From the NCBI RefSeq assembly GCF_000687835.1, contig NZ_JHYB01000002.1, forward strand, positions 434,001 through 498,000: DNA of 64,000 nt. The letters run 5' to 3'. The translations under genes and the position numbers were made by a program. The notes under the pieces are model-generated. The model ran no database searches. It saw only the letters and a program-made list of their open reading frames with translations, and was not told the DNA's origin. Position 1 is the first letter of the stretch. Each line of letters opens with the position of its first letter. This document shows, one piece after another, positions 1 to 64,000 of the stretch. This DNA comes from Haploplasma modicum ATCC 29102 (GTDB lineage: Bacteria; Bacillota_I; Bacilli_A; Acholeplasmatales; Acholeplasmataceae).

Positions 1-692
1 ATTTTTTCTTTCTCACCACGATTAACAGCAAGTGTTCTATGGGGTACAATTTTATTAATTGGTTCGTTATAATCATAATAGATCCCATATGTTTTAAATT
101 CATCTATAGCATTTTTCTTTAGACTTGTTACAATACTACCTTCAGATACTAATAAGAATCTTAAAACTTTACGGTACTCGGCATTATCACTTACTATTTC
201 TGCAATAATATCTTTCGCACCACTAATTGCATCTTCAACGGTTAAAACCTCTTCATTAAGATATTTTATAGCTTCTTTTTCTACATCACCATTATTAAAG
301 TTAAGTAACCACTTAGCAAAAGGTTCTAAGCCTTTTTTAATAGCTTCTGTTGCTCTTGTCTTTTTCTTTTCTTTATATGGACGATATAAATCTTCAACTT
401 CAACTAATTTTGTAGATTTTAAGATTTCTTGTCTTAATTCTTCGGTTAACATACCACGTTCATCAATTAATCTAATAACATCTTCTTTTCTTTCAAGTAA
501 GTTTTTAGCATAGCTCCATGATTGATATATTTCATTAATTTGTTCTTCATCTAGGCCACCGGTAACTTCTTTACGGTATCTAGCAATAAAGGGAATGGTG
601 TTACCTTCATCAAGTAATCCAAGTGTTGCAATGATTTTTGAATCTGGAACATTAACTTTTGCTTTTATTTCTAATAAAATTTGATCATTCAT
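1..692 (-). CDS. tex: Tex-family S1 RNA-binding transcription accessory protein (N-terminal part, cut by window edge)
   Basis: The minus-strand frame opens at an ATG at 692 preceded by AAAGGAGGAT and stays open to the window edge, giving about 230 residues. The visible part has Tex hallmarks: IPFIARYRKEVTGGL near residue 28, a VEDLYRPYKEKKKTRATEA stretch near residue 100, and HRTLAVNRGE at the cut end, which begins the YqgF-like core. Tex is a cytoplasmic nucleic-acid-binding protein of about 720 residues with HTH, YqgF, HhH and S1 domains; the later domains lie outside the window. It is the last gene of the minus-strand housekeeping run, separated from the gene above by a hairpin terminator. 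Family call is firm; the precise cellular role is not known from sequence. Confidence 0.93.
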   Translation of the reverse strand, partial: MNDQILLEIKAKVNVPDSKIIATLGLLDEGNTIPFIARYRKEVTGGLDEEQINEIYQSWSYAKNLLERKEDVIRLIDERGMLTEELRQEILKSTKLVEVEDLYRPYKEKKKTRATEAIKKGLEPFAKWLLNFNNGDVEKEAIKYLNEEVLTVEDAISGAKDIIAEIVSDNAEYRKVLRFLLVSEGSIVTSLKKNAIDEFKTYGIYYDYNEPINKIVPHRTLAVNRGEKEK

Positions 693-719
693 CTATTTTT
701 ATCCTCCTTTTTAAACATA

Positions 720-737
720 AAAGGGCAAAAGCCCTTT
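720..737 (-). terminator. Intrinsic terminator after the anchored 215-aa protein
   Basis: Read on the minus strand, AAAGGGC-TTTT-GCCCTTT forms a 7-bp stem right after the stop codon of the upstream gene. The following U tract is interrupted (TATGTTT), so termination may be partial and some transcripts may continue into tex. Confidence 0.7.
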
Positions 738-738
738 A

Positions 739-1386
739 TTAATTTTCTAATTTTTTTAAATTTTCTAAGTCCGTAACCATTTTATCATTTGTCTGAATAA
801 CAAATGGATTTCTTGTAGCATCTAATTCTTCTTTATTAAACTTAATTAAAAATGATTGATATTTTTTTTCTTTGTTTTGAGTTAAGTCTAAAATATTTGC
901 AATATCACGTTCTCTTAAATGCTTATTGTTTCTTAATGTGTTGTTAAAAGTAACTGCACCTTCTTCAGTACTATCGCTATCTAAATCAACAATAAATAAT
1001 GGTTTATCAAGTTCTATTTCATTTATTAGTTTTATTAACTCTTTATCTAATTTCTTTTCTAAACTACTATAATAAAAATAGAAATATATTTCATCATTAT
1101 CATTTAAATCCATTACAATACTTCTTATTTCTTCATCAGAAATATCAACATAGTCTGAATTTTCACTAACAATTGTTGAAAAATCACCTACAGTAATGTA
1201 ATGTTTATCTTCAAAAATTTCTTTCACTTCTTTTTTTCTATTAATAACTTCAACAATAATAAAAGTTGTTAAAACTACTAACGCAGCAATTACTACCAAT
1301 GCTGATATTTTGATTATGCTAGCTAAAACTGGGTTTATATCGTCACCACTTCTTTTTTTTGGTGCTTTAGCATTTATATCTGCCAT
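739..1386 (-). CDS. Membrane-anchored protein of unknown function, possible degenerate thioredoxin fold
   Basis: Not assignable to a named family. The ATG at 1386 is chosen because AAGGA lies 10 bases upstream; a GTG at 1395 would sit on top of that site. The product is about 215 residues with a basic N-terminal tail, one strong hydrophobic helix at about residues 20-48, and a charged extracytoplasmic domain. That domain has a strand-rich segment (EIYFYFYYSS) followed by a helix, and later NPFVIQTNDKMV, an arrangement resembling the start and cis-proline end of a thioredoxin fold, but there is no CxxC. The protein at 51288-51875 has the same architecture. The fold assignment is inference only. 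Confidence 0.7.
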   Translation of the reverse strand: MADINAKAPKKRSGDDINPVLASIIKISALVVIAALVVLTTFIIVEVINRKKEVKEIFEDKHYITVGDFSTIVSENSDYVDISDEEIRSIVMDLNDNDEIYFYFYYSSLEKKLDKELIKLINEIELDKPLFIVDLDSDSTEEGAVTFNNTLRNNKHLRERDIANILDLTQNKEKKYQSFLIKFNKEELDATRNPFVIQTNDKMVTDLENLKKLEN

Positions 1387-1459
1387 TAAAATCACATCCT
1401 TACATTATTAGATTATACAAAATTATTACGAATATTTCAAGTTTAAATGGGATTTTAAC

Positions 1460-1819
1460 TTATTTTACCTTTTCTATCACAACATAAGCCAAAGCATATT
1501 CATTAGTATGAGTCATTGATAAATGAATCTCACTTGAATCTTCAATTAAATTTGTTGTTGCATAAGTAAATCCGTCTTTTTCATTTAAGACAGATATGTC
1601 ATAATAACTAATGTTTTTATTATATTTTCTAAGTGCTTTAAAAACAGCTTCTTTTGCTGCAAATCTTCCTGCAACAAACATTGCTTGACCTTCAACACTT
1701 GGAATATTGTCATACAATTTTAATTCTTGCTCATTTAAAATTAGTTCCTTATAGTGGTCTAACCCACCTGAAAAAATATCTTTTAATTGAACTAAGTCAA
1801 TACCTATACCTATAATCAT
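1460..1819 (-). CDS. acpS: Holo-[acyl-carrier-protein] synthase AcpS
   Basis: Transfers 4'-phosphopantetheine from CoA to the serine of apo-ACP, activating it for fatty acid synthesis in the cytoplasm. At 119 residues it has the normal AcpS length. The two Mg-binding regions are visible: IGIDLV with Asp8 at the N-terminus and FAAKEAVFKAL with Glu57. The start is supported by AAAGGAG 5 bases upstream. It overlaps the end of whiA by 4 bases, so translation is probably coupled. Confidence 0.96.
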   Translation of the reverse strand: MIIGIGIDLVQLKDIFSGGLDHYKELILNEQELKLYDNIPSVEGQAMFVAGRFAAKEAVFKALRKYNKNISYYDISVLNEKDGFTYATTNLIEDSSEIHLSMTHTNEYALAYVVIEKVK

Positions 1820-2757
1820 TTTTGTTCTCCTTTTGCTGAAATACTCTCTGCTAAAGCCTTTATTTTATTAAATCTATGATTTAATCCTGAACGGCTTATT
1901 TCTTCATTGTATTCTTCCTTATACAATTTTACCAAATCTGTTAAGGAAATATCAACATATTTTTCTCTTAAATCCATTACTTTTAGTAATTTACTATCAA
2001 TTTCTAAATAAAATTCATGTTTTCTTAAAATATTAATATATTTCATTTGTTTATCAGAAGCTTCAACAGATTTTCTCTCGTTCGCAATCTCACAATTAAT
2101 TAATCTATTAATTGAATTATTAAAATCACGCTTTATTCTTACATCTTCAAATTTGAAAACCGAGTTATATGCTCCAACAAGTTGAATGAAATCACTAATT
2201 GTCTCAGCATCTTTTAAATAACATATAAATCCATTTCTCCTCTTAGTTACTCTTGCATTAAAGTTAAAATAATTCATTATACTTTGAATTAAAACTACTT
2301 CTTCTTTTTTATTAACAAAAATCTCCAAGTGATATTCAGCAGTTTTCGGATCATTTACAGATCCACTTGTTAAAAATGCAGCTCTTAAAAATGCAACCTT
2401 GTTAGCATGATCTATAGTTAGTTCTTCAATTTTCTTAATTGGATCTATTAAGTAATCATGTTCTTTAATAATTGCTTCAACATTTTTAATAACTCTCAAT
2501 ATAATTAATGGCTTTTTCGTAAACTTTTGTTGGTCTTTAGTTAAAAGTATTGTATCTGCTTGATAAAGACTTTTTGTAAGAAGTAAAAATCTTTTAGTTA
2601 TTGCTGGATTTTTTGTCATAAAATCAAGCATTTTAACTCCTTCTTCGATATGAAAATCACAACTAAAGTTTAAAAATGCAGAAAACTCTGCAAGCATTTC
2701 ATTATGGTTAACTGGTATAGTTATAAGTTCATTTTTAACAGTCCTTGCAAAGCTCAT
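1816..2757 (-). CDS. whiA: WhiA-family DNA-binding regulator
   Basis: WhiA proteins join a LAGLIDADG homing-endonuclease-like domain without nuclease activity to a C-terminal helix-turn-helix. They act in sporulation in Streptomyces and in chromosome segregation and division in Firmicutes. Visible features are the SFARTVKNEL N-terminus, the AAFLTSGSVNDP signature near residue 128, and a C-terminal HTH ending in SRSGLNHRFNKIKALA. Length 313 is typical. The Shine-Dalgarno is weak (GGAAAT), so it may rely on coupling to trxB, whose stop is 2 bases upstream. The rapZ and yvcK genes that usually flank whiA are not present here. Confidence 0.95.
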   Translation of the reverse strand: MSFARTVKNELITIPVNHNEMLAEFSAFLNFSCDFHIEEGVKMLDFMTKNPAITKRFLLLTKSLYQADTILLTKDQQKFTKKPLIILRVIKNVEAIIKEHDYLIDPIKKIEELTIDHANKVAFLRAAFLTSGSVNDPKTAEYHLEIFVNKKEEVVLIQSIMNYFNFNARVTKRRNGFICYLKDAETISDFIQLVGAYNSVFKFEDVRIKRDFNNSINRLINCEIANERKSVEASDKQMKYINILRKHEFYLEIDSKLLKVMDLREKYVDISLTDLVKLYKEEYNEEISRSGLNHRFNKIKALAESISAKGEQK

Positions 2758-2758
2758 A

Positions 2759-3676
2759 TTATTTCCAAGTTTCTAAGTATTTTAAAACATTTTGAACAGC
2801 AATTGCTCCATCAGCTGTTGCAGTAACAACTTGTCTAATTTGTTTGACATTGACATCACCAGCACTATAGATACCTAAAACTTTAGTTTCCATAAATTCA
2901 TTTGCCATAACATAACCATAATTATTTGTAATACCTAAATCTTTAACCATATTAGTTACAGGTATTAAGCCAATATATTCAAAAACACCATCTGCAGTAA
3001 TTGTTTCCTCATTACCTTTATTATCTTTGATTAAAACTCCAGCCATCATATGATTATCATTTATTAAAAATTCTAATACACTTGCACCAAATCTAAATTC
3101 AACATTTGGTTTTGCCATTAAAATATCTTGAGCTTTTTTATCTGCTGTTAATTTGTCTAAATTTTGAATAACAATAACTTTTGTTGCAAGTGTTGATAAG
3201 TAACTTGCTTCTTCAACAGCACTATTTCCACCACCAATAACAGCAACAACTTTATCCTTGTACATTGGACCATCACAAATTGCACAAAAACTAATCCCTT
3301 TACTTAAAAGTGTTTCCTCATTAGGTACTCCAAGTTTTCTAGGTACTGTTCCGGTTGCAATAATTACAGTTTTTGTTTCATAAGTGTTTGTTGGTGTGAT
3401 TAATTTCTTTGTTCTTCCTAAATCTTCAATTTTTAAAATCTCATCATATATTAAATCCACACCTAAACTTTCAGTATGTTTTAACATATGTGTTGCAAGT
3501 TCATATCCGCTCATTTTTGGATGTCCTGTATAATTTTCAATCTCAGCAGTATTAACAATTTGACCTCCTGGAATATATTTTTCAAACATAGCAACTTTCA
3601 AGTTTGCTCTTTTTGCATAAATTGCAGCTGTCATCCCTGCAGGACCAGCTCCAATAATTAATGTATCATATAACAT
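2759..3676 (-). CDS. trxB: Thioredoxin reductase
   Basis: NADPH-dependent FAD enzyme that reduces thioredoxin. FAD-binding GAGPAGM is at residues 9-15, the redox pair is CAICDG (Cys131/Cys134; the third residue is Ile where Thr is common), the NADPH-binding GGGNSAVEEA follows, and the C-terminal FAD-contacting GIYSAGDV is present. Length 305 matches the low-molecular-weight family. GAAGGAG precedes the ATG. It sits between the HAD phosphatase and whiA in the same transcription unit. Confidence 0.96.
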   Translation of the reverse strand: MLYDTLIIGAGPAGMTAAIYAKRANLKVAMFEKYIPGGQIVNTAEIENYTGHPKMSGYELATHMLKHTESLGVDLIYDEILKIEDLGRTKKLITPTNTYETKTVIIATGTVPRKLGVPNEETLLSKGISFCAICDGPMYKDKVVAVIGGGNSAVEEASYLSTLATKVIVIQNLDKLTADKKAQDILMAKPNVEFRFGASVLEFLINDNHMMAGVLIKDNKGNEETITADGVFEYIGLIPVTNMVKDLGITNNYGYVMANEFMETKVLGIYSAGDVNVKQIRQVVTATADGAIAVQNVLKYLETWK

Positions 3677-3689
3677 TTCTATTTCTCCT

Positions 3690-4325
3690 TCATACTATTT
3701 TCTTTATCTCCAATAAATTATCAAAGATATAATTTGGGTTATATTTAGTTGCCTCATTTAAACGATAACTATAACCCATTAGTCCCGTTTTTACATTTGC
3801 ATTTTTACCTGCAATAATATCATTTTCATGATCACCTATATAAATTGCATTTTCTGCCTCTATTTTCAATCTATCTAAAGCAATTAAAATAGGTTCAGGA
3901 TTTGGTTTATGAATACTACTATCATCATGAGTAATTACGCAATCAAAATACTCGATTAATCCAAGTTCCCTTAAATTATTATAGGCAACTTCTTTATTTT
4001 TGCTAGTTACAATTCCTATAAGTAAACCTTTACTTTTAATTTCGTCTAATAATTCAATTAAGCCTTCATATGTTTCAAGTTTAAAACTTTTGTGATTTAG
4101 TGAAAATTCTCTAAATGTTTTAATCATTTGATTTAAATGATCATCACTTTCTGAAAATCTCGCAAATGCTTTAGTTAAAGTTTGACCTAAAACATTAGTT
4201 ATTTCATACTCTGTTAAAGTATAACCTTCTGTATTTTTGTTAACCGCTTCTTTAAAACTTTCAATAATAAGTTCTGGTGTATTAATTAATGTCCCATCTA
4301 AATCAAATAATATCGCTTTTATCAT
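3690..4325 (-). CDS. ppaX: HAD-superfamily hydrolase, PpaX/Gph-like phosphatase
   Basis: Cytoplasmic HAD phosphatase with motif I FDLDGTL at the N-terminus, motif II VTSKNK, and motif III/IV GDHENDIIAGKNA. The start chosen is the ATG at 4325, with GGGAG spaced 7 bases upstream; an in-frame ATG 30 bases earlier has no ribosome site and adds ten non-conserved residues. It overlaps the lgt 3' end. In Bacillus, ppaX (pyrophosphatase for PPi made by HPr kinase) lies downstream of hprK-lgt, so the position after lgt supports this identity, but hprK itself is not in this cluster. Phosphoglycolate phosphatase is an equally valid family label. Confidence 0.8.
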   Translation of the reverse strand: MIKAILFDLDGTLINTPELIIESFKEAVNKNTEGYTLTEYEITNVLGQTLTKAFARFSESDDHLNQMIKTFREFSLNHKSFKLETYEGLIELLDEIKSKGLLIGIVTSKNKEVAYNNLRELGLIEYFDCVITHDDSSIHKPNPEPILIALDRLKIEAENAIYIGDHENDIIAGKNANVKTGLMGYSYRLNEATKYNPNYIFDNLLEIKKIV

Positions 4326-5310
4326 AGTCTTTCTCCCACGGTAGTCTAATATCATTTAATAAATATTCTGTGTAATATTTAGTATCTTTTATGAAAACTC
4401 TCTTTAAAATTAAAAAGACAATTCCCCCACCAACAAATAATACAAGTGATAATAAGATATTAACTGGAACCCCAAATATTTCTTTTAATTGATCTGTTCT
4501 AAATGGTTCAATTAAGATACCACGACCAAGTCCATACCAAATTAAATAAATACCAATCATATCTCCAGCTTTTAAGAGTTTAATTCTTCTAACAACTAAT
4601 AAAATTGTTAGTCCTAAGAAATTCCATAAACTTTCATATAAAAAGGTAGGTTGGTAAATTTGACCAACATCAAGTGTTGGACCATAACTACTAAATCTCA
4701 TTTGAAACTTAATAAAGTTTGGTAGTATACTATTTAATCCCCCAATATCAACTGCAGCACCATGTGCTTCGGCATTCATAAAGTTACCCCATCTACCGCT
4801 TATTTGACCAATTAAAAGACCAATAGCTAAGAGATCTGCGACAAGTAAAACATTAATATTTTTAATTCTTGAATAAATAACAATTCCTATGGTTGCAACA
4901 ATAATCGCACCATGTATTGCAAGACCGCCTTCCCAAATAGCAATTACATCCATAAATGAATCAGGACTTCCGGCTGGGTCAAATAACACATAGTATAGTC
5001 TTGCACCAATAATTGCAAGTGGAGCAATAATTAAAACACCATCTAACAAATCATCGCTTTTCCAACCAAATCTTTTAACTTCTACACTTGCAACAAATGT
5101 TGCAGCAATCAGACCAAACATAATGAATAATGCATACCACTGAACCTCGGCACCAAAAATTTTAAGGGCTGTATTTTCATAAGGAATTACATTTAACTTT
5201 GCATTCCCATACTGGAAAGCAACTGCTAATGTAATTAATAAAACTAGAAAAGCAATAAAACCTATATATAAAATCAAATCAATTTTATATTTTTTTATTT
5301 TGTCTAACAT
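4303..5310 (-). CDS. lgt: Prolipoprotein diacylglyceryl transferase
   Basis: Integral membrane enzyme that moves diacylglycerol from phosphatidylglycerol to the lipobox cysteine of prolipoproteins. The family hallmark is present as GRWGNFMNAEAHG, with YALFIMFGLIAA and PTFLYESLWNFLG also visible, and about seven membrane helices. At 335 residues it is longer than the usual 260-290: a hydrophobic N-terminal helix plus loop, and a basic C-terminal tail, account for the extra length. Substrates are evident in the window: MetQ-like and TrpX-like proteins each have a lipobox. Confidence 0.95.
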   Translation of the reverse strand: MLDKIKKYKIDLILYIGFIAFLVLLITLAVAFQYGNAKLNVIPYENTALKIFGAEVQWYALFIMFGLIAATFVASVEVKRFGWKSDDLLDGVLIIAPLAIIGARLYYVLFDPAGSPDSFMDVIAIWEGGLAIHGAIIVATIGIVIYSRIKNINVLLVADLLAIGLLIGQISGRWGNFMNAEAHGAAVDIGGLNSILPNFIKFQMRFSSYGPTLDVGQIYQPTFLYESLWNFLGLTILLVVRRIKLLKAGDMIGIYLIWYGLGRGILIEPFRTDQLKEIFGVPVNILLSLVLFVGGGIVFLILKRVFIKDTKYYTEYLLNDIRLPWEKDYDKSDII

Positions 5311-5311
5311 C

Positions 5312-5747
5312 TTAATTCTCCTTATCTTTTACGAACTGAATTTTTTGATAAACTACCACAAATAATAATTTAACAAATGTAAAAACTATAACAAATAATA
5401 ATAAACTTAGTAAATATGGTTTTTTAAATGTCACTCCCACTTTAAAAAGAGTTGAAAGATAAATACATACCCCATTAATTAAAATAAATATTAGTCCTTT
5501 AGTTTTAGATAATATTTCAAAGAAATACCTAACAATAAATAATTTTATAGCTTCAATAAAAATTGTAACTATAATACTATATATAATTAATCCTGAGACT
5601 TTATTATAAATAATTAGTGGCGTTTTGAATAAACTAAATAATCCACTTAAAGTAACAACTACTAAGATATTTAATATAATTGCAATTAAAATATGGATTT
5701 CTATTCTCTTGTTTAAAAATAAACCCATTTTTTCCACATATAAATCA

Positions 5748-5764
<17 letters not shown>
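5312..5764 (-). CDS. Small membrane protein of unknown function, four helices
   Basis: No family recognised with confidence. The 150-residue product has a basic start followed by about four hydrophobic helices (approximately residues 22-46, 55-78, 87-107 and 115-139) separated by short charged loops. It overlaps the uvrA 3' end by 17 bases and is one base from lgt, so it belongs to the uvrA-lgt transcription unit. In Bacillus the uvrA-hprK-lgt neighbourhood contains YvlD, a holin-IV-like membrane protein; similarity in layout is suggestive but unproven. Confidence 0.75.
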
Positions 5765-10561
<4,797 letters not shown>

Positions 10562-10568
10562 TTATTTT

Positions 10569-10577
10569 ATTATATCA
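10569..10577 (-). promoter_or_regulatory. Probable extended -10 promoter for the ligA-uvrA run
   Basis: On the minus strand TGATATAAT lies 17 bases before the ligA start and its AAGGTGAT ribosome site. No convincing -35 hexamer is visible 17 bases upstream, which fits an extended -10 promoter. Confidence 0.5.
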
Positions 10578-10613
10578 TATATAATATCTTATTATTTATG
10601 ATTGACTTGAAAA

Positions 10614-10654
10614 AGCATAAAAAAAAGATGAATATACAGAAAGTATAATCATCT
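10614..10654 (-). terminator. Intrinsic terminator of the DUF4127-NanE-SGNH operon
   Basis: Minus strand AGATGATTATAC-TTTCT-GTATATTCATCT followed by T7, with one mismatch in a 12-bp stem. It lies 10 bases beyond the SGNH hydrolase stop and closes the six-gene operon before ligA. Confidence 0.85.
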
Positions 10655-10663
10655 GGTTTAAGA

Positions 10664-11701
10664 CTATTTATTGTTTAAAACTTTATTTATTTCATCAAAA
10701 TAACTTATTGCCATTTGCATTGATCCAGCATCATTTGGATGGATTCCATCAACTGTCATTTCAGTAAAGTATTTCTTAAACACAGTTCCACCATCAAAGT
10801 AGAAAATATTTTTATCAGTTATACTTTTTTCATTTACATAATTTTTAATAAAATCAATATAGTAATTTCTTCTATTTAATTTATCAGTATTATATAAATC
10901 TAGAGCAAAATGAATTCTTGAAACTATTATAATTGGGACAAGTGGATGATTTAATCTATATTCATCAATAAAATTTGCAAGATTTTTTTCAAGTCTATCA
11001 TCAATCCCAGCATTTGCTTGTGCATCTACAACAAGTAGTGATGGGTTTGATACTTTAGCAATAATGGTTGCTAGTTCTTTTTCTAAAAAAGCTGAACCTG
11101 ATAAACCATAATTATATATCTCTTTATTCATCCATCTTGAAATTAAATTTGTATGTAACATTCCAGGTCTTGAAACACAACCACCTTGAGTAATACTTGT
11201 TCCATAAAATACAATTGGATTTTTGTCTTCAAAATGAATAGGTTCTAAAATAGCATCATCTTCAACACCAATTTCTAAATTGCTAGTTCCTTGATATAAG
11301 GATAGATTAATCCAAAAATCTCTTATTTCATTAGTTTCAAAGTTTCCTAAATCATATTCAAATTCAGTTAACTTTTGATCATAGATAGTTGCATTATGGA
11401 AGACATATTCATTATATCTTTCATCAAACACATATAAATCAAGTCCACACTGTCCTAGTGCTGACATATGATTCATATTTGCAAGGCCATCTAATTTTAC
11501 TTTAACTTTTATTTGTTTTGAATCAGTTTTAAATCTAATATTAATACCACTACTATTTGTCGCCAAATAACTCGCACTTGGGTTATATGACTTCATATGT
11601 TCTCTATCTTCTTGGCTAATTCTTCTATAACCCGGTTCATCTTTAACAAGTGTTCCGCTTAAAGCAAAATATTTTTCTAATTTAGCATCGTAAAATTTCA
11701 T
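10664..11701 (-). CDS. SGNH/GDSL-family hydrolase, probable carbohydrate esterase
   Basis: The C-terminal half is an SGNH hydrolase: nucleophile block VFYGTSITQGG (Ser169) and the catalytic DGIHPND (Asp318, His321). The N-terminal 150 residues form a beta-rich domain, as in the two-domain family-3 GDSL enzymes that deacylate glycans. No signal peptide is visible, so it probably acts in the cytoplasm on an imported substrate. It overlaps nanE by 4 bases and is the last gene of the operon. Substrate (for example an O-acetylated amino sugar) is inferred only from the NanE context. Confidence 0.85.
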   Translation of the reverse strand: MKFYDAKLEKYFALSGTLVKDEPGYRRISQEDREHMKSYNPSASYLATNSSGINIRFKTDSKQIKVKVKLDGLANMNHMSALGQCGLDLYVFDERYNEYVFHNATIYDQKLTEFEYDLGNFETNEIRDFWINLSLYQGTSNLEIGVEDDAILEPIHFEDKNPIVFYGTSITQGGCVSRPGMLHTNLISRWMNKEIYNYGLSGSAFLEKELATIIAKVSNPSLLVVDAQANAGIDDRLEKNLANFIDEYRLNHPLVPIIIVSRIHFALDLYNTDKLNRRNYYIDFIKNYVNEKSITDKNIFYFDGGTVFKKYFTEMTVDGIHPNDAGSMQMAISYFDEINKVLNNK

Positions 11702-12378
11702 TTTATTATCTCCGCATAGTATTTTGTAATTTCTTGTGGCCTTGTAATCGCACTACCAATTACAATAGCAAATGGTTTTTGTCTTAATACTTTTTTAAGT
11801 TCTTTTTCATTTCTAATTCTTCCTTCACCAACAACTGGAGTTTTCACTGTTTTAACTAATCTTTTTATTAATTTATAATCAGGACCAGCAAGTTTTTCAG
11901 TATAAGTTGTATATCCGGATAAAGTTGTAGAAATTAAATCAAAACCCACTTTATCAGCAATAACACCTTCTTCAAAATTTGAAACATCTGCCATTACTAA
12001 AATATTATGATCGTGTAGGTGTTTAACTTTTTCAGCAAGCGTTACATTATCTGTTTGAGCTCTTAATGTTGCATCCATTGCTACAATATCTACACCTACT
12101 TCAATTAACTCTTTAATTTCTTTCATAGTTGGTGTAATATATCTTTCACTATTTGGATAATTTCTTTTTATTAGGCCAATAACTGGTAAATCTACGAGTT
12201 TTTTTATCTCAACTATATCTTTAACACTATTTGCTCTAATAGCAACAGCACCGCCCATTTTAGCAGCTAGAGCCATTCTTCCCATAATGAAGTCGCTATG
12301 TAGTGGCTCATTTTCTAAAGCTTGGCAAGAAACAATCAAGCCACCTTTTAGTTTTTCCATTATACTTTCTTTACTCAT
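11698..12378 (-). CDS. nanE: N-acetylmannosamine-6-phosphate 2-epimerase
   Basis: Converts ManNAc-6-P to GlcNAc-6-P. Diagnostic segments are KGGLIVSCQALENEPLH near the N-terminus, GAVAIRANSV, PVIGLIKR, and TPVVGEGRI near residue 185. Length 226 is normal and AAGGGAG precedes the ATG. No nanA lyase, nagA, nagB or transporter is found in the window, so the ManNAc-6-P source is not seen; the ROK kinase 6 kb away could supply it. This is the only gene in the operon with a well-defined reaction. Confidence 0.93.
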   Translation of the reverse strand: MSKESIMEKLKGGLIVSCQALENEPLHSDFIMGRMALAAKMGGAVAIRANSVKDIVEIKKLVDLPVIGLIKRNYPNSERYITPTMKEIKELIEVGVDIVAMDATLRAQTDNVTLAEKVKHLHDHNILVMADVSNFEEGVIADKVGFDLISTTLSGYTTYTEKLAGPDYKLIKRLVKTVKTPVVGEGRIRNEKELKKVLRQKPFAIVIGSAITRPQEITKYYAEIIK

Positions 12379-12391
12379 AAAAACAACTCCC

Positions 12392-13357
12392 TTATTTTTT
12401 CCAATTAGGTTTAATTGTTATCTTTTCACCAGTATCACCAATATACTCGATATCAAATGATTCTTGATTTGGACAAGCCATTTCTATTTTTCTAGTTTTA
12501 TCATATAAAACACGGTAAACTACACCATCAATTTCCTTAAATAAGTATGTGTTCTCCCATACTGAGTCTACTACTTTTGCGTTAGTTTCCTTAACAACAA
12601 AACCTTCATTACCATATTGATCAATTGAGTTAACACGTTTATATTCGGCTTCAACTACACCATGACCTTCTGAGAAAAATAATGGGCTATAAAATGTTCT
12701 TGGTTTATCTTTTAAACCAAATCCTTCTCTTATTTTTGCATATTTTTCTATCTTTGTTGGTTCTAACAATTCAATTCTAAGTTGTAAGTAATTTGGGATT
12801 GGTGCATAAACACTCATTTTTATTTTATCACCAGGAAAATAATAAAAATCAAAGTCTTCAACATTTGAAACATTCCAGGAATTAACATTATTTCTTTTAA
12901 CATTTGTATCAATGTCAATTACTTCACTGTAAATATAACGCCAAAATGGACGATATGCTACTTTAGGTGTTCCATAATTAAGTTCTAATTCTTGACCTTT
13001 GTATTGATAACCAATATTCCAACCAAGACCTGCATCACTTTCACTTAAAGCAAATCCTCCCATATAAATTGAAGGACTATCTAAGTTTCTATCATAAATT
13101 ACACGGTTATCAGTCCCAAAGCGTTTTTCATCAGGAATATAATCACCAAGAGTGATTGTTCCTTCAATTCCTAACCATTTATCTTTTGTTGAGTATACTT
13201 TTCTGTACCATGCTCCTAAAAAACATTTTGGTGCTTGTTCTAATTTTCCATCTGATTCCAATGTCCCATTATAAATTGGAGCATTAATAAATCTTCTGTT
13301 ATCAGCAAAATTTGAATCTCTTGTTGGAATTACTATTTTTGATAAATCTTTTTTCAT
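12392..13357 (-). CDS. Protein of unknown function in amino-sugar operon
   Basis: I do not recognise the family. The 321-residue soluble product has no signal peptide or membrane segment. It is rich in aromatic residues and alternating hydrophobic strands, for example LGAWYRKVY, GWNIGYQYKG and FWRYIYSEV, with a charged IREGFGLKDKPRTFYSPL segment; this composition suits a beta-sandwich carbohydrate-binding or lyase-like fold. GAGGAGGC precedes the ATG, which overlaps the stop of the FAD oxidoreductase (TAATG). Tight coupling to that gene and to nanE suggests a shared substrate. Confidence 0.8.
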   Translation of the reverse strand: MKKDLSKIVIPTRDSNFADNRRFINAPIYNGTLESDGKLEQAPKCFLGAWYRKVYSTKDKWLGIEGTITLGDYIPDEKRFGTDNRVIYDRNLDSPSIYMGGFALSESDAGLGWNIGYQYKGQELELNYGTPKVAYRPFWRYIYSEVIDIDTNVKRNNVNSWNVSNVEDFDFYYFPGDKIKMSVYAPIPNYLQLRIELLEPTKIEKYAKIREGFGLKDKPRTFYSPLFFSEGHGVVEAEYKRVNSIDQYGNEGFVVKETNAKVVDSVWENTYLFKEIDGVVYRVLYDKTRKIEMACPNQESFDIEYIGDTGEKITIKPNWKK

Positions 13358-14925
13358 TATTTTGCCTCCTCAAATACATATTCTGGCCATTCTAATTGAA
13401 TACCATTATTTACTAATTCATCTTGGAATTTTTTAACCTCTTCTTTATTATTATAAAGTTCGTGTGGTGTTATATCATTTTTTAGACAATATGAAATTAA
13501 AAGTCCTGAAACTTCACCAATATTCCATTCAATTGGGTGTAATCTATAACAACCATTTGTAATATGAGTTGTCCCGATATTTTTACATCCAGCTACTAAA
13601 TTCTTTTTATTAACTGGAATTAATGAGCCAAGAGGAATTTCAAATGGCCATGTTTCATCAAAGAAATATGTCTTTGTTTCGGTTGTCATGTGTAAGTCAA
13701 TATGATATAAGCCAACACCGATGCTATCCCAGTATTTTGGTTTTTGTTTTGCATATCGTTTATTGATATCTTGTTCTACAATTGTATAAAGTGCTTTGAT
13801 ACGACGTGATTCTCTAATGTATGGTGCCTTAGCTAAGCCGCTATCTGTACCCAGTGCACCAGGAACCATCATAATTTCAGGATAGCCATATCCCTTATTA
13901 TCATCTCTCTTAGCTTCAGTTTGTAGCCAGTAAATAAGTGATAACGTTAGTTGTTTAGCTGCATATTTATGATATTCAGTGTCCTTATTTTCTATGATAT
14001 TTCCTAAGAAATAATCATTTTGTGGCCAGTTAATTAATGTGATTGGTTTAAGTCCAGTCTTATCTTTAAATATTTCTGGTTCAAAAACTTGACGGTACGT
14101 AAACATTGCTGGTGTATCTTCAACTTCTGTATTAGGTAGTGCATACATACTAAAGTGACGTTTAGTGTTTAAATCTAGTCCTGCTGCATACCAACTTAAG
14201 ACTGATTCACCAAATGGCATTTGATAACTCTTAAATAAATCATACATTGCTGGTTTTTCAATACGGTGATTACCACCCTCATCATATGCAATTGCTGCTA
14301 CCCATGTGATTGGTTGCATATCATTTGGATGAGCAACTTTAGGTGCATGAGGTTCATTATATTCATCAAAACCTTCTGCTCCAGTTACATACTCAGTATT
14401 TGTAACTGGTAATAAATCACCATTATCTGTTGCATCAACAAAATATTTAGCACTAAAATCTAATACTTCATTACCTACTTTAACTGTAACATTATTTACT
14501 AATTCATTAGTTGAATCAGATTTAATAACTTTCGCATTTAATAAAATATTTAAATTTTTATTTTTAAATGGTTCTAACATTTCATTTAATAGTTTGTGTG
14601 CTAAGACAGGTTCATGAGAATTTTTACTTACCCATCCGTTACCCGGGTTAAATACTTCTTTTGTTTTATATTCATCTTTTATATTTGGATGATTTCTATA
14701 GTAATCTCTAACCTTATTACGGTAGATCTCATATGTTTTTGTTCTACCTGTTTCTTCAATAAAATCATGCTCGTCACTTGGTACACCTTGTGAGGTTAAC
14801 TGTCCACCAATCCAGTCTGTTTCTTCAATTAGTAAAACATTATGGTTGTTTTTAGCAAGGCTATATGCACTCATAACACCGCCTAAACTACCACCAACAA
14901 CGATTGCATCATATATTTTTTTCAT
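13357..14925 (-). CDS. FAD-dependent oxidoreductase of the PF12831 type
   Basis: An N-terminal dinucleotide-binding motif (VVGGSLGGVMSA, about residues 8-19) is followed by the ETDWIGGQLTSQGVPSDE segment typical of this family, and a C-terminal GCKNIGTTHITNG element completes the FAD site. PF12831 proteins are widespread in glycan-degradation clusters but their reactions are mostly undefined. The start at 14925 is preferred over an ATG 9 bases earlier because AGGG is 11 bases from it and only 2 from the earlier one; the difference is three residues. No secretion signal is seen. Confidence 0.88.
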   Translation of the reverse strand: MKKIYDAIVVGGSLGGVMSAYSLAKNNHNVLLIEETDWIGGQLTSQGVPSDEHDFIEETGRTKTYEIYRNKVRDYYRNHPNIKDEYKTKEVFNPGNGWVSKNSHEPVLAHKLLNEMLEPFKNKNLNILLNAKVIKSDSTNELVNNVTVKVGNEVLDFSAKYFVDATDNGDLLPVTNTEYVTGAEGFDEYNEPHAPKVAHPNDMQPITWVAAIAYDEGGNHRIEKPAMYDLFKSYQMPFGESVLSWYAAGLDLNTKRHFSMYALPNTEVEDTPAMFTYRQVFEPEIFKDKTGLKPITLINWPQNDYFLGNIIENKDTEYHKYAAKQLTLSLIYWLQTEAKRDDNKGYGYPEIMMVPGALGTDSGLAKAPYIRESRRIKALYTIVEQDINKRYAKQKPKYWDSIGVGLYHIDLHMTTETKTYFFDETWPFEIPLGSLIPVNKKNLVAGCKNIGTTHITNGCYRLHPIEWNIGEVSGLLISYCLKNDITPHELYNNKEEVKKFQDELVNNGIQLEWPEYVFEEAK

Positions 14926-14941
14926 TTTTATCATTACCCTT

Positions 14942-15673
14942 TTATTTATCTTTTATAGTTAAAAAATCATATGCATCATTTAGCATCTCCGGTGTAGATT
15001 CATGACCAGTATCATACATTTTAAGGATTGTTGAATCTGGTCTTTGTTTATGAAGTTCAATTGAAAACTTTGGATAAACAATTTCATCTTTACTACCAAG
15101 TGCTAAAAATATTTTAGTATTTTTTAATCTTTCATTATTAATTAATGGATCTAAATTTTGATATTTAATTAGTCTATCATTATATATTTCACTATCCCAG
15201 TTATATTTACTTGATCTTTCTTTGTAGTAATCTACAAAAGATGGTGAACCTACTAATGTAACTGCTTTTTCTAACTTATCTGTAATTGTTGCTAGATAAA
15301 ATGTTATTGCTGCTCCCATTGAAACACCATAGGCATAAAAATTGTCACTTATTATATTTTCATTTTTACTAAATACATCCTCAAATAACATTTTAGCATC
15401 TTTTGCAGTTTGAATTGCAATATCAATAATATATTGATACTTTATTTCATTTGGTAATTCTCTAAACCATGGAGTCATACGTTCTCCGTGTAAGTGAGCA
15501 TCGATTGCTACAACATAGTAACCAAGTTCTGCTAGTTTTTCACCACGACCCATTAATGTATCTTTATTTCCTGTAAAACCATGAAAGAAAAATATTAATG
15601 GTTTTTTTGTATTATTATCAAGTTCATAAGTAATAACTGGAACTTCATTTATAATTTTATTTTTTATTATCAT
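14942..15673 (-). CDS. Alpha/beta hydrolase, YitV-like esterase
   Basis: Cytoplasmic serine hydrolase of 243 residues. The oxyanion region FFHGFTGNKD, the nucleophile elbow GVSMGA (Ser118), the acid GSKDEIV (near 205) and the His in TGHEST (near 224) are all present. It starts inside the end of the DUF4127 gene (17-base overlap). Together with the SGNH enzyme it gives the operon two different ester hydrolases, so the substrate may carry more than one acyl group. Confidence 0.88.
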   Translation of the reverse strand: MIIKNKIINEVPVITYELDNNTKKPLIFFFHGFTGNKDTLMGRGEKLAELGYYVVAIDAHLHGERMTPWFRELPNEIKYQYIIDIAIQTAKDAKMLFEDVFSKNENIISDNFYAYGVSMGAAITFYLATITDKLEKAVTLVGSPSFVDYYKERSSKYNWDSEIYNDRLIKYQNLDPLINNERLKNTKIFLALGSKDEIVYPKFSIELHKQRPDSTILKMYDTGHESTPEMLNDAYDFLTIKDK

Positions 15674-17174
15674 TTCTTACCTCTAAACCAATTTCAAACA
15701 TACGGTTCCATGGTGAGTAGATATTTTTAATATATGGTTTAACTTGAGCTGTTACTAGATTTTCATTAATGAATTTAGTTAGTAAGTTACCAATTTCACC
15801 AACCACACTACCTTTTTTACCATCTAATAAGTAATAATGGTTTGGTTCTTTTAAGTTTGCAGCAATTTGTTTTCTAACTATTGAACAATATCCTAAGTCT
15901 TCAGTATATCTTAGTGCTAGAAAATCAATATTTTCTTTTCTATTTGGATATAACCATGCAAATATTCCTTGTGGAATTGCAGTTCCAAGTGTATTTGATG
16001 ATGTATTCCAACCTGCATATGCTGCAACTTTATATAGTAAATCTTTTTGTTTCATTAGTTTGAATAAGTGGAGGTCCCCACCATTTGCGTAAGCAACATC
16101 ACCAATGATAACTGGTTTCTTTAAAACATTAATTGCATATTCAGCAAATAATACAAATTCGATTAAAGTTCTTTGAGCATCATACTCAATTGTACGTTTA
16201 TCAATATTTGAAGCTTCTCTCATTCCACTTGGTGGAGTGTTAACCAACAATACTAAATCTGCATCTTTTAAATCACTTACAATTAAACCACCAGCTGCAA
16301 GGACTTGATATTTTATTGTCTCACCTAAATATCTATCTTCATATAACGGAATTATTTTCCCGTTACCAACTGTTGAATATTTTAAATAAACTAATGGTTT
16401 TTTGTCTTCAAAATTTAAAACTAATCTTGATAATAAAACGTTTGTTACTTCATCTGCACCTGGGTACATATAGACTTTGAATTCTAAGTTTTTATCTTCA
16501 ATTAATTTTCTAGTTTTAATTTGATCTAGTGCTGTAAAACCATAAGGTGATGAATCATCTTGTGGAATTATCGCAAAATCAATTACTTCATCAATTACTA
16601 ATTGTAAGAAGTCATCATTAATTTCACTATTAATATTTCTACGTCCAACATAATCATCTAAATATTCTTTTGGTAGAATTTTTTTAATTTCTTCAAAATG
16701 TTTTTTCTCTAATTCTGTAATAATACCTAATTGTTCTTTATGCTCATATATACCGTATAAATGAATTTCTCTACCAACTAATCCATAATAATCTGGCTCT
16801 TCTTCAGCATTTGAGTATGAAGGATTTCTCATTAATAATTGATAACCATATATAACAATATTTTGATTATTTTTTTTAATATCTCTTAAAACATTTAATC
16901 TTTCTAATAATGTTTCCTTTGTATCATGATGTAATCTTGAGGGTACTATTCCACCATATAAAATAGTATCTAGTGCAACTACAATACCATCGGCATCTAC
17001 CGATTCTTTAACTAGCCAATCAATAATTTTTGCTGTATCTCCTGGTATTTTTTTATTTCCCATGTATTCCATTGGTGGAGCTACTAATTCATATGGCATT
17101 CCTTCAGTCATATACTGATTAAAATGATAGTTACATGGTCTTTCGTCTAATGGAATTATAACAATTTTTTTCAT
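15657..17174 (-). CDS. DUF4127 family protein
   Basis: The N-terminus IPLDERPCN is the signature of DUF4127, a family of about 500 residues with no established activity. Other conserved segments are ALDTILYGGIVPSR near residue 70, IIPQDDSSPYGF near 200, YPGADEVTN near 240, GDVAYANGGD near 355, and AYAGWNTSSNTLGTA near 390. The acidic and Gly-rich motifs could form a metal- or phosphate-binding site; that is inference. It is the first gene of the operon, directly behind the promoter and operator-like site, with AAAGGTGAT as ribosome site. Confidence 0.9.
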   Translation of the reverse strand: MKKIVIIPLDERPCNYHFNQYMTEGMPYELVAPPMEYMGNKKIPGDTAKIIDWLVKESVDADGIVVALDTILYGGIVPSRLHHDTKETLLERLNVLRDIKKNNQNIVIYGYQLLMRNPSYSNAEEEPDYYGLVGREIHLYGIYEHKEQLGIITELEKKHFEEIKKILPKEYLDDYVGRRNINSEINDDFLQLVIDEVIDFAIIPQDDSSPYGFTALDQIKTRKLIEDKNLEFKVYMYPGADEVTNVLLSRLVLNFEDKKPLVYLKYSTVGNGKIIPLYEDRYLGETIKYQVLAAGGLIVSDLKDADLVLLVNTPPSGMREASNIDKRTIEYDAQRTLIEFVLFAEYAINVLKKPVIIGDVAYANGGDLHLFKLMKQKDLLYKVAAYAGWNTSSNTLGTAIPQGIFAWLYPNRKENIDFLALRYTEDLGYCSIVRKQIAANLKEPNHYYLLDGKKGSVVGEIGNLLTKFINENLVTAQVKPYIKNIYSPWNRMFEIGLEVRNDNKK

Positions 17175-17247
17175 TTAATAATCACCTTTATTCTTTTATA
17201 TTTATTTCTATTTTTAACTTGAGTCATTTAAATAACACAAATTTGCT

Positions 17248-17276
17248 ATTATTCTTTTTATCTCTTGTATAGTCAA
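17248..17276 (-). promoter_or_regulatory. Sigma-70-type promoter of the DUF4127 operon
   Basis: Minus strand TTGACT-17-AATAAT, 74 bases before the first start codon. The -35 hexamer lies inside the operator-like inverted repeat at 17264-17277. Confidence 0.7.
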
Positions 17277-17277
17277 G
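17264..17277. promoter_or_regulatory. GntR/HutC-type operator candidate
   Basis: CTTGTATAGTCAAG is an imperfect inverted repeat whose core GTATAGTC matches the HutC-subfamily consensus GTMTAKAC at 7 of 8 positions. It overlaps the -35 of the DUF4127 operon and lies 99 bases from the end of the convergent-side GntR gene, so repression by that regulator is the simplest reading. Confidence 0.55.
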
Positions 17278-17336
17278 TTATTATAAATTATAACACAATA
17301 ATATCTTGTTGTAAACTGCATACTACTATAAGTAGA

Positions 17337-17361
17337 AAAAGTACTCAAAACGAGTACTTTT
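17337..17361 (-). terminator. Intrinsic terminator of the GntR regulator gene
   Basis: Minus strand AAAAGTACTC-GTTTT-GAGTACTTTT, a perfect 10-bp stem running into T5, 14 bases after the gntR stop. Confidence 0.85.
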
Positions 17362-17375
17362 ACTTATAATTAAAA

Positions 17376-18092
17376 TTAGTTTTTTACAGCATATTGAACA
17401 AAACGATATTGGTCTGATCTGTAACTTGAAATTACATATTCAAATGGTCTTCCATTACTTAAAAAAGTATTTCTTGTTATTCTAAGAATAGGCATAGTTC
17501 TTGTTGTCTGAAGTGATTCTGAAATATGTTTACTTGGCATTTGTGCCTCAATTGCTTGAATACAATGACTTATTTTAAGTCCTCTTTCATTTTCTAAATA
17601 CAAATAAAAGGATTGACTCAAATCTTCAATTGTTAATTCTTTAAATAAGTAATGAGGTATATATAGTTCTTCATGAAGAACTGGAATTTCATCACCATAT
17701 CTAATTCGCTCAATATAAATTACTTTATCTTCTTCATTTGTTAAGAAGAGTTTATCTTTAATATCGTCGGTTGGATCAATAATTTCAAATCCAACAACTT
17801 CATTTCTAACTACTCTACCAAGACTTTCCATTTCATCAGTAAAACCTCTTAAACCTTGAATGTTTTTTTCAATTTTAATTTGTGACACAAAAGTCCCCTT
17901 ACCTTTGTGTTTGTATAAGTATCCATCAGTTACTAAATTATTAAGTGCTTGTCTAACTGTCATTCTTGATACATTGTATTGGTCTTTTAATTGATTTTCA
18001 CTAGGAATTAAATCTCCTGCTTTTAATTTTTTTTGTTGAATCTTAATTTTTATATCATTTTCAATTACTTGATAAATTGGTTTTTGCACCAT
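17376..18092 (-). CDS. GntR-family regulator with UTRA effector domain (HutC subfamily)
   Basis: N-terminal winged helix with the classic KLKAGDLIPSENQLKDQYNV and VSRMTVRQALNNL segments in the first 60 residues, then a UTRA domain ending in TRNTFLSNGRPFEYVISSY and RSDQYRFV. UTRA repressors of this type (YvoA/NagR, DasR) bind phosphorylated amino sugars. The ATG at 18092 is preferred (GGTGG 5 bases upstream); an ATG 12 bases earlier is possible. The gene is divergent from the ROK kinase and lies between it and the NanE operon, so it most likely controls both. Confidence 0.93.
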   Translation of the reverse strand: MVQKPIYQVIENDIKIKIQQKKLKAGDLIPSENQLKDQYNVSRMTVRQALNNLVTDGYLYKHKGKGTFVSQIKIEKNIQGLRGFTDEMESLGRVVRNEVVGFEIIDPTDDIKDKLFLTNEEDKVIYIERIRYGDEIPVLHEELYIPHYLFKELTIEDLSQSFYLYLENERGLKISHCIQAIEAQMPSKHISESLQTTRTMPILRITRNTFLSNGRPFEYVISSYRSDQYRFVQYAVKN

Positions 18093-18114
18093 TATCCCCA
18101 CCATTTCTTACTCT

Positions 18115-18143
18115 ATTATATAACAAAATTGATTTTTTTTCCA
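18115..18143 (-). promoter_or_regulatory. Promoter of the GntR regulator gene
   Basis: Minus strand TGGAAA-17-TATAAT, 22 bases before the regulator start. It faces the kinase promoter, with the two -10 boxes about 50 bases apart. Confidence 0.6.
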
Positions 18144-18148
18144 TACCC

Positions 18149-18177
18149 TTGAGTTTAATGTAATTATATAATATAAT
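18149..18177 (+). promoter_or_regulatory. Promoter of the ROK kinase gene
   Basis: TTGAGT-17-TATAAT, 24 bases before the kinase ATG. The -10 is perfect and the -35 matches 4 of 6. Confidence 0.75.
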
Positions 18178-18201
18178 TGTTATTTGAACGGAGGTATAGA
18201 T

Positions 18202-19086
18202 ATGGATTTATATTTAACATGTGATATTGGTGGCACTGATTTAAAGTATGGAATTATTGATATTAAGAGTAATTTAATAACAAAAGGTTCGGTTTCTACA
18301 CATGCAAAAGAGGGCGGTAGAGCAATTTTAGACCAAATTGTCGAAATTTATAACAATCATAAAAATGATTATAATATTAAAGGGATTGCGATAAGTTCTG
18401 CCGGTGTTGTTGATCCTAATACTACAATCATTCTAGATGCTACAAATACTATTACTAATTTTATTGGATTAAACATTAGAGAATATTTAAATGAAAAACT
18501 AGGAAACATTAATATCTCAGTTGAAAATGATGTTAATTGTATGGCACTTTGTGAAGCATTTAAAGGTAGTGGCATTAATTCAAAGAGCATGGCAGCAATG
18601 ACAATTGGTACTGGAATTGGTGGTGCTATTGTAATAGATGGAAATTTAATTCATGGAAATGGATATAGTGCAGGTGAATGGGGCAATATGTATATAAATG
18701 GTTTAGTTTATGAAAAACAAGCATCTACTCGTGCGCTAGTACTTGAAGCTAAAAAAATAAATAATAATATTAAAAATGGTGTGGATGTCTTTACGTTATA
18801 TGATGATAATGATCCATTAATCAAAGTTGTTGTAAATAACTTCTTTGAAGCATTGAGTAGTGGGATTGCTAATATAATATATTCACTTAATCCAGAAAAA
18901 TTTGTTATTGGTGGTGGAATTACTGCAAGAGGTACTAAATTTATTGAAGAATTAAAAACATATGTTAAACCTAAGTTATCTCCTTATATTTACAGCAAAA
19001 CAGAGATTGTGATCGCAGAACATAAAAATGATGCTGGTATGCTTGGTGCGTTTGAAAATTATAAAAAACATTTCATAAATAAGTAA
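18202..19086 (+). CDS. ROK-family sugar kinase, probable N-acetylmannosamine or related kinase
   Basis: ROK kinase of about 294 residues with phosphate-binding CDIGGTDLKYGI at the N-terminus, the catalytic Asp in VENDVNCMALCEA, and TIGTGIGGAIV. The ATG at 18202 is chosen because GGAGG is 7 bases upstream; the reading frame opens 18 bases earlier at a TTG that overlaps the ribosome site. The usual ROK zinc motif CxCGxxGC after the EWG segment is absent here (MYINGLVYEKQAS), a trait of zinc-free ROK kinases. With nanE and a UTRA regulator nearby, phosphorylation of ManNAc or a related amino sugar is plausible but glucokinase activity cannot be excluded. Confidence 0.88.
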   Translation: MDLYLTCDIGGTDLKYGIIDIKSNLITKGSVSTHAKEGGRAILDQIVEIYNNHKNDYNIKGIAISSAGVVDPNTTIILDATNTITNFIGLNIREYLNEKLGNINISVENDVNCMALCEAFKGSGINSKSMAAMTIGTGIGGAIVIDGNLIHGNGYSAGEWGNMYINGLVYEKQASTRALVLEAKKINNNIKNGVDVFTLYDDNDPLIKVVVNNFFEALSSGIANIIYSLNPEKFVIGGGITARGTKFIEELKTYVKPKLSPYIYSKTEIVIAEHKNDAGMLGAFENYKKHFINK

Positions 19087-19093
19087 TAATTAA

Positions 19094-19118
19094 TGTTAGC
19101 AAAAGCTAACATTTTTTT
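19094..19118 (+). terminator. Intrinsic terminator after the ROK kinase
   Basis: TGTTAGC-AAAA-GCTAACA followed by T7, eight bases after the stop codon. Confidence 0.9.
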
Positions 19119-19132
19119 ATTAATTTTTTTAA

Positions 19133-19166
19133 TTAAAAAAAGAAGCCTAGATTAACTAGACTTCTT
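19133..19166 (-). terminator. Intrinsic terminator of eno
   Basis: Minus strand AAGAAGTCTAG-TTAAT-CTAGGCTTCTT then a T-rich run; an 11-bp stem with one G-U pair, located 14 bases after the enolase stop and facing the kinase terminator. Confidence 0.88.
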
Positions 19167-19179
19167 AAAATATTTTAAA

Positions 19180-20517
<1,338 letters not shown>

Positions 20518-20520
20518 TTA

Positions 20521-20526
20521 ATTATA
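20521..20526 (-). promoter_or_regulatory. -10 element of the eno promoter
   Basis: A perfect TATAAT on the minus strand, 45 bases upstream of the enolase start. The -35 at 17-bp spacing is poor (TTTCAA), so dependence on an activator or other elements is possible. Confidence 0.5.
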
Positions 20527-20562
20527 CAATAAAATCTTACTTTTTGAAAGATGTTGCTTTTT

Positions 20563-20576
20563 AGAAAACGTTTACT
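20563..20576. promoter_or_regulatory. cre-like site upstream of eno
   Basis: AGAAAACGTTTACT matches the CcpA operator consensus TGWAANCGNTNWCA at 12 of 14 positions and is near-palindromic around the CG. It lies about 37 bases upstream of the eno -10. A LacI-family regulator is not seen in the window. Confidence 0.45.
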
Positions 20577-20578
20577 AA

Positions 20579-21316
20579 TTACTTAACAACACTTTCTATT
20601 TTGGGTTTTATTATTAAAAATAATGCTGGGGAGATAATTCCCTTAATCACATTAACTAAACCAAACATTATTATAATCGTTTTTACGATCGATAAAACAC
20701 TCTCACTACTATATTTAGGATCACTAAGTAAACTAAAAATTGTTAGATGAGAATATCCTGACATAAACATTGGCATGGTAATTATTGTATGAAATACAGT
20801 CATACCAATTGTCAAAATTATAGATGAAAGTAAACTACATGTAATAAATTCACTTATACTAGTTTTTTTAACGTTTGTTGGTAGTGCATAAATTAATGGT
20901 TTTTGTTTTTTCTTAAAAATTACTGTTGTAATATAGTAAGATAAAATAATTAGGTATGAGGCAAGTATCGCAATCACTTCACCTAAAAACTTCCAGATAT
21001 AATCTGCTTCCATTGCTGTCTTAGAAGGTAAGAAAAACCTTACTAGACTTCTAAGGATAATTACTAAACTAGCATTTTTATAGCCTAACATTAATATTGA
21101 TATTAATATTACGACCTCACTAAAATCTAATTTAACACCAATAATACCGATTGGTACTTCAAAGAAACCTACCACAATAGCTATAACACTCATGTTTACT
21201 ACATACATCATTTGCTTTGTAGTCATTGTTTCTTTTTTTAAATCACTAGTAGTATTATTAAATACTAATAGTTGTCCGAGTAATGCGATTATTGCAATTA
21301 TTAAAAAATATTGCAT
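20579..21316 (-). CDS. ribU: Probable riboflavin ECF transporter S component
   Basis: Integral membrane protein of 245 residues with about six hydrophobic helices and a GVKLDFSEVVIL segment after helix 2, resembling the substrate-specific (S) components of energy-coupling factor transporters. AAGGAGGG is 7 bases before the ATG. Assignment to riboflavin rests on the FMN riboswitch and terminator directly upstream; the sequence itself is more divergent and longer than the typical 190-200-residue RibU. The shared ECF module genes are not in this window. It is the only gene in its transcription unit. Confidence 0.82.
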   Translation of the reverse strand: MQYFLIIAIIALLGQLLVFNNTTSDLKKETMTTKQMMYVVNMSVIAIVVGFFEVPIGIIGVKLDFSEVVILISILMLGYKNASLVIILRSLVRFFLPSKTAMEADYIWKFLGEVIAILASYLIILSYYITTVIFKKKQKPLIYALPTNVKKTSISEFITCSLLSSIILTIGMTVFHTIITMPMFMSGYSHLTIFSLLSDPKYSSESVLSIVKTIIIMFGLVNVIKGIISPALFLIIKPKIESVVK

Positions 21317-21333
21317 CTGTTATCCCTCCTTAG

Positions 21334-21361
21334 GTAAAAAAATCGCCTACTTCGGGGCGAT
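21334..21361 (-). terminator. Riboswitch-controlled terminator before ribU
   Basis: Minus strand ATCGCC-CCGAAGTA-GGCGAT followed by T7, between the FMN aptamer and the ribU ribosome site. Position and structure make it the expression platform: FMN binding should favour this hairpin and stop transcription. Confidence 0.85.
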
Positions 21362-21383
21362 AAAAAAAGAATTGATATAATTC

Positions 21384-21497
21384 TCTCTTCTTCCATCCAG
21401 ACTATAACTGTCGGTTCTAGAATTTAACTAGATCAACCTAAAAAGGCTCGCGGACTATACCGCCGGTGGAGACTTACACTCCGCCCTGAAGATTCAT
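21384..21497 (-). promoter_or_regulatory. FMN riboswitch (RFN element)
   Basis: On the minus strand the conserved RFN blocks appear in order: AATCTTCAGGGC, a GGAGTG...CTCC hairpin, CCACCGGCGGTATAGTCC, GCGAGCC, AACCGACAGT, and TCTGGATGGAAGAAGA closing P1. The spacing and conserved core residues agree with established FMN aptamers, which turn off riboflavin synthesis or transport genes when FMN is plentiful. Confidence 0.97.
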
Positions 21498-21558
21498 TTA
21501 TAATATTTATACATTCATTTTATCATATATATTTAGATACTTGCTTTTTATCTTTTTT

Positions 21559-21572
21559 TGAAAACGTTTTAT
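21559..21572. promoter_or_regulatory. cre-like site upstream of gpmI
   Basis: TGAAAACGTTTTAT matches the cre consensus at 12 of 14 positions and shares the AAAACGTTT core with the site upstream of eno. It lies just upstream of the gpmI -35 region. Confidence 0.45.
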
Positions 21573-21596
21573 ATCTACTCTTTATATATTTTTTAG

Positions 21597-21602
21597 TATA
21601 AT
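21597..21602 (+). promoter_or_regulatory. -10 element of the gpmI promoter
   Basis: Perfect TATAAT, 32 bases before the gpmI ATG. The -35 at 17-bp spacing is weak (TCTACT), so control through the adjacent cre-like site is possible. Confidence 0.55.
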
Positions 21603-21634
21603 ATAGATGTAAATAACGAGGAGATGAATTAATT

Positions 21635-23170
21635 ATGAATAAACGTTTTGTCGGTTTAATTATTTTAGACGGATACGGATTAGCAAAAGCAAGTCCTTCA
21701 AACTCTGTAAGTCTTGCTAAAACTCCATATATGGAGCATTTACTAAGCACATATCCAAATAGTACTTTAACAACATGTGGTGAAGCAGTAGGTTTACCTG
21801 AAGGTCAAATGGGTAACAGTGAAGTTGGTCATTTAAATTTAGGGGCAGGTAGAGTAGTTTATCAATCACTATCAAGAATTAATGTTGCTATTAAAGATGG
21901 AGATTTTTTCAAGAATAAAGCATTTTTAAATGCAGTTGATCATGTTAAAAAACATAATTCAAAACTACATATTATGGGTCTTGTTAGTGATGGTGGTGTT
22001 CACTCACATCTTAATCACTTAAAAGCATTAATTCGCCTAGCAAAAAGCCATGATTTAGGAAATAACACTTATCTTCATGCATTCATGGATGGTAGAGATA
22101 CTTCACAAACAGGTGGATATGAATATCTAAATACTTTAATTAAAGCAGGTGCACACGTATCTACAGTAAGTGGTAGATATTATGCAATGGATAGAGATAA
22201 TAACTGGGATAGAATCCAAATTGCATATGATGCAATGGTTTTAGGCAATGGTCCTAAATTTAGTAATCCTTTAGATGGCATTAAAGATGCTTATGATAAA
22301 GGATTATCTGATGAATTTATTGTTCCATTTGTTGTTGATGAAAAAGGGTTAATTGGTGATAATGATGCAGTTATTTTTGCAAACTTCAGACCAGACCGTG
22401 CAATTAGAATTGCTACTGCAATTTCAAATCCAAATGAAGCTAACTTCTTCCATACCGATGGTAAGGCTAGTTTTAATGTAACTAAAGAATTACATAACAT
22501 TAACTTTGTTTCAATGATGCATTATCATGAAAAAGTTAAGGGTGAACTTGCTTATCCACTGCAAAAATTAGATAACTTATATGGTGAAGTTATTGCTAAT
22601 AATGGATTACATCAATTAAGAATTGCTGAAACTGAAAAATATGCTCACGTTACTTTCTTCTTTGATGGCGGTAAAGAAATGCAATTAAAAAATGCAGAAC
22701 GTATTTTAATTGAATCACCAAGAGTTGCAACCTATGATTTAAAACCTGAAATGGGTGCATATGAAATTAGAGATAAAGCAGTTAAAGCCATTAAAGAAAA
22801 TAAATTTGACACAATGATTTTAAACTTTGCAAATCCAGATATGGTTGGTCATACTGGTTCAATCGAAGCTACAACAAAAGCTGTTGAAGTTGTTGATGAA
22901 TGTATGAAAGATGTTGTTGAAGCAATCTTAAGTGTTGGTGGTGTTGCAGTTGTTCTAGCAGATCATGGTAATGCTGAAGAAATGAGAAATGAAGATGGTA
23001 CTCCTCAAACAGCTCATACAACAAATCCAGTACCATTTATCATAACAGATACAAATTATACTGTAGATGGTGGTGGAGCACTTTGTGATATCGCACCAAC
23101 AATGTTAGACTTACTTGGTGTAACAAAACCTGAAGAAATGACTGGTAAGTCATTAGTTCATAAAAAATAA
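21635..23170 (+). CDS. gpmI: 2,3-bisphosphoglycerate-independent phosphoglycerate mutase
   Basis: Mn-dependent enzyme converting 3-phosphoglycerate to 2-phosphoglycerate. The start carries the metal Asp in ILDGYGLA, and the nucleophile Ser is in GQMGNSEVGHLNLGAGRV (near residue 62). Later come HAFMDGRDTSQTGG, GRYYAMDRDNNWDR, FANPDMVGHTG, and LADHGNAEEM with the other metal ligands. Length 511 is typical. Immediately next in glycolysis to enolase, whose gene is close by but on the other strand; GAGGAG precedes the ATG. Confidence 0.98.
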   Translation: MNKRFVGLIILDGYGLAKASPSNSVSLAKTPYMEHLLSTYPNSTLTTCGEAVGLPEGQMGNSEVGHLNLGAGRVVYQSLSRINVAIKDGDFFKNKAFLNAVDHVKKHNSKLHIMGLVSDGGVHSHLNHLKALIRLAKSHDLGNNTYLHAFMDGRDTSQTGGYEYLNTLIKAGAHVSTVSGRYYAMDRDNNWDRIQIAYDAMVLGNGPKFSNPLDGIKDAYDKGLSDEFIVPFVVDEKGLIGDNDAVIFANFRPDRAIRIATAISNPNEANFFHTDGKASFNVTKELHNINFVSMMHYHEKVKGELAYPLQKLDNLYGEVIANNGLHQLRIAETEKYAHVTFFFDGGKEMQLKNAERILIESPRVATYDLKPEMGAYEIRDKAVKAIKENKFDTMILNFANPDMVGHTGSIEATTKAVEVVDECMKDVVEAILSVGGVAVVLADHGNAEEMRNEDGTPQTAHTTNPVPFIITDTNYTVDGGGALCDIAPTMLDLLGVTKPEEMTGKSLVHKK

Positions 23171-23183
23171 ATAGTTAAATAAT

Positions 23184-23210
23184 AAGACCTCTCAAATGAA
23201 AGGTCTTTTA
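23184..23210 (+). terminator. Intrinsic terminator after gpmI
   Basis: AAGACCT...AGGTCTT with a 10-base loop followed by TTATTTAT. It lies between convergent genes and may also weakly serve the glycerol kinase from the other side. Confidence 0.8.
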
Positions 23211-23218
23211 TTTATCTC

Positions 23219-24673
23219 TTAAAATTTGCTTATTGTATTAACTGCTTCTTTCCATCTTAAATAGTTTTTTGATAGATCCTTACTTGGAACATAAATTCTT
23301 TTAATTTTTTGTAAATTTGTAATTTCTTCAATATTTTTAAAAAATCCAGTTTTTAATCCAGCAATATAACTTGAACCAAGTCCGGTTATTTCTGTTTCTT
23401 TATTTTGAATTAAATTACACTTGATTAAATCGGCTTGAAATTGCATTAAATAATTATTGTTAGAAACACCACCATCAACCTTAATGTCTTCTATCTTAAT
23501 GTTATTTTCTAACTCCATCACTTTTAAAATATCTGTTACTTGATAAGCAATACTATTTAGTGTTGCTTTCATAATATCTTCTTTTTTAGTGTTTGCATCA
23601 AGCCCTAAAATAGCACCACGGATTGTCTCATTCCAGTAAGGTGCACCAAGTCCAACAAATGCTGGTATTACGTATACTTTATCGTCTATTGAGTTATATG
23701 CCATTTCTTCTGATTCTCTTGTATCGTTAATTAAGTTAAGCTTATCTCTCATCCACTTTAATGCTTCACCGCCCATAAAGACTGAACCTTCTAAAGCATA
23801 ATTAGTTTTATTACCATTTAGTTTCCAAGCAACCGTTGTTAGTAATCCAGTTTTAGAATATAGCAAATTATCTTCTAAATTTAAAAGAATAAAACAGCCA
23901 GTTCCATAAGTGATTTTTGCCTGACCTATACTATGACATAAGTGACCAAATAAGGCACTTGATTGATCACCAATAACAGCGTTAATAGGAATTAGAGTAC
24001 CTGAAATTTCGATGTGACCAAATAAACTATCGTTATCTAATACTTTTGGTAATATACTATTTGGTATTTCTAATAAATCTAGAATTTCTTGATCATACTT
24101 ATTTTCTTTAATATTATAAAGCATTGTTCTTGAAGCATTAGTTATATCAGTATAATGATTTTTTTCCTTTGAAAGATTATAGATTAAGAAACTATCAATT
24201 GTTCCAAACATTAAATCACTTGGATTACCTTTATAATTATTAAGTAAATATTTAATTTTTGAGGCACTAAAATAAGGATTTATCAAGAGTCCTGTTTTTT
24301 TAAATATTAAATCGCCATAACCTTTATTTTTCCATTCATCGGTTATATTTTTTGTATGAGCAGATTGCCAACTAATCGCATCATCAAAGACTTTACCAGT
24401 CTTTTTATCCCAAAGAACTGTTGTTTCTCTTTGGTTCGTTATAGTAAATGAATCAACTTCATCGGGTTTTAAATTAAATCGCATAAAAAGTCTTTTAATT
24501 AAGCTTTTTACTGAAAGCAATATTTCATCAGCACTTTGCATGATTCTAGAGTCACTATATTTATTTAAAACAAGTTCAATATAGTCACTATAGATAATTT
24601 CTGCTTTTTTATTTATTAGAAGAATCCTTGAAGAAGTTGTTCCTTGATCAATTACTATAATATATTTTTTCAT
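23219..24673 (-). CDS. glpK: Glycerol kinase (FGGY family)
   Basis: ATP-dependent phosphorylation of glycerol to glycerol-3-phosphate. IDQGTTSSRILL starts the protein, followed by ITNQRETTVLWDKKTGK, GTIDSFLIYNL, NASRTMLYNI, GDQSSALFGHLC, YGTGCFILLN, GSVFMGGEALKWMRD and GLGAPYWNETIRG. The usual VEHDP block near residue 50 is replaced by SRIMQSADEI and the family's VWQDRRT reads SWQSAHT, so it is divergent; another FGGY substrate is possible. It overlaps the upstream lipase-like gene by 4 bases, so glycerol released by that enzyme could be its substrate. Confidence 0.85.
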   Translation of the reverse strand: MKKYIIVIDQGTTSSRILLINKKAEIIYSDYIELVLNKYSDSRIMQSADEILLSVKSLIKRLFMRFNLKPDEVDSFTITNQRETTVLWDKKTGKVFDDAISWQSAHTKNITDEWKNKGYGDLIFKKTGLLINPYFSASKIKYLLNNYKGNPSDLMFGTIDSFLIYNLSKEKNHYTDITNASRTMLYNIKENKYDQEILDLLEIPNSILPKVLDNDSLFGHIEISGTLIPINAVIGDQSSALFGHLCHSIGQAKITYGTGCFILLNLEDNLLYSKTGLLTTVAWKLNGNKTNYALEGSVFMGGEALKWMRDKLNLINDTRESEEMAYNSIDDKVYVIPAFVGLGAPYWNETIRGAILGLDANTKKEDIMKATLNSIAYQVTDILKVMELENNIKIEDIKVDGGVSNNNYLMQFQADLIKCNLIQNKETEITGLGSSYIAGLKTGFFKNIEEITNLQKIKRIYVPSKDLSKNYLRWKEAVNTISKF

Positions 24674-25455
24674 ATTCTTTCAATCACCCATTTTGAAATA
24701 TCTTCAATTAGCATATCTTTTTCAACATCATTAAAAATATTATGATAACTATTCTCATATACAAGTAGTGTTTTATCTTTTGATTTTATCTTTTCCATAA
24801 TATATTTACCATTTGAAGGTGATACTATTTCATCTGAACTACTGTAAATAAAAAGGGCATTTGTTACATACTTTTTGTAATTCTTTTTAAGTCTTCTAAT
24901 CCCTTTAAATAATACTTCGTTAATTAATTTAAAGTGAATATACTCCAAATCATAACCATCTACTACATAATTATTATCATGAACTAATTTTGAATCTTTA
25001 AAGTTAGTTCTAGATCTTTTATTGTTTAAAAATACTTTAGGAATATATCTAACTTTACTTAATCTAGGTAAGTAATCTGTTGGTGATGATGTTACAATTA
25101 CACCATTGATATTGTTATTTATACTTGCATATAAGTTTGTAATAACACCGCCCATGCTATGACCAATTAAAAAAACATTTTTTGTGTTTTCATAAGCATA
25201 TTTTACTAAGCGGTCTAAATCATTTAAATAATACTGATATTTTTTAATGTAGCCTCTTTTACCAAAACTCTTACCATGACCATATAAGTCATAAGTAATT
25301 ACATTAAAACCTTTTTCTTTTAAAGCTTCTGCTGCTTCTTTGTAACTTTTAGAATATTCACCCATACCATGAGTAATAATAAGTGTTGTATTTTTACTAT
25401 TATTTTCATTTGGAATAAATTCATTCACATTTATAAAATTATCTTTAACTATCAT
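24670..25455 (-). CDS. Monoacylglycerol-lipase-like alpha/beta hydrolase
   Basis: Serine hydrolase of about 261 residues with the MGL-type oxyanion block THGMGEYSKSY, TYDLYGHGKSFGKRGYI, the nucleophile elbow GHSMGG, the acid in SSSDEIVSP and the C-terminal His in NSYHNIFND. The start at 25455 is preferred: GAGG is 8 bases upstream, while an in-frame ATG 33 bases earlier has no ribosome site. No signal peptide, so it is probably cytoplasmic. Coupling to glycerol kinase suggests conversion of monoglycerides or lysolipids to glycerol-3-phosphate, an inference from context. Confidence 0.85.
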   Translation of the reverse strand: MIVKDNFINVNEFIPNENNSKNTTLIITHGMGEYSKSYKEAAEALKEKGFNVITYDLYGHGKSFGKRGYIKKYQYYLNDLDRLVKYAYENTKNVFLIGHSMGGVITNLYASINNNINGVIVTSSPTDYLPRLSKVRYIPKVFLNNKRSRTNFKDSKLVHDNNYVVDGYDLEYIHFKLINEVLFKGIRRLKKNYKKYVTNALFIYSSSDEIVSPSNGKYIMEKIKSKDKTLLVYENSYHNIFNDVEKDMLIEDISKWVIERI

Positions 25456-25561
25456 ATAATCAACCTCACATATATTATATTTTACCATTTATATCTAAAA
25501 AAGTGGACTATATTACACATTACATCTAACAACTTTTTTAATTAAGGGAAATAATCTTTAA

Positions 25562-25605
25562 AATAAAACTATAGTCAGATATATCATCCCAACTATAGTT
25601 TTATT
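25562..25605 (-). terminator. Strong hairpin terminator after the NERD gene
   Basis: A perfect 14-bp inverted repeat (AATAAAACTATAGT with its complement, 16-base loop). It ends in T-rich sequence on the minus strand (ATTTTAAAG) and lies 25 bases after the NERD gene stop. Confidence 0.75.
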
Positions 25606-25629
25606 ATCTTAATTTCTATTTTTAATTTT

Positions 25630-26364
25630 CTAATTATTGTACTTCTTATTTACTGAATCAATATGTTCTTCTTTTATTTCATCAGATAATAAAGTTTTGA
25701 CTTTTAATTTTTCTAAGAAAGTTGCTACTTGTTCATCTTCAAGTATATCAGTTGAAGTTTTAAGACGTTTTTTAACTATAGAAATAGAGTCTCTAAAATT
25801 ATGAATGTTACTCTCAAAATTACTTGTTATTTTTTTCAATTTACTTCTATTGCTAAAAGCTATAAAAGAATGAATATTATCACTTGGAATTTCTAAGTAT
25901 TTTTCTATTGCCTTGGTATGTGCAAAGTTTTGTCTAACTGGGTTATAAAACTTGTGTTTTGAATATTTATTAAAAACTTGTGTCCATTTTTCGTCTTTAT
26001 CATTTCCGTAAATCCAGCCACCATAATTTTTAATTTCAAAAACGTAGATGCCTGTTTTATGTACACCAACAATATCTATTTCGGTATATGATGTTTTTTC
26101 ATTATCTAAGTACATATTTAGGAAAATATTATCTTGGGGAAAAATCTTTATTAATTTTGTATAAAATTTAAATTCTCCAAAATATCCCTTATCAAAATAC
26201 ATTTTAAAAAAACCAACACCGCTCTTATTTTTATACTTAGTTTTATAAAATAAAATATAATTATATAAAAATAAAACTAACTTAAATATTAAGTTTAATA
26301 TTAAAGTTACTATAGCAGTAAATAATATTATTACAACTGGATCTTTCTTTTTTCTTTTTGCCAT
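25630..26364 (-). CDS. Membrane-anchored NERD-domain protein
   Basis: Residues 1-12 are basic, followed by a hydrophobic helix at about 10-40, then a soluble domain. The segment TEIDIVGVHKTGIYVFEIKNYGGWIYG near residues 92-118 contains the D...E-x-K nuclease-like core of the NERD (nuclease-related) family; TQVF and NPVRQNFAHTKAIE follow as in other members. NERD proteins are suspected nucleic-acid-processing or signalling proteins without an agreed role. Single gene, with its own terminator. Nuclease activity is inferred from family only. Confidence 0.87.
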   Translation of the reverse strand: MAKRKKKDPVVIILFTAIVTLILNLIFKLVLFLYNYILFYKTKYKNKSGVGFFKMYFDKGYFGEFKFYTKLIKIFPQDNIFLNMYLDNEKTSYTEIDIVGVHKTGIYVFEIKNYGGWIYGNDKDEKWTQVFNKYSKHKFYNPVRQNFAHTKAIEKYLEIPSDNIHSFIAFSNRSKLKKITSNFESNIHNFRDSISIVKKRLKTSTDILEDEQVATFLEKLKVKTLLSDEIKEEHIDSVNKKYNN

Positions 26365-26397
26365 TCAATCATTTTCTCCTTTTATAAATACTGATTA

Positions 26398-26655
26398 TCA
26401 AACAAATACTTCACTATTTTTTTTACTTAACTTAAGCTCATTAATATAGCCAATTAAAAATACTATTCCAATTAAAAGGACCCCAATTACTGGTCCGTTT
26501 AAAAACGGTATTTCTTCAAGTGGTGGTCTTTTTAGATACATCGCATTAGGATTAGGTTTCCCACTTAAAACAAAAATGACATTTATACATAAACCGATAA
26601 ATCCAAGTCCAAGGAGGCCAATAGAAAATACTATTGCATTTTTTCCCCACTTAAT
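26398..26655 (-). CDS. Small two-helix membrane protein with no conventional start codon
   Basis: The frame directly after the ABC exporter gene encodes about 85 residues: a strongly hydrophobic helix (AIVFSIGLLGLGFIG...), a polar loop (SGKPNPNAMYLKRPPLEEIP), a second helix (GPVIGVLLIGIVFLIGYI) and a charged tail ending at TGA. Upstream the frame closes at a TAG ten codons away and no ATG, GTG or TTG precedes the first helix. The best candidate is AUU at 26655, overlapping the exporter's TAA by one base (ATTAA), a layout like coupled ATGA overlaps. A start at the internal ATG would lose the first helix. Coding status is supported by composition; function is unknown. Confidence 0.55.
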   Translation of the reverse strand: MKWGKNAIVFSIGLLGLGFIGLCINVIFVLSGKPNPNAMYLKRPPLEEIPFLNGPVIGVLLIGIVFLIGYINELKLSKKNSEVFV

Positions 26656-28480
26656 TAAGTTCTTTTTCTCTCTCTGCTAAGAACTGATCTCTATAGAGAT
26701 TATAATATAAGCCTTTATTTTTTAAAAGTTCTTTATGTGTTCCTATTTCAATTATTTTTCCAAATTCTAACATCACAATTAAATCACTATCAACAATTGT
26801 TGATAATCTGTGAGCAACCGTTAAACTAGTTCTATTACTTAACAGTTTTTTTGTTGCTTCAATAATCTTTTTTTCACTCTCACTATCAATTGAAGATGTT
26901 GCTTCATCAAGGATTAAAATTTTAGGATCATTTAATAACGCTCTTGCAAAAGATATTAATTGTTTTTGGCCAAGTGATAATAAATTACCCCCTTCACCAA
27001 CATGGGTATCATATTTATTATCAAGACTCATAATAAAATCATGTATACCAACTTCTTTTGCTACTTCAATCATTTCTTCATCTTTAGCTTCTAACTTACC
27101 GTATTTAATGTTTTCTCTAATTGTTGTTGAAAATAAATGTGGACTTTGCAGCACATAGCCAATTTGTGAATGAAGCCAGTTAATACTTCTATCCCTGTAA
27201 TCTATTCCATCAATTAAAATTTCGCCACTTGTTGGTTCATAAAATCTTGCTAGTAAATTAATAAGTGTGGTTTTACCACTTCCAGTATGACCAACAAATG
27301 CAACTTTCATTCCTGCATTAATCTTTAAATTAAAATTATCTAAGATTACTTCTCCTTCATTGTATGAGAAATTAACGTTTCTATATTCAACATCACCTAT
27401 GATTGTTTCATAGTTTTCTTTAATTGGATTAAAAGTATCACCATATTTTAAAATAACTTCTTCTTTATCTGTTATTTGTGGCTTTTCTTCAATTAATGCA
27501 ACAATGCGCTCTGCAGAGGCTTGAGCTTGTTGAATACTTGACATAATATTTGTAATCATAATAATTGGATCAAAAAAGCTTACAGTTGCTCTTATGAATA
27601 AAAATAATGTACTAATCTTAATTGCATCATTTAATACTAAACTACTTCCAGCATACATAACAATACCTAAAACACTATATGTTGCAAAAAGAATAATTGA
27701 TGAAAATAATGCTGAAATTGAGATTGCTCTAATACTTGATCTTCTTAGGTCATTAATAACATTACCAAACTCTTCTAAATTATCATCTTCAATTCCTAGT
27801 GTTTTTGTAGTTTTTGCACCTAGAAATGCTTCGCTATATTTTGCTGTTGCAATTGAGTTATATTTTCTTGATTCACGGTGTGACTTTAATATTTTCTTTC
27901 TAAATAAAATTGCAATTATAAACATTAAAGGAATTGATACTAAAACAATTAATGCAAGTTTTACAGAATAAATAAATAATACAACTAATGTAAATATCAT
28001 AAAAAGTGCTGACCAGAAAAAGTCAACTAATGACCATGAAATAATATTTGCTAACTTTTTAGAATCAGAGGTCATTCTTGCCATGATCCACCCTTGTGCA
28101 TTTTTATCAAAGTAATCAAATGATAATCTTTGTAAGTTATCAAATGCTTCTTTTCTAAATTCATAGTTAACTCTTGCTTCAATTTCACTTCCTTGTTTAA
28201 CAAAGAAGAAAACTAGAAGTCCAAATCCAAGGGCAAAAAAGATATTAAATATAATATAAAATGGTAGTGTCTTTAAATCTTTTGCTTCAATAAAATTATC
28301 AATTGCATAAACGTTAATAACATTAACTAGCGCATCAAATAAAGCAAGTGTAATTGCAAGTAAAACTAAGACTATAATTTTACCCTTTAGTTTTTTTACA
28401 ATACTAAATACTTTTTTCCAAACACCTAATGAAATTTTACTTTCTAATAAATCTTCATGATTATTTTCCATTAATTTCAC
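26651..28480 (-). CDS. ABC exporter half-transporter, catalytic-site subunit
   Basis: A six-helix transmembrane domain (about residues 1-330) fused to an ATPase domain. Walker A GHTGSGKTTLINLL, a variant signature LSLGQKQLISFARALL, Walker B ILDEATSSID with the catalytic Glu, and the switch His in VAHRLSTIVDSD are present. It pairs with the gene immediately upstream (20-base overlap). The variant signature here combines with the partner's Asp-type Walker B to form the degenerate site expected of heterodimeric exporters such as BmrCD, LmrCD and TM287/288. Substrate unknown: drug or lipid export are both possible. Confidence 0.93.
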   Translation of the reverse strand: MKLMENNHEDLLESKISLGVWKKVFSIVKKLKGKIIVLVLLAITLALFDALVNVINVYAIDNFIEAKDLKTLPFYIIFNIFFALGFGLLVFFFVKQGSEIEARVNYEFRKEAFDNLQRLSFDYFDKNAQGWIMARMTSDSKKLANIISWSLVDFFWSALFMIFTLVVLFIYSVKLALIVLVSIPLMFIIAILFRKKILKSHRESRKYNSIATAKYSEAFLGAKTTKTLGIEDDNLEEFGNVINDLRRSSIRAISISALFSSIILFATYSVLGIVMYAGSSLVLNDAIKISTLFLFIRATVSFFDPIIMITNIMSSIQQAQASAERIVALIEEKPQITDKEEVILKYGDTFNPIKENYETIIGDVEYRNVNFSYNEGEVILDNFNLKINAGMKVAFVGHTGSGKTTLINLLARFYEPTSGEILIDGIDYRDRSINWLHSQIGYVLQSPHLFSTTIRENIKYGKLEAKDEEMIEVAKEVGIHDFIMSLDNKYDTHVGEGGNLLSLGQKQLISFARALLNDPKILILDEATSSIDSESEKKIIEATKKLLSNRTSLTVAHRLSTIVDSDLIVMLEFGKIIEIGTHKELLKNKGLYYNLYRDQFLAEREKELN

Positions 28481-30293
28481 TCCTTACAAGCTCTAAGAAC
28501 TCCTCTTCCAATGCACCTTGAATATCCCATAAGTTTTTATATAAACCTTCTTTATTTTTAAGTTCATCGTGAGTTCCAATTGATTCAATTTCATTATTGT
28601 TTAATACAATAATTTTATCTGCTTCTTTTGCTGTTGTCATTCTGTGGGTAATGATAATATTTGTTTGATTTTCATTACTTGCTTTTAATTGGTTTCTAAT
28701 ATCTAAGTCTGTTTTATTATCAAGTGCGGATAGCGCATCATCAAAAATTATTATCGGTAGTCTACTTACTAAAATTCTTGCAATAGCAACCCTCTGTTTT
28801 TGACCTCCTGATAGTGTTGAACCTTGTTCACCAACAACTGTATCATAACCTTGTTTAAAAGTATTAATATCTTTTTCTAGACTAGCAATTTTAGCGGCCT
28901 TTAAAATATCTGCTTCATTTGCTTTTTTATTAGCAATCGAAATATTTTGATAAACTGTCTTACTATATAAGAATGGATCCTGTAAGACTGTTCCAATGTT
29001 TCTTCTTAAGTATCTTTTGCTAATGTCTCTAAGTTCTACACCATTAATAGTAATTGAACCTTCATAATCATACATTTTAAGTAAGAGATTAATAATTGTG
29101 CTCTTACCACTTCCGGTCTTTCCAATAATAGCGACCGTTTCGCCTGCTTTAATTTCAAAACTAACATTATTAAGTAAATGTCTACTTTCATCAATAAATT
29201 TAAAACTTACATTTGAAAAGACAATATTTCCATTTATTTCTGGCATTAAAGTTCCATCATTTAAATATTCAGTTTCTTGTTTCATAATTTCTTCTAAGCG
29301 CTCTGATGCAACTAATGCTTTACCATATTCATTGATAATACGACCAAGTCCTCTAACCGGCCAAATTAACATCCCAGCAAGCATAATAGTACTTGATATA
29401 TCTGAAATACTAAACATATTTTTATTTGCATAGTATACACCTATTAATATTACAATTAAAAACTGTAACATCATAAAAAAGTCCATTATACTCCAGTATC
29501 CAGCTACTAATTTTCCTGCTCTAATTTCACTATTTTGATAAGCGATATTTTTTGCTTCTAGTTTTTCAACTTCATGTTTCTCATTAGCAAATGCTCTAAC
29601 AACTCTTGCGGCACTAACATTTTCCTGAATAACAACAACCATTTCCGCTTCTTTTGTTTCTACATCTTTAAATACTTTATCGATTTTACTAAAATAAATA
29701 ATTGATGAAATTCCTGTAACAGGAATTAAGGCTAATGATACATACATAATTGTTTGATTAATCAATGCCATTTGATAAGCACCAAAAACAAGTGATGATA
29801 AAATCCCTAGTAATTCCATTACTCTATTTGATACAAACTCTTTAGTTAAATCTATATCCGTTGTTACTCTTTGTATTAAATCACCTGAATCAACATTATT
29901 ATGATAACCATAACTTAAATTTTGAATATGATCATAAGTTTTTGTTCTAAGATTTCTACTTACATTTTCACTTAAGACTCCTTTTAGTCTTGTTTCAAAA
30001 TAAAGCATGATATATCTAACTAGTTGCCATGCAAGCAGCATTAAAATAATTGATAAAACTATACTTACTATGTCTTCATATTGATTAATAAAGTTTAAGA
30101 TAAAGCTAGGTAGATTAGTTTTCCCTTCTACATCTACAACATTTAAAAATAATTCCAGTTTATTAATTAAGATATTACTAAACATTGGAATATATGAAAA
30201 TGTCAGACGGTGAAAAATAGTTAGTAAAACAACAACGAATACTAAAAATCCATTACCTTTTAAATGTTTAAATAAGTTTTTATTACGTATCAT
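28461..30293 (-). CDS. ABC exporter half-transporter, degenerate-site subunit
   Basis: 610 residues: six membrane helices then an ATPase domain with Walker A GKTGSGKSTIINLL, canonical LSGGQKQRVAIARIL, and Walker B IIIFDDALSALD, in which Asp replaces the catalytic Glu. The switch His remains (IITHRMTTAKEAD). It is the first of the two exporter genes, starts within the 3' end of the flavoprotein gene, and forms the heterodimer with the following gene. Confidence 0.93.
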   Translation of the reverse strand: MIRNKNLFKHLKGNGFLVFVVVLLTIFHRLTFSYIPMFSNILINKLELFLNVVDVEGKTNLPSFILNFINQYEDIVSIVLSIILMLLAWQLVRYIMLYFETRLKGVLSENVSRNLRTKTYDHIQNLSYGYHNNVDSGDLIQRVTTDIDLTKEFVSNRVMELLGILSSLVFGAYQMALINQTIMYVSLALIPVTGISSIIYFSKIDKVFKDVETKEAEMVVVIQENVSAARVVRAFANEKHEVEKLEAKNIAYQNSEIRAGKLVAGYWSIMDFFMMLQFLIVILIGVYYANKNMFSISDISSTIMLAGMLIWPVRGLGRIINEYGKALVASERLEEIMKQETEYLNDGTLMPEINGNIVFSNVSFKFIDESRHLLNNVSFEIKAGETVAIIGKTGSGKSTIINLLLKMYDYEGSITINGVELRDISKRYLRRNIGTVLQDPFLYSKTVYQNISIANKKANEADILKAAKIASLEKDINTFKQGYDTVVGEQGSTLSGGQKQRVAIARILVSRLPIIIFDDALSALDNKTDLDIRNQLKASNENQTNIIITHRMTTAKEADKIIVLNNNEIESIGTHDELKNKEGLYKNLWDIQGALEEEFLELVRSEINGK

Positions 30294-31446
30294 AAGGATC
30301 CCCTTTTACAAATTTCCCTGCAGTATATCCGGTAGAAAATGCCAGTGTTATATTAAATCCACCAGTATATGCATTATAGTCTAAGATTTCACCACAAAAT
30401 GAAATCTTATCATTTAATTTTGATTTTAAAGTTTTAGGGTTAATTTCATTTAACTTAATCCCACCATTTGTTACAAATGCACTGTTAAAACCACGTGTTG
30501 TATAAATTAAAATACTAAAGTTTTTCAAATAGTATTTTAAATCAAACTCATTGTTTTTTAATGTTTCTAAATATTTAATTAGTCTTTCTGGTAAATGTTT
30601 ATAATCATCTTCCACAATATCTTTAATATTTACACTTGGAATAAAGTCAATTAAAATTTTTGCTTCTTTTTCTTTTTCTAGTATTTTACTTACCTCATAA
30701 CTAGCTCTAAGTGCTGCTGGTCCTGATATTCCAAAATGAGTAAATAATAAATCATGTTTAATTTCTTTAATTACTTTCCCTTTAGCATTAACAATTTTTA
30801 AAACTACATCTTTAAACGATAACCCCTGGAGTGTTTTATCCATAATAAAAGAATCATTTGATACAAGTGGTACCTCTGCAGGTAGTAGTTCTGTTATCGT
30901 ATGACCAAAATCCTTAGCAAAATTATAGCCACTTCCATCAGATCCTGTATTAGGTAAAATGATTCCACCGGTTGCTATTATTAAGTAGTCATATTTAAAA
31001 TTAATATCATCATTAATTATTAAATAATTGTCTTTTACTTCTTTTACTCTTGTATTAAACATAATTTTAACGCCTATTTTTTTTAATTCTTCTTCTAAAG
31101 TTCTTACAATATCAAATGACTTATTACTAACAGGAATCATTCTTGAATGATCTTCTTCTTTTAAGGTAGTTCCTCTACTATTAAAAAACTCCATTATCTC
31201 AAGGGGACCAAAGTTTTCAATTGTACTATATAAAAATTTATGATTTTTAGGAACATTTAATAACACTTCTTCTCTACTAACATTAGCAGTAACATTACAT
31301 CTGCCACCACCCGTTAACTTTAATTTTCTTCCTAATTCATTATTTCCTTCAATTAAGATGACTTCATCATTTTTATAATGCTTTTTTGCACTAATTGCTG
31401 CCATCATACCTGATGTTCCGCCACCGATTATTACAATTTTACTCAA
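30283..31446 (-). CDS. BaiN/HI0933-like FAD-dependent oxidoreductase
   Basis: Flavoprotein with N-terminal IIGGGTSGMMAAISA, the family block GRKLKLTGGGRCNVTA near residue 45, TGGIILPNTGSDGSGY near 150, and C-terminal GGFNITLAFSTGYTAG. Length about 387 matches the HI0933/YhiN family, whose cellular substrate is not settled. The TTG at 31446 is preferred as start since GGGGTGG is 5 bases upstream and the product then begins MSKIVIIGGG; a GTG 9 bases earlier overlaps that site. It overlaps the first exporter gene by 11 bases. Confidence 0.9.
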   Translation of the reverse strand: MSKIVIIGGGTSGMMAAISAKKHYKNDEVILIEGNNELGRKLKLTGGGRCNVTANVSREEVLLNVPKNHKFLYSTIENFGPLEIMEFFNSRGTTLKEEDHSRMIPVSNKSFDIVRTLEEELKKIGVKIMFNTRVKEVKDNYLIINDDINFKYDYLIIATGGIILPNTGSDGSGYNFAKDFGHTITELLPAEVPLVSNDSFIMDKTLQGLSFKDVVLKIVNAKGKVIKEIKHDLLFTHFGISGPAALRASYEVSKILEKEKEAKILIDFIPSVNIKDIVEDDYKHLPERLIKYLETLKNNEFDLKYYLKNFSILIYTTRGFNSAFVTNGGIKLNEINPKTLKSKLNDKISFCGEILDYNAYTGGFNITLAFSTGYTAGKFVKGDPYDT

Positions 31447-31492
31447 GATTACCACCCCTATTTAATGCATATTATTATATCATTTTACATAA

Positions 31493-31522
31493 TAAAAAGG
31501 AAGATTATTTAAATCTTCCTTT
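31493..31522 (-). terminator. Intrinsic terminator after the GNAT gene
   Basis: Minus strand AAAGGAAGATT-TAAAT-AATCTTCCTTT followed by more T; a perfect 11-bp stem 3 bases after the stop of the acetyltransferase gene. Confidence 0.88.
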
Positions 31523-31524
31523 AA

Positions 31525-31989
31525 TTAAAAATTATTTATTGCGTCTTTGTCTAATCTAAAGACAGTCCAGTCATCCATTTTTCTAGCCCCAAGCTTTTCA
31601 TAAAACTTAATACTTGGTAAATTCCAGTCTAGACAAACCCACTCAATGCGCTCTAATTCTTCAGCTTTAGCTTTTTTTACTAGATAATTAAAAACATTTT
31701 TGCCAAGCCCTAATCCTCTATATTCTTCTAAAATAAAGATATCTTCTAAATATAGTCCAGGCTTTGTAACGAATGTTGAAAAATTATAAAAATATAAGGC
31801 AAAACCTACATCTATATTATTATGTGTTATGATAATAACTTCAGCTTTTTTTTCTTCAAAAACCCATTTTTCAATTAACTTATAATCTCCACTAACCATA
31901 TGTTCTAACTTTTCATATTTAGCCATTTTTAATATGTAGTCAAAAATTAATTTACTATCATTTTTATTTGCTTTTCTAATATTGTTCAT
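31525..31989 (-). CDS. GNAT acetyltransferase, diamine N-acetyltransferase-like
   Basis: 154-residue GNAT enzyme with the pattern KPGLYLEDIFILEEYRGLGLGKNVFNYL, where RGLGLGK is the acetyl-CoA pyrophosphate loop, and WVCLDWNLPSIKFYEKLGA near the C-terminus. The LYLEDIF strand and DWN motif are typical of the SSAT/SpeG-like diamine acetyltransferases, though GNAT substrates are hard to predict. It overlaps the GtrA-like gene by 14 bases. Confidence 0.87.
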   Translation of the reverse strand: MNNIRKANKNDSKLIFDYILKMAKYEKLEHMVSGDYKLIEKWVFEEKKAEVIIITHNNIDVGFALYFYNFSTFVTKPGLYLEDIFILEEYRGLGLGKNVFNYLVKKAKAEELERIEWVCLDWNLPSIKFYEKLGARKMDDWTVFRLDKDAINNF

Positions 31990-32383
31990 CTACTTCATCC
32001 TTACTTTTCTTAAATACGACAAATGTCATGTACAAGTATTCTAACACAAAGTTACTTATCATTGTAATAGCTAGAATTAAATAACTATTTACTAACGCTT
32101 TATCAGCCATATCACCTAAAATAGTTGATACTGGTGTAAAGACTAAATAGAATAATAAAACCTTGATCATTGCAACACTAACATTTGATTGATCTTTAAA
32201 AGTAAATTTTCTGTTTGCTGTAAAATTCCATAAAATTGAAAGAATTAAACTAATTAAATAACTTGGCCAATAAGGAAGATTAGTAAAACTTTCTAAAATT
32301 GCAAATGAGCCAATTTGAATAAGTCCTGCTGAGATTGAAAATAACACAAACTTTAATACTTTAATAAATTCTTTATTTCTCAT
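31976..32383 (-). CDS. GtrA-like membrane protein
   Basis: About 135 residues with four hydrophobic helices. The GtrA pattern is visible: FVLFSISAGLIQIGSFAIL, PYWPSYLISLILSILWNF, and the conserved NRKFTFKD after helix 2. GtrA proteins are thought to flip polyprenyl-phosphate-linked sugars during glycan assembly. The start at 32383 has GTGAGG 6 bases upstream; an in-frame GTG 12 bases earlier overlaps it. No glycosyltransferase is adjacent, so the partner is unknown. Confidence 0.87.
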   Translation of the reverse strand: MRNKEFIKVLKFVLFSISAGLIQIGSFAILESFTNLPYWPSYLISLILSILWNFTANRKFTFKDQSNVSVAMIKVLLFYLVFTPVSTILGDMADKALVNSYLILAITMISNFVLEYLYMTFVVFKKSKDEVDEQY

Positions 32384-32456
32384 ATTTGTCCTCACATTTT
32401 TATTAATTGTATCACTATTTACTAATAATTACAATTATTTATAGTTTAACAAATAT

Positions 32457-32681
32457 TTACTCAACATTAACCTTTAAAACATCAAAACCTAACTTTTCAA
32501 TTGATTCTTTAACAATATTGACATCAAAATCATCATTGAAATCAAATGTCACTTTACTTGAATTAAACATTACGTTCACTGAACTTTTTACTACCTCTTT
32601 ATGACTCTTAACTGCTTTATCAATTTTCATCAAACATGATGGACATGATAATTCTTCTAATTTAAATTCTGCTTTTTTCAT
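32457..32681 (-). CDS. Heavy-metal-associated (HMA) domain protein
   Basis: A 74-residue single ferredoxin-like HMA domain with the metal-binding loop SCPSCLMKID at residues 13-22 and the IVKESIEKLGFDV segment at the end. Variation of the first Cys motif (CPSC rather than MxCxxC with Gly) still leaves two Cys. AAAAGGAG precedes the ATG, which lies inside the end of the P-type ATPase gene (20-base overlap). It most likely functions as a metallochaperone or detached metal-binding domain for that ATPase. Confidence 0.9.
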   Translation of the reverse strand: MKKAEFKLEELSCPSCLMKIDKAVKSHKEVVKSSVNVMFNSSKVTFDFNDDFDVNIVKESIEKLGFDVLKVNVE

Positions 32682-34542
32682 TATTTTCTCCTTTTAATTT
32701 ATATCTCAATAATCTCATACCATTTAATATAACTACTAATATACTTAACTCATGTACTAACATTCCAACACTCATATCAACTAAATCACTAAAAATTAAT
32801 CCTGTTACTAAAACTAATACCACTAAAAGCGCAATTATAATATTTTGTTTCATATTTCTAGTTATTTTTTTAGTAAGACCATACGCAAATGTTAGTTTGC
32901 CAAAACTTGAATTCATTAATACAATATCACTTGTTTCAATTGCAACCTCAGTTCCACTTCCCATTGCAATCGAGACATTAGCTAAAGCAAGACTTGGACT
33001 ATCATTAATCCCATCACCAACAAAAACTACTATCTCACCCTTACTTTTTAATTCTTTAACATAATTACTCTTATCTTCAGGTAACATATTACCAAATGCT
33101 AAATCAAAGTTTAACTCTAAAGCTACTTGATCTACTACTGTTTGGTTATCACCTGATAATAAAATTAGCTTTTTGGCACCGAGTTTTCTAAGCTTAGATA
33201 ACTCAGTCTTAACATTATCTCTAATTTTATCTTTAATTCCTAAGACTAATTTTAGTTTGTTATTTTGGCCAACTAAAACAATTGTTTGGCCATCATTTTC
33301 CATTTCTTTAATTTTTGTCTTAAATTCATTATCAATAAAGATATTTTCTTTTTCAAAAAGGCTAACATTGCCAACTAAAACTAAATTATTATCAATACTT
33401 GCTTTAATCCCATAACCTTTAAGGACTAACGTATTTGATATCTCATGAGTCTTCATATCACCAAGGTGATTTGTTATTGCGTTTGCAAGTGGATGAAGTG
33501 ACTCTTTTTCAACTGAATATAAATACTCTAAAATTTCATTATCGCTATCTATGTTAATTAATTCAATTACTCTAGGACTTCCCATAGTAAGTGTTCCTGT
33601 TTTATCAAAGATAAAAGTTTTAGCTTTTGCAAAGTCATTAATTGACTCACTACCTTTAAGCAAGACTCCATTTCTAGCCCCACTTCCAATTCCAGATACA
33701 CTTGATACTGGAACGCCAATTACTAATGCACCAGGACAACCTAAGACTAAAATACTAACTGCTAAATTAATATCTTTAAATATTATAAAAACTAATAATC
33801 CAAGTAATAAGACAAACGGAGTGTAATATTTAGCAAATGAATCAATAAACTTTTCTGCCTTACTCTTTGAATCTTGAGCTTCTTCAACTAAATGAATAAT
33901 TTTACTATAAGTGGTATCATCACCTACTTTAGTTGCTACCACTTCAATTGTTCCATTATCAACAATTGTTGAAGCAAAGACTAATGATCCTTCTTCTTTG
34001 GCTACAGGCTTTGATTCTCCAGTAATACTTGATTCATCAACGCTTGCTAATCCCTTAAGTACATTTCCTTCAACAGGAATTTTAGCACCAGTTTTAACTA
34101 AGACTATATCACCTACTAAGACATCATCGACGTCTACTAAAACATAATCATCATCAATCTTTTTAAGTGCTTTTTGCGGCTTAAAATCAATTAGTTTTTT
34201 AATTGCACTTCTTGCCTTACCAATTGTTTTTTGTTCAAGAAAAGCACCAAATAAAAATAAGAAAGTTACAATTGCTGATTCTTCATAATTTTTTATAATA
34301 AATGCACCAAGTACAGCAATTGTTACAAGTAAGTCAATCGTTACTAATTTGTATCTAAGCGCACTAAATGCTTGAATCATAATTGGAAGTATCCCAATAA
34401 TTGATGCAGCCATTAAAAATATTTCAAATAGTTCATCGTTTTTAAAAATCCATTTAGTAAGGAAACCTAAAACAATTAAGATTGCATTTAAAATGATAAT
34501 TATAATCTTATTTCTTAAGATAAAACTTGTTATTTTACTCAT
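32662..34542 (-). CDS. Heavy-metal-translocating P1B-type ATPase
   Basis: Metal-exporting or importing ATPase of 626 residues. Phosphatase loop SITGESKPV near 172, membrane metal site GCPGALVIG with Cys269-Pro270-Gly271, phosphorylation motif DKTGTLTMG with Asp313, an HP-type SLHPLANAI, and GDGINDSPSLALANV are visible. The CPG triplet, where CPC is usual for Cu and Zn/Cd transporters, leaves one Cys and makes the metal uncertain. There is no N-terminal metal-binding domain; the HMA domain is encoded by the next gene. A palindrome over the promoter suggests metal-dependent repression. Confidence 0.92.
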   Translation of the reverse strand: MSKITSFILRNKIIIIILNAILIVLGFLTKWIFKNDELFEIFLMAASIIGILPIMIQAFSALRYKLVTIDLLVTIAVLGAFIIKNYEESAIVTFLFLFGAFLEQKTIGKARSAIKKLIDFKPQKALKKIDDDYVLVDVDDVLVGDIVLVKTGAKIPVEGNVLKGLASVDESSITGESKPVAKEEGSLVFASTIVDNGTIEVVATKVGDDTTYSKIIHLVEEAQDSKSKAEKFIDSFAKYYTPFVLLLGLLVFIIFKDINLAVSILVLGCPGALVIGVPVSSVSGIGSGARNGVLLKGSESINDFAKAKTFIFDKTGTLTMGSPRVIELINIDSDNEILEYLYSVEKESLHPLANAITNHLGDMKTHEISNTLVLKGYGIKASIDNNLVLVGNVSLFEKENIFIDNEFKTKIKEMENDGQTIVLVGQNNKLKLVLGIKDKIRDNVKTELSKLRKLGAKKLILLSGDNQTVVDQVALELNFDLAFGNMLPEDKSNYVKELKSKGEIVVFVGDGINDSPSLALANVSIAMGSGTEVAIETSDIVLMNSSFGKLTFAYGLTKKITRNMKQNIIIALLVVLVLVTGLIFSDLVDMSVGMLVHELSILVVILNGMRLLRYKLKGENNEKSRI

Positions 34543-34816
34543 TGTAATATGCCTTATCTAATTCTTCAAAGATCTTATAGACCATATAATAAGTTTCACA
34601 TGTATCACTGGGTACCTTATAATTTGAAGTGATCTTTCTTAATTCCTTAAATTCATTATCTAGGTTAAAGTCTTTATTATTTAACTTTAAAATCATTTTA
34701 TCAAAAGCATCACTTACTTCATAAAACTCATTATGAGTTTTACCATGAACCTTCTTTACTACTGGGACAAACTTTTTTAAAGTTTCTATTTTGTTTTCTA
34801 ATTCTTTATTAAACAT
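34535..34816 (-). CDS. Small conserved protein preceding the metal ATPase
   Basis: 93 residues, soluble and helical, with FVPVVKKVHGKTHNEFYEV near residues 16-34 and SDTCETYYMVYKIFEELDKAY at the end. Short proteins with a VHGxxHxE pattern are often annotated as small di-iron or Ric-like iron-sulfur repair proteins; two His and several Glu could bind metal, but that is a tentative link. First gene of the ATPase operon, overlapping it by 8 bases, with GAGAGG as ribosome site. A role in metal handling is inferred from context. Confidence 0.7.
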   Translation of the reverse strand: MFNKELENKIETLKKFVPVVKKVHGKTHNEFYEVSDAFDKMILKLNNKDFNLDNEFKELRKITSNYKVPSDTCETYYMVYKIFEELDKAYYNE

Positions 34817-34839
34817 AATATTACCTCTCTTTCACTAGT

Positions 34840-34881
34840 AGTATAGCAAAGTTTAATATAAAAAAAATTGACCTAGGTCAA
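34840..34881 (-). promoter_or_regulatory. Promoter of the metal ATPase operon with palindromic operator candidate
   Basis: Minus strand TTGACC-17-TATTAA (34881 to 34853) and a second extended -10 TGCTATACT nearer the gene (34848 to 34840). The perfect 14-base palindrome TTGACCTAGGTCAA at 34868-34881 includes the -35. The same palindrome followed by T8 may terminate the alkA-like gene transcript coming from upstream. Confidence 0.6.
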
Positions 34882-34887
34882 ATTTTA

Positions 34888-35487
34888 TTATTTTGATGCT
34901 TCCCATAAATAAATACTGGCAATAGTATTATATGGTGTGTATAAATTTTTAAAATATATCCAGTCTTCCTTACTAATACTATCTTTATTATATAGTCGCA
35001 TAATTCCTCTTTTAATTCCTAAATCAAGAAAACTTATTACATCTCTTCTATTAAAGCTATGAATTAATAACATTTCTGCAGTCCACGTACCCACTCCTTT
35101 TAATTTTATTAATTCCTCTACAATTAAATGGTCAGGTAAATTATTTAAATTATTATATATATAAGGCTTATCAATAAAATTTTTAGCAATATCTTTCATA
35201 TAACTAACTTTTCTAAACGAAATACCAATACTTTGTAGTAAAGAATCATCTAGCTCAAATATCTTTTCAGGCGTTAGATCAATAACAATATTATTTAATC
35301 TTTCATTAATCGTCTTTGCGGCTTTAGTGCTTACTTGCTGACTTATAATACTACTTATTAGTGAAGTAAATATATCACTATTAAGTTCTCTTTTAATAAA
35401 TCCTGTCTTTTTAATATAATCACCTAAAACTTTATCTTTTTTTATTAAATAATCAAGTTCTTCTTTTCCATACTCTATATATTTCAT
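34888..35487 (-). CDS. DNA-3-methyladenine glycosylase, AlkA-like HhH-GPD
   Basis: Base-excision repair enzyme of 199 residues. A SQQVSTKAA segment (residues 49-57) precedes the helix-hairpin-helix KLKGVGTWTAEML at 128-140, followed by VISFLDLGIKRG with the catalytic Asp155. There is no C-terminal 4Fe-4S cluster, matching the AlkA/MAG branch rather than MutY/Nth. Ending TPYNTIASIYLWEASK is typical. It is divergent from metN, separated by about 90 bases. Confidence 0.92.
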   Translation of the reverse strand: MKYIEYGKEELDYLIKKDKVLGDYIKKTGFIKRELNSDIFTSLISSIISQQVSTKAAKTINERLNNIVIDLTPEKIFELDDSLLQSIGISFRKVSYMKDIAKNFIDKPYIYNNLNNLPDHLIVEELIKLKGVGTWTAEMLLIHSFNRRDVISFLDLGIKRGIMRLYNKDSISKEDWIYFKNLYTPYNTIASIYLWEASK

Positions 35488-35535
35488 TTTATCACCTATC
35501 TTAATTATATCACTTTGTTTAATTTAGTATATTAA

Positions 35536-35563
35536 TTGATTTTTAGCCTCATTAATCTATAAT
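35536..35563 (+). promoter_or_regulatory. Promoter of the metNIQ operon
   Basis: TTGATT-16-TATAAT, giving a leader of only about 10 bases before the metN ATG with GGTGAT as ribosome site. The short leader leaves no space for an S-box or T-box. Confidence 0.72.
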
Positions 35564-35578
35564 AGATGTGGTGATATA

Positions 35579-36286
35579 ATGATTAAACTAGAAAAGATAA
35601 ATAAATCATTTAATAATGAGATAATACTAAAAGATATATCATTAGAAATTGATAGCTCGGAAATATTTGGAATAGTTGGTTTAAGTGGCACAGGTAAAAG
35701 CACGCTACTTAAAATTATGAATGGGTTTTTAAGTCCTGATACTGGACTTATTTATGTTGATAATATTTTGCTGAGTAAAGATAATAAATTAGATATTGTA
35801 AAAAAGACTGCAACAATTTTCCAAGAATATAACTTGCTTAATAACTTAAATGTAATAAAAAATATTTTACTTCCCTTAAAGGTTAGAGGTAAAATTAATG
35901 AAGATGATATTTTAAAGGCAAGAAAGTTATTAGAGTTTATCAATATGAGTGATTTTGAAAATAGTAATATTCAAACATTATCTGGTGGTCAAAAACAGAG
36001 GGTTGCTATTGCAAGAGCACTTATAACTGATCCTAAAATAATCTTTTGTGATGAACCAACAAGTGCACTTGATAAGGAAAATACTAATACCATCTTAGAA
36101 CTACTAAAAAATATTAATAATACCTTTAAGACAACTATCATTATAGTCTCTCATGACATTAACGTTATAAAAGCAATTACTAATAAAACTGCAATTATTA
36201 CTAATGGGGCTTTAGAAGAAATAGTTACAGTTAAAAATAAAGCAATTAATAGTCTTTCTTATAAGGAGGAATTATTAAATGATTGA
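35579..36286 (+). CDS. metN: MetN-like ABC transporter ATPase, short form
   Basis: ATPase of a methionine-type importer. Walker A GLSGTGKST, signature LSGGQKQRVAIARAL and Walker B IIFCDEPTSALD are intact. At 235 residues it lacks the C-terminal NIL/ACT-like domain of about 100 residues by which usual MetN is inhibited by cytoplasmic methionine. It overlaps the permease by 8 bases. The methionine substrate is inferred from the MetI and NlpA-like partners; related importers can carry other amino acids. Confidence 0.88.
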   Translation: MIKLEKINKSFNNEIILKDISLEIDSSEIFGIVGLSGTGKSTLLKIMNGFLSPDTGLIYVDNILLSKDNKLDIVKKTATIFQEYNLLNNLNVIKNILLPLKVRGKINEDDILKARKLLEFINMSDFENSNIQTLSGGQKQRVAIARALITDPKIIFCDEPTSALDKENTNTILELLKNINNTFKTTIIIVSHDINVIKAITNKTAIITNGALEEIVTVKNKAINSLSYKEELLND

Positions 36287-36941
36287 TGCAATTATTACTT
36301 ATAAGGAAAGATTAATTATTGCCTTACTTGAAACTCTAGATATGGTTTTAGTTTCTTCATTAATTTCTATTATCTTTGGGATTAGTCTAGGATTACTTTT
36401 ATTTTTGTTTAGAAAAAATAGCATTTATCAAAATAAACTACTATATTCAGTAATATCGGTTATTAGTAATATTATTAGATCTATTCCCTTTATCTTATTC
36501 ATTATAGTTTTAATCCCCTTTAACAGATTAATTATTGGAACTGGTTTTGGAGTTAATGCTTCTAAAATACCTTTGAGTTTAATTGGGATTGCTAGTCTTT
36601 CTAGACTAGCAGAACAAACATTTATAAAACTTGATAATAACTTATATGAAACTAGTTATACAATGGGGTCTAGTAAAAAGAATTATATTAAATACTTCTT
36701 GTTAAATGAGGCAAGAGGTCAATTAGTTTTAAATATCACTACAACAATTATTAGTATTATTGCTTATTCTACTGTTGTTGGTACTATTGGTGGTGGTGGG
36801 TTAGGTTATCTTGCAATTAATGAGGGGTTTTCTAACTTTCAGTATAATTTAATGTGGGTCATAATTATTATTATGATTATTATTGTTTCAGTTATTCAAA
36901 CAGGTGGCAACTTAATAGCTAGAAAAATAGACAAGAGGTAA
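36279..36941 (+). CDS. metI: MetI-like ABC transporter permease
   Basis: 220 residues with five to six hydrophobic helices. The conserved pair SIPFILFIIVLIPF and the cytoplasmic coupling segment LYETSYTMGSSKKNYIKYFLL, then STVVGTIGGGGLGYLAI, match MetI of the D-methionine importer. AAGGAGG is inside the end of metN. Forms the membrane channel of the MetNIQ complex. Confidence 0.92.
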   Translation: MIDAIITYKERLIIALLETLDMVLVSSLISIIFGISLGLLLFLFRKNSIYQNKLLYSVISVISNIIRSIPFILFIIVLIPFNRLIIGTGFGVNASKIPLSLIGIASLSRLAEQTFIKLDNNLYETSYTMGSSKKNYIKYFLLNEARGQLVLNITTTIISIIAYSTVVGTIGGGGLGYLAINEGFSNFQYNLMWVIIIIMIIIVSVIQTGGNLIARKIDKR

Positions 36942-36945
36942 ATAC

Positions 36946-37746
36946 ATGAAGAAAATATTAGGATTTAGTTTTATATTATTAATAGGATTATTTTTAGTTG
37001 GTTGTAAAAAAGATGAAACAAAAACTATCAAAGTAGGGATTTCTTTTCAACCAATGCGAGATATTTTAGAATTAATTAGTGATGATTTAAAAAATGAAGG
37101 TTATAAATTAGAAATAGTTGAACAGGCACTTGAGGTTAATAATATTGCTTTAAAAGATAATGAAATTGATGCCAATATGATTCAACATCAATACTACTTA
37201 AATTTATTCAATAGTGCCCATAATACAAATTTAGTTGTTGTTCAAAATATCTATCATGCAATCTATGCTCTTTATTCAAAAGATTATAAAAATATCGATG
37301 AAATTCCAAACGGATCAAATATTACACTACCTGATGATGCATCAAATACAAGCCGTGCTTTATACTTACTGGGACAAGCAAATTTATTAACATTTAAAGA
37401 TAATAAAAAAGTTAATTTAACTACTGACGATATTTTAGAAAATAAAAAGAATTTAACTTTTAATGAAATGGTTCCACTTACAAGCATTGCTCAAAAATAC
37501 AATGAAACAAGACTTTCTGTAATGTATCCAACATATGCAAGAAGCTTAAACTTAGTTGGTAATGCTGAACGTTTATTCGTTGAAAAACAAGATGATGTAA
37601 CTAAAGACTATGCAATTAGTTTAGTAGCTAGAGAAAATAATAAAGATAGCGAGAAACTAGAAATACTTAAAAAATATTTAAGAAGTGATGAAGTTAGAAC
37701 ATATTTGATTAACGAATATGGTTATGCTAGTACTCCTGCTTTCTAA
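36946..37746 (+). CDS. metQ: NlpA/MetQ-family substrate-binding lipoprotein
   Basis: 266 residues. A signal peptide ends in the lipobox LVGC with Cys20, so the protein is lipid-anchored outside the membrane. The mature part shows VEQALEVNNIALKDNEIDANMIQHQYYL, typical of MetQ (family pattern DYxxPNxALxxGxxDANxFQH), followed by LYLLGQANLLTFKD. The usual Pro of the YxxPN block is Glu-Val here. Binds methionine in related systems. Last gene of the operon, followed by a strong terminator. Confidence 0.92.
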   Translation: MKKILGFSFILLIGLFLVGCKKDETKTIKVGISFQPMRDILELISDDLKNEGYKLEIVEQALEVNNIALKDNEIDANMIQHQYYLNLFNSAHNTNLVVVQNIYHAIYALYSKDYKNIDEIPNGSNITLPDDASNTSRALYLLGQANLLTFKDNKKVNLTTDDILENKKNLTFNEMVPLTSIAQKYNETRLSVMYPTYARSLNLVGNAERLFVEKQDDVTKDYAISLVARENNKDSEKLEILKKYLRSDEVRTYLINEYGYASTPAF

Positions 37747-37754
37747 ATACAATG

Positions 37755-37794
37755 AAAGATTTTATTAACACTTTAGTTAATAGAATCTTTTTTA
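37755..37794 (+). terminator. Intrinsic terminator of the metNIQ operon
   Basis: AAAGATTTTATTAAC with complement GTTAATAGAATCTTT (15 bp, one G-U) and six-base loop, then TTTTATTT; nine bases after the metQ stop. Confidence 0.88.
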
Positions 37795-37802
37795 TTTCAA
37801 AC

Positions 37803-37831
37803 TTGATTAATAGATAAACTTATGATATGAT
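37803..37831 (+). promoter_or_regulatory. Promoter upstream of the c-di-AMP riboswitch
   Basis: TTGATT-17-TATGAT, placing the predicted transcript start just before the conserved first block of the aptamer. Confidence 0.7.
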
Positions 37832-37842
37832 ATCTTGTGTGT

Positions 37843-37958
37843 GATCCGAATCTAAAAATGAGTGGGGGAACCAGTTTTTGGGGTGAATTTTACTTTGTAA
37901 AAGGAGAGTCTTGGAATCTCTAATCCGTCAGCTAACCTCATAGGAATAAATCCAGGCG
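37843..37958 (+). promoter_or_regulatory. c-di-AMP riboswitch (ydaO/yuaA type)
   Basis: The conserved blocks of this class are in order: GATCCGAATCT, GTGGGGGAACCAG, TTTTGGGGTGAATT, a GGAGAGTCTTGGAATCTC hairpin, and ATCCGTCAGCTAACCTCATAGG. Riboswitches of this class sense c-di-AMP and usually switch off potassium and osmolyte transport or cell-wall genes. The controlled gene here is a cation/proton antiporter of the CPA2 family, which fits c-di-AMP control of potassium. Confidence 0.95.
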
Positions 37959-37987
37959 TACAGCATTTTTGTTGGCGTTTTTTTTAT
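37956..37987 (+). terminator. Riboswitch-associated terminator before the antiporter
   Basis: A hairpin formed by GGCGTACAGCATTTTTGTTGGCG with an imperfect stem is followed by T8. It lies between the aptamer and the AGGAGG ribosome site, so it is the likely expression platform. Confidence 0.65.
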
Positions 37988-38006
37988 TATTTTAGGAGGT
38001 TATAAC

Positions 38007-39260
38007 GTGAACATCATTATTGTTTTATCTATTTTTATTGGGCTTGGTTTTATCTTTGGTAAAATTGCAAGCAAACTTAAATTACCAACAGTTTCTGGTT
38101 ATTTAATTGCAGGTTTATTAATTGGTATTTTTAAAAAATTTATTAATTTTGAACCACATCTACCTGTACTAAACACTATAAGTGAAATTACTTTAGCATT
38201 TATTGCCTTTGGTATTGGTAGTGAGTTTATTATCGGTAATCTTAAGAAAAGTGGTAAAACCATTTTAATTATTACAGTCTTAGAAGTACTTGGTGCAATC
38301 GGTTTAGTATTCTTATCAATGTACTTATTCGTGCCAGTTGCATTTCCTAACTTTAGTCCACAAGAGAGATTAACATTTAGTATTATTTTAGGGACAATGA
38401 GTGCTGCAACAGCTCCTGCTGCTACAATTTTAGTTATTAAGCAGTTTAGAACAAAAGGTCCAGTTACCAATACAATTTTACCTGTTGCTGCATTAGATGA
38501 CGTTTTAGGGATTATTGCTTTTGGGATTGCTTTGCCAATTGCAAGAATTCTAACTCCATTAGATCCAAGTAATACTATTGATTTTACATTTTGGAACATT
38601 GTAAAAGGTCCTATAATTGAAGTATTTGGTTCACTTGCGCTTGGTTTAGTTTTAGGGGTTTTATTATCTTTTGTAACAAAGGCATTAGATCCACAAGACG
38701 AAATTCAAGTTAAAACTATTTTCTTTGTTTTAATTGGTCTTGGTTTATCACAGTTATTACATTTATCACCACTGTTAGTTAATATTATGTTAGGAGCAAC
38801 TCTCGCTAACCTTAGAGCACATTCAGGACGTTCATTTAGAGTAATTAGTAACTTTGTTCCCGTATTTTATATTATCTTCTTCTCAACTGCAGGAGCTACC
38901 CTTGATTTAGGTATTTTAGTAACTGTTGGCGTAATTGGATTTATTTATGTTATTGCTAGAGCGGCTGGTAAAATTGGTGGTGCTTATGCTGGTGCTACAA
39001 TTAGTAAGGCTGATCCAAAGGTTAAGAAGTATTTGGGGTTTGCTTTATTACCACAAGGTGGTATATCGATTGGACTTAGTTTATTAGTTACTAAGTACTT
39101 ACCAAATGTTGTTGCTGGTCCTATTGTTACAATCATTTTATTTAGTATCTTAATCTATGAATCATTTGGTCCGATCTTTGCTAAGATATCGTTATCTAAG
39201 GCTGATGAATTATTCAAACTAGATTTAGTTGAAGAAGAATTAGAACCTAATTCCTTATAA
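38007..39260 (+). CDS. CPA2-family cation/proton antiporter
   Basis: 417-residue membrane protein with about 12 helices. It shows the family segments FGKIASKLKLPTVSGYLIAGLLIGI, ALDDVLGIIAFGIAL with a conserved Asp pair near residue 163, and FALLPQGGISIGLSLL. The C-terminal TrkA-N/TrkA-C regulatory domains of KefB-like members are missing. Starts with GTG, AGGAGG 7 bases upstream. Controlled by a c-di-AMP riboswitch, so potassium or sodium export in osmotic balance is the probable role. Confidence 0.9.
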   Translation: MNIIIVLSIFIGLGFIFGKIASKLKLPTVSGYLIAGLLIGIFKKFINFEPHLPVLNTISEITLAFIAFGIGSEFIIGNLKKSGKTILIITVLEVLGAIGLVFLSMYLFVPVAFPNFSPQERLTFSIILGTMSAATAPAATILVIKQFRTKGPVTNTILPVAALDDVLGIIAFGIALPIARILTPLDPSNTIDFTFWNIVKGPIIEVFGSLALGLVLGVLLSFVTKALDPQDEIQVKTIFFVLIGLGLSQLLHLSPLLVNIMLGATLANLRAHSGRSFRVISNFVPVFYIIFFSTAGATLDLGILVTVGVIGFIYVIARAAGKIGGAYAGATISKADPKVKKYLGFALLPQGGISIGLSLLVTKYLPNVVAGPIVTIILFSILIYESFGPIFAKISLSKADELFKLDLVEEELEPNSL

Positions 39261-39268
39261 AAATAAAA

Positions 39269-39308
39269 ATACACTTTATGTTATCAAACATAGAGTGTAT
39301 ATTTTTTT
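39269..39308. terminator. Bidirectional intrinsic terminator between convergent genes
   Basis: ATACACTTTATGTT-ATCA-AACATAGAGTGTAT, a 14-bp stem with one wobble, flanked by T8 on the plus side and a T-rich run on the minus side. Serves the antiporter and the DUF975 gene. Confidence 0.9.
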
Positions 39309-39316
39309 AGTTTATT

Positions 39317-39931
39317 TTAGTAAAATGTTGCTTCTACTTCATCCTCTACAACAACTTCTTCATTGTTACCTAATAAATTTATGTAAAATGCAGTCTCTGC
39401 TGCTTTGATGTAAGGTGCAAGGAAGATTAATCCAATTCCAAATGTTAAAATTCCAAGCAAGAACCAACCGATAAATGATAAGTGTAATAAGAATAATCTA
39501 AGTTTATTACCATCCATCATTTCTCTACTTTTCGTAATTGCTTCATTACCATCTAGTTCAGGATTATCAAGTGCGATAAACTCAACCATTGCATATGAAT
39601 ATGATTTTATTAATCCAGGAATTATAAATAATAATGACCATAAGAATAAAAAGATTGTTTTAAGTAGTCCCATTACTAAAAGATTAATAAAATTTTTAGT
39701 TGCTGGTTCAAATAAATCTTCAAATCTAACTTTTTCTTTTCTAAATCCATTAACATAGAAACATGCTAGACCAACCATTGCTGGTCCTATTAGTAATGGT
39801 GAAATGAAACTTGATACTCCTAAAATTAAAGATATAATTAATAAACCAATTAGTAAATTAAAATATCCTTGTTTTTTCATCATTTCTCTTGCTTCACGTC
39901 TAAGTGTGCTGCTGCTTTTATTTTCTCTCAT
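39317..39931 (-). CDS. DUF975 family membrane protein
   Basis: 204 residues with a basic N-terminus, five to six membrane helices, and the DUF975 pattern LFIIPGLIKSYSYAMVEFIALDNPELDGNEAI... followed by SREMMDGNKLRLFLLHLSFIGW. The function of this Firmicute family is not known. It starts within the end of the peptidase gene (14-base overlap), with GGAGGGG upstream of the ATG. Context gives no clear job beyond a membrane role. Confidence 0.88.
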   Translation of the reverse strand: MRENKSSSTLRREAREMMKKQGYFNLLIGLLIISLILGVSSFISPLLIGPAMVGLACFYVNGFRKEKVRFEDLFEPATKNFINLLVMGLLKTIFLFLWSLLFIIPGLIKSYSYAMVEFIALDNPELDGNEAITKSREMMDGNKLRLFLLHLSFIGWFLLGILTFGIGLIFLAPYIKAAETAFYINLLGNNEEVVVEDEVEATFY

Positions 39932-41582
39932 TTTCCCCTCCGAGATTTAAATTTTTTAGTACTAATGGAATAGTAACTAAACCATTAATGACTATTAGTA
40001 TTACTAATACCATTATACCACCAATTGTTAGTGCATGATAGAAGGAATATAATAAAGGTATAATTATTAGTAGTTGGAATAGAATTGAAAATAATAATAT
40101 AGCCTTCTTTGTTATTTTATTACTTATTTTATCCATACTAATACCAATAATTCCAAACATTGTTGCTGTTAAGAACAAGAATGATGCACCTGGTAGAAAA
40201 ATTGTAGTTATTAAAGTAAGTAGTAGATTAAGTGTTATTCCAATTGTTAAAATATCATTTAATTTAGATTTTGAAATATAAACTGTATATATTAAAACTA
40301 TTACTACCAAAAAGATTAGACTCGGAATATCTGATAGACTACTTAAAACTCTTGTATAAGTTATATTAAATGGTACTTTACCAATAAAAGCTATAATATT
40401 ACTAAAAATATAGCCTGAAATTATTAAGGTTAAAGATAATAATAATCCTTTTGGCAAGGTACTTTTTACGATATTTATGCTAAAACCTTTATCTAATGCT
40501 AAAACTGTAAATAACAAAATAGTAAATATTATCGCTACAATTAATAAAACGATTGCTACGGTATTACTATATGAAATTAATACTCCTGCAAAAATTGTGA
40601 AAAATACTTGATCGCTATTACTTACAAAATAATTATCTTCTACATATTTACTATTACTAGTAAACTCTCTTACAACCGGTTCTACTTGTACTCCCATGTG
40701 CTGAATTGATGAGATGTTAATATTTTCATAACTATCAAGCGGTGAATGATAATTATCTAAACCCGCTAGTGTTGCAAAGTTAATTCCAGGAAGTCCCTGA
40801 TCAATGAAAGGACTAAAGTCTGTAAAGTTAGGCATAACACTATAAACTGCTGTTGCCATTGAATAAGTAACAGGAAGTTTAGCTTTTTTATATAAATCAA
40901 TTACTTTATGATTGTTTTTACTTGTTTCAAACATATAACTTGGACCATATCTACCACGTGATTCAAGGTTAATAACAAATCTTACATTATCCATTAATGT
41001 ATTATCTGTTGCTGCAAGCTTTGCTCCGTATAATCCAACTTCTTCGGCATCAGTAAATAAAAAATAAATACTGTTTTCTGGATTTAAGTCTTTTAAGATA
41101 TATGATAACTCTAGCATACTTGATACCCCATAGCCATCATCCATTGCACCATATGATCTACCTAGTTCACCATATCTTCCTACATGATCTCTAGAATCAT
41201 AATGTGCAACTAATAAAATACCCTTATCACTTTTACCTGGTAATTTACCTAAAACATTTACAATATCATAAGGTACTAACTCATTTAGTTCTTGTTTAAC
41301 AAACTCTTTTTCATATCTTACTTCACTGACATTAGAAGCACCCAGGTTAGTGTTTAATGTATCTATTATATACGATCTTACATTTGCTAGTTCTGCTTGG
41401 TCATAGTATGAATGTGGCTCTTTTGATATTTCTTTAATATGCGCCTGTGCTCTAACTGCACTAAATTTAGTCTCTACCTTACTATCTACAGCCTTTGGTG
41501 TATAAAGCACAAAAGTGGTTAATAAAAGCATTATAAATAATTCTAAAATAAAGAACTTTTTAGCCATTAATATTTTCTTCAT
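39918..41582 (-). CDS. M28 family metallopeptidase with C-terminal membrane domain
   Basis: An N-terminal signal-anchor (residues 9-28) leads to an extracytoplasmic M28 domain. The two-zinc site is complete: AHYDSRD (His127, Asp129), GAMDDGYG (Asp148), DAEEVG (Glu180, Glu181), NLESRG (Glu207) and DNYHSPLD (His near 282). Residues about 330-545 form seven or so membrane helices, as in the ER metallopeptidase-like branch. GGGGGAG precedes the start. A role in degrading peptides at the cell surface is plausible. It is upstream of and coupled to the DUF975 gene. Confidence 0.9.
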   Translation of the reverse strand: MKKILMAKKFFILELFIMLLLTTFVLYTPKAVDSKVETKFSAVRAQAHIKEISKEPHSYYDQAELANVRSYIIDTLNTNLGASNVSEVRYEKEFVKQELNELVPYDIVNVLGKLPGKSDKGILLVAHYDSRDHVGRYGELGRSYGAMDDGYGVSSMLELSYILKDLNPENSIYFLFTDAEEVGLYGAKLAATDNTLMDNVRFVINLESRGRYGPSYMFETSKNNHKVIDLYKKAKLPVTYSMATAVYSVMPNFTDFSPFIDQGLPGINFATLAGLDNYHSPLDSYENINISSIQHMGVQVEPVVREFTSNSKYVEDNYFVSNSDQVFFTIFAGVLISYSNTVAIVLLIVAIIFTILLFTVLALDKGFSINIVKSTLPKGLLLSLTLIISGYIFSNIIAFIGKVPFNITYTRVLSSLSDIPSLIFLVVIVLIYTVYISKSKLNDILTIGITLNLLLTLITTIFLPGASFLFLTATMFGIIGISMDKISNKITKKAILLFSILFQLLIIIPLLYSFYHALTIGGIMVLVILIVINGLVTIPLVLKNLNLGGENERK

Positions 41583-41655
41583 TTTTCTCCCCCTTGTTTA
41601 GTTAGTCTATTTTATCAAAGATTATTTTGAATGTCAAAAGAATGATATAGTTTAA

Positions 41656-41685
41656 ATAAAAAAACATTGGAATTAACCAATGTTT
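41656..41685 (-). terminator. Intrinsic terminator of ackA
   Basis: Minus strand AAACATTGG-TTAATT-CCAATGTTT followed by T4 ATT; perfect 9-bp stem, six bases after the stop. Confidence 0.88.
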
Positions 41686-41691
41686 ATTATT

Positions 41692-42870
41692 TTATAGTCT
41701 ACTATATACTTCTCTTGCAATCATTACTTCTTCATCAGTAGGAATTACAAATACTTTTACGCTACTATCTTTTGAAGCAATATTACCAACTATACCATGT
41801 GTAGTATTTAATTTTTGATCTAATTTAACATTTAATACTTCTAAGTGATCAACGATTAAGTTTCTAACTTCGCTAGAGTTTTCACCAATTCCTGCAGTAA
41901 ATGCAATAGCATCTAAACCTTTTAATCTAATGTAGTAACTTCCAATGTAATCTGCAATTCTTTTTGCTTGTAATTGCATTGCAAGTTTTGCACGATGATT
42001 TCCTTCATGTGCTGCTTTTGCAATATCTCTTGAATCATTTGAGATACCTGATACACCAAGATAACCTGATTGTTTGTTTAAGATGTCTAGTAATTCTTCT
42101 AATGACTTACCTTCACGTTCTGCAATTAATCCTAAAACTGATGGATCAATATTTCCAGTTCTAGTTCCCATTGGAACACCTTCAAGTGGGGTAAGACCCA
42201 TTGAAGTATCAATACTCTTACCATCTCTAATTGCAGTAATAGATACACCATTACCAATATGACATACAATAATTTTTGAATCTTTCTTATTATCTAATAA
42301 TTTAATAGCTTCTTCTGAAACATATTGATGACTTGTTCCGTGGAATCCATATTTTCTTACACCATATTTTTCATACCATTCATATGGAGTTGCATATAGA
42401 TATGCTTCTTCTTCCATTGTTTGGTGGAATGTTGTATCAAATACAGCAAGTTGTAATACGTTTGGTAATACTTTTTTAAATTCACGCATTCCAATAACGT
42501 GTGCTTTATTATGAAGTGGTGCAAGTGATGCAAGTGATTCAATTGCAGCAATAGTTACATTGTTTAATTCAGCCGATTCATTAAAAACTTCTCCACCTTG
42601 AACAACTCTATGTCCTACTCCTTCAATTTCATCGATTGTTTTAATAATCTCATGTTCAATTAAACCATCTAGCAATAATTTAACTGCAACTCCATGATTA
42701 GGAATATTAAGTACTTTTGAATCTTTAGATCCATTATATTTGATTGTAAATCCAGCATCTTCTGAGCCGATTTTTTCCACTAATCCTGAAGCAATAACTT
42801 CTTCTTGTGGCATTTTTAATAACTGAAATTTAAGTGATGAACTTCCAGCATTAATCGCGATAATTTTCAT
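41692..42870 (-). CDS. ackA: Acetate kinase
   Basis: Makes ATP and acetate from acetyl-phosphate. IIAINAGSSSLKFQL at the N-terminus, RVVQGGEVF, VFDTTFHQTM, GFHGTSHQYVS near 175, TSMGLTPLEGVPMGTRTGNIDP near 220-241, and FTAGIGENSSEVR near 325 are all present. Length 392 is typical. AAGGAAGG lies before the ATG. No pta gene is adjacent. It indicates fermentative energy metabolism. Confidence 0.98.
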   Translation of the reverse strand: MKIIAINAGSSSLKFQLLKMPQEEVIASGLVEKIGSEDAGFTIKYNGSKDSKVLNIPNHGVAVKLLLDGLIEHEIIKTIDEIEGVGHRVVQGGEVFNESAELNNVTIAAIESLASLAPLHNKAHVIGMREFKKVLPNVLQLAVFDTTFHQTMEEEAYLYATPYEWYEKYGVRKYGFHGTSHQYVSEEAIKLLDNKKDSKIIVCHIGNGVSITAIRDGKSIDTSMGLTPLEGVPMGTRTGNIDPSVLGLIAEREGKSLEELLDILNKQSGYLGVSGISNDSRDIAKAAHEGNHRAKLAMQLQAKRIADYIGSYYIRLKGLDAIAFTAGIGENSSEVRNLIVDHLEVLNVKLDQKLNTTHGIVGNIASKDSSVKVFVIPTDEEVMIAREVYSRL

Positions 42871-42905
42871 TTTAATACCTTCCTTCTAATAACGTCTTTA
42901 CTATT

Positions 42906-43559
42906 TTAATATATATAGTTGTAAATTGCAAGGAATTGAAGTATAGTTCCTAGTGCAGTAAAAATATGCCAAATAAAGTGAAAATATTTAATTTTTCCTA
43001 GTGAATAAAATATTACGCCAATTGAATATGCTATTCCTCCAAGTAAAATTAATAAGAATGCTTCTTTACTTGATTCTAGTAATACTCCAATAAATGTTAG
43101 TGCGCTCCACCCCATAAGTAAATAAATAAAAATATGGAGTTTAGCAAATTTCTTAATCCAAATTGACTTAAATATTACACCTACTAAAATTAAAGTCCAC
43201 TGAATAATAAATAATGTTAATCCTTTTGAGATAAATCCTTCAAATAAAGGTTCTCTTAGTCCTTCTAGTAATAATAATGCAGGAGCAAACGTTCCTCCAA
43301 TTAAAATATAGATTGATAGATGATCAAATCTTTGAAATAAATTCTTAGCACGTCCTTCTTTTAAGGCATGAAACAAAGTACTCATTAAATAAAGTAAAAT
43401 CATCCCAAAACCAAAGATTACAGCCGCTATTACTTCTACAGTTGTATTTGCCTTAATGATTAGTAAAATCATCCCTACGATACCAAATATCGCCATTAGA
43501 CCATGGCTAATAGCATTTGCTATTTCTTCACCAAGTGTTTGTTTTCCATTTTCTTTCAT
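42906..43559 (-). CDS. Hemolysin III (YqfA/PAQR) family membrane protein
   Basis: 217 residues, seven hydrophobic helices. The family pattern is visible as LGEEIANAISHGLMAIFG, STLFHALKEGRAKNLFQRFDHLSIYILIGGTF (with conserved Ser, His and Asp), and YFHFIWHIFTALGTILQF; the histidines form the metal site of the PAQR fold. Despite its name, the bacterial role is not settled. Two bases separate it from trmL, so they are co-transcribed. Confidence 0.93.
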   Translation of the reverse strand: MKENGKQTLGEEIANAISHGLMAIFGIVGMILLIIKANTTVEVIAAVIFGFGMILLYLMSTLFHALKEGRAKNLFQRFDHLSIYILIGGTFAPALLLLEGLREPLFEGFISKGLTLFIIQWTLILVGVIFKSIWIKKFAKLHIFIYLLMGWSALTFIGVLLESSKEAFLLILLGGIAYSIGVIFYSLGKIKYFHFIWHIFTALGTILQFLAIYNYIY

Positions 43560-43560
43560 A

Positions 43561-44085
43561 TTATTTTACATAAGATTTTAAAAAATCTTTTCCTTTCAGT
43601 GATTCTGGTTCATTAAATTCTAATTCAGGAAATCCCTTTTGACGCATTCCTTCATAAAGAACTATTGCTGCAGAGTTTGATAAGTTTAAACTTCTAACAT
43701 CTTTAGTTGTTGGAATTCTAAAGCAGTTATCAATATTTTCGGCAAGCAGACTTCTATCAATGCCGTATGATTCACTACCAAAAATAACATAAATCTTATC
43801 ATCTACATTAAAATTAATATTTGTATAATTCTTATTACCATATCTTGTTAGAAAGTAATAAATGCCTTGATTTTTCTTACTAAATTCATTAAAAGAACTA
43901 TGAATTTCATAATTTATTTTATCATAATAATCAACAGCACTTCTTCTAAGTTTTGTATCATCTATTTTAAATCCCATCGGTTCAATTAAGTGTAGTTTAA
44001 GTCCTAAAGCCACACATGTGCGCATAATATTTCCTGTATTTTGTGGAATTTCAGGGTTATATAAAACTACTTCAATATTACTCAT
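43561..44085 (-). CDS. trmL: tRNA (cytidine/uridine-34-2'-O)-methyltransferase TrmL
   Basis: SPOUT-class methyltransferase of 174 residues that modifies the wobble position of leucine tRNAs. VVLYNPEIPQNTGNIMRTC near the N-terminus, HLIEPMGF, YVIFGSESYGI and RIPTTKDVRSLNLSNSAAIVLYE form the knotted SAM site. It overlaps pncB by 8 bases. Confidence 0.95.
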   Translation of the reverse strand: MSNIEVVLYNPEIPQNTGNIMRTCVALGLKLHLIEPMGFKIDDTKLRRSAVDYYDKINYEIHSSFNEFSKKNQGIYYFLTRYGNKNYTNINFNVDDKIYVIFGSESYGIDRSLLAENIDNCFRIPTTKDVRSLNLSNSAAIVLYEGMRQKGFPELEFNEPESLKGKDFLKSYVK

Positions 44086-45532
44086 TGTTTTTTTCCTTTG
44101 TACGATATTTAGTAATTAAACTTGTTTTTAAATCCCATAGTTTTTGTGAATAATCTACATAGTATTGGTGAGGTTGTTCAAGTCTTTTTACCTCATCCCA
44201 CATTGAATCCATTTGTTCTTTATGATAACTTCTTATTTCTTCTAAGCTTGGTTTATCATAAACTAATTTACCACCTAAAAAGATCGGTACTAAAAGTTTT
44301 ACTGGCTTAAAGTTAATAACTGTTTTTTTCTTATATGTATATTCTGGATGGAATAATACATATTCTTCATTTCCATTAATTTCTTCATCAAACATTGTAA
44401 TAACATCTGCCATCGCCATATTGTTTTCATCAAAGAAACGGTAAACCTGTTTAAAGCCAGGAATTGTAGTTTTAGCAACATTTTCACTCAACTTAATTTT
44501 AGGTACTAAAATATTATTTTCTGTAATTGCTGATAACTTAAAGACTCCACCAAAAACAGCTTCACTTCTAGCAGTTACTAATCTCTCACCAACCCCAAAT
44601 GAATCAATTTGTGCCCCTTGATGAATTAATTCTTTAATTAAGTATTCATCAAGTGAGTTTGATACAATAATCTTAGTTTTAGTTAATCCTGCTTCATCCA
44701 ACATTGCTCTTGCCTTTTTACTTAAATATGTAAGATCTCCACTATCTATTCTAATTGAACTTAGGTAATGTCCTCTTGGTTTTAAATACTCATTATGCAA
44801 TTTAATCGCATTAGGTATACCTTGTTTTAAAGTGTCATAAGTATCAACTAATAATGATGTTGCATCTGGAAAAGTCTTAGCATAAGATAAAAATGCTTCA
44901 TATTCTGTTTTATAACTTTGAATATAACTATGAGCCATTGTTCCAAGTGCTGGAATTCCGTATAAGTATTCAGCATATGTGTTACTTGTTCCAGTTACTC
45001 CTGAAATATATGCAGCACGTGCCCCATAAATTGAAGCATCATAACCATGTGCTCTTCTTGCTCCAAATTCCATCACAGTTCTTCCTTTTGCTTGGTTAAC
45101 TATTCTCGATGCTTTTGTAGCAATTAAAGATTGATGGTTTATTGTAAGTAATACCATTGTTTCAATTAACTGGCATTCAATAAGCGGTCCTTTAACAACT
45201 AAGATTGGCTCATGAGGAAAGATTGGTGTTCCTTCTTTCATTGCGTAAATATCTGAGCTAAATTTAAAGTTTTTTAAAAACTCTAAAAATTGTTCACTAA
45301 ATATATTTTTGTTTCTCAGTAATTTTATTTCACTTTCATCAAAAGAAAGATTTTCTAAATATGTAATTACCTGTTCTAAACCAGCCATTACTGCATAGCC
45401 ACCTTTATCAGGTATTTGTCTAAAAAAGACATCAAATACTGCAATGTCTAGGTGTCTATTATCATTAAAATAGCCATATGACATTGTAAGTTCATAAAAA
45501 TCCATTAAAAGGTTTAGTTTTCTATCATTCAT
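44078..45532 (-). CDS. pncB: Nicotinate phosphoribosyltransferase
   Basis: Converts nicotinate and PRPP to nicotinate mononucleotide in NAD salvage. Visible are TMSYGYFNDN, VFDVFFRQIPDKGGYAV, the phosphoribosyl region MEFGARRAHGYDASIYGARAA with the catalytic His, IRIDSGDLTYLSKKAR and GVGERLVTARSEAVFGGVFKL. The ATG at 45532 (484 residues) is preferred, AAGGAG nine bases upstream; an earlier ATG 30 bases up has no such site. First gene of the pncB-trmL-hlyIII group. Confidence 0.95.
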   Translation of the reverse strand: MNDRKLNLLMDFYELTMSYGYFNDNRHLDIAVFDVFFRQIPDKGGYAVMAGLEQVITYLENLSFDESEIKLLRNKNIFSEQFLEFLKNFKFSSDIYAMKEGTPIFPHEPILVVKGPLIECQLIETMVLLTINHQSLIATKASRIVNQAKGRTVMEFGARRAHGYDASIYGARAAYISGVTGTSNTYAEYLYGIPALGTMAHSYIQSYKTEYEAFLSYAKTFPDATSLLVDTYDTLKQGIPNAIKLHNEYLKPRGHYLSSIRIDSGDLTYLSKKARAMLDEAGLTKTKIIVSNSLDEYLIKELIHQGAQIDSFGVGERLVTARSEAVFGGVFKLSAITENNILVPKIKLSENVAKTTIPGFKQVYRFFDENNMAMADVITMFDEEINGNEEYVLFHPEYTYKKKTVINFKPVKLLVPIFLGGKLVYDKPSLEEIRSYHKEQMDSMWDEVKRLEQPHQYYVDYSQKLWDLKTSLITKYRTKEKNNE

Positions 45533-45576
45533 TAAAATCAACTCCTTGTTATATTTTATCATTTTTATTACTCTTT

Positions 45577-45585
45577 TGGTATAAT
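45577..45585 (+). promoter_or_regulatory. Extended -10 promoter of yaaA
   Basis: TGGTATAAT, 22 bases before the yaaA ATG; the -35 region is poor, as in other extended -10 promoters. Confidence 0.65.
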
Positions 45586-45607
45586 ATTAATAAGGAAGGA
45601 TGATTTA

Positions 45608-46315
45608 ATGATAATATTACTATCACCAAGTAAGACATTTACTAATAATTTGGTTGAATCAAACAAAAATAATAAATTAAATGATAAAACAGTAAATCTT
45701 TTAAATATTATTAATAAATTATCAAAAGATGATTTAATTAAAAAAATGAATATATCAGAAAAAATTGCAAGTGAGACATTTGATTACTACCAAAATTTCA
45801 ATAATAATTTAACAGCAATCTATTTATATGGTGGTACTGCTTTTAAATATTTAGATGCCTTATCAATTCCTGAAAATAAATTAAAAAAAGTTTACATTTT
45901 ATCAGGTCTTTATGGCTTATTAAATGCCCTAGATCCAATTAGTAAATACCGCTTAGACATTAATGATAAAGTTTTAGATGAATCACTATATAACTACTGG
46001 AGTAATGATATAAATAGCAAACTAGACCTACTAAAGGATAAAATAATTATTAATTTAGCATCAAAAGAATATTCAAAGTTAATAACTAATAAATATTCTA
46101 ATATGTATACTATTAATTTTGTTTGGGAAAAAAATGGTAAAATAACAGCAGGATCAATGATGCTTAAAAAGATGCGTGGTTTAATGGCTAATCATTTACT
46201 TAATAATGATTTAAAATGTATTGAAAAAATAAAAGATATTAAATTAGAGGGGTTTAGTTATTGTAATATACTTTCAAGTGAAAATGAGATTATATTTAAA
46301 AAAATGGAGGCTTAG
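45608..46315 (+). CDS. yaaA: YaaA family protein (peroxide stress resistance)
   Basis: 235 residues. The family marks are MIILLSPSKTF at the N-terminus, AIYLYGGTAFKYLDA near residue 78, ILSGLYGLLNALDPISKYRLD near 97, and VWEKNGKI. In E. coli YaaA lowers intracellular free iron during peroxide stress and binds DNA. AAGGAAGGA is 7 bases before the ATG. It abuts the cardiolipin synthase gene with no gap, so the two form an operon. Confidence 0.94.
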   Translation: MIILLSPSKTFTNNLVESNKNNKLNDKTVNLLNIINKLSKDDLIKKMNISEKIASETFDYYQNFNNNLTAIYLYGGTAFKYLDALSIPENKLKKVYILSGLYGLLNALDPISKYRLDINDKVLDESLYNYWSNDINSKLDLLKDKIIINLASKEYSKLITNKYSNMYTINFVWEKNGKITAGSMMLKKMRGLMANHLLNNDLKCIEKIKDIKLEGFSYCNILSSENEIIFKKMEA

Positions 46316-47815
46316 ATGCGAAAAATATTAAAGTTTTTAACTAGTAAGATGTTTTCAATTGGACTTATAGTTTTAATACAATTGGTCTTTTTAGGTTTTA
46401 TTCTTCATAATCTTGTTAATGATGATTTAATTGGAATATATTTAAACGTATTTTTAAATATTGTAGCATTCTTTATTGTCCTTAAAATAACTACTAGCGA
46501 TATTAATCCAGAATACAAAATAGCATGGTTAATACCAATTTTAGTGACACCAATTTTTGGTACTTTCTTTTATATCTTATACTATAGAAATAATATTAAG
46601 CCTAAATATAAAAATAAGTTTCACTCAATCATTTCAGATCGCAAAGATTTATTAATGGAAGTTCCAAATAAATTACAATTTAAAGAAATTAATTATTTAA
46701 ATAAGAATGGTTGGCGTTATTATAGAAATACTACTTCAATGTTTTTAGCTTCAGGTGAAGAAAAATTAGAACAACTCTTAAAAGACTTAAAAGAAGCTAA
46801 AGAATTTATATTAATGGAATATTTTATTATTAGTAAAGGCTATATGTTTGAGCAAATAATGAATGTGTTAATTGAAAAAGCTAAAGAAGGTGTTAAGGTT
46901 AAGCTAATCTATGATGATTTAGGTAGTGCTGATAGATTGCCTTTAAACTTTAAAAAGACATTAAAAAAATATGGAATTATTGCTTATGCATTTAATCCCA
47001 TGAGTTTCCATATTAACTTTGGTAATAACTATCGTAGTCACAGAAAAATTGTTGTCATTGATAATAAAGTAGGATTTACTGGTGGTGTTAATATTGGTGA
47101 TGAATATATTAATAAAGTAACTAGATTTGGCCACTGGCAAGATAGTGCAATTAGAATTGAAGGACGCGCTGTTTGGAGTCTTACACTAACATTTTTAGAA
47201 AACTGGAATTTTATTACAAAAGAAAATATTAATTACTTAGACTATAAAATTGATTATAGCGTTGAATCTGAGGAAGTTATCGCCCCATTTGCAGATAATC
47301 CAATTGAGAATAAGCAAATAACAAAAAGTATGTTACTCTATCTAATTGGTGAGGCTAAACATGAAATACTTATTACTTCTCCTTATCTTATTTTAGATAG
47401 TGAGTTCTTATTATCACTTAAAATGGCAGCAAAATCAGGAGTTAAAGTAAAAATTGTAATTCCTAAAGTTCCTGATAAAAAGATCGTCTATCTAGTTACA
47501 GAATCATATGCCTTGGAGCTTGCTAAATATGGAATTGAAATTTATAAGTATGACGGATTTATTCATGCTAAGTTATATGTATTTGACAATAACAAAGCAA
47601 TCATTGGCACAACTAACTTAGATTTTAGAAGTTTATATCTTCATTTTGAAAATAATATTTATTTGTTTAATTCAAAAACTGTTACAGATATTAAGGATTA
47701 TATTAATAATTCAATTTTAAATTCTAGTTTTGAATCAGTAGAATCACTTAGAAAAGATTCACATAGTGTTAGGTTTCTTCAAGCAGTCTTTAGAGGATTT
47801 TCACCAATATTATAA
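46316..47815 (+). CDS. cls: Cardiolipin synthase
   Basis: Two N-terminal membrane helices (residues 13-33 and 40-60, with a third near 70-90) are followed by two phospholipase D domains. HKD motif 1 is SHRKIVVIDN (His242, Lys244, Asp249) with GGVNIGDEY; motif 2 is IHAKLYVFDN near 417 with GTTNLDFRS. Length 499 matches ClsA of Firmicutes. It condenses phosphatidylglycerol to cardiolipin. Starts directly after the yaaA stop with GGAGG inside yaaA. Confidence 0.95.
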   Translation: MRKILKFLTSKMFSIGLIVLIQLVFLGFILHNLVNDDLIGIYLNVFLNIVAFFIVLKITTSDINPEYKIAWLIPILVTPIFGTFFYILYYRNNIKPKYKNKFHSIISDRKDLLMEVPNKLQFKEINYLNKNGWRYYRNTTSMFLASGEEKLEQLLKDLKEAKEFILMEYFIISKGYMFEQIMNVLIEKAKEGVKVKLIYDDLGSADRLPLNFKKTLKKYGIIAYAFNPMSFHINFGNNYRSHRKIVVIDNKVGFTGGVNIGDEYINKVTRFGHWQDSAIRIEGRAVWSLTLTFLENWNFITKENINYLDYKIDYSVESEEVIAPFADNPIENKQITKSMLLYLIGEAKHEILITSPYLILDSEFLLSLKMAAKSGVKVKIVIPKVPDKKIVYLVTESYALELAKYGIEIYKYDGFIHAKLYVFDNNKAIIGTTNLDFRSLYLHFENNIYLFNSKTVTDIKDYINNSILNSSFESVESLRKDSHSVRFLQAVFRGFSPIL

Positions 47816-47830
47816 TTTTATATCAAATAA

Positions 47831-47860
47831 AAAAGGACTTTAAAAATTTAAAGTCCTTTT
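47831..47860. terminator. Bidirectional terminator between cls and a membrane protein gene
   Basis: AAAAGGACTTTAAA and its exact complement separated by AA, a 14-base inverted repeat flanked by A and T runs so that either strand ends in U residues. Confidence 0.85.
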
Positions 47861-47868
47861 ATTATAAT

Positions 47869-48522
47869 TTATGATCTAAAAAATCCTAATGTACCAAATG
47901 CTGCACCAACTGTTACAGTTATAAATCCTAATGAATATAAGCCATTTAAAATATAACCATATACTTTTCCTGTAGTCCAATTTTCTAACCCTATGATTCC
48001 TGGTAACATTTGAACAACTACTGCAATTAATAAAATAAATAAGGCAGATGAAATAATATTTGTTGAAATTCTTTTTGGTCGTTTAAATCCTAATAAGAAA
48101 TAAACAGATAACATTGCTCCTGCAAATATTGCAAATGTTAACCAATCATATTTAACTAGTAAATCATTTAAGAATTTTATTTCTAAATCAATTATTAAAA
48201 TATTATTAGTACTGATACTATCATGTGTAACAACTCCAACTAATGCTAGTAAAGTTACAAATATTCTTGTAAAATAATTATTTGATTGTGTCCATAATAA
48301 TAAGATAAATCCACCAACTAAAAATGTTAGAAGATAATCAAATAAGAATGGAATATCTCTCTCTATAAAGTCTAATACCGGAATAATTTGATTATTAATT
48401 GCTGCAACATTTAAACTCTTTAAGTAAATTAGTGCAAGTAATGCTGCTGATATAAAGATTACAAAAAATCCTATTGTTCTAATTAATTTTCCTACTGCAT
48501 TATTTAATACTTTCTCTTTCAT
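47869..48522 (-). CDS. Membrane protein of unknown function, about six helices
   Basis: No family recognised. 217 residues: a cytoplasmic start, helix at about 14-31, a periplasmic loop, helices at about 53-75, 82-100, 124-144, 154-172 and 190-212. The C-terminal glycine-rich TVGAAFGTLGFF is distinctive. AGGAGGG precedes the start. It is 18 bases from the EIIC-like gene and is probably co-transcribed with it. Confidence 0.75.
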   Translation of the reverse strand: MKEKVLNNAVGKLIRTIGFFVIFISAALLALIYLKSLNVAAINNQIIPVLDFIERDIPFLFDYLLTFLVGGFILLLWTQSNNYFTRIFVTLLALVGVVTHDSISTNNILIIDLEIKFLNDLLVKYDWLTFAIFAGAMLSVYFLLGFKRPKRISTNIISSALFILLIAVVVQMLPGIIGLENWTTGKVYGYILNGLYSLGFITVTVGAAFGTLGFFRS

Positions 48523-48540
48523 AATTCCCTCCTATTAAGC

Positions 48541-49566
48541 TTATACCAAACTAAGGTCGCCTTTAACGATTAATCCTTTACTTACTAATATTCTATCAAA
48601 TATATAGGTTAAAAGTCCACCAATAAAGATAATAATTATTATACTAATAAATGACATTAAACTATAATTCATAGACTGTAGTGTCTGAAGTGGTCCAACT
48701 AAGCCTGATGTTCCCATTCCTGCTCCTGCTTGATTACTGATAAAACCACCAGATGGTTTGTTAATAAGATAGATAATTGGGGCAACAATTGCTGAACTTA
48801 AGATAGTTGGTAACCAAATAATTGGTTTTTTTAAGATATTTTTAAATTGAAGCATTGATGTTCCAATACCAATTGAGATTACTTCACCAATTTTGTTATC
48901 TCTTCTTGATTGAATTGCAAAGCCTATCATTTGAATTGATGTTCCAACAACAGCAGCTCCTGCAGCAATTCCATTTAAACCAATAGCAAATGCAATTGCT
49001 GCACTTGAAATTGGAGCAGTTAGTATCATACCCATTGAGACACTGATTATTATTACCATAGGTAATGGTGCTACTTTTGTTGCTTGATCAATCATTCTAC
49101 TTATTAATGTATTAATATAATTTAGTGGGAATGATAAGATTAGAGTTAATATTACTGCAAGTGTAATTGAAAGTATTGGAATTAAGATAATATCAACTGG
49201 TGTTTTTCTAACTAATATTTTATCTAATATTAATATAGAAAATATTGTTACAAAATATGCAGTTAATGGATTACCTGGTCCTGTTGTTGATGTAATTGAA
49301 ACTGGACTTATATTAAAATTAAATTTAGTTGAAATTGCACCAATTACTGCAATCATTACTAAGTATAGTCCTTCTTTTTTTAGTACAATACCAATCCCAA
49401 GAGCAATACCCACTCCCATTAAGCCTGATAATAAATTATATAAGTCTTTACTTAAAAATTCTATTTTAAAGATATTTCCTACTTGTTGAAAAATAACTGC
49501 AACAATTAATGTAGCAAATAGGCCATATGCCATCCCATTTAAGGTTTTTATTGTAAAGTTTTTCAT
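48541..49566 (-). CDS. PTS_EIIC_2-type membrane permease, orphan
   Basis: 341 residues with nine to ten helices. The glycine-rich LLSGLMGVGIALGIGI, SITSTTGPGNPLTAYFVT, TAPISSAAIAFAIGLNGIAAGAAVVG and GFISNQAGAGMGTSGLVGP segments match the PTS EIIC family PF13303. No EIIA, EIIB or phosphotransferase gene accompanies it, so either separate components work with it or it transports without phosphorylation. Its position between argS and a membrane protein gives no substrate hint. Confidence 0.85.
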   Translation of the reverse strand: MKNFTIKTLNGMAYGLFATLIVAVIFQQVGNIFKIEFLSKDLYNLLSGLMGVGIALGIGIVLKKEGLYLVMIAVIGAISTKFNFNISPVSITSTTGPGNPLTAYFVTIFSILILDKILVRKTPVDIILIPILSITLAVILTLILSFPLNYINTLISRMIDQATKVAPLPMVIIISVSMGMILTAPISSAAIAFAIGLNGIAAGAAVVGTSIQMIGFAIQSRRDNKIGEVISIGIGTSMLQFKNILKKPIIWLPTILSSAIVAPIIYLINKPSGGFISNQAGAGMGTSGLVGPLQTLQSMNYSLMSFISIIIIIFIGGLLTYIFDRILVSKGLIVKGDLSLV

Positions 49567-49572
49567 CTTTTA

Positions 49573-51246
49573 TCACATTTCTTTAAGTGAAGTTATGCCT
49601 AAGATACGCATTCCTTCATCTAATATATCTCTAATACTTGATATTAAACTTAAATTTGTATTTAAGTGTCTAATATCTTCTACGACAATTTTTTGTTTAC
49701 CATAGAAATGATTAAATTGTGAGGCAAGATCTAATAAATACTTAGCAATTACACTTGGATTTCTAGATTCTGTTGCTCTTTCAACAATTTTCGGGAAATT
49801 TGCAATTGTTTTAACTGCATTGTAATAATGATCTTGGTTAAAATAACTATAGTCAATTTTATCTAAATCTATTTTTTGATCTTTTAAGATTGAAGTAATT
49901 CTAACACTACTATATTGGATATAAGGTCCTGTTTGACCTTCAAATTTAAGCATGTTTTCTAAATTGAAATCAACATTTAAGTTTCTTTCATTTTTTAAGT
50001 CATTAAAGATAATCGCACCTATACCAACTGCTTTGCTTACTTCTTCCTTATTTTTTAAATTAGGATTTTTTTCAGTAATAGCAACATTAGCATCACTTAC
50101 AATTTGAGTAATAATATCTTCTAGACGTTTAAATTTACCACCTCTAGTTGACATCTTCTTACCATCAACCATTAATAAACCAAATCCAACATGTTCTATA
50201 TCTAAGTTATAGCCCATAAGCTTAGTAATTGATTTTAATTGTTCAAAATGAAGTTTTTGTTCATTACCAACAACATAAATTGCTCTAGTAAATTTATATG
50301 TTTTTAATCGGTAAAATAATGCTGCAAGATCTCTTGTCATGTAGAGTGTTGCACCATCACTTCTTTTAATTAATGCTGGTGGAAGATTAAACTCTTCTAA
50401 ATCGACGATAGTTGCTCCATCGTCAACTTTTAATAAGTTTTTATTTTCAAGTTCTAAAACTACATCATCCATCTTGTCATTGTAAAATGCTTCACCTGCA
50501 TATGAATCAAATGATACTTTAAGTGTGTCATATATTTCCATAAATTCTTTTAATGATTCTTCTCTAAACCAAGTCCAAAGTTCTACCATTTCAGGATCAT
50601 TTAATTCTAACTTTCTAAATGCGTCTCTTCCTTCTTGTTCTAAATTTTCATTTTCTTTTGCTTCATCATGAAATCTTACATAAAGTTTTTGTAATTCAGC
50701 AATCGGATTTTTTTCAACTTCTTCTTTTTTACCCCATTTTTTATAGGCAACAATCATTTTTCCAAACTGGGTTCCCCAGTCACCCAAATGATTAATACCG
50801 ATAACTTTAGCACCAGTTTTTAAATATAAGTTTTTAATTGCATTACCAATCATTGTTGATCTAATATGACCTAGACCAAAACTTTTTGCTATATTTGGTG
50901 ATGAGTAATCAATAACTACAACTTCATCCTTATTGTAATTGCTATTACCAAAAGATGTTTTTTCTGCTAATACTTTCTTAATTACATTCTCGCTAATTGC
51001 TTCTCTATTTAAATTTATATTTAAAAATCCATTTAAAAAAACAATCTCTTTTATTTCTTTTAGTTCAAGAAGAGGACTTATTTCATCAAAAATAAGTTTT
51101 GGGTTCTTTCTTAGATTTTTACTAATAGCAAAAAGCGGTACTGAGATATCTACATTATCTATTTTACCGTCTTCAACTACTAAATTAGTTATTTCATATT
51201 TATTTTCAATTATTTCTTTAATTTGATTTTTAATTTGTTCTACCAT
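49573..51246 (-). CDS. argS: Arginyl-tRNA synthetase
   Basis: Class I synthetase, 557 residues. YSSPNIAKSFGLGHIRSTMIG carries the HIGH-type signature near residue 125, KKMSTRGGKFKRLEDI near 375 the KMSK equivalent, and the DALR anticodon-binding domain is at the C-terminus with ASQFNHFYG. The N-terminal Add-1 domain is present. GGTAGAACAAATTAA lies ahead of an ATG start; no T-box is seen upstream. Confidence 0.97.
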   Translation of the reverse strand: MVEQIKNQIKEIIENKYEITNLVVEDGKIDNVDISVPLFAISKNLRKNPKLIFDEISPLLELKEIKEIVFLNGFLNINLNREAISENVIKKVLAEKTSFGNSNYNKDEVVVIDYSSPNIAKSFGLGHIRSTMIGNAIKNLYLKTGAKVIGINHLGDWGTQFGKMIVAYKKWGKKEEVEKNPIAELQKLYVRFHDEAKENENLEQEGRDAFRKLELNDPEMVELWTWFREESLKEFMEIYDTLKVSFDSYAGEAFYNDKMDDVVLELENKNLLKVDDGATIVDLEEFNLPPALIKRSDGATLYMTRDLAALFYRLKTYKFTRAIYVVGNEQKLHFEQLKSITKLMGYNLDIEHVGFGLLMVDGKKMSTRGGKFKRLEDIITQIVSDANVAITEKNPNLKNKEEVSKAVGIGAIIFNDLKNERNLNVDFNLENMLKFEGQTGPYIQYSSVRITSILKDQKIDLDKIDYSYFNQDHYYNAVKTIANFPKIVERATESRNPSVIAKYLLDLASQFNHFYGKQKIVVEDIRHLNTNLSLISSIRDILDEGMRILGITSLKEM

Positions 51247-51264
51247 ATCTATACCTCACAATAA

Positions 51265-51288
51265 TTTAAAAAAAGCACAAAGTGCTTT
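51265..51288 (-). terminator. Intrinsic terminator of the anchored 195-aa gene
   Basis: Minus strand AAAGCAC-TTT-GTGCTTT followed by TTTT; a 7-bp stem that overlaps the last base of the stop codon. Confidence 0.8.
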
Positions 51289-51875
51289 TATTTTTTCTCT
51301 TTATCCATTGCCTCTAAGAAATTTCTAATGTTTTGAATAAGTGTTGCTTTTTCTTTATCTTCATTAATGATTTCAGGATATTCTTTTGCTATATACTGAG
51401 CTTTTAACTCACCCTTTTCAAAATATAAAACAACTGGATTAGTTGAAATGTTTTTCACTTCATGTTCTTTAAAGAATTCTGCTAATGCTTCTGTTTCTTT
51501 TGCTTTTGGTTCTACATAATAAACTTTTGAAACTTTATCATTAAATTTATAATTTGTATATAGCTCGTTGCCTTTTGCAACTTCCATTAATTCTTTAATA
51601 ACTGGTGCTGGTGATGTTTGTTGTTCACCGCTTGATCCAATGTTAAATACTACAACTAATGATTCTTCGTTTGTTACTTTTTTATTTACTTTTTTGAAGT
51701 TGCTTATTTCATATAAACCTTCTTCATCATTAAATATTTTTTTAAATCTTTCACTTGGTGTATCTATTGAAAATACTATTGTTAATCCTAAACCTATAAA
51801 TACTAAGCCAATTATTATTAAAGTAATTGGGCTAACTTTAGGTTTTACTTTGCTATATTTATTCTTTTTAGCCAT
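51288..51875 (-). CDS. Membrane-anchored protein, possible thioredoxin fold without active-site cysteines
   Basis: A basic N-terminus (MAKKNKYSKVKPKV) precedes one helix at about residues 16-36. The external domain has ESLVVVFNIGSSGEQQTS near 69, where the CxxC of a thioredoxin would fall but none exists, followed by a long helix, a mid-strand KVYYVEP, and NPVVLYFEKGELKAQY near 143, which resembles the thioredoxin cis-Pro strand. The overall plan matches the protein at 739-1386. It is convergent-free, with its own terminator. Function unknown; fold is an inference. Confidence 0.75.
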   Translation of the reverse strand: MAKKNKYSKVKPKVSPITLIIIGLVFIGLGLTIVFSIDTPSERFKKIFNDEEGLYEISNFKKVNKKVTNEESLVVVFNIGSSGEQQTSPAPVIKELMEVAKGNELYTNYKFNDKVSKVYYVEPKAKETEALAEFFKEHEVKNISTNPVVLYFEKGELKAQYIAKEYPEIINEDKEKATLIQNIRNFLEAMDKEKK

Positions 51876-52028
51876 GTTAATCCTCCTAGATATTACTACG
51901 AATTATTATATCATAATAGATTTTCATTATCAATAAAATAAGTTAATTTAACCTTATATCTCAAAATATAGATTTATTATTATTAAAATGATAATATTGA
52001 AACAATTTTCATTAAAGATTATTTAGTG

Positions 52029-52057
52029 TTGTCTAGTTATTTTTTTTATGTTATAAT
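52029..52057 (+). promoter_or_regulatory. Promoter of the tyrosine-leader/ABC transporter operon
   Basis: TTGTCT-17-TATAAT, with transcription predicted to begin near 52064, about 24 bases before the leader-peptide ATG. A strong promoter well upstream of the first transporter gene (about 230 bases of leader). Confidence 0.82.
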
Positions 52058-52087
52058 ACCCCTAACCAAAAGATTGAGGTGTAACTT

Positions 52088-52156
52088 ATGTTTAATAAAA
52101 ATTTACAAACACAAGTTTATTATTATTACTATTACCAGGGAGATATTATGATTTAA
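52088..52156 (+). CDS. Leader peptide with six consecutive tyrosine codons
   Basis: A 22-residue ORF begins with ATG, preceded by GAGGTG, and ends in TAA. Residues 11-16 are all Tyr (TAT TAT TAT TAC TAT TAC, 52118-52135); the start is MFNKNLQTQV and the end QGDIMI. Its stop codon overlaps the first strand of a hairpin that competes with the downstream antiterminator. Too short to be a normal protein; the homopolymeric Tyr run and following alternative RNA helices make it a ribosome-stalling leader sensing charged tRNA-Tyr, by analogy with trp, phe and his leaders. Mechanism is inferred from sequence only. Confidence 0.85.
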   Translation: MFNKNLQTQVYYYYYYQGDIMI

Positions 52157-52215
52157 CACTGGTTTTTTAGTATTACCGTGTTGTTATAATATCTGTTTGA
52201 TATAGTAATAACACA
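52155..52215 (+). promoter_or_regulatory. Competing RNA helices of the tyrosine attenuator
   Basis: Three helices exclude one another. Helix X pairs AACAC+GGT (52155-52163, one bulged T) with ACCGTGTT (52175-52182). Helix II pairs GTGTTGTTAT (52178-52187) with GTAATAACAC (52205-52214), extended by ATATC/GATAT. The antiterminator pairs AATAACACA (52207-52215) with TGTGTTATT (52243-52251). Ribosome at the stop codon blocks X, allowing II and thus termination; ribosome stalled on Tyr codons permits X, freeing 52207-52215 to form the antiterminator. Confidence 0.7.
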
Positions 52216-52240
52216 CCAAATAAATTAATTTAAATTAATG

Positions 52241-52278
52241 AATGTGTTATTCCTATGAATAATACATTTTTTTATTTT
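52241..52278 (+). terminator. Attenuator terminator before the trpX-like gene
   Basis: AATGTGTTATTC-CTAT-GAATAATACATT, a 12-bp stem with one G-U, followed by T7ATTTT. It ends 20 bases before the transporter gene and its 5' arm is the strand also claimed by the antiterminator. Confidence 0.88.
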
Positions 52279-52297
52279 AAAAGAAAAGAGGACAAAT

Positions 52298-53287
52298 ATG
52301 AAAAAAATATTTTTGGGATTATTAATTATGATAAGTGCAATAACACTTATCAGCTGTAAGAGTGATGGTTTAATTAAGATTGGGATCTTGCAATATGTAT
52401 CTCACGAAGATTTAGATGATGCAAGAATTGGTTTTATTAAAGCTTTAGAAGAAAATGGCTTTAAGGATAATGTAAATATCAAACTAACAATTCTAAATCC
52501 ACAGGCAGATAATAATGTTATGCAGTTACAAGCAAAAAAATTAGTACGTTCAAATGATCTTATCTTAGCTATTGCTACTCCTGCAGCACTAGCAATTGTT
52601 AATGAAGTTAAAGAACAAGGGAAAAATACTAAAGTGTTATTTACTGCAGTAACAGATCCAGTTGATGCAAAATTAGTTAATAGTTTAGAAAATCATGGTT
52701 CAAATATAACAGGTACTTCTGATTTAACACCAATTGACAGACAAATTGAATTAGTTAAAGAGTTAAAGCCAGATGCAAAAAAAATTGGTATTATTTATAC
52801 AGCATCTGAAACAAATTCAAAAGCTCAAGCAGATATAGCAAGTATGGAAGCACAAAAATTAGGTTTATCAGCAATTACAAAAACTATTAGTACAATCGGT
52901 GACTTAGCACCAATTTTTAATAGTTTAGTAGTTAATGATAAGGTTGATGCAATCTATATTCCAAGCGATAACTTACTTTCAAGTAATATTGGTCAGTTAA
53001 ATGAACTAAATATTGCAAAAGCAAGCTACCAAGTTCCTATTATTGCATCTACTACTTTCCAAGTTAGAGAAGGTGCTGGGATTACTCTAGGTCTTAGTTA
53101 TAAAAATCTAGGAATTCAAACAGGCTTAATGGCTGTTGATATCTTAAATGGTAAAGATATAAAAGAAATTGATGTTGAGATGATTGAAAAATTAGAATTA
53201 GCAATTAATAAAACAAGTTTAATTGAAATATTAAAACTTGAAATAGATGCTTTATTATTAGATAGAGCTGATATTATTTTTGAATAG
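52298..53287 (+). CDS. TrpX-like ABC transporter substrate-binding lipoprotein, predicted tyrosine binder
   Basis: 329 residues. Signal peptide with lipobox LISC (Cys20). The mature protein is of the PF04392 (ABC_sub_bind) family: KIGILQYVSHEDLDDARIGF, VLFTAVTDPVDAKLV, TGTSDLTPIDRQIEL, and ASTTFQVREGAGITLGLSY are characteristic of TrpX-type proteins. Tryptophan is the assumed ligand for T-box-controlled relatives; the six-Tyr leader upstream points to tyrosine here. AGAGGA precedes the ATG. First gene of a three-gene transporter operon. Confidence 0.92.
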   Translation: MKKIFLGLLIMISAITLISCKSDGLIKIGILQYVSHEDLDDARIGFIKALEENGFKDNVNIKLTILNPQADNNVMQLQAKKLVRSNDLILAIATPAALAIVNEVKEQGKNTKVLFTAVTDPVDAKLVNSLENHGSNITGTSDLTPIDRQIELVKELKPDAKKIGIIYTASETNSKAQADIASMEAQKLGLSAITKTISTIGDLAPIFNSLVVNDKVDAIYIPSDNLLSSNIGQLNELNIAKASYQVPIIASTTFQVREGAGITLGLSYKNLGIQTGLMAVDILNGKDIKEIDVEMIEKLELAINKTSLIEILKLEIDALLLDRADIIFE

Positions 53288-53289
53288 TT

Positions 53290-54237
53290 ATGGAATTATT
53301 ATACATATTAACTGATGCCTTAGAAACTGGTCTTATTTGGTCAGTTTTAGCGATTGGAGTTTTTATCTCCTTTAGAATGTTAGATTTTGCAGATTTAACG
53401 GTTGAAGGTAGTATTGTTCTTGGAACAAGTATTACAGCAAGTGTTATGTTAAATAATAATATTGGTTTTTTAAACAATTATATCTTTGCCATTATCTTTG
53501 CAGTTATTGGTGGGGCCTTAGCTGGTATTACTACTGGTTTATTAAATGTTAAATTTAAGATTCCAAGTATTTTAGCAGGGATTATTAGCATGACTGCACT
53601 TTATTCAATTAACTTAATGATCATGAAAGGTGCTAGTTTGTATATCGGCGATCTTCCAACAATTTTTAATCCCTTAGAAATGTTTTTTAGTAATGTACTT
53701 AAAATAGAAAATATTGCAACTGTTAAGTTTTTAACTAAGTTTATCACAACACTTCTTATAAACGGCATAATATTTTTATGCCTTTACTGGTTTTTTGGGA
53801 CTGAATTTGGCATGGCACTTAGAGCAAGTGGAAATAATATTCAAATGGCTAAAGCACAGGGAATAAATACTGATAAAATGATAATTGTTGGCCTTGCAAT
53901 ATCAAATGGATTAATTGCCTTGACTGGTGCTTTATATGTACAAAGTTTTAGATCAAGTAATATGGATATCGGTAGAGGAACAATTGTCGTTGGTCTTGCA
54001 TCAATTATATTAGGAGAAATATTATTTGGAAAGACCACATTTAAAAGATGGTTAATAGCTGTTATTTTAGGTAGTATTGTCTTTCAATTAATTATTGGAA
54101 TTGCTATTTACTTAGGATTTTCAGCAAACAACCTAAAATTATTACAAGCAATTTTAATTGCCGTAGTTCTTGCTAATCCGGTAATAAAAACTTGGTATAA
54201 AAACTCTATAAAGAAACGTGGTGAAGTTAATGCTTGA
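53290..54237 (+). CDS. TrpY-like ABC transporter permease
   Basis: 315 residues with eight to nine hydrophobic helices. RMLDFADLTVEGSIVLGTSI near residue 30 and GVVLGLSNG-like GLAISNGLIALTGALYVQSF near 205 match the uncharacterised permease family (COG4120) paired with TrpX. ADIGRGTIVVGLASIILGE-like segment near 235 is the usual Gly-rich end. Starts 2 bases after the substrate-binding gene and overlaps the ATPase start by 8 bases. Confidence 0.92.
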   Translation: MELLYILTDALETGLIWSVLAIGVFISFRMLDFADLTVEGSIVLGTSITASVMLNNNIGFLNNYIFAIIFAVIGGALAGITTGLLNVKFKIPSILAGIISMTALYSINLMIMKGASLYIGDLPTIFNPLEMFFSNVLKIENIATVKFLTKFITTLLINGIIFLCLYWFFGTEFGMALRASGNNIQMAKAQGINTDKMIIVGLAISNGLIALTGALYVQSFRSSNMDIGRGTIVVGLASIILGEILFGKTTFKRWLIAVILGSIVFQLIIGIAIYLGFSANNLKLLQAILIAVVLANPVIKTWYKNSIKKRGEVNA

Positions 54238-54991
54238 GATAAATAATTTATATAAAGTATTTAATTCTGATATGGCAGAAGATTTGAGAAAAGTTGCCCT
54301 AAATGATGTCAGTGTTACTATAAATAAAGATGATTTTGTTACTATTATTGGTAGTAATGGCTCAGGTAAGTCAACATTTTTTAATACTATATGCGGATTA
54401 TATACACCAGATAGTGGGACTATCTTATTAGATAATACTGATATAACTAATCTGAAAGAATTTAAGCGAGCAAGTTTAATTGGTAGAGTTTTCCAAGATC
54501 CATTAATTGGTACTGCTGGTGATATGTCTGTTTTAGAAAATTTATATCTGGCAAATAAAAAGGGTGAGAAACGTAAACTAAAATGGGTTTTTAATAAAAA
54601 CGACGAAGAGTATTTTTATGAAATGGTTAAAAATTTAGACTTAGGAATTGAAAATAATTTGAGCCAAAAAATTAAATTTTTATCCGGTGGTCAAAGACAA
54701 GCAATTACACTTTTAATGGCAACACTTAAAAAACCAAAACTTCTGCTTCTAGATGAACATACTGCAGCCTTAGATCCTAAAACTGCAAATATTGTTTTAG
54801 AGTTAACTAAAAAAATTGTTTTAGACCAAAATATCCCAACTATTATGATTACTCATAATATTAGTGATGCTATCAAATATGGTAATAGAGTTATAATGTT
54901 TAAGGACGGAAAAATTGTTTTAGATGTTTCTGGTAGTGCAAAAGAAAAATTAACAGTGACTGAAGTTTTAAGTAAATTTGAAAGTATCTAA
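54230..54991 (+). CDS. TrpZ-like ABC transporter ATPase
   Basis: ATPase of about 253 residues with Walker A IGSNGSGKSTFF, Q-loop VFQDPLIGT, signature LSGGQRQAI, Walker B LLLLDEHTAALDP and switch TIMITHN. The DEHTAALDP form of Walker B is typical of the TrpZ group. The ATG at 54230 overlaps the permease stop by 8 bases; GTGGTGA is the ribosome site, and a GTG 12 bases earlier is less likely. It energises the preceding permease. Confidence 0.93.
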   Translation: MLEINNLYKVFNSDMAEDLRKVALNDVSVTINKDDFVTIIGSNGSGKSTFFNTICGLYTPDSGTILLDNTDITNLKEFKRASLIGRVFQDPLIGTAGDMSVLENLYLANKKGEKRKLKWVFNKNDEEYFYEMVKNLDLGIENNLSQKIKFLSGGQRQAITLLMATLKKPKLLLLDEHTAALDPKTANIVLELTKKIVLDQNIPTIMITHNISDAIKYGNRVIMFKDGKIVLDVSGSAKEKLTVTEVLSKFESI

Positions 54992-55040
54992 TCATTCTAA
55001 TATCATTTTGTCCTCAACTATGTTAAAATATGGTAAATTT

Positions 55041-55049
55041 TGATATAAT
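55041..55049 (+). promoter_or_regulatory. Extended -10 promoter of glgA
   Basis: TGATATAAT, 19 bases before the glgA ATG; the -35 (TGTTAA) is weak. No terminator is obvious after the transporter operon, so some read-through is possible. Confidence 0.55.
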
Positions 55050-55068
55050 AAAAATAGGTGATAAATAA

Positions 55069-56484
55069 ATGAAAATACTTTTTTGTAGTCCAGAGGTCTA
55101 CCCATTTAGTAAGGCCGGTGGAGTTGCAGACTTTTCTGCATCACTACCAAAAGCTTTAAATAAATTAAATACAGTTGTTAATGTTGTTACTCCCTATCAT
55201 CAAGTTGTAAAAGATGAATATAGTAGCGAAATGCAATTTGTTGGTTCTAAAACTATTGTTTTAGATAACATGGATGAAATTGCAAATTATTATAAAACAT
55301 CGCGAGATGGCGTTAATTATTATTTTATTGAACATAGTTTCTTTAACCGAGTTAAATTCTTTGACCATGATGATGATATTAAAAGATTTATGTTTTTCAA
55401 TCTTGCAATTTTAGAACTTATTGACTTAATAAAATACTATCCTGATATCATTCATTTAAATGATTGGACTAATGCACTTTTACCATATTTCTTAGATTCA
55501 TTTTATAAAGAAAAATTAGGTTATGAAAATATTAAGACACTTCTTACTATTCACAACCTAGAAAAACAAGGTGCTTATCCAAAGACTTATGAGCATTTAT
55601 TTACTAAGAAAAACTTTACTTATCTTCATATTGATAATATTAACTTCTTAAAAACTGGAATCATGCGTTCAAGTAAAATAAATACGGTAAGTCATTCGTA
55701 TCGTTCAGAAATGCTTACTAAGTTTTTTGGCTTTAGTTTAGATGGTGCCCTAAAATCTAGACAGTTAGACTTGAGGGGAATTCAAAATGGATTAGACTTT
55801 GAGTTATATAATCCAGAACTTGATCCTTATATTTTTAAAAATTATAATATTGATACTTTTACAGAGGGTAAAAAAATTAACAAACAGAATTTATACGAAG
55901 AATTAGGATTTAGGGATACAAATAAAATGTTAGTAAGTTATATTGGTAAATTTGGTAAACAAAAAGGAATTGATTTAATTACTTCTGTTATTGATAAATA
56001 CTTAACTAATGATGAATTTTATTTTGTAGTTAATGGACAAGGTGATTATCAATATGAAACTTACTTCGCTGAACTTGCTTTAAAATATCCAGATAACTTT
56101 AGATATTTTGAAGGGTTTAAGCATAAATTAAGTCAAAAGATTTATGCATCAAGTGATCTTTTATTAATGCCTAGCTTATATGAGGCAAGTGGATTAAATC
56201 AAATGATTGCAATGCGTTATGGTACTATTCCACTTGTTAGAGAAACTGGTGGACTAAAAGATACTGTTACCTCATATGATAAAGCAACAAGTAGTGGAAC
56301 TGGTTTTACTTTTGAAAACTTTGATGCTAAAGAATTTAGTGAGGCGATTGATCTTGCAGTTTACTACTATAATAATGAGAAAGAACACTTCAATAATATA
56401 ATTAGTAACGGTATGAAAATTGATAATGATATTTTAAGTATGGCAAAAGAATATCACAATTTATATTTTGAAATCTTAAAATAA
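55069..56484 (+). CDS. glgA: Glycogen synthase, GT5 family
   Basis: Uses ADP-glucose to extend alpha-1,4-glucan. PEVYPFSKAGGVADFSASLP holds the KxGG ADP-glucose motif near residue 15; HLNDWTNALLPYFL, TIHNLEKQGAYP, GIQNGLDFELYNP, SYIGKFGKQKGIDLI and MPSLYEASGLNQMIAMRYGTIPLVRETGGL follow. At 471 residues it is normal size. No glgC, glgB or glgP is nearby, so the rest of the pathway must lie elsewhere or the gene stands alone. Confidence 0.95.
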   Translation: MKILFCSPEVYPFSKAGGVADFSASLPKALNKLNTVVNVVTPYHQVVKDEYSSEMQFVGSKTIVLDNMDEIANYYKTSRDGVNYYFIEHSFFNRVKFFDHDDDIKRFMFFNLAILELIDLIKYYPDIIHLNDWTNALLPYFLDSFYKEKLGYENIKTLLTIHNLEKQGAYPKTYEHLFTKKNFTYLHIDNINFLKTGIMRSSKINTVSHSYRSEMLTKFFGFSLDGALKSRQLDLRGIQNGLDFELYNPELDPYIFKNYNIDTFTEGKKINKQNLYEELGFRDTNKMLVSYIGKFGKQKGIDLITSVIDKYLTNDEFYFVVNGQGDYQYETYFAELALKYPDNFRYFEGFKHKLSQKIYASSDLLLMPSLYEASGLNQMIAMRYGTIPLVRETGGLKDTVTSYDKATSSGTGFTFENFDAKEFSEAIDLAVYYYNNEKEHFNNIISNGMKIDNDILSMAKEYHNLYFEILK

Positions 56485-56490
56485 GACAAA

Positions 56491-56512
56491 AAAGGCTTTT
56501 TAGCCTTTTTTT
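56491..56512 (+). terminator. Intrinsic terminator of glgA
   Basis: AAAGGCT-TTTT-AGCCTTT followed by TTTT, seven-bp stem six bases after the stop codon. Confidence 0.88.
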
Positions 56513-56584
56513 ATTCATATCATTTTATCTTTTTAGATATTAGTAGTAAAATTAGATAGATTAATATATTAGGAGGGTTAATAA

Positions 56585-57943
56585 ATGTTTGATAATTACA
56601 AAATAGATTCGTGGCAAAAAGGTGTTTTATATCTTGCTACAATACTTATTATTGCTTTAATCTTTTTTATGGGAAAGAAAAAAGTAAAGTTTAGTTTAAG
56701 AATACTAACTGGTTTATTACTTGGTGCTTTAGTCGGTTTAACACTTGGTAAAACTACTACTATCTATAATGGGAATACTACTACCATTATTGCAACTATA
56801 AGACCAATTGGTAATTTATATTTAAGGTTAATACAAATGGTTGTAGTACCTCTTGTGTTTACAGCAATTATAAAGAGTTTTACAAGTCTAGAAGATACTA
56901 ATAAACTTAAAAGAATTGGTTTAAAAACACTTTTCTGGCTTTTATTTACAACAGCAATTGCGACAATAGTTGGTTTCTTGTTCGCATATATTCCAAAACT
57001 TGGAACAGGTTTTGTTACAGAACCGGGAACAACAGTTAGACCAATTGAACCAATTGAAAATGTTATTTTAGGATTCTTCCCAAATAATATTTTCCAAGCA
57101 TTATCAACAAATGTGATTATTCCGGTTGTTGTTTTTGCAATTTTTATATCAGTTGCCTTTATTATTGAACGAAAAAGAAATAAAGAAAGAGTTGAGCCAT
57201 TCATTAACTTTAACAATGCTTTAAATCAGTTAATGACTAGAATTACAAAGTTTGTTATTAAGTTAACTCCATACGCAGTATTTGCATTTATCGCCTATGC
57301 TACTTCTAGAAACAATTTTGAAACACTTAAACAATTAGGTTTCTATATTTTACTAATTCATGGCGCAATGTTATTCCATTTTGTTTTTGTTCAAATGGGA
57401 TTACTTGCAGCAAATAAAGTAAATCCAATAAAATGGATTAAAAACTTCTATCCAGCAATGACAGTTGCTTTTACTACTCAAAGTAGTTATGGAACTATGC
57501 CAGTTACAATTAAGACTTTAGAAGAAAATGTTGGGGTTAGTCCTAATATTGCAAACTTTGTAGGTCCAGTTGGCGCTAATGTTGGATTAAATGCATGTGG
57601 GGCAATATTTCCTGCAATGCTTGCGGTGATTACTGCAAATGCATATAACATTGAGTTTACGTTTGTTCATGCAATCTTACTTGTTGTAACAACAGTTATT
57701 GCCTCAATTGGTATAGCCGGCGTTCCTGGTATTGCAACTATTGCAGCAACCGTAACCCTTGCCTCCCTTGGTCTTCCACCAGAAGGAATTGCATTAGTTA
57801 TTGCAGTTGATCCATTAGTTGATATGGCACGAACAATGATTAATGTCGTTGGTACTGGAGTTGCAGCAACTTTAGTTGCTAAAAGTGAGAAAGAATTTAG
57901 CGAAGAAATTTTTGAAAGTCCAAACGTTTTAAATCAAATTTAA
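56585..57943 (+). CDS. Dicarboxylate/amino acid:cation symporter (DAACS/SLC1)
   Basis: 452 residues, eight helices plus re-entrant loops. The family pattern is present: RPIGNLYLRLIQMVVVPLVFTAII near residue 78, AFTTQSSYGTMPVTIKTLEENVGV near 295 (HP1), and IAGVPGIATIAATVTLASLGLP with AVDPLVDMARTMINVVGTGVA (HP2-TM8). TM7 reads PVGANVGLNACGAIFPAM where glutamate and dicarboxylate carriers have NMDGT, and this variant resembles TcyP-type cystine carriers. AGGAGGG precedes the ATG. Amino-acid import is likely; the substrate is unproven. Confidence 0.88.
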   Translation: MFDNYKIDSWQKGVLYLATILIIALIFFMGKKKVKFSLRILTGLLLGALVGLTLGKTTTIYNGNTTTIIATIRPIGNLYLRLIQMVVVPLVFTAIIKSFTSLEDTNKLKRIGLKTLFWLLFTTAIATIVGFLFAYIPKLGTGFVTEPGTTVRPIEPIENVILGFFPNNIFQALSTNVIIPVVVFAIFISVAFIIERKRNKERVEPFINFNNALNQLMTRITKFVIKLTPYAVFAFIAYATSRNNFETLKQLGFYILLIHGAMLFHFVFVQMGLLAANKVNPIKWIKNFYPAMTVAFTTQSSYGTMPVTIKTLEENVGVSPNIANFVGPVGANVGLNACGAIFPAMLAVITANAYNIEFTFVHAILLVVTTVIASIGIAGVPGIATIAATVTLASLGLPPEGIALVIAVDPLVDMARTMINVVGTGVAATLVAKSEKEFSEEIFESPNVLNQI

Positions 57944-57962
57944 TCAAAACTTTTTATTTAAT

Positions 57963-58040
57963 AAAAAAGTAACCATACTTTCTATTAACTTATTTAACAT
58001 TTTATGTTAATAAATAATAATTAAGTTGGTTACTTTTTTT
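57963..58040 (+). terminator. Long hairpin terminator of the symporter gene
   Basis: AAAAAGTAACC pairs with GGTTACTTTTT across an inner stem (TTATTTAACAT with ATGTTAATAA), ending in T7. It lies between the symporter and the convergent photolyase. Confidence 0.82.
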
Positions 58041-58079
58041 ATATCATTATATTTAATTGTTGGAAATAATAGATTATAT

Positions 58080-59467
58080 TTATAACAACTTATCTATTTT
58101 TTTTACCTTTGTTAGATAATTATCCATTTTAAACTTTCTTGTTAATCCTTGCTCGTTCATATATCTTAATTTACCGAAAATTGGTCTTTCAATAAATGGT
58201 CTATCATGCTTACCAAAGCACCACGCAAAGGCAGCAAAACTATTAGCATCTCTTCCGTCAATTAAATATTTATTATTTAAATATTTAATAGTTTCATATG
58301 CATCATAATAATTATCGGTCCATTCGATTATTTTTTTCCGAAATACATTCTAAGATAATTAGGAAGATAGCCAGTTATGATCATCTCTTTCATTAATGCA
58401 TTAAAATATTTATCATGAGTATTAAAATTAGTATAATCAGAAACTGTATAAAGTTTAATTCTTTTATCATTTTGATGATTAAGTAAGGTTTCTTTTACCC
58501 AAGGTTCTGTAATATAATAGAAATTATCGTAATTTTCGTTATAATAAACAAAATTATGAGCAAGTTCTCTTCTTACTATTAATTGCTCTACAAATAAATT
58601 AAAATTTGTAGCATCAATCAAAGATTTAGAAAGTAATTTTTCTAACCTATCATATATTTCTAAAACAGAGATTTGACCAAAATGAATATACATTGATAGT
58701 TTAGAAGTTAATTCTAAGGATGGATCACTACTTTTATAATAATTTTTTAATTTATTTAGATAAAAATCATTAAAATGCTTTACTGCATTACTATATCCCC
58801 CGCGATAAAGCGGGCTAACTTTTACTGTTTTATCAATTAATAATTTATTAATTAATAGAGCTATATCAATCTCACTAAGACTAATTAAAAGTTTATTTTT
58901 ATTTTCAATTTTTTCTAATGTGTAAAAATCTCGGAAGTTTTCAAGTACTTTAAAAACTTTAGGTCTAATAGTATATGCCCCATATTCAATTTTATTTGAT
59001 AGTATACTAACAGGAATTAATAAATCTGTATCAATTAATTCAACATATAAATCACTTTCATTTTTGTCTATATATTCCATCATATCAGTTTTTATTTTTC
59101 TACTAAATCGCAAAACACCCTTATCAAGAAAAAGCGCTTGAGCATTTTTAAGTAATTCTTTAATTTCTTCAACTGGGTCACCAATTTTCAAAATAAAAGA
59201 AATATTTAACAATTCAAGTTCTTTAACAACTTCACTTAAGCCTTCTAACATAAAAGTATAATGTCTTAGATTAGCTTCAGGAAAATTATCAGTTAAGCAA
59301 AAATAAACTGCTAATGGTAATTCATATTTATTAGCATATTTAATTGCTTCATTTAAAGCGTGATTATAATTAATTCTTGCTGATTGTTGCATATGATATA
59401 AGACATAACTTCGTTTAGTTATTCTATTATTATCATTTAGTATTTCACTTCTTAGTTTGTTCATCAT
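58080..59467 (-). pseudogene. phr: Class II DNA photolyase interrupted by a single-base frameshift
   Basis: The minus strand codes for a class II CPD photolyase: [20 protein letters not shown] at the start, TDNFPEANLRHYTFMLEGL near residue 60, GGYSNAVKHFNDFYLNKL, and RRELAHNFVYYNENYDNF. After IITGYLPNYLRMYFGKK a TAA at 58328 ends the frame within an A7 run (GGAAAAAAATAATC). In the frame one base over it continues without interruption: IIEWTDNYYDAYETIKYLNN, DGRDANSFAAFAWCFGKHDR, IFGKLRYMNEQGLTRKF, to TAA at 58080, which is the rest of the enzyme. One extra A restores about 462 residues. Sequencing error, real mutation or slippage are all possible. The original start is next to the DUF1295 stop. 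Confidence 0.88.
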
Positions 59468-60254
59468 ATTTCACCTTTTTACTTGGTAGAGGAAAAAATA
59501 TTGATGTTCTTTTTGCATATTCTTGATATAAAAGATTATCTTTATATCTCTTTTCAAGAAGTGGTACACCACTTACAAATAACAATAATAACGTAATTAC
59601 TAATGGTCCAACCAAACTTAATAGTGTAATTAAATTATTTATATTAATTGCAGCAATACCAAGACCTATCCATAGCAAACTTTCTCCAAAATAATTAGGG
59701 TGTCTTGTATACTTAAATACTCCTTTAGTTAATATTTTCCCCTTGTTTAATGGATTTTTTTTGAACTTTTTCAAACTAGAATCAGCAACCACTTCAAAAG
59801 TAAAACCAATAGCAAATAATAAAACCCCAAATATAAAAATTATATTTTCAAAAATGCCTAAATTACTTTTAACATATAGATTTGAAAAATATATCGGTGT
59901 CGCAACAACAAAACAAAGAGTTGCTTGAAGCATAAATACTTTAAAATATGAATTGATTAAAACTTTATTTTTCCATTTTTTTCTCATGTTTTGATATCTG
60001 AAATCTTCTTCTTTATTCCAATTTCTAATAAACAAGTAGAAAGATAATCTAAGACTCCAGATTAAGACTAATAAATTAATAATCAACTGATATATGCTAA
60101 ATTCTTTACTTAAAATAAATGAACTTACTGCAACAACTAAAAATCCTAGACCCCAACCAATATCTACTAGCCCATTATTTTTTTTGAAAGTAGCTATTAA
60201 AAACCATATTGTAAAATAGACAATAAGACTTAAATAAATATATAAATAACTCAT
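59445..60254 (-). CDS. DUF1295 family membrane protein (steroid reductase/isoprenylcysteine methyltransferase-like)
   Basis: About 269 residues, seven helices. The DUF1295 block is [21 protein letters not shown] near residue 196, followed by [12 protein letters not shown]; the N-terminus contains [13 protein letters not shown]. The family's RHPNY motif is shared with membrane methyltransferases and reductases acting on lipids. The ATG at 60254 has GGAGG 6 bases upstream; an in-frame ATG 42 bases earlier would overlap the DAK2 gene. It overlaps the photolyase by 23 bases, part of an operon seen elsewhere in light-stress clusters. Confidence 0.88.
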
Positions 60255-60255
60255 G

Positions 60256-62034
60256 TTAATCCTCCATAATATATCCAACAGCAATAGATCCATCACCCGA
60301 GTTTAGTGCTACAACAGATGATATTCCCTCAATATATTCTTCTTCAAAACCTAATAAATCAACTAATTTATTTTTTAAATATAAAACATTTTTCAAATTT
60401 CCCTCGTGAACTATTGCATATTTTAAGATTTTATGTTCATCGTGATCTTGTTTTATCATTTTAATAATATTTTTAAGATTCTTTTTCTCTCCTAAAGATT
60501 TACCTAAAACAACACCTTCTCCATTCTTATCAATCGAAACGATTGGCTTTAATCTAAGTATTTTTGCAATAAATCCTAAACTTTTTTTAATTCTTCCACC
60601 TTTAACCATATTATCCAATGATTTTAAGTGAACTAAAATTTTTATCTTGCTTTTTAATATATTTAACTTTTTTTCTATTAAATCAAGTTCTAAATTATCG
60701 GAAATTAAATTTGCCGCACTCTTAACTAAAAGCCCTTGTGCAACACTATTTAAGTTTGAATTAATTACTTTAATTTCTAACTCTGGGAAATCTTTTTTTA
60801 CTAGATTAAAAATGTTATTAGTCCCACTCATCTTACTTGAAACAGTAATTACTATAAATTTTTTATAATACTCTTTTAAGTAATCAAATAAACTTCTAAT
60901 TCTTAAAAGGCTAGGTGCAGCAGTTTTAGGAAACATTTTGTTGCTTTTGATAACTGTAAATAAATATTTATTATTAATAGTTAACTTATCCAAATAAGTT
61001 ACATTATCTAATTCTATTTCTACTGGAAGTACTTGGATTTGATTTATATCTATAAATGATTTTGGTAAATCTGCAATTGAATCTGTAATCAAACAGATGT
61101 CATTTTTTCTTTGATATTTAAGTTCATGTTGATTTTTCATATCATCAACTTTGGTTTCAACAATTGACGATTTTTCACTTAATATATTAATTAAAGTATC
61201 AGGATTATTAGTATGAATATGAAGTTTTATATATTTATCAGTAATTCCAACTACTATAGAAGAACCAAGCGAACCCACACTTTTAATCAATTCATCTTTA
61301 CTTAAACTTGTATTAATTAAAACTTCAGTACAATATCTATGTTCCAGATCTTCGATATTTTCATCGTGGGATGATATATCATCGTACTTTTCGAATTGAT
61401 TTATGTTATTTCCAATTACGTTATCATATAGAATACTACTTATAAAACCATCAAGGAAAATAATAAATCCTAATGCTCCAGAATCTACAACATTATATTT
61501 TTTTAATATTTCTAATTCTTCTTTAGTATTTTCGAGTTCCATTTTTAAGATATTGTATGAGGTAATAAGTTTTTCTTCTACACTATTATTTTTACTTTGT
61601 TCGATTTTTAAAAGATTAACCCACTTTCTCATTAACGTAATAATAGTTCCTTCTACTGGGTTTTCAAGTGAACTATAAGCAGTTAGAAAACCATTTTCCA
61701 TTTGCTCAATTAATTTATCAAATGTTAAATATTCAAAATTAACATTTATACTTAGTCCATAAAAAAACTGTGAGAAAATAAGACCTGAGTTTCCTTTTGA
61801 ACCAATAAGTGCAGCTTCACTTACTGAGATTAAAGTCTCTTTCAAGGTATTTTCTATTTTAGATCGGTTTATTATTGATTTCATCAAAGAAGCTAGATTA
61901 CTGCCAGTATCAGCATCTTTAACAGGAAAAACATTAATTTTATCAAGATAATTTTTTGCATTTAAAACTAAATTAGCACCATTAACGAAAGCTTTATGAA
62001 TTTCTTCTTTGTCAATTAAAATTTCTCTAGTCAA
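60256..62034 (-). CDS. DAK2-DegV fusion protein, FakA-FakB-like
   Basis: 592 residues. N-terminal DAK2 kinase domain with [17 protein letters not shown] (Asp40 and Asp42 for Mg-ATP; usual PxPDGDTGTNM) and [17 protein letters not shown] near 95. A middle FakA-like segment contains HRYCTEVLI near 230 and KLHIHTNNP. The C-terminal about 280 residues form a DegV fatty-acid-binding domain: [12 protein letters not shown] near 318, [16 protein letters not shown], and [16 protein letters not shown]. FakA phosphorylates fatty acids held by FakB; the fusion puts both in one chain. It overlaps the DUF2177 gene by 4 bases. Confidence 0.88.
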
Positions 62035-62441
62035 TTAAATATCCCCCTATATATCAAATAAGTTAAAATTGCTGTTATATTAGCAATTATTACACCATAA
62101 CTTAAATCAACTAATACAACATTTATTTTGAAACCTTTTAAAGTTGAAAAATTAGTTAAGTCATATGTTGCATAAGTCACTAAGCCAAAAAGGCTTGCTT
62201 TTAAAATTAATTTAACTAAATTTTCGTCTATGTTTGGCATTATAACAAAAATTACTAATGAAACAATAAAAATTAAATAAAATATTATTGCTGAAAGATA
62301 ATTAATCTTTTCCTTCATTAGAAATCCAATTTGGTTTTTATAAAAGTTTTTTGCAACAAAAACTAACCAAATAATGTCAAATACCAAAAAAACAGTTAAT
62401 GCGATTATGAATAATTTTAAAAATAACAACATAAGAAACAC
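62031..62441 (-). CDS. DUF2177 family membrane protein
   Basis: 136 residues with four hydrophobic helices (about 6-26, 48-68, 79-98 and 107-129). The DUF2177 signature TYATYDLTNFSTLKGF near residue 95 and VVLVDLSYGVIIA near 112 are clear; the loop NFYKNQIGFLM is also usual. Function unknown. First gene of the photolyase operon; AAAGAGGTG precedes the start. DUF2177 genes often accompany DUF1295 and photolyase genes in bacterial light-response clusters. Confidence 0.88.
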   Translation of the reverse strand: MFLMLLFLKLFIIALTVFLVFDIIWLVFVAKNFYKNQIGFLMKEKINYLSAIIFYLIFIVSLVIFVIMPNIDENLVKLILKASLFGLVTYATYDLTNFSTLKGFKINVVLVDLSYGVIIANITAILTYLIYRGIFN

Positions 62442-62541
62442 CTCTTTCTATTAAATTTATTTTACTATTTATAAATATTTTTTATATTAACAATTAATCT
62501 TAATTTGAAAATACCTTTATTCATAAAATTTAGTTAAAAAT

Positions 62542-62584
62542 AAAAGACTTTTTAAAACATATTTTAGATATTAAAAAGTCTTTT
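62542..62584 (-). terminator. Intrinsic terminator of the GNAT gene at 62.6 kb
   Basis: A perfect 14-bp inverted repeat (AAAAGACTTTTTAA and its complement, 15-base loop) followed on the minus strand by ATTTTTAAC; 15 bases after the stop. Confidence 0.82.
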
Positions 62585-62599
62585 CATTCAATTATTTTT

Positions 62600-63007
62600 T
62601 TAAATTTTTTTCATCATAAAGTATTCGTATTTTTCATCAGATAACTCATAAGAGGCAATAATACTATAGCCTAGTTGAAGATAAAAATCTCTACCTTGCC
62701 AACTAAATGTATCTAATCGAATTACATTTACTCCTTCAAATTTAGCGCGTTCTTCCATATAGCTTATTAAAGCTTTACCAAACCCGTGCTTTCTATATTT
62801 TTCTGATACAAATAATGTTTCAATATACATTACTTTGTATGCTTCTAATTTAGCGGTTATTCCAGCTACTAAATTATTTTCCTCGTCATAGTAACCATAG
62901 CTAATTTTTTTGTTAAAATCCACATTAGTTTCTAAGACATCAAAAGTGTGCAATCCGGACTCTAGCGTCCTCTGGTCTTCGTCATTCATTTCTCGCATGA
63001 CTAACAT
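62600..63007 (-). CDS. GNAT family acetyltransferase
   Basis: 135 residues with the acetyl-CoA loop ETLFVSEKYRKHGFGKALISYME (RKHGFGKA) near residue 74, DTFSWQGRDFYLQLGY near 104 and C-terminal FMMKKI. The WQGRDFY and FSxxxxxxFY pattern is common in GNATs annotated as modifying small amines, substrate undetermined. The start lies three residues before an alternative MREMND start; the ribosome site is weak (AGAAG) either way. A CTAGATG/CATCTAG inverted repeat lies about 20 bases upstream. Confidence 0.85.
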   Translation of the reverse strand: MLVMREMNDEDQRTLESGLHTFDVLETNVDFNKKISYGYYDEENNLVAGITAKLEAYKVMYIETLFVSEKYRKHGFGKALISYMEERAKFEGVNVIRLDTFSWQGRDFYLQLGYSIIASYELSDEKYEYFMMKKI

Positions 63008-63023
63008 TTAATATTTCTTCTTT

Positions 63024-63044
63024 CTAGATGTTAATATCATCTAG
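63024..63044. promoter_or_regulatory. Inverted repeat in the leader of the GNAT gene
   Basis: CTAGATG-TTAATAT-CATCTAG, a perfect 7-bp palindrome between the GNAT and queG genes. No T-run follows on either strand, so it may be an operator or RNA hairpin rather than a terminator. Role unknown. Confidence 0.4.
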
Positions 63045-63088
63045 CCTTATTATATGCTTTAATTTTTGTTTTGTAAAGTGGTTTAATT

Positions 63089-64000
63089 TTATAATGATAT
63101 ATCAATTTTTTCTAATTTTTCTAAGATGTTTTTAGCATCTTTTTTATACCAAAATGGATACTTGTCGCTTATTAGTGTTTCTTTAATTTTTTCGTTAAAA
63201 CTAGTATTTTTTTGTTTTAAAAGAATCGTTAAAGCATTTCTTAAAAGGAGCGTTTTACCACGCCATGTATAGGCGTGTTTGCCGTATTTAGCTAAAAACT
63301 CTTTATTGGTTAAATCAAATAAATCATTAATTAAAACATATGCTGTTGGTTTGGCTAAGAAGGCTTCAGTTCTTGTTACATTAATACCTTTATTTTTAGG
63401 ACAAACTCGCTGACAAATATCACAGCCTAAAAGTAGGGTATTTTTTGAGATTTCATAATCCGTCAAACTTCTTTTTTGTTGGTTATAACTACTAATACAT
63501 TTACTTGAATCAAAGCCCTCAAATAAAGCATTAACTGGGCATGCTTTAATACATATAGTACATGATCCACATGAATCGGTATTTTCTTTTCTAACTTCTT
63601 TATAATGATTTTTAGTTAAGACTAAACCAATAAAAAAATAACTACCAAACTCTTTATGAATCATTAAATTGTTTTTGGCATGATAGGCCATACCTGTCAT
63701 TTCAAGACATTTTTGTTCAATAATTGAGTGATTATCAGATAGTGCCAAATACTCTTCATCGATATCTTTTAAAGTCTCTTTCATTAGTTCTTTTATTACA
63801 TCATGATAATCATAGCCATAAGTATACATTGATGCTGTTAGGCTATCTTTTTCATGTTTTAAATAAACATTGGGATAAGCAAGACCAACAACAAAGATTG
63901 ACTTATAATCATCTAATAGTTCATCTTTTCTATATGTTTCATATCTTTTAACATCAATTACGCCAACAAAGTCAAATGCCTCTTTTAATTTTTCATAAAT
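63089..64000 (-). CDS. queG: Epoxyqueuosine reductase (N-terminus beyond the window)
   Basis: The frame runs through the window edge; about 303 codons are visible, and an ATG at 63829 is internal. The upstream part YKSIFVVGLAYPN and MYTYGYDYHDVIKELM matches the corrinoid-binding N-terminus of QueG. Two 4Fe-4S clusters are shown by CGSCTICIKACP near the middle and CDICQRVCPKN, with SKCISSYNQQKR between. QueG removes the epoxide oxygen from epoxyqueuosine in tRNA wobble modification. No HEAT-repeat tail follows, as in the short form. Confidence 0.93.
   Translation of the reverse strand: MYEKLKEAFDFVGVIDVKRYETYRKDELLDDYKSIFVVGLAYPNVYLKHEKDSLTASMYTYGYDYHDVIKELMKETLKDIDEEYLALSDNHSIIEQKCLEMTGMAYHAKNNLMIHKEFGSYFFIGLVLTKNHYKEVRKENTDSCGSCTICIKACPVNALFEGFDSSKCISSYNQQKRSLTDYEISKNTLLLGCDICQRVCPKNKGINVTRTEAFLAKPTAYVLINDLFDLTNKEFLAKYGKHAYTWRGKTLLLRNALTILLKQKNTSFNEKIKETLISDKYPFWYKKDAKNILEKLEKIDISL

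Follow-up and report, generated by a model that had tools for sequence, protein, structure and literature searches.

A predicted tyrosine-responsive leader-peptide attenuator upstream of an ABC importer operon in Haploplasma modicum

Results

A leader ORF with six Tyr codons precedes an ABC transporter operon

In the window (the whole 64,000-nucleotide stretch of Haploplasma modicum ATCC 29102 DNA analysed here), an operon on the plus strand encodes a TrpX-type substrate-binding lipoprotein (ABC_sub_bind, PF04392; 52298–53287), an ABC permease (PF02653; 53290–54237) and an ABC ATP-binding protein (PF00005; 54218–54991, with the real start probably at ATG 54230). Upstream of these genes and on the same strand, a consensus scan placed a predicted sigma-70-type promoter at 52029–52057 (10 of 12 matches), with the −35 element TTGTCT (52029–52034) separated by a 17-nt spacer from the −10 element TATAAT (52052–52057), which is preceded by TG. 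This match is weak alone: six promoter-type matches were found in the A+T-rich stretch and 5.4 were expected from shuffles, and the promoter match by itself is no better than chance.

Just 3′ of the promoter lies a short ORF with its own start and ribosome-binding site. The Shine-Dalgarno sequence GAGG (52076–52079) is located 8 nt 5′ of the ATG (52088) of a 22-codon leader ORF (MFNKNLQTQVYYYYYYQGDIMI; 52088–52156), which ends at a TAA stop codon (52154–52156) and contains six Tyr codons, a mixture of TAT and TAC, at 52118–52135; this is the sole run of at least four Tyr codons in the window. A pause-like hairpin, P1 (52135–52162), pairs CCAG (52135–52138) with CTGG (52159–52162) and is followed by TTTTTT. 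Segment 1 (AGATATTA, 52141–52148), which adjoins the leader stop codon on its 5′ side, was assigned by covariation as the partner of segment 2 (52178–52194), in which GTGTTGTTAT (52178–52187) pairs with segment 3 and TAATATCT (52187–52194) pairs with segment 1. Segment 3 (52205–52215) has two possible partners, segment 2 (OFF) or segment 4 (52243–52251; antiterminator, ON), and segment 4 is both the 3′ arm of the antiterminator and the 5′ arm of the terminator. In the window sequence, helix II joins 52178–52187 to 52205–52214 and the antiterminator joins 52207–52215 to 52243–52251. An intrinsic terminator (52241–52275), whose A+T-rich stem pairs 52241–52252 with 52257–52268 and is followed by a T run, is positioned before the first structural gene.

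An initial annotation, made from the letters of the sequence, had described a promoter, a leader ORF, Tyr codons, alternative helices and a terminator at this locus, and we recovered every one of them in the same place in the window sequence. It had missed the conserved pause-like hairpin (52135–52138 with 52159–52162) and its T run, as well as the ability of the Tyr codons themselves to pair with segment 3. The RNA from 52062 to 52280 folds with a z-score of −5.66 relative to shuffles. The consensus terminator scan did not report the leader terminator because its stem is too G+C-poor; comparative evidence, rather than the promoter and terminator scans, supports the predicted terminator.

Tyr-rich leaders are conserved upstream of homologous operons

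To look for the same leader elsewhere, as the initial annotation had proposed, we gathered orthologous operons by protein search and then read their upstream regions. Thirty genomes of the class have a Tyr-rich leader upstream of this operon, mostly with four to seven Tyr codons and an occasional Phe; examples are MIKFSLTSKVYYYYYNPGRY, from the same genus, MLVNFQNKFYYYYYFPRIS, MIKSINNVNQYYYYYYFPRRCHV and MKIRSFAQSYYYYYYPRKIV. A Shine-Dalgarno sequence is retained upstream of most of these leaders. In one genome (G091), where the operon order is permease, ATPase and substrate-binding protein, the leader sits before the permease gene, and in another (G256) each of two adjacent binding-protein genes has a Tyr leader of its own. 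Tyr-rich leaders were also found at five loci in Clostridia (e.g., MRTFAFYGYYYYDNLSK), a claim limited to the leaders themselves, as the automatic search for terminators and antiterminators gave mixed and partly mis-assigned hairpins there.

Among 21 non-redundant leaders, 100 of the 126 codons in the runs encode Tyr and 21 encode Phe. The Tyr codons are a mixture of TAT and TAC, and it is therefore the amino acid that is conserved. In 19 of the 21 leaders, 6–24 nt separate the last Tyr codon from the stop codon. In the two exceptions (L092 and L113) it has been lost or displaced, lying 36 and 39 nt past the Tyr run; a terminating ribosome would not cover segment 1 in these leaders, and a simple stop-codon model does not explain them.

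Covariation supports a five-segment switch

The leaders share a conserved order of elements: the Tyr codons, CCAAG, segment 1 (which contains or touches the stop codon), CTTGG with a T run to complete P1, segments 2, 3 and 4, and finally segment 5 with a T tail. P1 is kept in relatives as CCAAG/CTTGG-CTTTTT. To examine whether the segments of each leader match one another better than they match those of other leaders, we used 2000 permutations of the 21 non-redundant leaders. The observed fit of 1:2, of both halves of 2:3, of 4:5 and of P1 was reached in 0 of 2000 permutations and that of the antiterminator 3:4 in 17 of 2000, the weaker support for 3:4 being due to the near invariance of this helix; three control (wrong) pairings were not significant in the same test. 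We preferred this alignment-free test because MAFFT misaligns segments 1 and 2 in a few sequences (e.g., L114). In pair counts from a MAFFT alignment of 18 leaders, compared with 500 shuffles, the OFF state (2:3 plus 4:5) had 95.7% of cells paired and seven pairs changed on both sides, with 0 of 500 shuffles reaching it on all measures; the ON state (1:2 plus 3:4) was 82.7% paired, with 0 of 500 shuffles reaching its covariation score, and P1 was paired in 97.8%. The covariation thus supports a predicted five-segment cascade in which 1:2 and 3:4 (antiterminator, ON) alternate with 2:3 and 4:5 (terminator, OFF).

The tyrosine attenuator suggested by the initial annotation is supported by these results, since the Tyr codons are kept in relatives and the helices covary when tested as it had proposed. 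One of its helices needs revision: helix X (52155–52163 with 52175–52182) exists, but in this genome it is a local inner extension of helix 1:2, and the conserved helix is instead 1:2 itself (52141–52148 with 52187–52194).

Ribosome position switches the predicted fold

We folded only the RNA that lies 3′ of the ribosome footprint and stopped before the synthesis of segment 5. With the ribosome stalled in the middle of the Tyr run, the window leader gave 10.0 expected antiterminator pairs, as opposed to 0.5 with the ribosome at the stop codon. Over the 21 leaders, the mean number of antiterminator pairs was 10.1 in the stalled state versus 3.3 at the stop, and 2:3 pairs rose from 3.0 to 14.6. 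The predicted direction of switching was seen in 18 of 21 leaders and the reverse in none; 17–18 of the 21 still switched when the footprint edge was varied from 9 to 15 nt. The stop state removes segment 1 by design, making these counts a consistency check and not independent proof. No clear switch was found in three leaders (L002, from a same-genus relative, L126 and L139). With no ribosome, the window leader gave 2.5 antiterminator pairs, a low value explained by competition of the Tyr codons for segment 3.

The transporter and its genome point to tyrosine import

Among solved structures, the best match to the binding protein is CD0873 of C. difficile (6HNI), which has been shown to bind tyrosine; the Trp-bound structure 3LFT ranks behind it. 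The protein scored 235.5 bits against the TrpX equivalog model (NF041285; cut-off, 390 bits) and we regard it as a relative without calling it TrpX. Every homologue examined matches CD0873 in having Tyr at the second selectivity position, where the Trp-binder has Gln. At the first position, 33 of the 35 Tyr-leader proteins share the Glu of CD0873, but the binding proteins of the window and of L002 have Thr in place of this Glu, which in CD0873 binds the tyrosine hydroxyl. The residues equivalent to Glu-263 and Tyr-279 do not discriminate between operons controlled by Tyr and those controlled by Phe; they speak against Trp as the predicted substrate without speaking against Phe. Genes for chorismate synthase and prephenate dehydrogenase (PDH_N) were absent from the genome (99.75% complete), and therefore it probably must import tyrosine.

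The same genome has 11 T-boxes, none of them at the leader. They precede, among others, asnS, metG, pheS, serS, alaS and a putative Arg transporter, the genes being named from translated sequence. Homologous transporter operons carry T-boxes with an apparent UAC (Tyr) specifier in some Clostridia (L031, L051 and L067) and with an apparent UUC (Phe) specifier in another family of Bacilli (L148, L154, L168 and L174); we read the specifiers by eye with the GAA-XXX rule, which agrees with the T-boxes on the tRNA synthetase genes of this genome. The presence of apparent Tyr and Phe T-boxes before homologous operons indicates an exchange of regulators within one transporter family.

The scaffold occurs upstream of other genes

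In a family-wide survey, a covariance model of the leader nearly always found one strong copy per genome, and a large regulon is therefore not supported. In two relatives the scaffold, with Tyr/Phe leader peptides MNIINNIINNMFYYYYFNPRKSRV and MSVTMNMFYFYDYFNPRKGRV, precedes aroB-aroC (L195, G222:C3; L200, G367:C107), linking it to aromatic biosynthesis where a shikimate pathway exists. One genome has a Cys-rich version, MININKSFNFYCAYCICFPRKLVS (L202, G291:C7, 1469–1720), followed on its 3′ side by a small membrane-like ORF and then by cysK, which makes a retuning to cysteine possible on the basis of this single genome. We tentatively propose, as an idea that may yet fall short, that Acholeplasma-like Bacilli have a re-tunable attenuator scaffold, to which the H. 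modicum leader would belong and in which a fixed chassis (the CCAAG/CTTGG pause hairpin and the five-segment switch) accepts interchangeable regulatory codons, Tyr for the importer and aroB-aroC and Cys-rich (FYCAYCICF) near cysK. Separately, Phe-rich leaders (L083, L167 and L171; FKFSFRPFSFSF, NKSFFFFFR and SFFFNFR, respectively) precede homologous transporter operons and are possible Phe attenuators.

Discussion

The leader very probably works as a transcription attenuator mediated by the ribosome, one that senses charged tRNA-Tyr and regulates an ABC importer of the aromatic amino acid type, for tyrosine. We base this reading on sequence, conservation, covariation and folding behaviour, and from these we infer that the leader is translated, that ribosomes stall on it, that RNA polymerase pauses and that the operon responds to tyrosine. 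RNA polymerase would probably pause past hairpin P1 while a ribosome begins the leader. If Tyr-tRNA were scarce, the ribosome would stall on the six Tyr codons, leaving segment 1 free to pair with segment 2 and segment 3 free to pair with segment 4 as the antiterminator, and the operon would be transcribed. If Tyr-tRNA were plentiful, the ribosome would run on to the stop codon and cover the adjacent segment 1, upon which segment 2 would pair with segment 3 and then segment 4 with segment 5 to form the terminator. Without a ribosome, segments 2 and 3 would be taken up by the Tyr codons together with segment 1, and the predicted default here is mostly OFF.

A related reading, which we consider unlikely, is that the leader senses aromatic amino acids generally, Tyr and Phe together, and not tyrosine specifically. 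Phe codons occur inside the run of several relatives (21 of 126), Phe-rich leaders and Phe (UUC) T-boxes precede homologous operons, and the window's binding protein has Thr for the hydroxyl-binding Glu. However, the run in the window is exclusively Tyr (six of six), Tyr accounts for 100 of 126 codons across leaders, and the genome has a separate Phe T-box on pheS.

It is quite improbable that the leader encodes a nascent arrest peptide of the Tyr/Phe-Pro-Arg type that senses free tyrosine or a drug, and not the supply of tRNA-Tyr. Although YYYYFPR at the end of the run is common to many relatives, the residues that follow the run vary (PR, QG or PG, depending on the leader), the upstream peptide is not conserved and Phe substitutes freely, while the CCAAG/CTTGG RNA helix is retained across different reading frames; the RNA and not the peptide is therefore what is conserved.

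A constitutive terminator next to an unrelated small ORF, with no regulation, is more improbable still. Hairpins and TAT runs are cheap in A+T-rich sequence, but first-order Markov simulation gave, per window, 1.21 runs of at least four Tyr codons, 0.07 of at least five and 0.0 of at least six, so that chance does not account for the six-Tyr run. The combination of a Shine-Dalgarno sequence, a short ORF and a run of at least five Tyr codons did not arise in any simulated window, and the leader is conserved and covaries over some 30 genomes. That the element is a T-box or riboswitch is hardly conceivable: other clades have the same transporter family under T-boxes, including S. suis trpXYZ (PMC9382623), but neither a stem I with a specifier nor the T-box sequence UGGNACCGCG (RF00230) was found at the leader, Rfam searches at gathering and permissive thresholds (to E = 5) returned only chance microRNA and sRNA matches there and no family, and the 11 T-boxes of this genome all lie elsewhere.

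By every feature testable here, the predicted tyrosine attenuator belongs to the leader-peptide attenuators: it combines the ORF and terminator described above with a conserved codon run that matches the amino acid of the operon, the substrate link coming from the binding-protein comparison, and with a mutually exclusive antiterminator set, in the computed folds, by ribosome position. The trp, his and pheA attenuators of E. coli have a translated short ORF that carries consecutive regulatory codons, a pause-type hairpin, a mutually exclusive antiterminator and terminator, and a stop codon placed to free the terminator. The H. modicum leader would resemble them in all of these respects and differs in its Tyr codons, its transporter target and its five segments. 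Stalling would act here through an anti-anti-terminator, 1:2 pairing freeing segment 3, whereas in the E. coli systems it exposes the antiterminator directly.

In Firmicutes, leader peptides have been reported for His (Naville and Gautheret 2010, PMC2965389; PMC9413887, including Erysipelotrichales) and for Leu (S. aureus ilv-leu, PMC5794164). These follow the same principle in low-G+C Gram-positives, in place of T-boxes, but concern other amino acids and target genes, and it is on these grounds, rather than by comparison of scaffold sequences, that we set them apart. The initial annotation had regarded leader-peptide attenuation as established in Proteobacteria and knew of no well-described version that senses tyrosine in a Mollicute-like bacterium; with the Firmicutes examples already reported, its claim of rarity has to be limited to tyrosine and the five-segment scaffold. 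The uORFC-13-1 motif before Acholeplasma aroF, which has a Phe codon ('at least one phenylalanine'; PMC8632094), comes from the same bacterial group and shares a uORF, a promoter, a terminator and an aromatic amino acid gene. Its target, aroF, is biosynthetic, and neither a six-Tyr run nor a transporter is described for it (PMC8632094); with an ABC transporter as target and Tyr codons, the H. modicum leader does not fit this motif, as judged by motif description and not by alignment. The aroR leader of C. glutamicum, as outlined in PMC11802643 (citing Neshat 2014), has Phe-Tyr-Phe before an aromatic pathway gene; this actinobacterial leader has a single Tyr codon and is described there as responding to Phe limitation. 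Finally, S. suis trpXYZ is under a Trp T-box (PMC9382623). That operon and the operons with Tyr or Phe T-boxes share with the H. modicum operon a homologous transporter family, a tRNA charging signal and transcription attenuation, but T-boxes bind tRNA directly and have no leader peptide.

In the open-access literature we found neither a leader with a Tyr run before a transporter nor the five-segment scaffold. With the predicted attenuator, tyrosine would join the amino acids that have a dedicated leader peptide, here in relatives of the Mollicutes that use T-boxes otherwise, through a conserved five-segment architecture whose logic is distinct from that of trp and his. Two unrelated RNA devices would couple the same importer to Tyr-tRNA, the leader peptide here and the UAC T-box in some Clostridia. 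The leaders also provide a substrate prediction, tyrosine, for a widespread transporter family that is usually annotated as Trp.

Two riboswitches lie elsewhere in the window: an FMN riboswitch (21381–21497, minus strand) before a membrane protein gene (20579–21316, minus strand) that probably encodes a riboflavin transporter, and a c-di-AMP riboswitch (37834–37960, plus strand) before a cation/proton antiporter-like gene (38007–39260).

Follow-up and report, generated by a model that had tools for sequence, protein, structure and literature searches.

The locus examined here raises the question of whether a run of tyrosine codons in a short leader ORF can serve both as the sensor of a transcription attenuator and, when no ribosome translates it, as the strand that keeps the attenuated operon off by default, as an initial annotation had proposed from base pairing. 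It lies in a 64,000-nucleotide stretch of Haploplasma modicum ATCC 29102 DNA (the window), upstream of an ABC importer operon. The leader is probably a ribosome-mediated transcription attenuator which senses charged tRNA-Tyr and controls an aromatic amino-acid importer, with several relatives probably sensing tRNA-Phe as well; within it, pairing between the codon run and the antiterminator strand probably provides one way of reaching the off state, redundant with a second.

Organisation of the leader

A translatable short ORF with a run of Tyr codons is followed by a terminator hairpin and U run set against an antiterminator, as expected of an attenuator, and the alternative helices I, X, II, antiterminator and terminator, of which X and I covary, form a chain of the his-type relay kind. 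The features referred to below are:

52029..52057, + strand, promoter-like pair TTGTCT-17-TATAAT, with 10/12 consensus matches, a weak assignment as shuffled sequences hold equally many
52076..52079, + strand, GAGG, likely ribosome-binding site of the leader peptide, 8 nt 5' of its ATG
52088..52156, + strand, leader peptide ORF MFNKNLQTQVYYYYYYQGDIMI*; Tyr/Phe leader ORFs occur at 25 further places
52118..52135, + strand, six Tyr control codons read from the sequence, TAT TAT TAT TAC TAT TAC
52123..52132, + strand, strand A, the stretch of the codon run (TTATTACTAT) complementary to strand C
52134..52138, + strand, helix I 5' strand, ACCAG (CCAAG in most relatives)
52141..52152, + strand, helix X 5' strand, expected to be covered when a ribosome sits on the last Tyr codon or reaches the stop
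52159..52163, + strand, helix I 3' strand, CTGGT (CTTGG in most relatives)
52178..52194, + strand, strand B, of which 52183-52194 forms helix X and 52178-52187 forms helix II with C
52202..52215, + strand, strand C, with partners A, B (helix II) and D (antiterminator, through 52207-52215)
52178-52187 with 52205-52214, + strand, helix II (B:C)
52207-52215 with 52243-52251, + strand, antiterminator (C:D)
52240..52273, + strand, terminator (D:E), 52240-52252 with 52257-52269, running into T7 at 52267-52273
52298..53287, + strand, regulated gene, substrate-binding protein (PF04392), best solved relative 6hni (CD0873)
53290..54237, + strand, ABC permease (PF02653)
54218..54991, + strand, ABC ATPase (PF00005)

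The promoter-like pair gives an estimated 5' UTR of about 24 nt. D at 52243-52251 is part of the terminator stem as well as the antiterminator partner of C. The terminator was absent from a consensus terminator scan of the window, whose rule is at least three G-C pairs, and the stem is AU-rich.

In the proposed mechanism, a ribosome stalled on Tyr codons 1-5 would mask A together with the 5' strand of helix I, so that X would hold B, leaving C free for D; the antiterminator would form and transcription would continue. With tyrosine plentiful, the ribosome would move on to the last Tyr codon or to the stop and cover the 5' strand of X instead, B would take C as helix II, D would pair with E and transcription would end. 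When the leader is not translated, C would be sequestered either by the codon run, in an A:C helix enclosing X, or by B in helix II, helped by helix I, and the default-off state would therefore come from either form of C sequestration.

Complementarity between the codon run and strand C

The 10-base complementarity which had been claimed between TTATTACTAT (52123-52132) and ATAGTAATAA (52202-52211) is perfect, and its letters and coordinates are correct, as is the description of C as the strand shared by helix II and the antiterminator, since C pairs with B or with D. A separate pairing of ACCAG (52134-52138) with CTGGT (52159-52163), said to compete with helix X, is also perfect; it is the 5-bp part of helix I, the better-conserved pairing of the codon run, which crosses X and excludes it. 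A:C and X were considered as competitors and this was ruled out, as the two nest: A:C encloses X, and the lowest-energy fold predicted contains the two together. Of the helices listed for 52062-52290, the terminator had the most non-wobble pairs, and A:C came second, tied with X at 10.

A perfect complement of at least 10 bases to the 18-nt codon run arose in 2.2% of 3000 dinucleotide shuffles of 52157-52297, and 12 of the 64 synonymous spellings of Tyr6 (18.75%) reached 10 bp against the real downstream strand, with 81% reaching 8, so the length of A:C is uncommon rather than extreme. Much of it comes from the core GTAATAA, a complement of any TAT-TAC. The window's own Tyr spelling was no better for A:C than random synonymous recoding (p = 0.74 and 0.81), and p was 0.22 for the window alone when the six bases preceding the C core were shuffled.

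Predicted folding states with and without a ribosome

Folding of the untranslated window transcript from 52062 to 52254 predicted helix X at 0.96, A:C at 0.92 and the antiterminator at 0.05, and the terminator reached 0.98 when the transcript was extended to 52275. The order of events during transcription was also predicted, with helix I at 0.98 at 52180 and X in its place by 52198. With a ribosome of standard footprint on Tyr codons 1-5, the antiterminator was predicted at 0.82-0.96 (0.71-0.81 under a slightly different definition), and at Tyr 6 or the stop codon helix II was at 0.96-0.99 with the antiterminator no higher than 0.04; a footprint 3 nt longer at Tyr 5 flipped the leader to helix II (antiterminator 0.04). 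The window leader thus folds off when untranslated and on at Tyr 1-5, in keeping with the sensor and default-off roles. In the nearest relative, L004, A:C was at 0.00 in the predicted fold despite 8 bp of complementarity.

The part of the proposal which held less well was the dependence of the off state on A:C, since helix II can substitute for it. Forbidding A:C with fewer pairs blocked raised the window antiterminator to 0.87. When more pairs were blocked, helix II formed at 0.87-0.97 if the leader was cut at the ATG or given a 5' UTR of 5-26 nt, and the antiterminator formed at 0.60-0.72 with a 5' UTR of 28-33 nt. That A:C is certainly required for the window's default-off state was therefore rejected, as a few bases more or less at the 5' end change the outcome; the estimated 5' UTR of about 24 nt would fall on the side where the off state does without A:C.

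Across 23 related leaders folded without a ribosome, the antiterminator was below 0.3 in 15 and at least 0.5 in the other 8, which are predicted to be on; helix II was at least 0.5 in 10 and A:C at least 0.5 in 4. Blocking A:C increased the antiterminator by more than 0.3, switching the untranslated leader on, in only two of the 23, the window and L066b. At some stall position the antiterminator exceeded 0.5 in 11/23, the stop state was below 0.3 in 19/23, and the stall-minus-stop difference in antiterminator exceeded 0.3 in 9/23, the window showing the expected contrast. These equilibrium values are soft, because a run of all 26 leaders without their 5' UTRs gave a different picture, kinder to A:C (mean 0.29 without a ribosome). 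From these predictions we infer that the two off routes are redundant.

A family of Tyr/Phe leaders in relatives

Leaders of the same type were found at 25 further places in relatives, giving 26 with the window. Each of the 26 combines a short ORF of the Tyr/Phe kind with a hairpin and T run, and its strands pair as C:D and as B:C. Helix I could be drawn in some form in 26/26, and helix X was only about 5 bp by eye in five (L083, L089, L090, L095 and L096). A protein search of 160 genomes of the order found matches in 12, and among 395 genomes drawn from the class 74 had them. The nearest four of the order (the window, L004, L015 and L025) all carry the leader, and a search for the C and D pattern matched exactly these four among the 160 genomes; in G147 (L025) the leader stands upstream of a permease-ATPase-binding protein operon. 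No Tyr leader was seen by eye in about 500 bases 5' of the match in each of nine relatives (L005-L013). Forty upstream regions were taken from the class search, of which 21 had a leader of the same type, L066 having two, and the remaining 19 had T-box-like leaders, other Tyr/Phe ORFs or nothing recognised. The orders of G309 and G163 (the same 43 genomes) yielded nothing new when searched. A second match of the leader DNA in its own genome (L002) proved to be an unrelated leader of another binding protein.

The start codons of L061, L066b, L069 and L070 were picked by hand, and L088, L097 and L076 were left out of the leader count as having another kind of Tyr/Phe ORF: the sequence 5' of the binding-protein gene in these three encodes short peptides such as NYYYSYY* and SYFFSYFR*, and other inverted repeats come after them. 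Homologous importer genes of other genomes (L077, L079, L080, L081, L085 and L087) had no Tyr leader and were preceded by repeats like GAATGGTAG, then a hairpin and T run; such repeats lie within the last 150 bases 5' of the binding-protein gene, and a similar motif spans the start codon of that gene. L066 has two tandem binding-protein genes, each with its own leader (their ORFs lie at 4207 and within the ORF listed at 5451), one Tyr-rich and the other Phe-rich, which may represent a duplication whose sensed codons are diverging. Many of the leader peptides of L061-L092 end in (Y/F)PR after the aromatic run; this ending may be kept for the RNA rather than the peptide, because, spelled with CCAAG, it also supplies the strand for helix I.

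Covariation and synonymous codon choice

Pairing tests were made on 23 of the 26 leaders, after near copies L070, L096 and L078 were dropped, with strand C anchored on its core. Cluster tests used 15 clusters drawn by eye with all 26 leaders as members, except that of the C flank, which used the 23. As the leaders are related, values over all leaders overstate the evidence, and the cluster values are preferable. Helix X covaried strongly: its own partners gained a mean of 5.0 kcal/mol over swapped partners across the 15 clusters (median p of 0 in 3000 permutations), with a reversed control gaining 1.0 kcal/mol (p = 0.03). Helix I covaried clearly, with a median p of 0.002 for the run plus three codons and p = 0.02 for the aromatic codons only (15 clusters).

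Support for A:C across the family was modest, with p of about 0.01-0.05 over 15 clusters. Own versus swapped partners gave p = 0.045 for the aromatic codons only (reversed, 0.52; 15 clusters), and with the next codon included gave p = 8e-5 over 23 leaders and a median p of 0.013 over 15 clusters (reversed, 0.26); extension of the pairing past the core gave p = 0.021 (14 clusters). When the six bases which precede the C core were shuffled, the natural flank was the better one for A:C (z = -3.85 across the 23 leaders; p = 0.04 at the level of clusters). That the choice between TAT and TAC in homologues preserves complementarity to C had been suggested as a check; across the 23 leaders it tends to do so, with synonymous recoding favouring the natural pairing (z = -3.85 with family codon usage, -3.29 with own codons permuted; reversed-C control, -0.51 and -0.73), but the window alone does not show it. 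For helix I the same recoding gave z = -3.42 and -2.83, with a reversed control that was not clean (-2.11 and -1.75).

The A:C signal was patchy, being rich in one clade, that of L061-L068, where it peaked, reduced to the core in many leaders and lost in L095 and L096. Changes of codon identity were matched by changes in the partner strand: L015, with Phe codons and an A-run in C, has 14 bp of A:C (TATTACTTTTTTTA:TAAAAAAAGTAATA), L065 and L068 have 11 bp (TTATTACTTTC:GAAAGTAATAA) and L062 has 11 bp (TTATTACTATT:AATAGTAATAA), and the same was seen in helix I of L095, which includes an Ala codon (TTTTTACGC:GCGTAAAAG). L064 and L061 have 12 bp each, with a wobble. At the weak end, L004 has 8 bp and L071 has 7 bp, L089 reaches 7 bp with the help of wobbles, and L095 and L096 do no better than 7 bp even with wobbles counted. 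L095 and L096 retain Tyr/Phe codons, and so the case that had been named as counting against the proposal, Tyr codons kept with complementarity lost, does occur; universal conservation of A:C is ruled out by these two together with L071 and L004.

What the A:C pairing may be for

There is a substantial chance, only a little short of even, that A:C is a by-product, in which strand C must be GTAATAAC in order to pair with B and D and the default-off state comes from helices I and II alone. Any TAT-TAC complements GTAATA through the genetic code, many Tyr6 spellings reach 8 or 10 bp, and the window's codon choice is untuned to A:C; the few leaders in which A:C is predicted to form or to matter, its loss from L095 and L096 and its disuse in the fold of L004 point the same way. 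Against this, synonymous choice, with its clean reversed controls, and the bases 5' of the C core both favour A:C, and in several clades the C flank tracks codon identity (TAT with ATA; TTT with AAA or GAA). Somewhat less probable is that evolution keeps helix I and that the A:C signal is partly its echo, helix I fixing the same TTACTTTCC spelling. The presence of helix I in every leader, its stronger own-pair test and the spelling in its favour are consistent with such an echo, but its reversed control was not clean, and the C flank, which lies outside helix I, still tracks the codon run.

That A:C acts on something other than termination, by shaping RNA polymerase pausing or by hiding the codon run before a ribosome loads, seems improbable: A:C and X together would make a long hairpin before D is transcribed, as in a pause hairpin, but the ribosome-binding site lies outside it. 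We retain the reading in which A:C, probably alongside a second and redundant route, leads to the off state; the pairing is real in the window sequence, plausible there and modestly selected in the family. Another reading, which we advance tentatively, is that selection acts on the control codons as an antisense strand to both the segment after the stop codon and the antiterminator strand, such that changes from Tyr to Phe drag the switch strand along and the switch sets synonymous choice.

The downstream importer and its specificity

The regulated binding protein scored 235.5 bits against the TrpX equivalog NF041285, below its curated cut-off of 390. Its best solved relative, 6hni, is CD0873, described as the tyrosine-binding protein of Clostridioides difficile, in which Glu-263 hydrogen-bonds the tyrosine hydroxyl and is replaced by Ala in Phe- and Trp-type relatives (as given in PMC6816091). 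The residue aligned with Glu-263 was Glu in 24 of 26 leader-linked proteins and Thr in those of the window and L004, and so tyrosine specificity of the window protein is unsupported by this position. Many leaderless homologues also have Glu here, and the residue is therefore no predictor of a leader. In L021, L022 and L024 the position is Ala, and T-boxes upstream align UGG (Trp) at what we read as the specifier position. This suggests that the type of RNA, Tyr leader or Trp T-box, tracks the ligand-selecting residue, Glu or Ala, and that importer specificity may be readable from the upstream RNA. The 64-kb window gave no T-box match (RF00230), and the rest of the genome gave 11, of which seven were over the cut-off. 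Other RNA elements in the window were an FMN riboswitch (21381-21497, - strand) and a c-di-AMP riboswitch (37834-37960, + strand).

Comparison with known attenuators

In enteric trp and his attenuators, as described in PMC1183508, region I, which holds the control codons, pairs with region II, and in the untranslated leader I:II and III:IV form and transcription terminates; a codon run which doubles as a default-off strand is, by that description, the classical design. The window leader shares with this type the control-codon run, the leader peptide and the mutually exclusive antiterminator and terminator, and the his leader as described there has an extra hairpin, like helix II. It differs in its Tyr/Phe codons, in controlling an importer rather than a biosynthesis operon, in its AU-rich strands and in a codon run with two possible partners, one after the stop codon and the other strand C. 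His leaders reported in Firmicutes (in the accounts of PMC9413887 and PMC2965389) share leader-peptide attenuation outside the Proteobacteria, and differ in having His codons and his genes.

Closer at hand, the uORFC-13-1 motif of Acholeplasma, a Phe uORF before aroF (PMC8632094), compared here by its description, shares an upstream ORF with aromatic codons before a terminator and may come from the same broad bacterial group; its gene, aroF, and its Phe run differ. The trpXYZ operon of Streptococcus suis is described with a Trp T-box (PMC9382623), whereas the window leader has no T-box match; S. suis TrpX and the window binding protein are related through the TrpX family model, with CD0873 the best solved relative of the latter. 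A literature search covering titles and the starts of abstracts, with few subscription journals, found no Tyr leader described for TrpX/CD0873-like importers. The Tyr/Phe leader family, the second partner strand and the match with a tyrosine-type importer are new in relation to these systems. Together they point to attenuation through Tyr/Phe leader peptides as a widespread control of amino-acid importers in a group of small-genome bacteria which also use T-boxes, and they offer a naturally occurring collection of leaders whose amino-acid identity, choice among synonymous codons and RNA pairing change together in evolution.
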